From Dysgonamonadaceae bacterium (GTDB lineage: Bacteria; Bacteroidota; Bacteroidia; Bacteroidales; Azobacteroidaceae): a DNA stretch of 18,949 nt. A program made the position numbers and the translations under genes. The stretch spans positions 1-18,949 of the forward strand of contig JAIRSN010000043.1 of assembly GCA_031255425.1 (NCBI GenBank). Reading direction: 5' to 3'. Under the pieces are notes generated by a model, which worked only from the letters and a program-made list of their open reading frames with translations, made no database searches and was not told the origin of the DNA. This document shows positions 1-18,949 of this stretch, in pieces (the stretch's first letter is position 1; each line of letters begins with the position of its first letter).

Positions 1-48
1 CCATTGTTGTTAATAATATTGATAAAACTTGTTATTTTTGTCAGATAA

Positions 49-470
49 TTCCGGTTCCGGTAAAGACAACCCGCTTTTATATAAACATGAGAATGAGACT
101 TTTTTAAATTTAATTTCAAGTTATGACCCATGAGAGATACTGTCATTCACAACTCAAAAAAGTTGCCTTTACCTTTGCCGGAAAGAATTATATGCTTTGT
201 ATATGTTCCATTGATGTATGTTGGGCTTCCTGAGTCCCGAAGAGAAGCGATTTAAAATGACGAAGCGGGGACTTGTAACTTTATTTGAACTTGAGGTCTT
301 CAACTACCTTATCAGCAAACAAGTCATGCCCGCGCTTCCTGCGCGAGCGTTTACTAACTTATTCTTGCTGATAATGAAATGTTGAAGTTTCAAGTTCAAG
401 AATAAAAGCTAACGCTTTCTTAAATTAAATATGTATAAAAATCGGTTTCTATGCTTTATTAAAAGAAACC
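49..470 (-). ncRNA. Candidate structured RNA, copy A (unrecognised family)
   Basis: This minus-strand element matches copy B at about 11739-12160 in order and structure. Read 5' to 3' it has a hairpin GGTTTC/GAAACC (470-444), a small AAAGC/GCTTT hairpin near 418-405, and a long arm with helices 390-399/285-294, 381-387/298-304 and 365-374/309-318. That arm closes a loop almost identical to copy B, containing GAATAAGTTAGTAA, CGCGC/GCGCG and GGGCATGACTTGT. A helix AGTCCC/GGGACT (273-268/238-233) follows, then a long-range helix (183-162/70-49) with TTCCGG/CCGGAA, GGTAAAG/CTTTACC and CAAC/GTTG pairs around a 4x4 internal loop. Most helices are kept by compensatory changes relative to copy B, which favours a functional RNA. 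A promoter lies just upstream. No clear terminator is visible, so the 3' end is approximate. I could not match it to tmRNA, RNase P, SRP or 6S RNA. Confidence 0.65.
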
Positions 471-473
471 GTG

Positions 474-503
474 CAAAAATAGTGAAAATCTTTTAAATAC
501 AAA
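474..503 (-). promoter_or_regulatory. Promoter for structured RNA copy A
   Basis: On the minus strand, TTTG (503-500) is followed after 18 bases by TATTTTTG (481-474), which fits the Bacteroidetes TAnnTTTG -7 box. The predicted start falls at the first hairpin of copy A. A second TATTTTTG lies at 519-512 but has no -33 partner. Confidence 0.5.
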
Positions 504-554
504 AACGGCGGCAAAAATAGTTTTCGGAGGAGTCATATAGAATAAGATATAGTT

Positions 555-735
555 CAACCCGTTCCGGGTTGTGTGGGTAGGCGGGGTCCTCTGCCCCGGG
601 TTGTCACCCGGGGTTACTCATATTCAACCCTGCGGGTTGGCGGCACAGCCGCAACCTGAACGGCATCCTGCGTTTCATTATCCATTATATATAGATAAAA
701 AAGGTTGTGTGTCCAACCCGACGGGTTATGCAACC
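555..735. repeat. Cluster of short GC-rich palindromes
   Basis: At least five small hairpins are packed here: CAACCCG/CGGGTTG (555-571), CCCCGGGT/ACCCGGGG (594-613), CAACCC/GGGTTG (625-639), GCGGC/GCCGC (640-652) and AACCCG/CGGGTT (715-727). The CAACCC...GGGTTG theme recurs three times with different loops. It resembles the repetitive palindromic extragenic DNA seen in many Bacteroidales intergenic regions. The reading frame across it joins ridA in frame, but its composition is unlike a protein and the ridA promoter and start lie downstream of it. Confidence 0.55.
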
Positions 736-750
736 AAGCATCACCCCATA

Positions 751-781
751 TTGTATATCTCATTTATTACGCTTACTTTTG
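751..781 (+). promoter_or_regulatory. Promoter of the ridA operon
   Basis: TTG (751-753), a 20-base spacer and TACTTTTG (774-781) match the Bacteroidetes promoter pattern. This places the transcription start close to 787, about 15 bases before the ridA ATG, and argues against longer upstream starts for ridA. Confidence 0.6.
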
Positions 782-801
782 TATCACAAAAAAACAAATA
801 T

Positions 802-1182
802 ATGAAACAATCTATTACTTCCCGGAAAGCTCCGGCAGCCATCGGACCCTATTCACAAGCCATTCAAACCGGATCGTACCTTTTCCTGTCCGGACAGTTG
901 GGAATCAACCCCGAAACCGGAATGTTTGTGGAGGGACTTGTCACAGAACAGACCGGACAGGTCTTCAAAAACATCCGGGCCGTGCTGGAAGAGGCGAACC
1001 TCACCTTAGACAACGTAGTGAAAACAACGGTGTTCCTCGCCGATATGGGCGACTTCGCCGCGATGAACGAGGTGTATGCCAGGCATTTTACCGAACCCTA
1101 CCCGGCACGTTCGGCGGTGGCGGTCAAGACCTTGCCCAAGAACGCGCTGGTGGAGATCGAGGTGATCGCGGCGGCTATCTGA
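802..1182 (+). CDS. ridA: RidA family 2-iminobutanoate/2-iminopropanoate deaminase
   Basis: The 126-residue product has the usual RidA length and pattern. It hydrolyses reactive enamine/imine intermediates released by PLP enzymes such as threonine dehydratase, protecting PLP enzymes in the cytoplasm. Visible signatures are the N-terminal PAAIGPYSQA, the FLSGQLG strand, the NVVKTTVFLADMGDFAAMNEVY segment in two parts, and the C-terminal YPARSAV with the conserved arginine that binds the substrate carboxylate, followed by VEIEVIAA. The ATG at 802 was chosen because the protein then starts at the normal family position and a promoter lies just upstream; the frame stays open to 571 only across palindromic DNA. 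It is the first gene of an operon, with 8 bases to the helicase. The link to the helicase looks positional, not functional. Confidence 0.95.
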   Translation: MKQSITSRKAPAAIGPYSQAIQTGSYLFLSGQLGINPETGMFVEGLVTEQTGQVFKNIRAVLEEANLTLDNVVKTTVFLADMGDFAAMNEVYARHFTEPYPARSAVAVKTLPKNALVEIEVIAAAI

Positions 1183-1190
1183 GGCGTCCG

Positions 1191-3467
1191 ATGGAAGAAC
1201 TGATTCGACAACTGAACGAAAATCAGCGGGAAGCGGTGTTCTACAACGACGGGCCTTCCCTGATTGTTGCCGGCGCCGGCTCGGGAAAGACCCGCGTGCT
1301 TACCTGCAAAATTGCTTACCTGCTGAAACAGGGCATTTCCCCCTACCATATCCTGGCGCTGACCTTTACCAACAAGGCGGCGCGCGAAATGAAGACGCGC
1401 ATCGCCCAGGTGGTGGACGGCGACACCGCCCGCCGCCTCTGGATGGGGACCTTCCATTCGATTTTCTCCCGCATCCTCCGGCGCCACGCGGAGAAAATCG
1501 GGTTCCGTTCCGATTTTACGATCTACGATGCACAGGATTCCCGGAACCTGGTCAAAACCCTGGTCAAAGAGTACGAACTGGACGACAAAGTGTACAAACC
1601 GGCGGCTGTCCAGGCACATATCTCCCGGGTGAAAAACGCCCTGATCACACCCGATGACTACCGTGCCGACCGGGAACTGTTCGAAATGGACAGGCAACAG
1701 CGGAGGGAACGGATGTGCGATATTTACGCCGGCTATTGGAACCGGTGCCGCACCTCCGGCGTGATGGATTTCGACGACCTGCTGCTGTATACCTGTTTGC
1801 TTTTCGAAAACCACCCGGAGGTGATCGAGCTTTACCGCAATCAGTTCCAATTTATTATGGTGGACGAATACCAGGACACCAACCGGGTGCAGCACGCCAT
1901 CGTCCAACTGCTCGCGGCAGCCCACCGCCGGATCTGCGTGGTTGGCGACGACGCCCAGAGCATCTATTCCTTCCGGGGCGCCTGCATCGGGAACATCCTG
2001 AACTTCCGGGAAACCTATCCCGAAAGCAAACTGTTTAAGCTGGAACGGAATTACCGCTCCACGCAAACCATCGTCAATGCCGCGAACTCCCTGATCCGGA
2101 AAAACAAGGAGCAAATCGCCAAGACGGTTTATTCGGAGAAAATCCGGGGCGAAAAGATTAAAGTCGTCCGGGCGTATTCCGATTACGAGGAAGGCTACAA
2201 CGTGGCAGGGCTGATCTCGGAAATGCGGATGCTCCGGAAACAGGCGTTCCGCGACTTCGCCATCCTCTACCGCACCAATGCGCAGAGCCGGATCTTCGAA
2301 GAAACCCTGCGGAAAAACAATATCCCCTACAAAATCTACGGCGGATTGTCTTTTTACCAGCGGAACGAGATTAAGGACGTGATTGCTTACCTGCGCCTGG
2401 TGGTCAATCCGGACGATGGCGAAGCGCTCCGGCGGGTCATCAATTACCCGGCACGGGGAATCGGCGACACCACCCTGAACCGGATTCTTGCCGCCGCCAC
2501 CGGGCAGAACGTCAGCCTGTGGGCGGTGCTGTCCGACCCGTCGCACTACGGATTGCAGGTCAACAGCGGGACGGAGAAAAAGCTCGCTTCCTTTAAACAA
2601 CTGATCGACGGCTTCCGGGAAATGAACGGCACCCTCAATGTGTATGAACTGGGCGAAACCCTGCTCGACAAAACCGGCTTGCTGGGCGAACTCTACGAAG
2701 AAAAAACACCGGAAGGCTTGAGCCGGGCACAGAACATCAACGAGCTGAAAAACAGTTTCTATTCCTTTGTCTCCGAACGGCAGGAAGAAGGGAACCCGCG
2801 GGTCTGCGCCGGCGATTTCCTTGCCGAAGTTTCCCTCCTGACCGATCAGGATACGGACACGGACGACGAAACGGCGGATTTTGTGACCCTGATGACGGTT
2901 CATTCCGCCAAAGGATTGGAATTTAAGCAGGTGTTTGTGGTGGGGATGGAAGAAAACCTCTTCCCTTCGGAACGGAACACGCACCTGCCGAAGGAGATGG
3001 AGGAAGAGCGCCGCCTGTTTTACGTCGCCCTGACGCGGGCGGAGGAAAACGTGATCCTGACGTACGCGAAGAACCGTTTTTCCAACGGGAAATCCAACGT
3101 GACCACCCCCAGCCGGTTTATCAACGACATTGATCCCGAATACTTGCAGTTGCCGGGCAATCCCGCCTTCGAACGCACCGCCCACCGGACGCCCGTTTTC
3201 GAACCGGCGCACCGTCACAAGAGCTACCTCAACCCCCGGAAGGTGTCGCAGATCGCATACGGCGAACCGGATGCGACGCTCCACGACCGCATCGGCGACC
3301 TGCGCGTGGGACATACCGTCCGGCACGACCGCTTCGGGGTGGGGAAAGTCACGCAACTGCTGGGCGAGAAGGACAATGCCAAAGCGGTGGTCGCCTTCGA
3401 GTCTGCGGGAACGAAACAACTGCTGCTGAAGTTTGCCAAATTTGAAATTCTAAACAAAATACCATGA
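1191..3467 (+). CDS. UvrD/PcrA-type superfamily 1A DNA helicase
   Basis: A 758-residue 3'-5' DNA helicase, the normal length for UvrD/PcrA, acting in nucleotide excision and mismatch repair and in clearing replication or transcription conflicts. Helicase motifs appear in order: Walker A AGAGSGKT (27-34), motif Ia LTFTNKAA (57-64), GTFHS (86-90), Walker B VDEYQDT (224-230), motif III VGDDAQSIYSFRGA (251-264), motif IV ERNYRST (285-291), motif V VHSAKGLEFK (570-579) and motif VI YVALTRAEE (611-619). The last 60 residues include VGHTVRHDRFGVGKV, the small C-terminal domain of PcrA/UvrD that contacts RNA polymerase in characterised relatives. The ATG at 1191 places Walker A at the family position. 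The stop overlaps the next start as ATGA, so nspC is probably translationally coupled. PcrA and UvrD cannot be separated from sequence alone. Confidence 0.95.
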   Translation: MEELIRQLNENQREAVFYNDGPSLIVAGAGSGKTRVLTCKIAYLLKQGISPYHILALTFTNKAAREMKTRIAQVVDGDTARRLWMGTFHSIFSRILRRHAEKIGFRSDFTIYDAQDSRNLVKTLVKEYELDDKVYKPAAVQAHISRVKNALITPDDYRADRELFEMDRQQRRERMCDIYAGYWNRCRTSGVMDFDDLLLYTCLLFENHPEVIELYRNQFQFIMVDEYQDTNRVQHAIVQLLAAAHRRICVVGDDAQSIYSFRGACIGNILNFRETYPESKLFKLERNYRSTQTIVNAANSLIRKNKEQIAKTVYSEKIRGEKIKVVRAYSDYEEGYNVAGLISEMRMLRKQAFRDFAILYRTNAQSRIFEETLRKNNIPYKIYGGLSFYQRNEIKDVIAYLRLVVNPDDGEALRRVINYPARGIGDTTLNRILAAATGQNVSLWAVLSDPSHYGLQVNSGTEKKLASFKQLIDGFREMNGTLNVYELGETLLDKTGLLGELYEEKTPEGLSRAQNINELKNSFYSFVSERQEEGNPRVCAGDFLAEVSLLTDQDTDTDDETADFVTLMTVHSAKGLEFKQVFVVGMEENLFPSERNTHLPKEMEEERRLFYVALTRAEENVILTYAKNRFSNGKSNVTTPSRFINDIDPEYLQLPGNPAFERTAHRTPVFEPAHRHKSYLNPRKVSQIAYGEPDATLHDRIGDLRVGHTVRHDRFGVGKVTQLLGEKDNAKAVVAFESAGTKQLLLKFAKFEILNKIP

Positions 3468-4606
3468 TCGATTTGAACAAAGTCCCCTCGCCTGCCTATG
3501 TAATCGAGGAAGAATGCCTCCGCCGCAACCTCGCCCGGATCCGTTCCGTGAAAGAACGCGCGGGCGTAACGGTTATCCTTGCCTTCAAAGCCTTTTCCCT
3601 GTGGAAAACCTTTCCTTTGATCCGGGAATACATCGCTTCCGCCGCGGTCAGTTCGCCGTGGGAGGCGCAGCTTGCGAAGGAGGAGATGGGCGGCGCGGCA
3701 CATGCCTATTCGCCTGCCTACACGGAGAAGGATTTCGCCGTGATAAAGGACAGTTGTTCGCACATCACCTTCAATTCCCTTGCGCAGTTCGACCGTTTCT
3801 ACGGGGAGACCCTGAATCATCCGGCGAAAATCTCCTGCGGCTTGCGGATCAACCCCGAACACTCGGAAGTGGCAACCGGTTTGTACAATCCGGCGGCGCC
3901 CGGCTCCCGGCTGGGGATTCTCCGGGAGGCACTGGGCGACAGGCTTCCGGAGGGCGTAGAGGGCTTGCATTTTCATACGCTCTGCGAATCCGACTCGTAC
4001 GGCCTGGAGCGGACCTTGCAGGCGGTGGAAGCCCGGTTCGGCGACCTTTTCCCCCAAATCAACTGGTTGAACATGGGCGGCGGGCACCTGATGACGCACA
4101 AGGACTACGACGTGGAACACCTGATTGGGCTGTTGCTGCGTTTCAAGCGGAAATACCCCCACCTGGAAGTGATTCTGGAGCCGGGCGCCGCTTTTGTCTG
4201 GCAAACCGGCGTCCTCGTATCGTCGGTGGTGGATATTGTGGAGAACGGGGGCATCCGGACCGCCATCCTGGACGTTTCGTTTACCTGCCACATGCCCGAC
4301 TGCCTGGAGATGCCCTACCGTCCGGTGATTCGCGGCGCCCTGCCGGAGCCGGCGGACGGAAAACCCACCTACCGGATGGGCGGCAATTCCTGCCTGAGCG
4401 GTGATTACGCGGGCAGCTGGTCGTTCGAGAAGGAATTGCGGGTCGGCGACAGGGTTGTTTTCGAAGACATGATGCATTATACGATTGTTAAGACCACGCT
4501 GTTCAACGGAATCGCCCACCCGGACCTGTGCCTGTGGAAAACAGACCGTTCGCCGGAAATCCTCCGGCATTTTTCGTACGAAGATTACAAAACCCGAATC
4601 AGTTGA
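3464..4606 (+). CDS. nspC: Carboxynorspermidine/carboxyspermidine decarboxylase
   Basis: A 380-residue PLP-dependent, alanine-racemase-fold decarboxylase that makes norspermidine or spermidine from the carboxy precursor, the usual last step of spermidine synthesis in Bacteroidetes. Family marks are the PLP lysine in LAFKAFSLWKTFPLI (K42), FHTLCES (170-176), the glycine-rich phosphate loop MGGGH (204-208), LEPGAA (238-243), the LDVSFTCHMPD segment (269-279) and the active-site cysteine region GGNSCLSGDYAG (306-317). The start overlaps the helicase stop in an ATGA, and the sensor kinase begins 3 bases after the stop. The partner carboxyspermidine dehydrogenase is not in the window. Ornithine or diaminopimelate decarboxylases share the fold, but the N-terminal FKAFS and cysteine motifs fit NspC. 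Confidence 0.93.
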   Translation: MIDLNKVPSPAYVIEEECLRRNLARIRSVKERAGVTVILAFKAFSLWKTFPLIREYIASAAVSSPWEAQLAKEEMGGAAHAYSPAYTEKDFAVIKDSCSHITFNSLAQFDRFYGETLNHPAKISCGLRINPEHSEVATGLYNPAAPGSRLGILREALGDRLPEGVEGLHFHTLCESDSYGLERTLQAVEARFGDLFPQINWLNMGGGHLMTHKDYDVEHLIGLLLRFKRKYPHLEVILEPGAAFVWQTGVLVSSVVDIVENGGIRTAILDVSFTCHMPDCLEMPYRPVIRGALPEPADGKPTYRMGGNSCLSGDYAGSWSFEKELRVGDRVVFEDMMHYTIVKTTLFNGIAHPDLCLWKTDRSPEILRHFSYEDYKTRIS

Positions 4607-4609
4607 CGC

Positions 4610-5821
4610 ATGACCAACGAATACAGATCCATCCAAACGTTCCGTTACCTCTTTATTTTCATCGCCCTGGTGATTGCACTGATTTCGGTGGGCGTGTCCA
4701 ACGCCCTGGTGAACGAGCTGAAGGAAGAAGAACGGAAAAAAATCGAACTCTGGGCGGAATCGGTTGCCCTGATGTCGTCCGAGGCGCTGGCGGAGGACAG
4801 TTATTCCGGCAGCCAGGGCAGCAATGCCAACGCCTTCGTCAAATACGACAACTTCCTGACGAAGATTATCGAGGGCAACACCACCATCCCCGTTATCCTG
4901 ACCGATGATGCGGACAACAGGGTCTGGGAAAAGAATATTCCGGCGTCCAAGGAGTCCGATCCGGCTTTTATGAAGCAACAGATTCAATCGCTCCGGAAAA
5001 AGCACGATCCGATTGCAATCAACCTGGACGAAAACACGGTTCAGTATGTTTATTACGACGATTCGACCGTCCTGAAACAGTTGCGGGGATTTCCCTTTGT
5101 GCAACTGACGGTGCTGTTTGTGTTTATCGCCCTTTCGTTCCTGGCGCTGAACAGCACGCAGAAAGCCGAACAGAACAAAGTCTGGGTCGGGCTGTCGAAA
5201 GAGACCGCCCACCAGTTGGGGACGCCGATCTCGTCCCTGATGGCTTGGGTCGCGTACCTGGAAACGAAGGACATGGACCGTTCGCTGCTCGACGAGATGA
5301 ATAAGGATGTGCAACGCCTGAAGACAATTGCCGAACGGTTCTCCAAAATCGGTTCCAATCCGGACCTCGAACAGATCAACTTGCGGCCGGTGATTCAAAG
5401 TGCCGTGGAATATATGGAGAAGCGGATTTCGTCCAAGGTCGTCGTCGCGCTCGACGTCCGGGAGGAGTCGCTTTTTGTCCTGATAAACGAATCGCTTTTC
5501 GGATGGATCATCGAAAACCTGATCAAGAACGCTGTCGATGCCATGGACGGGAAAGGCAAAATCGACATCCGGGCGTACCGGAAGAACGGCCGCGTCCTGC
5601 TGGACGTCTCCGACACCGGGAAAGGCATCCCGAAGTCGAAATTCCGCTCCGTGTTCCAACCCGGATACACCACGAAGAAAAGGGGATGGGGTCTTGGGCT
5701 CTCGTTGGTGAAACGCATCATCGAATCCTCCGAAAAGGGGAAAATCTACGTCTATAAATCCGAACTCAACAAGGGAACAACCTTCCGGATCGAACTGAAG
5801 GCGGCGGCGCCGCTTTTATAA
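4610..5821 (+). CDS. Membrane sensor histidine kinase, orphan
   Basis: A 403-residue kinase with two membrane segments (about 13-31 and 162-181) that enclose a periplasmic sensor of about 130 residues unlike any domain I can name. There is no clear HAMP domain: the second membrane segment runs almost directly into the H-box ETAHQLGTPISSL, with phospho-acceptor H201. The catalytic domain has the N box ENLIKNAVDAM (302-312), G1 DTGKGI (335-340), an F-box-like FQPGYTTKK and G2 GWGLGL (359-364), so it should be active. No response regulator is adjacent. It is the last gene of the ridA operon and precedes the PgpH-like gene. The stop codon lies inside a terminator-like hairpin. The signal is unknown. 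Confidence 0.9.
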   Translation: MTNEYRSIQTFRYLFIFIALVIALISVGVSNALVNELKEEERKKIELWAESVALMSSEALAEDSYSGSQGSNANAFVKYDNFLTKIIEGNTTIPVILTDDADNRVWEKNIPASKESDPAFMKQQIQSLRKKHDPIAINLDENTVQYVYYDDSTVLKQLRGFPFVQLTVLFVFIALSFLALNSTQKAEQNKVWVGLSKETAHQLGTPISSLMAWVAYLETKDMDRSLLDEMNKDVQRLKTIAERFSKIGSNPDLEQINLRPVIQSAVEYMEKRISSKVVVALDVREESLFVLINESLFGWIIENLIKNAVDAMDGKGKIDIRAYRKNGRVLLDVSDTGKGIPKSKFRSVFQPGYTTKKRGWGLGLSLVKRIIESSEKGKIYVYKSELNKGTTFRIELKAAAPLL

Positions 5822-5823
5822 TG
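5801..5823 (+). terminator. Possible terminator overlapping the end of the kinase gene
   Basis: GCGGC, loop GGC, GCCGC (5801-5813) is followed by TTTTATAA. The stem encodes the alanine-rich C-terminus of the kinase and the T-run contains its stop. It would separate the ridA operon from the next promoter 20 bases on. The stem is short, so termination may be partial. Confidence 0.4.
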
Positions 5824-5839
5824 CGTCATAAAAAACCCT

Positions 5840-5871
5840 GTTGTATCGTTCGCCGGAATAATATACCTTTG
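5840..5871 (+). promoter_or_regulatory. Promoter of the 7TM-HD gene
   Basis: GTTG (5840-5843), a 20-base spacer and TACCTTTG (5864-5871) match the Bacteroidetes -33/-7 pattern, giving a leader of roughly 15 bases before the ATG at 5894. Confidence 0.6.
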
Positions 5872-5893
5872 TCCCAAGCAATTTTTTATCCGT

Positions 5894-7924
5894 ATGAAAA
5901 GAAAGATTAAGTTTCCGGTTTATGTTTATTTTATTGTCCTGACGGCGATCATCGTTATTTTGTTTCCGCGCACGGGAAAATTCAGGTATACCTTTATCCA
6001 GGGCAAGCCCTGGCAGTACGGATTACTCACGGCGCCCTTCGACTTCCCGATCTACAAGTCTCCGGAACACCTGAAGGTGGAAAAGGATTCGGTGCTGAGC
6101 CATTTCATCCCCTATTTCCAGTTGGACGACGAAGTGTACCTCAAGCAGCAGGGGCGGTTCGATGCCGGCTTCGCGAAACATCAGGACCACTGGAAACCGG
6201 AATACAAAGCCTATATCGACGCCATGCTTCTCGCCGTGTATACGGCGGGCATCGTGTCTGCCGAAGACTACGACTTCCTGCAAAACAACCGTTATGCGAC
6301 GCTGAACGTGCTTCAACGGAGCAAGAACACCACCATCCCCTATGCCACGGCGGACGTGTTTACCATCAAATCCGCCTATTCCTATCTCCTGGACAACTGC
6401 CCGGCGCAGTTGAACGTTTCCCTGCTGCGTTCGGTAGACCTGAACGACTATTTGCATGAAAACATCAAGTACGATGCCGTCCTGTCCGAAACGGTGAAGA
6501 AAGACGACCTGCAAACGATTTCGCCTTCCAGCGGCATGGTGCAGGCGGGCGAAAAGATTGTCGACCGGGGCGAGATTGTCAATGAACAGACGTACAACAT
6601 TTTGCGTTCCCTCAAACGCATCTACGAACGGCAGGAAGGCACGGTGCAACGGCAAACCGGACTGACGGCGGGCGTCTCCATCCTGACTGCCGGACTGATG
6701 GCGTGTTTCCTCCTCTACTTAGTCTTTTTCCGGAAAAAGATTTACGCGAGCGAGAAGGACGTTCTCTTTTTGCTTTTCAACGTATCCCTCTTTATCTTCC
6801 TGACGGAAGTCTGCATCCGCACCGGCTTTTTCAATGTCTACATTATTCCGTACGCCATTATCCCGATTGTGATCCGGACCTTCTTCGAGTCGCGGACGGC
6901 ACAGACCACGCACCTGATTACCGTCCTGATCTGTTCGCTGATGGTTCCCTTTGCGTTTGAGTTTATCCTGATCCAGTTTCTGGTCTGCACGGTTGCGCTG
7001 TATGTGTTGAAGGACCTGACGAAGCGTTCGGAGCTGATCACCTGCGCCGTGTACATCCTGGCGGCGTACACGCTCTCGTACATTGGGATACAATTCCTTC
7101 AGGAGGGCAACCTGACCAAAATCAATTGGAATATGTTTATCTATTTCGGGATCAATTTCCTGTTTGTGATGTTTACCTACGCCTTTATTTACATTGTGGA
7201 GAAGTTGTTTGGGTACGTTTCCAATGTTACGCTGGTCGAATTGTCGGACATCAACCTGCCCGCCCTGTCCCAGTTGTCCGAGCGCTGCCCGGGAACGTTT
7301 CAGCACTCGCTCCAGGTGTCCATGCTGGGGACGGCGGCAGCGGTCAAGGTGAAGGCGAATCCGCAGTTGGTGCGGACGGGCGCCCTCTATCATGATTTGG
7401 GGAAAATAACGAATCCGGCTTACTTCACCGAAAACGCGCTGGAAGGAAACAACCCGCACGCGAACCTGACGTTTGAACAGAGCGCCCGGATCATCACCAA
7501 CCACGTCCCGGAGGGAGTGAAGCAGGCGGAATCCTACGGCTTGCCGCCCGCCCTTATCAAGTTTATCCGGACGCACCACGGCAAGGGGAAGGCGAAATAC
7601 TTCTATAATTCCTATAAAAACGAACACCCGGACGAACCGGTCGACGAGCAGGCTTTTTCGTATTCGGGGATGAATCCGGACACCCGCGAAACGGCTATCC
7701 TGATGATGGCGGATGCCGTAGAAGCGGCGTCGCGGAGCTTAAGCGATTTCAGTGAGGCCTCCATCCGGGGATTGGTAAACAAAATCATCGACGGACAGAT
7801 TGCCGACGGATTGCTGAACGATGCCCCCCTGACCTTCAAAAACATCACGACGATCAAGGATGTTTTTGTCGACAAACTGCTTTCGGTTTATCACTCACGG
7901 GTCAGCTATCCGGAGTTGAAGTAG
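5894..7924 (+). CDS. 7TM-HD family cyclic-di-AMP phosphodiesterase (PgpH-like)
   Basis: The 676-residue protein has the PgpH layout: an N-terminal membrane segment (about 8-24), a large extracytoplasmic 7TMR-HDED-type domain (about 30-255), a block of about seven hydrophobic segments (256-440) and a cytoplasmic HD domain (about 465-670). HD metal and catalytic residues are visible in FQHSLQVS (H471), ALYHDLGK (H500, D501), ITNHVPEG (H537), RTHHG (H561-H562) and MMADAVEA (D607). Characterised Listeria PgpH cleaves cyclic-di-AMP to pApA, which links it to osmotic and cell-wall control; applying that here is by homology. It has its own promoter and converges on the HU/LysM gene across a shared hairpin. 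It follows a membrane sensor kinase, but a link between the two is only positional. Confidence 0.92.
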   Translation: MKRKIKFPVYVYFIVLTAIIVILFPRTGKFRYTFIQGKPWQYGLLTAPFDFPIYKSPEHLKVEKDSVLSHFIPYFQLDDEVYLKQQGRFDAGFAKHQDHWKPEYKAYIDAMLLAVYTAGIVSAEDYDFLQNNRYATLNVLQRSKNTTIPYATADVFTIKSAYSYLLDNCPAQLNVSLLRSVDLNDYLHENIKYDAVLSETVKKDDLQTISPSSGMVQAGEKIVDRGEIVNEQTYNILRSLKRIYERQEGTVQRQTGLTAGVSILTAGLMACFLLYLVFFRKKIYASEKDVLFLLFNVSLFIFLTEVCIRTGFFNVYIIPYAIIPIVIRTFFESRTAQTTHLITVLICSLMVPFAFEFILIQFLVCTVALYVLKDLTKRSELITCAVYILAAYTLSYIGIQFLQEGNLTKINWNMFIYFGINFLFVMFTYAFIYIVEKLFGYVSNVTLVELSDINLPALSQLSERCPGTFQHSLQVSMLGTAAAVKVKANPQLVRTGALYHDLGKITNPAYFTENALEGNNPHANLTFEQSARIITNHVPEGVKQAESYGLPPALIKFIRTHHGKGKAKYFYNSYKNEHPDEPVDEQAFSYSGMNPDTRETAILMMADAVEAASRSLSDFSEASIRGLVNKIIDGQIADGLLNDAPLTFKNITTIKDVFVDKLLSVYHSRVSYPELK

Positions 7925-7925
7925 G

Positions 7926-7948
7926 CGCCCGCCGCATCCGGACGGGCG
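7926..7948. terminator. Shared hairpin between convergent genes
   Basis: CGCCCG and CCG pair with CGG and CGGGCG around a CATC loop. The hairpin fills nearly the whole 24-base gap between the convergent 7TM-HD and HU/LysM genes, so it probably ends transcription from both sides. There is no long T-run on either side. Confidence 0.6.
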
Positions 7949-9010
7949 TTAATAACAGCAGAGAATTTCTTTCGACAAGGCTTGTGCCTTCTTTATTGAC
8001 TGCGGGTCGTCCTTGTTGATTCCGTACTTCTGAGCCAGCGGAACCGTGATGTGCAGTCCGGCGGAGATGCGGTTCGGATCTTTTATCAGCAGCTTATTTT
8101 CCAGATACAGGTAAACCCAGAAAGCCTTGTCGCCGTATTCGTCCTGCGCGATAAGGGTCAACCGTTCGCCGCGCCGGACTATCCGGTGCTTGACGGACGC
8201 GGCGGCTGCCGGTTCGACCGGTTTCTCCCGCATCCGGAGGGTGTCGCCCTCCCGCTTAAAGAGTTCCTCAATCGTTTGCGCGCTCACCGTATCCGCTACG
8301 ACGATGTCTTTCGGAGCGAGGTTGAAGATGGTGTCCTCGCGGTGTATCAGGTAAATGCTGTATGCCAACCCTGCCACGACCAAGAGGGCAAGCCCGAAGA
8401 AAATTTTTTCCCACTTGATCCGGAATTTCTCCCTTTCGTGCCTCGCGAACGGTCTCACCGGGACGTTGTTGAGGTGCGCTACGGGCGGTTCCGGTTCGGT
8501 TTCTTCTTCCAAGACTTCTACCTCCTCTTCCGGGAGTTCTGCTTCTTCTTCCAAGACTTCTGCTTCCTCTTCCAGGGGTTCTGCCTCCTCTTCCAGGGGT
8601 TCTATCTCTTCTTCCAAGACTTCTGTTTCCTCTTCCAGGGGTTCCAATGCCTCTGCTGCGGCGGCGGGTTCTTCCCCGTTTTCGCTGTCTTCGTCCAACA
8701 TCACGGCTTCGAAAAGGGCAAACGGTTCGTTCACCAGTTGCGCCAGATGATTGTCCGGAACAAAATTAATCTTGTAATGCGCCGGGATAAGCACCCGGTT
8801 CCCGGTGGTGACATCCACACTCTCCCGGTCTTCCACTTCCACCAGCTTGAAACTGCCGAGCCCTTTGACCTTAACGGATTTATCCCGGATAAGCGCCTCG
8901 TTTACCGTCTCGAAATATTCCCGGAGAAAGAGTTCCGCCTCTTTTTTCGGGATGCCCGCTTTTTCGGCAAGCAGCGAAACAAGCGTCTGCAAATTAATCT
9001 TGTCGTTCAT
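7949..9010 (-). CDS. HU-domain, transmembrane, LysM-domain fusion protein
   Basis: A 353-residue protein with a mixed architecture. Residues 1-100 are an HU/IHF DNA-binding fold (KVKGLGSFKLVEV, then VTTGNRVLIPAHYKINFVP). Residues 105-178 are acidic and hold seven exact heptads of the LEEEAEP type (125-173). A basic stretch (187-201, RPFARHEREKFRIKW) precedes one membrane helix (about 203-222). The tail (274-325) resembles LysM: HRIVRRGERLTLIA, EYGDKAFWVYLYLENK, then GLHITVP. There is no signal peptide, and the basic residues before the helix place the HU part in the cytoplasm and LysM in the periplasm. The gene overlaps the preceding HU gene by ATGA, indicating coupling. A role joining nucleoid to cell wall is inferred, not shown; similar HU/LysM proteins may already be annotated in Bacteroidetes. 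Confidence 0.88.
   Translation of the reverse strand: MNDKINLQTLVSLLAEKAGIPKKEAELFLREYFETVNEALIRDKSVKVKGLGSFKLVEVEDRESVDVTTGNRVLIPAHYKINFVPDNHLAQLVNEPFALFEAVMLDEDSENGEEPAAAAEALEPLEEETEVLEEEIEPLEEEAEPLEEEAEVLEEEAELPEEEVEVLEEETEPEPPVAHLNNVPVRPFARHEREKFRIKWEKIFFGLALLVVAGLAYSIYLIHREDTIFNLAPKDIVVADTVSAQTIEELFKREGDTLRMREKPVEPAAAASVKHRIVRRGERLTLIAQDEYGDKAFWVYLYLENKLLIKDPNRISAGLHITVPLAQKYGINKDDPQSIKKAQALSKEILCCY
8492..8638 (-). repeat. Seven in-frame 21-bp repeats encoding acidic heptads
   Basis: Seven tandem 21-bp units encode LEEETEV, LEEEIEP, LEEEAEP, LEEEAEV, LEEEAEL, PEEEVEV and LEEETEP. Being in multiples of three they could change copy number without breaking the frame, altering the length of the linker between the HU and membrane parts. 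Confidence 0.85.
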
Positions 9011-9291
9011 GCTTTCAGTTCTTTTAATTTGTCTTTTAATAAGCCGGATGTCTTGAACCGGACAATCAATTTCGGCGGGACCAGCATCCGCTTGCCCGAT
9101 GCGGGGTTGACGTTGACCCGTTCGTTTCTTTTCTTGACTTCCAATGTTCCCAGGTTTCCGAAGGGAACGGCGCGGTTTTCCGACAGTTCGGACGAAATAA
9201 CGCCGGCAATGTGTTCCATCCGCCGGCTGGTCTCCGCTTTCGGGAGCTGGAGTTTCTGCGACAGTTTTGTCATCAATTCTGTACTGTTCAT
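9007..9291 (-). CDS. HU/IHF-family DNA-binding protein
   Basis: A 94-residue HU-like nucleoid protein that should act as a dimer and bend DNA. The N-terminal helices (MNSTELMTKLSQKLQLPK), VPFGNLGTLEVKKR (43-56) and the arm region VNVNPASGKRMLVPPKLIVRF (60-80, in parts) follow the family, with NPASGK in place of the usual NPxTG-type arm tip. The ATG at 9291 gives the normal HU N-terminus. An in-frame ATG at 9321 would overlap the rimO stop as ATGA and add ten residues, so either start is possible. The stop overlaps the HU/LysM start. Pairing a free HU with a membrane-bound HU in one operon suggests they might form mixed dimers, which is inference. Confidence 0.88.
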   Translation of the reverse strand: MNSTELMTKLSQKLQLPKAETSRRMEHIAGVISSELSENRAVPFGNLGTLEVKKRNERVNVNPASGKRMLVPPKLIVRFKTSGLLKDKLKELKA

Positions 9292-9317
9292 ATTGTTTTT
9301 TGCTATAAAATTACTAA

Positions 9318-10619
9318 TCATGCCGGTTGTACGCACCCAATCAAATCGAACGACTGCGTGCCCGTAATCCGGACGGGATAAAAACCGCCGGTTGCCAGTG
9401 TCCCGCGGTTCTCGATGAGGACTTCCGGATCCACTTCGGGGGAATCGTATTCGGTGCGGCCGATGTAATAGCCGGATTCTTCCCGGTCGATTATCACCTT
9501 CAGCGTCCGCCCGACTTTCGCTTCATTGACCTGGGCGGCAATCGTTTCCTGCCGGCTCATCAGTTGGGCAATCCGTTGCTGTTTGACTGCGTCCGGAACG
9601 CTGTCTTTGTAACGGCGCGCGGCGAAGGTCCCTTCTTCTTCCGAATAACAGAACGCGCCGAGCCGCTCGAAACGCATCGCGTCGACAAAGTGCAGCAAAT
9701 CTTCGAAATCGGCTTCCGTCTCGCCGGGATGCCCCACCATCAGGGTAGTCCGGAGGTGAATCCCCGGCACCTGTTCCCTGATCGCGGCAATCAGTTGAAC
9801 GGTTTCCGCCCGCGAGATGTTCCGCCGCATCTTTTTCAACACCGCATCGCTGCTGTGTTGCAAGGCTATATCTAAGTAGTTGCATACATTCGGCCGCTCG
9901 CGCATCACCCGCAGCAGTTCCATCGGAAAATGCGCCGGGTAAGCATAATGCAGGCGGATCCATTCCACGCCCCGGATGTCCGCGAGGCGTTCGACCAGCG
10001 CGGGGAGGCTGTATTTTCCATAAATATCTTTTCCATAACCGGTCAGGTCTTGTGCAATCAACTGGAATTCCTTGACGCCGCGGGCAACCAACGCCTGCAC
10101 TTCGCTTTCGATGGCTTCGCAGGTGCGGGACTGGTATGCGCCGGTAATCAGCGGGATAGCACAGAAGGAGCAGGTACGGTTGCAGCCCTCGGCAATCTTC
10201 ACATAGGCGTAGTGGGCGGGGGTGGTCAGGGTGCGTTCGCCGTACAGTTCCGGGCGGTGGGTTTCGCCCAGGTCGGCGAGGAGTTCCTGCCAGTTGAATT
10301 TCCCGTAAAATTTGTCTACTTCCGGAATCAATTCGCTCAGTTCTGCGAGGTAACGTTCCGGCAGGCAACCCATCACGAACAGTTTGCGTAGCTGTTTGTT
10401 CTTGCGGGCGGCGGCAAACCGGAGGATGGTTTCGATCGACTCTTCTTTCGCTTCGCGGATAAATCCGCAGGTGTTGATCACGGTGATGTTGCCCGCACAG
10501 TCGGCGGGGTCGTGCCGCGCCGTGTAACCGGCGGCTTCAAATTGCCGGAGGAGGCGTTCCGAATCGACGAGGTTTTTCGAGCAACCCAGGGAGATAATAT
10601 CAACCGTGCGGTGTTTCAT
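9318..10619 (-). CDS. rimO: Ribosomal protein S12 methylthiotransferase RimO
   Basis: A 433-residue radical SAM methylthiotransferase that adds a methylthio group to the conserved aspartate of ribosomal protein S12. The N-terminal domain holds the three cysteines of the second iron-sulphur cluster (C13 in SLGCSKN, C51 in NTCGF, C85 in MGCLPE). The radical SAM motif CNRTCSFC has C146, C150 and C153. TTLMVGHPGET (291-301) and a C-terminal TRAM domain (about 365-430) complete it. The SLGCSKNLVDSE start and the length fit RimO over the tRNA enzyme MiaB. It overlaps the ftsY stop as ATGA and so is probably translated with it. Confidence 0.96.
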   Translation of the reverse strand: MKHRTVDIISLGCSKNLVDSERLLRQFEAAGYTARHDPADCAGNITVINTCGFIREAKEESIETILRFAAARKNKQLRKLFVMGCLPERYLAELSELIPEVDKFYGKFNWQELLADLGETHRPELYGERTLTTPAHYAYVKIAEGCNRTCSFCAIPLITGAYQSRTCEAIESEVQALVARGVKEFQLIAQDLTGYGKDIYGKYSLPALVERLADIRGVEWIRLHYAYPAHFPMELLRVMRERPNVCNYLDIALQHSSDAVLKKMRRNISRAETVQLIAAIREQVPGIHLRTTLMVGHPGETEADFEDLLHFVDAMRFERLGAFCYSEEEGTFAARRYKDSVPDAVKQQRIAQLMSRQETIAAQVNEAKVGRTLKVIIDREESGYYIGRTEYDSPEVDPEVLIENRGTLATGGFYPVRITGTQSFDLIGCVQPA

Positions 10620-11572
10620 TCGCCGCCGAATAAGGAGTCTACAAATGCGCGTTTGCGGAAGACTTGCAGGTCGTCGAGCCCTTCGCCGATGCCGATGTAC
10701 TTGACCGGGATTTGCAACTGGTCGGAGATGCCGATGACGACGCCTCCCTTGGCAGTCCCGTCTAACTTGGTGACGGCGAGCGCCGTAATCTCGGTCGCCT
10801 TGGAAAATTCCGCCGCCTGGTTGTAGGCGTTTTGCCCCGTGGAGCCGTCCAGCACCAGCAGCACTTCGTGGGGCGCGTCGGGAACGACTTTTTTCATCAC
10901 GTTTTTGATTTTGGTCAATTCGTTCATCAGGTTGATTTTGTTGTGCAGGCGTCCCGCGGTGTCGATGATGACGACGTCCGCATCGTTGGCGACCGCCGAA
11001 TGGAGCGTGTCGTAGGCGACGGATGCGGGGTCGGCGCCCATCTTCTGCTTCACGATGTCGACGCCGATGCGTTCGCTCCAGACGCTGAGCTGTTCGACGG
11101 CGGCGGCGCGGAAGGTGTCCGCAGCGCCCAGGAAGACCTTTTTCCCGGCGCGTTTGAAGTGATGCGCCAGCTTGCCGATGGTGGTCGTCTTGCCGACTCC
11201 GTTGACGCCCACCACCATGATGACGTAGGGTTTCTTGCCCGGCGGTGTGTCGAAGCCTTCTGCTTCGTCCGCCCGGTTGTCTAAGAGGAGGGAGGCGATT
11301 TCTTCGCGCAGAATCGCGGTCAGTTCGCCGGTGTCGACGTATTTTTCGCGGGCAATCCGCTTTTCGATGCGCTGGATAATGCGCAGCGTGGTGTCGACTC
11401 CTACGTCGGAGGTGATCAGCACCTCTTCCAGGTTGTCCAATACTTCGTCGTCGACCTTGGATTTGCCGGCGATGGCGCGTGTTATCTTGCTGAATACGGT
11501 CTCTTTAGTCTTCGAAAGACCTTTGTCCAAATGTTCCTTTTTTTCTTTGGAGAAGAAATTAAATATACCCAT
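10616..11572 (-). CDS. ftsY: Signal recognition particle receptor FtsY
   Basis: The 318-residue SRP receptor GTPase docks SRP-ribosome complexes at the inner membrane. An N domain (about 10-100) is followed by the G domain with G1 GVNGVGKT (122-129), DTFRAAA (152-158), G3 DTAGR (204-208), G4 TKLDGTAKGG (268-277) and the closing GIGEGLDDL (294-302). It lacks the long acidic A domain of E. coli FtsY, as in many other bacteria. The start at 11572 gives MGIFNFFSKEKKE, a short amphipathic membrane-binding start. A longer frame from a TTG at 11617 is rejected because that TTG lies inside the promoter -7 box. It is the first gene of ftsY-rimO-HU-HU/LysM. Confidence 0.96.
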   Translation of the reverse strand: MGIFNFFSKEKKEHLDKGLSKTKETVFSKITRAIAGKSKVDDEVLDNLEEVLITSDVGVDTTLRIIQRIEKRIAREKYVDTGELTAILREEIASLLLDNRADEAEGFDTPPGKKPYVIMVVGVNGVGKTTTIGKLAHHFKRAGKKVFLGAADTFRAAAVEQLSVWSERIGVDIVKQKMGADPASVAYDTLHSAVANDADVVIIDTAGRLHNKINLMNELTKIKNVMKKVVPDAPHEVLLVLDGSTGQNAYNQAAEFSKATEITALAVTKLDGTAKGGVVIGISDQLQIPVKYIGIGEGLDDLQVFRKRAFVDSLFGGE

Positions 11573-11614
11573 ATTGTTGGTGTGAAATATAAACGGTAAA
11601 CTGATTGTTTCGTG

Positions 11615-11645
11615 CAAAATTACATGAAAAACAGTATATAAGCAA
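11615..11645 (-). promoter_or_regulatory. Promoter of the ftsY operon
   Basis: On the minus strand TTG (11645-11643), a 20-base spacer and TAATTTTG (11622-11615) match the Bacteroidetes pattern, giving a leader of about 35-40 bases before ftsY. It diverges from the promoter of RNA copy B, with 63 bases between the two -33 elements. Confidence 0.6.
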
Positions 11646-11708
11646 GGTTTGAGGGGAAAAATCGGACACGGCGCCGCCGCCCCTTTTGTGTTTCAAAGAA
11701 GCAGGGGC

Positions 11709-11738
11709 TTGAATTTTTGAAGATTTTCAGTACCTTTG
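11709..11738 (+). promoter_or_regulatory. Promoter for structured RNA copy B
   Basis: TTG (11709-11711), a 19-base spacer and TACCTTTG (11731-11738) form a good Bacteroidetes promoter. No protein gene follows for over a kilobase; the first thing downstream is the 5' hairpin of copy B. Confidence 0.65.
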
Positions 11739-12160
11739 CAGCGTTTTTATCAAAAAGCTGGTTAAAGAACAGCGAATTAATTGACATCATTGTATATTGG
11801 AAAAAGCGTTCGCTTTTTATTCTTGATTTAGAAATCTCAACAGTTTCGACGATTGCAGGAATAAGTTAGTAAGCGCTCGCGCAGGAAGCGTGGGCATGAC
11901 TTGTTTGCAATCGTGGGTAGTTGAGAACCTCTAAATCAGATAAAGTTACAGTTCCCGCGCTTTGTTTTTTTAAAGCTGTGGGAAAAATGGATACAACAGG
12001 GCATTCCGGCGCCGGTAAAGTTTTTTTTGAGCAAGGCCAAGACCTTTCCAACATCGCTAAATTCAATTGCTCAAAAGAGTTGGTTTATACCATGTTTATT
12101 TATTTATCATCGTGCAGCTTTACCGCGCCGGATTTTGAGGCGCAGCCTCTTTTATATTTT
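11739..12160 (+). ncRNA. Candidate structured RNA, copy B (unrecognised family)
   Basis: This element has a promoter, ordered helices and a terminator. Helices are: 5' hairpin CAGC/GCTG with T5/A5 (11739-11760); AAAAAGC/GCTTTTT (11801-11818); a long arm made of TGATTTAGA/TCTAAATCA (11824-11832/11930-11938), TCTCAAC/GTTGAGA (11835-11841/11920-11926) and ACGATTGCA/TGCAATCGT (11849-11857/11906-11914); an apical CGCGC/GCGTG stem (11878-11882/11888-11892); TTCCC+GCTTT/AAAGC+GGGAA (11952-11984); a long-range helix (12005-12020/12118-12132, one bulge) enclosing TTTTGAGCAA/TTGCTCAAAA (12025-12034/12067-12076). Copy A keeps the same helices with different bases, while the arm's apical loop of about 46 nt has only two substitutions. 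An 89-residue frame from 11921 crosses it but resembles no protein. I do not recognise the RNA family. Confidence 0.7.
12137..12160 (+). terminator. Terminator of structured RNA copy B
   Basis: GAGGC, loop GCA, GCCTC (12137-12149) followed by TTTTATATTTT is a typical intrinsic terminator. It lies four bases after the long-range closing helix of copy B. Confidence 0.75.
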
Positions 12161-12212
12161 AGTGAGGCAAGTTATAAGATTATATTTTAAGAAATAAGAG
12201 TTGTGAGAGAAG

Positions 12213-12258
12213 GGGGCGACGGATGCGGAAACGGGCAATCGGCCGCCCCTGTTTTTTT
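12213..12258 (+). terminator. Second terminator-like hairpin, in gene-free DNA
   Basis: GGGGCG (12213-12218) pairs with CGCCCC (12244-12249) and is followed by TGTTTTTTT. A further hairpin, AGGCGC/GCGCCT (12292-12297/12314-12319) with a short T-run, lies downstream. Together they fill the gene-free stretch 12161-12370, where I see no coding region. Confidence 0.4.
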
Positions 12259-12370
12259 CCCTTCCTGCCCTGTTTTTCAAAATAAAATAAAAGGCGCCGG
12301 CAACCGTCTTTCTGCGCCTGTTTTCAACCTGAAAAAGAATCAACCGGAACACGCTGTTGCCGTCAACAGG

Positions 12371-12622
12371 GGTTCCGGGTATGTCCCCCAGGGTTCCGGG
12401 TATGTCCCCCAGGGTTCCGGGTATGTCCCCCAGGGTTTCGGGTATGTCCCCAAAGGTTTCGGGGACATACCCCAAGGTTTCGGGGACATACCCCAAGGTT
12501 CGGGGGACATACCCAAGGGTTCGGGGGACATACCCAAAGGCTTGGGGGACATACCCAAGGGTTCGGGGGACATACCCAAAAGCTTCGGGGACATTCTCCG
12601 GGGCTTGGGGGGCATCCCCCGG
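12371..12622. repeat. Minisatellite of twelve 21-bp units with inverted cores
   Basis: Twelve contiguous 21-bp units. Units 1-4 (12371-12454) read GGTTCC or GGTTTC, then the core GGGTATGTCCCC, then CAG or AAA. From unit 5 on the core appears as its reverse complement (GGGGACATACCC) while the flanking GGTTYC and AAG keep their direction. Units 11-12 are degenerate. Units 1-4 can therefore pair with units 5-8 in one long hairpin centred near 12455. Because 21 is a multiple of three, frames stay open on both strands (GYVPQGS and GDIPKGS on plus; GYVPETL and GDIPGTL on minus), but I see no start signal or family match and do not call a gene. It lies between the 3' ends of RNA copy B and the helicase-nuclease. 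Confidence 0.9.
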
Positions 12623-12654
12623 CATTTCCGGAGGGAATAAAAATAAAAAGTCGG

Positions 12655-15600
12655 TTAGGACAAATGAACGGGGCAGACCAGCGATTCTTCTACATACCAC
12701 ACGTAACCCTCGACGGAAGGATAGTGCATCTTTTCGAGCAAACGCATGTACTGCGCGACCTGCTCGCGGTGTTCGGGGCGCTGTTTCCCGAACTTGTAGT
12801 CGATGACGGTGACGCCCGTGCCGGTAAACAGGACGCGGTCGGGACGTTTGCAAACCACCGTGCCGCCCTCCTCCGTCAGGATGGTATACTCGCTGTAACT
12901 CCGCACCGATGGCGAAAACCAGCTCCCGGTGCCCGACCGGCGGATGGCTGCCGACACTTTGTCGATATACTGCTGCCGCTCGCCGGTGGGAATCAAGCCC
13001 TGGGCGATAAGGCTGTCGGTCGCCTTTTCGATGTCTTCGAGGTGGGTAATTCCCTCAAACAGCTTGTGCATAAGGTTGCCGTGGGCAAGGTAGGCGTTCG
13101 CTTCCGGCGCGGCGGGGTTCACAAACTCCCGCGAGCGGTTCGACTGCTTGAAAATCGACCGCCCCGGCTGAAATTCCTCCGACACAAAACTTGCCGGCAG
13201 CGACGGCGGCGTCTCCTTGAGCGGATTCTCCTGGACGGTAGCCGATGGCGGATTGCCGGCGGGCGCCTGCAAAACGCCGGTCTGCATCACGCGGATGCCC
13301 GCCTGTTCTTCGCAGCGGTCGCCAAACGATAATTGCAGCAAATCCGAAACCGACGCAATGCCGGTGGCATCCTCCAAACTCTTTTTATGGCGTGCCAGCA
13401 GGATCAGGTTCTGTTCGGCGCGCGTGAAGGCGACGTACAGGAGGTTGAGGTTGTCCAACCAGCTCTGGGCGGTTTCTTCCTGGTATTCAGGCAAAAAAAC
13501 CGTGTCGCGCATGGACTGCCGGTAGGTCACGGGCAAGAGTTCCACGTCGTAGATGCCCTCCTTCGCGCCGCACCAGAGGGTGGTATGCCGCCCCGGCTGA
13601 ATCGACCAGTCGCAAAAGGGAATCAGCACCGTGTGGAACTGTAAACCCTTGGATTTGTGGATGGTCATCGCGCGGACGCCGGCAAGGTTCGAGCCGGTGG
13701 GGACGGTGCGCGCCTTCAATTCCTCGTCCCAAAAACGGAGGAAGGCGTGGATGCCGCCGGGCGTGTCGCTCAGGAACCCGGCAATCGCGTCGTAAAACGC
13801 AAAGAGGTAGCCCGACTGCCCCTCGATTTCGCCCACCCGGAGCAGGCGGTAGAGGTACCCGACCAACTCGGACAGGGGCATCCGGGCGGCGACGGGCGGC
13901 ATCCGGTCCGGCATTTCGAGCCGGAAGCAGGCGAGGAGATGCGCCAGTTGTTCGCGGCACACCACGTCTTCGCTGTCCGCCACCACGCGGAGCGCCTCGA
14001 TCAGAATCTTGACGGCGGGCGACGATTTCAGTTGGAAAGCCTCCCCCGACACCAGGCTAAGGTATTGCCCGCGAGCCATTTCGGGATACGCCTCCCGGAG
14101 CGACGACAGATAGTCTGCCAGCTGGATAATCTCCCGGTTGGTGCGGGTCAGGAGGCAAATCGATTCGGCAGGTATTCCCTTTTCACACAATGTTTTTAGC
14201 TGCGCAAATACCGCCTCGCGCATCGCTTCGGGATAGGGGCGCCCGGCGTCTTTGTCGGGCACGAAAGTGACGGAGACGCAGCCCCCGGCGGTGGTTTTCG
14301 GCGTTTTTTGGTACACTTCCCGCTCGTTGTAGGCGGTGGCGAAAGGGGCGGTGGCGCTTTCGCCGAACTGCGATTCGTACAACCGGCTGAGCGCTTCCGC
14401 CGCCGACGTGAAAAAAGTGTTGTTGAAATCGACGATAACCGGTTCGCTGCGGTAGTTGTACGCCAGCGATTCGACCGAGGCGTGCAGCTCTTCGGCGGCG
14501 CGGTTGAGTATCCGCCAGTCGCCGTTCCGCCAGCGGTAAATGGCTTGTTTTACGTCGCCTACAATCAGGCTGAAACGTCCGGTGGCGCGGATTTCGGAGA
14601 GGAGCGACCGGAAATTGTTCCACTGCAAACGCGACGTGTCCTGAAATTCGTCGATCATCACGTGGCGGATGTCCGCGCCGATCTTTTCGTAGATAAACGG
14701 CGCGTCGGCATCGTCGATCATCTCGTGCAGGAATTTCGCCGTGTCGGAGAGCATAAAGCGGTTTTCTTCGGCGTTGCGTCCGGCGATTTCGGTGCTGATG
14801 TCCCAGATCAATCCGAGTTGATGCAGGTTTCCGGAGATGATGCCGGAGGTGGTGCGGATTTTCAGCAGGCTGCACACCTCGTTCAGCAGCGGGAGGAGCG
14901 ACGACTCCGCCAATGCCGTGATTTCGTCCCGGCGCGGGTGCGACTTGCTCGTCCACGCCGCCGGCTCAAGGCAACAGTCGGCGATGGTTTTCTTGACTTC
15001 CACCGTGTAATCGCCCTCCGCCAGCCGGCGGATAAACTGGATCGGGACGCCCTTCCGGATAAAATCAGCGGGTTCGAGGCGGTGTTCCGCCAGTAGCCGT
15101 CCGACCGTCTGCCCCGCCGCCGCGAACTGCTCCCTGCACTCCTTCCGGATGCGTTCCTGCTGCTGTTTCAGCGTTTTAAACAGTTGCGGGGATTCGTCCA
15201 ACTGCCGGCGCAGGATTTGTTCGTGTTCCTGGAAAAACTCATTGTAAATGCATTGGCTGAACTCCAGAATCTCGTTTTCGATGCGCCAGTTGCGGTCGTC
15301 GTCCAGCCGTTGTTCGATATAAGTCGTCAGCCAGTCCAGCAGTTGTTTGTCCCGTCCCGCCTTTTCGATGGTCGCGTGTACCGCCTCTTGCAGCACTTTG
15401 GTGGTGTTCATCTCCAGGTTGAAACGCGACCCCTTGCCCAGTTCGCGCGCCAAACTGCGCAATACCCGTTGGAAAAAACTGTCGATTGTCGTCACGTTCA
15501 GGCGGCTGTAATCGTGCAGTATCTTGTTCAACACCGTCCCGGCGCGTGTTTGAATCTCTTTTTCGGTCAATGGGACGCCCGCTCCGGCAAGCGCCTTGCG

Positions 15601-15831
15601 CAGGGATTCCGCAAAACCCGCCGAATCGCCCGGCAGAAACGCCAGCCCGTAGAGTTCGGCAAGCATCCGGTTTTTCATTTCACCGGTCGCTTCCTTGGTA
15701 AACGTCACGGCGAGGATGTGCCGGTAGTTATCGCCGGCGGGGTCGATCAGCAGCTCTTTGATGTATTCGAGCGCCAGCGTGTAGGTTTTCCCCGACCCTG
15801 CCGAAGCCTTATATAGTTTGATGGATGACAT
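12655..15831 (-). CDS. AddA/RecB-like helicase-nuclease
   Basis: A 1058-residue UvrD-superfamily helicase with a C-terminal PD-(D/E)XK nuclease, of the type that resects double-strand breaks for homologous recombination. Helicase motifs are Walker A ASAGSGKT (9-16), VTFTKEATGEMK (42-53), TTIDSFFQRVLR (114-125), Walker B IDEFQDTS (393-400), VGDVKQAIYRWRNGD (424-438), YNYRS (458-462), MTIHKSKGLQF (722-732) and LLYVAFTRAEQN (797-808). The nuclease region has HGNLMHKLFE (H922), KRPDRV (D998) and VIDYKFGK (D1011, K1013), so both activities look intact. It starts 6 bases after the protease stop, as the last gene of a minus-strand operon. An AddB partner is not in the window. AddA is the likeliest name, but RecB-like architecture cannot be excluded. 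Confidence 0.9.
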   Translation of the reverse strand: MSSIKLYKASAGSGKTYTLALEYIKELLIDPAGDNYRHILAVTFTKEATGEMKNRMLAELYGLAFLPGDSAGFAESLRKALAGAGVPLTEKEIQTRAGTVLNKILHDYSRLNVTTIDSFFQRVLRSLARELGKGSRFNLEMNTTKVLQEAVHATIEKAGRDKQLLDWLTTYIEQRLDDDRNWRIENEILEFSQCIYNEFFQEHEQILRRQLDESPQLFKTLKQQQERIRKECREQFAAAGQTVGRLLAEHRLEPADFIRKGVPIQFIRRLAEGDYTVEVKKTIADCCLEPAAWTSKSHPRRDEITALAESSLLPLLNEVCSLLKIRTTSGIISGNLHQLGLIWDISTEIAGRNAEENRFMLSDTAKFLHEMIDDADAPFIYEKIGADIRHVMIDEFQDTSRLQWNNFRSLLSEIRATGRFSLIVGDVKQAIYRWRNGDWRILNRAAEELHASVESLAYNYRSEPVIVDFNNTFFTSAAEALSRLYESQFGESATAPFATAYNEREVYQKTPKTTAGGCVSVTFVPDKDAGRPYPEAMREAVFAQLKTLCEKGIPAESICLLTRTNREIIQLADYLSSLREAYPEMARGQYLSLVSGEAFQLKSSPAVKILIEALRVVADSEDVVCREQLAHLLACFRLEMPDRMPPVAARMPLSELVGYLYRLLRVGEIEGQSGYLFAFYDAIAGFLSDTPGGIHAFLRFWDEELKARTVPTGSNLAGVRAMTIHKSKGLQFHTVLIPFCDWSIQPGRHTTLWCGAKEGIYDVELLPVTYRQSMRDTVFLPEYQEETAQSWLDNLNLLYVAFTRAEQNLILLARHKKSLEDATGIASVSDLLQLSFGDRCEEQAGIRVMQTGVLQAPAGNPPSATVQENPLKETPPSLPASFVSEEFQPGRSIFKQSNRSREFVNPAAPEANAYLAHGNLMHKLFEGITHLEDIEKATDSLIAQGLIPTGERQQYIDKVSAAIRRSGTGSWFSPSVRSYSEYTILTEEGGTVVCKRPDRVLFTGTGVTVIDYKFGKQRPEHREQVAQYMRLLEKMHYPSVEGYVWYVEESLVCPVHLS

Positions 15832-15837
15832 CGGGCG

Positions 15838-17487
15838 TTATTCCAGCTCTTTGTATTTCAGGGCGACAATCTCCGGCTGCCGGGCGTATCCGCCCTGAAT
15901 GGCTTGGATGGCTTTCGCAACCACCGGATCGTTGCTGTAATAGGTTTGATAAAAGGCATCTTCCCCGAAAAAATGACTCAGGATGCAGGCGTATGCCGTC
16001 AGGAGGATTTGGTTGGAATAGCGGTTGATAAGCACCGACCGCCGCCTGATTCCGCGCTCTTCTGCAAAGCGGACAATTTCATACAGAACGGGTTGCGTCT
16101 TCAGGTATTCCAACATTGCGTCGCAGGTCTTGAACGTATTCAGCACCGCCCGGTTTTTGTCGGAATACTCGAAGGCGAATTGACCGAATATGTCTTTATT
16201 TTTCAATTTGATATAATAGGTAGAAATATGCGAAGTGTCCTCCGGGACCAGCAGGTCGGGCATGATGCCCCCGTTTCCGTAGACGCGCCGTCCGGACAGC
16301 GTGTTGTAGCCGGACGCAAGGTCTGCGTTCAGGCTGTCTTCGCGGAGGCTTTCCCCCCGGTTGACGCGGTCGAGCCACTCCCGGTTGTATTCGTCCGACT
16401 TCCCAAGTTCGTACTTCCGCTGGATATTCCTGCCGGAAGGCGTGTAGTAGCGGGCAATCGTCAGCCGGATGGCGGAACCGTCCGAAAGCTCGATTTGATT
16501 CTGCACCAATCCTTTCCCGAAAGACGGCTGGCCGAAAATCAGTCCCCGGTCGTTGTCCTGAATCGCCCCGGCGACGATTTCGCTTGCCGAAGCCGACAGT
16601 TGGTCAATCAGCACCACGAGCGGGTTCTCCGGCAACATGCCCTGCCCGTCCGAAACGGTTTCAATGCGCGGGAATGCTTTCCCCTCGGCGTACACAATCA
16701 TCCGCCCGGCAGGCAGGAACTCGTTGACGATGCGCCCAGCCACGTCGAAAGACCCTCCGCCGTTGGACCGCAGGTCGACAATAAAGGAGCGGCATCCCTG
16801 CGCCATCAGCCGGGTCGCCGCCTGCATAAACTCGTCGTACGTGGAGTGGCTGAACTTGTCGAAGATTTTGATAAAGCCTATTTCGTCCGTCACCTTGTAA
16901 GCCGCTTTTACGGAGGTCAAGAGGATATTGTTCCGCTTAATCGGATACGAGAGAATCGAATCCGCCCCGGTCCGCCGGATGCCCAGGGTGATGACCGAGC
17001 CTGCCGGCCCGCGGAATGTAGCCAATGCCTTTTCTTCGGTGATTTCCGGTCCCACGAAAAGCGAATCATTCACATAAATGACGCGGTCGCCCGGCAGCAG
17101 TCCCGCCTGGGACGAGGGTCCGCCGTAGGTCAAATCGGTTATCACAACGGTATCCTTATAAAGGAAGAAACTCGCCCCGACGCCGCCGAAGTGTCCGTCC
17201 ATGTCTTCATTCACCGCTTGCAGTTCGCTGCCGGGAATGTACACCGAGTGGGGATCCAACTCGCTGATGATGTTCACGATTGCGCCCTCGGTCACCTCGT
17301 TGATCTCGATCGGGTCGACATACTCTTCGTTGATAATATCCAGGATTACGTTTATCTTGTTGTTGGGCGTTAAGAACAAACGCCTTCCCGCCGATTTACC
17401 GGAAATAAAATTGCCGATAAGCACTCCTGCAATCAACGAAACGGCCGCAAAGGTAACGGTCCATCCGAATGTTTTTTTTGATTTCAT
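15838..17487 (-). CDS. Carboxy-terminal processing protease (peptidase S41)
   Basis: A 549-residue CtpA-like periplasmic serine protease. An N-terminal membrane anchor (about 9-28) is followed by the S41 N-terminal helical region, with EEYVDPI and ELDPHSVYIP as in CtpA. A PDZ domain (about 90-175, GVGASF, then GLLPGDRVIYVND) comes next, then the protease core. The Ser-Lys dyad is placed by spacing to E. coli Prc at S300 in QLSASASEIVAGA and K325 in SFGKGLVQ, 25 residues apart as in Prc; VDLRSNGGGS (237-246) is also typical. The tail after about 360 is longer than the core and not assigned to a domain. It lies 22 bases downstream of the dCMP deaminase. Substrates are unknown. Confidence 0.93.
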   Translation of the reverse strand: MKSKKTFGWTVTFAAVSLIAGVLIGNFISGKSAGRRLFLTPNNKINVILDIINEEYVDPIEINEVTEGAIVNIISELDPHSVYIPGSELQAVNEDMDGHFGGVGASFFLYKDTVVITDLTYGGPSSQAGLLPGDRVIYVNDSLFVGPEITEEKALATFRGPAGSVITLGIRRTGADSILSYPIKRNNILLTSVKAAYKVTDEIGFIKIFDKFSHSTYDEFMQAATRLMAQGCRSFIVDLRSNGGGSFDVAGRIVNEFLPAGRMIVYAEGKAFPRIETVSDGQGMLPENPLVVLIDQLSASASEIVAGAIQDNDRGLIFGQPSFGKGLVQNQIELSDGSAIRLTIARYYTPSGRNIQRKYELGKSDEYNREWLDRVNRGESLREDSLNADLASGYNTLSGRRVYGNGGIMPDLLVPEDTSHISTYYIKLKNKDIFGQFAFEYSDKNRAVLNTFKTCDAMLEYLKTQPVLYEIVRFAEERGIRRRSVLINRYSNQILLTAYACILSHFFGEDAFYQTYYSNDPVVAKAIQAIQGGYARQPEIVALKYKELE

Positions 17488-17509
17488 CTAACCGGAAGTT
17501 ATTTATTGT

Positions 17510-17950
17510 TTAATCTAATTCTTCTTTGCCTATATAGACGATTTCGACTTTCGCTTTTTCGAGAAGGTCCAAGCCCTCGGTCAGGCGGTATTTTTCGGAA
17601 TAAACGACGCGGCTGATTCCCGCCTGTATAATCAGCTTCGCACATTCGATGCAAGGGGAAGCGGTGACGTAGAGCGTTGCATGCCTGCTGTTGTTGCCCG
17701 AACAGGCAATCTTTGTAATGGCATTCGCTTCCGCGTGCAGGACGTATGCTTTCGTCCGTCCGTTCTCATCCTCGCAATTATTCTCGAATCCCGAAGGGGT
17801 TCCGTTGTATCCGTCCGAAATAATCATTTTGTCCTTGACGATGAGCGCGCCCACCTTCCGGCGGTTGCAGTAGGAATTTTCCGCCCATATCCCCGCCATA
17901 CGAAGATAACGCTTGTCCAGTTCTTTTTGTTTAGTCTGTAAATTATTCAT
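17510..17950 (-). CDS. dCMP deaminase family protein (ComEB-like)
   Basis: A 146-residue zinc-dependent deaminase converting dCMP to dUMP, a route to dTMP. The zinc and catalytic residues are H72 and E74 in VLHAEANAI and C100 and C103 in SPCIEC. NRRKVGALIVKDKMIISDGYNGTPSG (29-54, in parts) is the typical dCMP deaminase N-terminal stretch. The length and motif spacing fit family members such as ComEB. It starts 66 bases after the ribF stop, behind a possible promoter, and heads the segment with the protease and AddA-like genes. Confidence 0.93.
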   Translation of the reverse strand: MNNLQTKQKELDKRYLRMAGIWAENSYCNRRKVGALIVKDKMIISDGYNGTPSGFENNCEDENGRTKAYVLHAEANAITKIACSGNNSRHATLYVTASPCIECAKLIIQAGISRVVYSEKYRLTEGLDLLEKAKVEIVYIGKEELD

Positions 17951-17969
17951 TGAAACTAAGTTCGGTGCG

Positions 17970-17977
17970 CAAAATTA
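17970..17977 (-). promoter_or_regulatory. Possible -7 box upstream of the dCMP deaminase
   Basis: The minus strand reads TAATTTTG in an AT-rich gap, matching TAnnTTTG 19 bases before the start codon. No TTG lies at the right distance upstream, so the promoter is weakly supported. Confidence 0.35.
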
Positions 17978-18016
17978 CGAATTATATTATAAACTTTTGA
18001 TCCTGCCTGTGTTTTT

Positions 18017-18949
18017 TTACTGTTGCCCGGCGAAAAACCCGGGAAGCATTGCCACCTGCCGCTTGTCTTTTTCCAACTGCTTCCGCAAGTCCTCCACGCC
18101 GTTGAAGCGGATGTCGTGCCGGACGAAACCGGCAAACTCAACCCGGAGGCGGGTTCCGTAAAGATCGGCGGAGAAGTCGAAAAGGTGTACTTCGATTCTC
18201 TTTTCGCCGTGCGGCAATACCGTCGGGCGCTTGCCGATGTATGCCATCCCGCGGCAGGGCTTCCCTCCGCCGGGCGCCGTACCGAGGTGAACCTGCACGG
18301 CATATACGCCTTCCGGCGGGACAATCTTCTCCCGGTCTGTTCGTTCGAGGTTGGCGGTCGGGAAGCCGATCGTCCTGCCGAGCTTGTTCCCTTCGACGAC
18401 GGTTCCTTCCAGCGAGTAAAGGTAGGACAGCTTCTCCGCCGCCTCGCTCATCTTCCCTTCGGAGAGCAGTTTCCGGATCAGGGTAGAGCTGACGGGATGC
18501 TCCGTGTCCGGCAGCCGTTCCGCCCGGAGGACGGTCATGCCGCAAGCCTTTCCGTAAGCAACATACTGGTCGAATCCGCTCTCCCTTCCCTTGCCGAACT
18601 TGTGGTCGTAGCCGACCAGCAACTCCTTTACGCGCAACTGCCCGTGCAACTTCTGGCGGATAAATTCCTGCGCGGTCATTTCCGCAAACGCCCTGGTGAA
18701 GTCGATGACGTAGCAATAGTCCGCGCCGGCGGATGCCAGCAGGTTCAGCTTCTCTTCGAAAGTGTTGAGCAACAAAGGCTGGTATTCCTGTTGCAACACC
18801 TTCCGCGGATGAACGGGAAAGGTGATGACCGCCGTCTTCCGGTTTGCTTTCCGGGCGGCGTCTTGCATCTGCCGGATCAGGTAGCGGTGCCCGAGGTGAA
18901 CGCCGTCGAAGAAACCGACCGTAGCGATGGTTTCCTGTTCGATGGCAGT
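18017..18949 (-). CDS. ribF: Bifunctional riboflavin kinase/FAD synthetase, 5' end outside window
   Basis: The visible 310 residues run to the natural stop and lack only a short N-terminus. The first visible part reads TVGFFDGVHLGHRYLI, the HxGH nucleotide-binding motif of the FAD synthetase domain, followed by ITFPVHPRKV and VGYDHKFGKGR. The riboflavin kinase domain starts near SLEGTVVEGNKLGRTIGFPTANL, whose GFPTAN motif is diagnostic, and continues through GVYAVQV and IEVHLFDF. The enzyme phosphorylates riboflavin to FMN and adenylates it to FAD in the cytoplasm. The frame is open to the window edge, so the start and promoter are not seen. Confidence 0.95.
   Translation of the reverse strand, partial: TAIEQETIATVGFFDGVHLGHRYLIRQMQDAARKANRKTAVITFPVHPRKVLQQEYQPLLLNTFEEKLNLLASAGADYCYVIDFTRAFAEMTAQEFIRQKLHGQLRVKELLVGYDHKFGKGRESGFDQYVAYGKACGMTVLRAERLPDTEHPVSSTLIRKLLSEGKMSEAAEKLSYLYSLEGTVVEGNKLGRTIGFPTANLERTDREKIVPPEGVYAVQVHLGTAPGGGKPCRGMAYIGKRPTVLPHGEKRIEVHLFDFSADLYGTRLRVEFAGFVRHDIRFNGVEDLRKQLEKDKRQVAMLPGFFAGQQ

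Follow-up and report, generated by a model that had tools for sequence, protein, structure and literature searches.

A covarying RNA repeated through Bacteroidota genomes: a candidate riboswitch-like leader

The locus and its conserved RNA core

The window analysed here is a stretch of 18,949 nucleotides of a Dysgonamonadaceae bacterium (contig JAIRSN010000043.1 of an assembly, G000 below, of 2.01 Mb in 274 contigs, 77% complete), and in its list of open reading frames positions 11739–12160 are flanked by two minus-strand genes, presumably FtsY-like and AddA/UvrD-like. An earlier note had read this interval, called copy B here, as non-coding DNA behind its own promoter, folding in an ordered way into an RNA of about 420 nt that ends in an intrinsic terminator, with a second copy, A, elsewhere in the window. 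Bacteroidota-type promoter boxes (CTTG and TACCTTTG) do lie directly before 11739, and from their position we infer that transcription starts just before the RNA. The 67-codon frame at 11988–12188 inside the stretch was rejected as coding, as a Pfam search gave it no match and the sister copies C175 and C115 have ACG for its ATG, and the non-coding reading holds. The ordered folding is borne out as well: the core folds with a z of −7.0 relative to shuffled sequence (none of 200 shuffles as good) and 11742–12260 with a z of −5.8 (none of 100). When the window was searched against Rfam 15 at E ≤ 1 the sole match was mir-767, a chance match far below the cut-off and outside the element, and ARAGORN found no tRNA or tmRNA in the window. 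The mir-767 match falls within 12329–12620, where nine 21-bp tandem units invert their orientation halfway, giving long imperfect inverted repeats; another 21-bp tandem repeat, at 8495–8683, lies within a minus-strand ORF (7949–9010) that encodes acidic repeats.

Two covariance models are used throughout, R1, built from 29 copies, and R2, a broader model from 57 sequences. The parts of copy B are as follows.

11708–11738, plus: Bacteroidota-type promoter, from sequence (−33 CTTG 11708–11711, 19 nt, −7 TACCTTTG 11731–11738)
11799–11967, plus: conserved core RNA (R1 match C84:11798-11967, 171.9 bits, E 3.8e-36; fold z −7.0)
11801–11818, plus: delta hairpin AAAAAGCGTTCGCTTTTT, whose A-run/GCG is able to pair also with the 3′ end of gamma
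11823–11832, plus: P1 5′ strand, partner 11930–11939 (helix 2: 97.7% paired, double changes in 8 of 10 pairs)
11835–11841, plus: P2 loop 1, partner 11920–11926, within GAAA/UUUC at 11831–11847 (helix 3: 99.5% paired, double changes in 7 of 7 pairs)
11850–11866, plus: P3 5′ strand, partner 11899–11913 (helices 4–5 of the covariation test)
11873–11880, plus: alpha, the P4 5′ strand (helix 7; 399 of 399 cells paired)
11888–11895, plus: beta, the P4 3′ strand, with gamma as alternative partner
11899–11913, plus: P3 3′ strand, partner 11850–11866 (covariation test)
11920–11926, plus: P2 loop 2, partner 11835–11841, within GGU/ACC at 11916–11929
11930–11939, plus: P1 3′ strand, partner 11823–11832 (covariation test)
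11950–11960, plus: gamma strand, complementary to beta and epsilon
11978–11984, plus: epsilon of copy B (GTGGGAA), predicted to form a nested hairpin with gamma in this copy
12006–12131, plus: second 3′ domain P6, in which CCGGCGCCGGTAAAG (12006–12020) pairs with CTTTACCGCGCCGG (12118–12131), including the CATGTTTAT segment at 12091–12103
12137–12161, plus: terminator-like hairpin GAGGC-GCA-GCCTC followed by TTTT
12213–12258, plus: second, stronger terminator-like hairpin followed by T7, resembled by sequence downstream of C175 and C115

The conserved unit is not the proposed RNA of about 420 nt but a core of about 170–200 nt; copies A and B share a 54-nt stretch that is 94% alike and a 41-nt stretch that is 80% alike, and their 3′ halves differ in sequence. 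The P6 domain was noted among copies of the source genome. A terminator-like hairpin is indeed present at 12137–12161, but as the end of the RNA it fares less well: it is a scattered short repeat (10 short matches around q426–476 elsewhere in the genome), it is missing at the equivalent place in C175 and C115, and a stronger hairpin follows at 12213–12258. The repeat as a whole (12132–12169, GGCGGC..GCCGC and a T run) occurs at about 10 other places in G000, and also just upstream of several promoters of the RNA. Copies B, C175 and C115 form a diverged type: gamma and epsilon are predicted to fold there as one nested hairpin, and terminator-like hairpins, then no family gene in the sequence read, follow them; copy B is by its sequence an orphan copy that keeps the core.

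Covariation and distribution

The covariation of the core is overwhelming. Over 57 sequences from many genomes, 95.0% of the cells of 46 nested pairs are paired, compared with 71.7% in shuffles, and there are 599 double-change cells compared with 162; none of 500 shuffles reaches either value. Double changes are present in 41 of the 46 pairs, a control with partners slid by 1–3 columns leaves 35–42% paired, and compensatory double changes are seen in 19 of 54 predicted pairs within the source genome alone. P1, P2 and the variable part of P3 show all four Watson–Crick types, and the loops are constant. P2 is probably a loop–loop helix between two short hairpins, a reading adopted because the GGY:RCC pairing, which crosses P2, covaries between U-A and C-G (Fisher p 1.3e-11 over 138 of 140 sequences: 106 U-A, 16 C-G, 15 U-G and 1 C-A, with 2 unmatched by the search expression). 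GAAA/UUUC also changes in step in several sequences, by eye, and a purely nested P2 was dropped on these two grounds; the G of that GAAA pairs in P1 too, so the junction of P2 is placed approximately. Three loci near contig ends (L013, L021 and L022) have 5′ and 3′ halves that mismatch in P1–P3, and these would be either chimeric assemblies or products of recombination between paralogues.

Copies A and B, the two that had been recognised before, are both real, but R1 finds 33 copies in the source genome, and a further fragment with the 3′ half only lies outside these at the end of C115. With copy B as query, BLASTN gave 44 matches in its own assembly. Of the first 30 loci in this genome, 15 are cut off by a contig end inside the 500-nt query span, as repeats that interrupt assembly would be. 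Beyond this genome, R1 has matches in 30 of 45 genomes of the family and in at least 96 of 295 genomes of the order, and R2 in at least 61 of 395 genomes of the phylum, the last two being lower bounds because 9 and 7 candidates, respectively, were scored per genome. Seven genomes chosen for their many matches, with 150 candidates scored in each, hold 118, 105, 81, 53, 51, 24 and 16 R2 copies, the first in a genome of about 2.8 Mb. On the strand opposite a true copy the models can still score 34–40 bits, so matches below about 45 bits are doubtful.

An exact DNA pattern searched over 84,980 species matched at least 111 stretches. Among the 80 matches listed, 78 are named as Bacteroidota or a subgroup and 2 as uncultured bacterium, with Candidatus Symbiothrix, Dysgonomonas, Rikenella, Odoribacter, Chryseobacterium, Empedobacter, Sphingobacterium and Niabella among them, and R1 confirms all 80 (weakest E 4.9e-6); as far as seen, the element is confined to Bacteroidota. 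A phage or plasmid origin was set aside, as blastn of copy B against plasmids and phages, blastn of a Chryseobacterium copy against plasmids and one exact-pattern scan of viral contigs all gave nothing. Very similar copies occur in different genera or orders (L132, L144, L153, L163, L183, L127, L162, L116, L170, L233, L243, L250), several of them upstream of small response-regulator-like genes, which suggests that a unit with such genes may have moved by horizontal transfer.

Rfam scans of 21 homologous loci (10 at the gathering cut-off, 11 at E ≤ 0.1) gave no match, so that neither the window nor these loci hold a known family at its cut-off, as had been suspected, and the RNA class is absent from the catalogued families tested. 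The idea of a structured RNA class that Rfam does not match, with many homologues and strong covariation, is upheld by the 46 pairs and by model matches across Bacteroidota.

An IS-like element, which we take to be IS110-like, abuts the RNA at one exact point, directly behind the YYCRCG of gamma, in all five places found among 43 genomes searched: L303 (G000:C48), L302 (C249), L300 (C110), L301 (G043:C97) and L299 (G011:C23). One source labels a homologous fragment as transposase, and one weak 29-bp match to the IS end (G043:C17, E 5.8e-4) lies away from any RNA. The bridge RNA of an IS110 element is encoded in its non-coding end, beside the recombinase. Here the IS-like end is present at the five joints and has only three matches in the own genome, where the other copies lack that end; the DNA of the RNA seems to be a specific target of the IS-like element.

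Genes behind the RNA and the partners of gamma

In 112 of 139 non-redundant homologues a TANN(N)TTTG box is present in the 150 nt upstream, compared with 45 of 139 on the reverse strand. Among matches with enough 3′ sequence (82 found by model and 65 by pattern), a same-strand ORF of 120 aa or more starts within 450 nt in 66 of 82 and 49 of 65, against 18 of 78 and 16 of 61 in mirror controls, and one of at least 60 aa follows in 72 and 59, respectively. The ORF begins within 100 nt in 44 of 82 and 43 of 65 (median starts +57.5 and +54 nt). Because the core mostly precedes a same-strand ORF (66 of 82, 18 of 78 in the mirror), the view of it as typically a discrete 420-nt RNA was given up: the class without an Rfam match and with covariation stands, but by position the element is chiefly a 5′ leader of mRNAs and not a free RNA of that length. 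Downstream proteins look exported in 45 of 72 and 33 of 52 cases by a crude home-made signal-peptide rule that carries no genome background. Pfam families among 124 of 132 downstream proteins include TonB Plug (8) and CarbopepD_reg_2 (9) of SusC-like receptors, BspA-type LRR_5 (6), response regulators (9), Fib_succ_major (4), HlyD_3 (2) and CsgG (2), and no shared metabolic theme was seen in the best 25 of 40 and the best 25 of 91 families.

The last conserved strand of the core, gamma (AGUCCCACGC), has its complement in beta, on the 3′ side of P4. The beta:gamma pairing has 97.1% of cells paired, a value reached by 1 of 500 shuffles, and double changes in 4 of 7 pairs, but in covariation score 105 of 500 shuffles do as well, so that this score is not above them. 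Variation in P4 and beta:gamma is low, at 5 double-change cells, and the proposed switch therefore rests on few changes. Gamma is also complementary to epsilon, the loop of a hairpin that starts about 20 nt past gamma (AAACCCA/UGGGUUU, AUGUCCC/GGGACAU and AGUUCCA/UGGAACU are examples of gamma and epsilon), and matched gamma:epsilon pairs exceed swapped ones with a z of 11.2 (0 of 2000); the controls were null, with 1006 of 2000 for a region further downstream and 123 of 2000 for another part of the core. Per-sequence support (p ≤ 0.05 against shuffled letters) is found in 35 of 88 and 23 of 68 sequences, that is 58 of 156, so epsilon is not universal; such support is not seen in the class-level SusC-type leaders L226, L227, L230, L235, L237, L239 and L248, among others. 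The distance from epsilon to AUG is 18–27 nt in 30 of 63 cases and 13–42 nt in 41 of 63, a spacing that stands without a null for cases selected by the presence of an ORF and a good gamma:epsilon score. Gamma is followed by a U-run (at least 6 T in 8 nt) in 119 of 140 sequences, and the 5′ A-run is a further potential partner of this run (P0, 94% paired).

Copy A is a FISUMP-type leader with the following parts.

474–481, minus: −7 promoter element TATTTTTG, from sequence
258–423, minus: core RNA (R1 match C84:258-423:-, 178.4 bits)
265–274, minus: gamma strand, from sequence
223–249, minus: P5 hairpin with epsilon loop CGGGACT, from sequence
188–211, minus: 7-codon leader ORF MEHIQSI, its ATG 21 nt after epsilon
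51–181, minus: P6 domain, 162–181 pairing with 51–70

Copy A carries the four segments quoted before; its 3′ half differs in sequence from that of B, and it reaches the contig end with no terminator. In the source genome the leader precedes paralogous secreted proteins (FISUMP domain, PF09603, in 3 of 4 tested; 232 homologues for one of these), and duplication of the gene family carrying the leader along could account for part of the 33 copies. Here an AUG lies 19–21 nt after epsilon in 18 of 24 copies examined, near the position of the gene start in other genomes, and in 16 of the 24 it opens a 7-codon ORF (MKHIKKI, for example), the protein ORF following some 200–560 nt past the core where the sequence reaches that far. 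Two relatives were compared: in G023 the AUG is at +22 to +26 after epsilon in 19 of 20 copies, often opening MQNKS, and in G018, where the core was recognised in 16 of 20 copies retrieved, 9 of these 16 have a two-codon ORF at +27; leader ORFs range from 2 to 66 codons.

A proposed switch, its rivals and known systems

The element looks like a switch over the making of cell-surface and other proteins, and we consider it likely that it is a riboswitch-like leader RNA exerting cis-acting, switch-like control of translation. Transcription would begin just upstream of the core, and the RNA folds into P1, the loop–loop P2, P3 and P4, all backed by covariation. Gamma could then pair with beta, freeing alpha, or alternatively with the loop of the epsilon hairpin, about 20–26 nt before the AUG; complementarity and covariation are observed here, and an exchange between the two states is what we infer from them. 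The state of gamma would set ribosome access to that AUG, at the spacing observed. This AUG starts either the gene or, where the leader is of FISUMP type, a short ORF, behind which lie a further stretch of leader and the gene for the surface protein; in this type the short ORF would couple the state of gamma to what follows. The conserved U-run past gamma leaves room for control of termination too, and a metabolite, an ion, a protein or a small RNA are candidate triggers. Of the properties expected of a riboswitch, the 5′ leader site is seen by position, a complex covarying structure is present, and, as regards exclusive structures coupled to an AUG or terminator, the alternative helices and the AUG spacing are observed.

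Protein sites on RNA are usually simpler than a large core with loop–loop pairing, and this elaborateness speaks against a leader whose loops are recognised by a phylum-wide RNA-binding protein (or a small RNA) that gates translation of many envelope genes. We nevertheless regard such a leader as possible, if improbable on balance, since its targets are diverse and often exported-looking (45 of 72 and 33 of 52 by the crude rule without background), the genes served have no common metabolic theme in the best 25 of 40 and of 91 families, and Bacteroidota possess global RNA-binding proteins such as RbpB (PMC11697453). A transcription attenuator, with beta:gamma and the U-run as intrinsic terminator and alpha:beta as antiterminator, would account for the U-run in 119 of 140 sequences and the 97.1% beta:gamma complementarity. 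It is unlikely, since the loop closed by the stem would be long, at 54 nt in copy B, the U-run is equally able to pair with the 5′ A-run (P0, 94% paired), own-genome copies mostly have no U-run directly after gamma, and epsilon, being downstream of the U-run, could not act in the termination decision.

The tens of copies per genome, the contigs that end near them (15 of 30 own-genome loci and many in G018 and G023), the IS-like element joined at one site in five of five places found and the near-identical copies in distant genera (L132, L144, L153, L163, L183) could also be those of a dispersed repeat or mobile element, a DNA hairpin of the attC or REP kind that plays no part in regulation. 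This is very unlikely, given that the copies are oriented consistently relative to genes and promoters, stand at a regular distance from the AUG and have helices with all four pair types beside constant loops; gene-linked orientation and promoter speak in particular against an integron attC site, the recombination site of cassette arrays beside an integrase. Least probable is a trans-acting, stand-alone RNA family whose place in mRNA leaders is a by-product of location; copies B, C175 and C115 would fit it, as they bear terminator-like hairpins and the sequence read past them shows no family gene, but a same-strand ORF follows most copies with enough 3′ sequence.

The cis-acting leader switch may also be part of something larger, a claim we advance tentatively and at somewhat less than even confidence: a new phylum-wide class of riboswitch type, in which one signal would set the surface and secreted repertoire through tens to more than 100 leader switches per genome. 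These would be read out next to the AUG as the four strands alpha, beta, gamma and epsilon trade partners, and in surface-protein families through a minimal leader ORF. The 118 matches in a genome of about 2.8 Mb would exceed the copy numbers known for riboswitches. Translation initiation in Bacteroidota differs from the Shine–Dalgarno type, and the element would offer a testable handle on the tuning of envelope proteins in this phylum; the covariance models from this analysis can annotate the class. Structured leader RNAs of such size and spread are seldom overlooked.

Cobalamin and purine riboswitches have kissing loops and pseudoknots near the ribosome-binding site. The element resembles them in its 5′ leader site, in a loop–loop helix in its core and in a 3′ strand that may swap partners near the start codon, and differs in having no Rfam model at cut-off, another gene set and up to 118 matches per genome. 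In the literature covered, with supplements and most subscription journals outside its scope and Rfp18 of Flavobacterium psychrophilum (PMC9723704) considered by description, we recognised no account of the element, although an unnamed candidate may exist elsewhere. The comparative-genomics motifs of Weinberg 2010 (PMC2864571; Bacteroidales-1, Flavo-1, 6S-flavo and others) are likewise structured RNAs of Bacteroidetes, and those with Rfam entries match neither the window nor the 21 homologous loci. Candidate RNAs of the human microbiome (PMC8040213), also from comparative genomics in Bacteroidetes, are shorter (examples of about 40–132 bp) and have other gene contexts in the text of that report, though some of the candidates may overlap with the element. 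The FopS RNAs of Bacteroides are paralogous sRNAs, with 14 members in B. thetaiotaomicron, built of a single-stranded 5′ stretch with a seed and one terminator hairpin and targeting other mRNAs (PMC11697453). Both they and the element are multicopy RNA families of Bacteroidota tied to the expression of envelope proteins; in place of an unstructured 5′ seed and a single terminator hairpin, however, the element has a core that is helical from P1 to P4, and it is a structured leader in cis.
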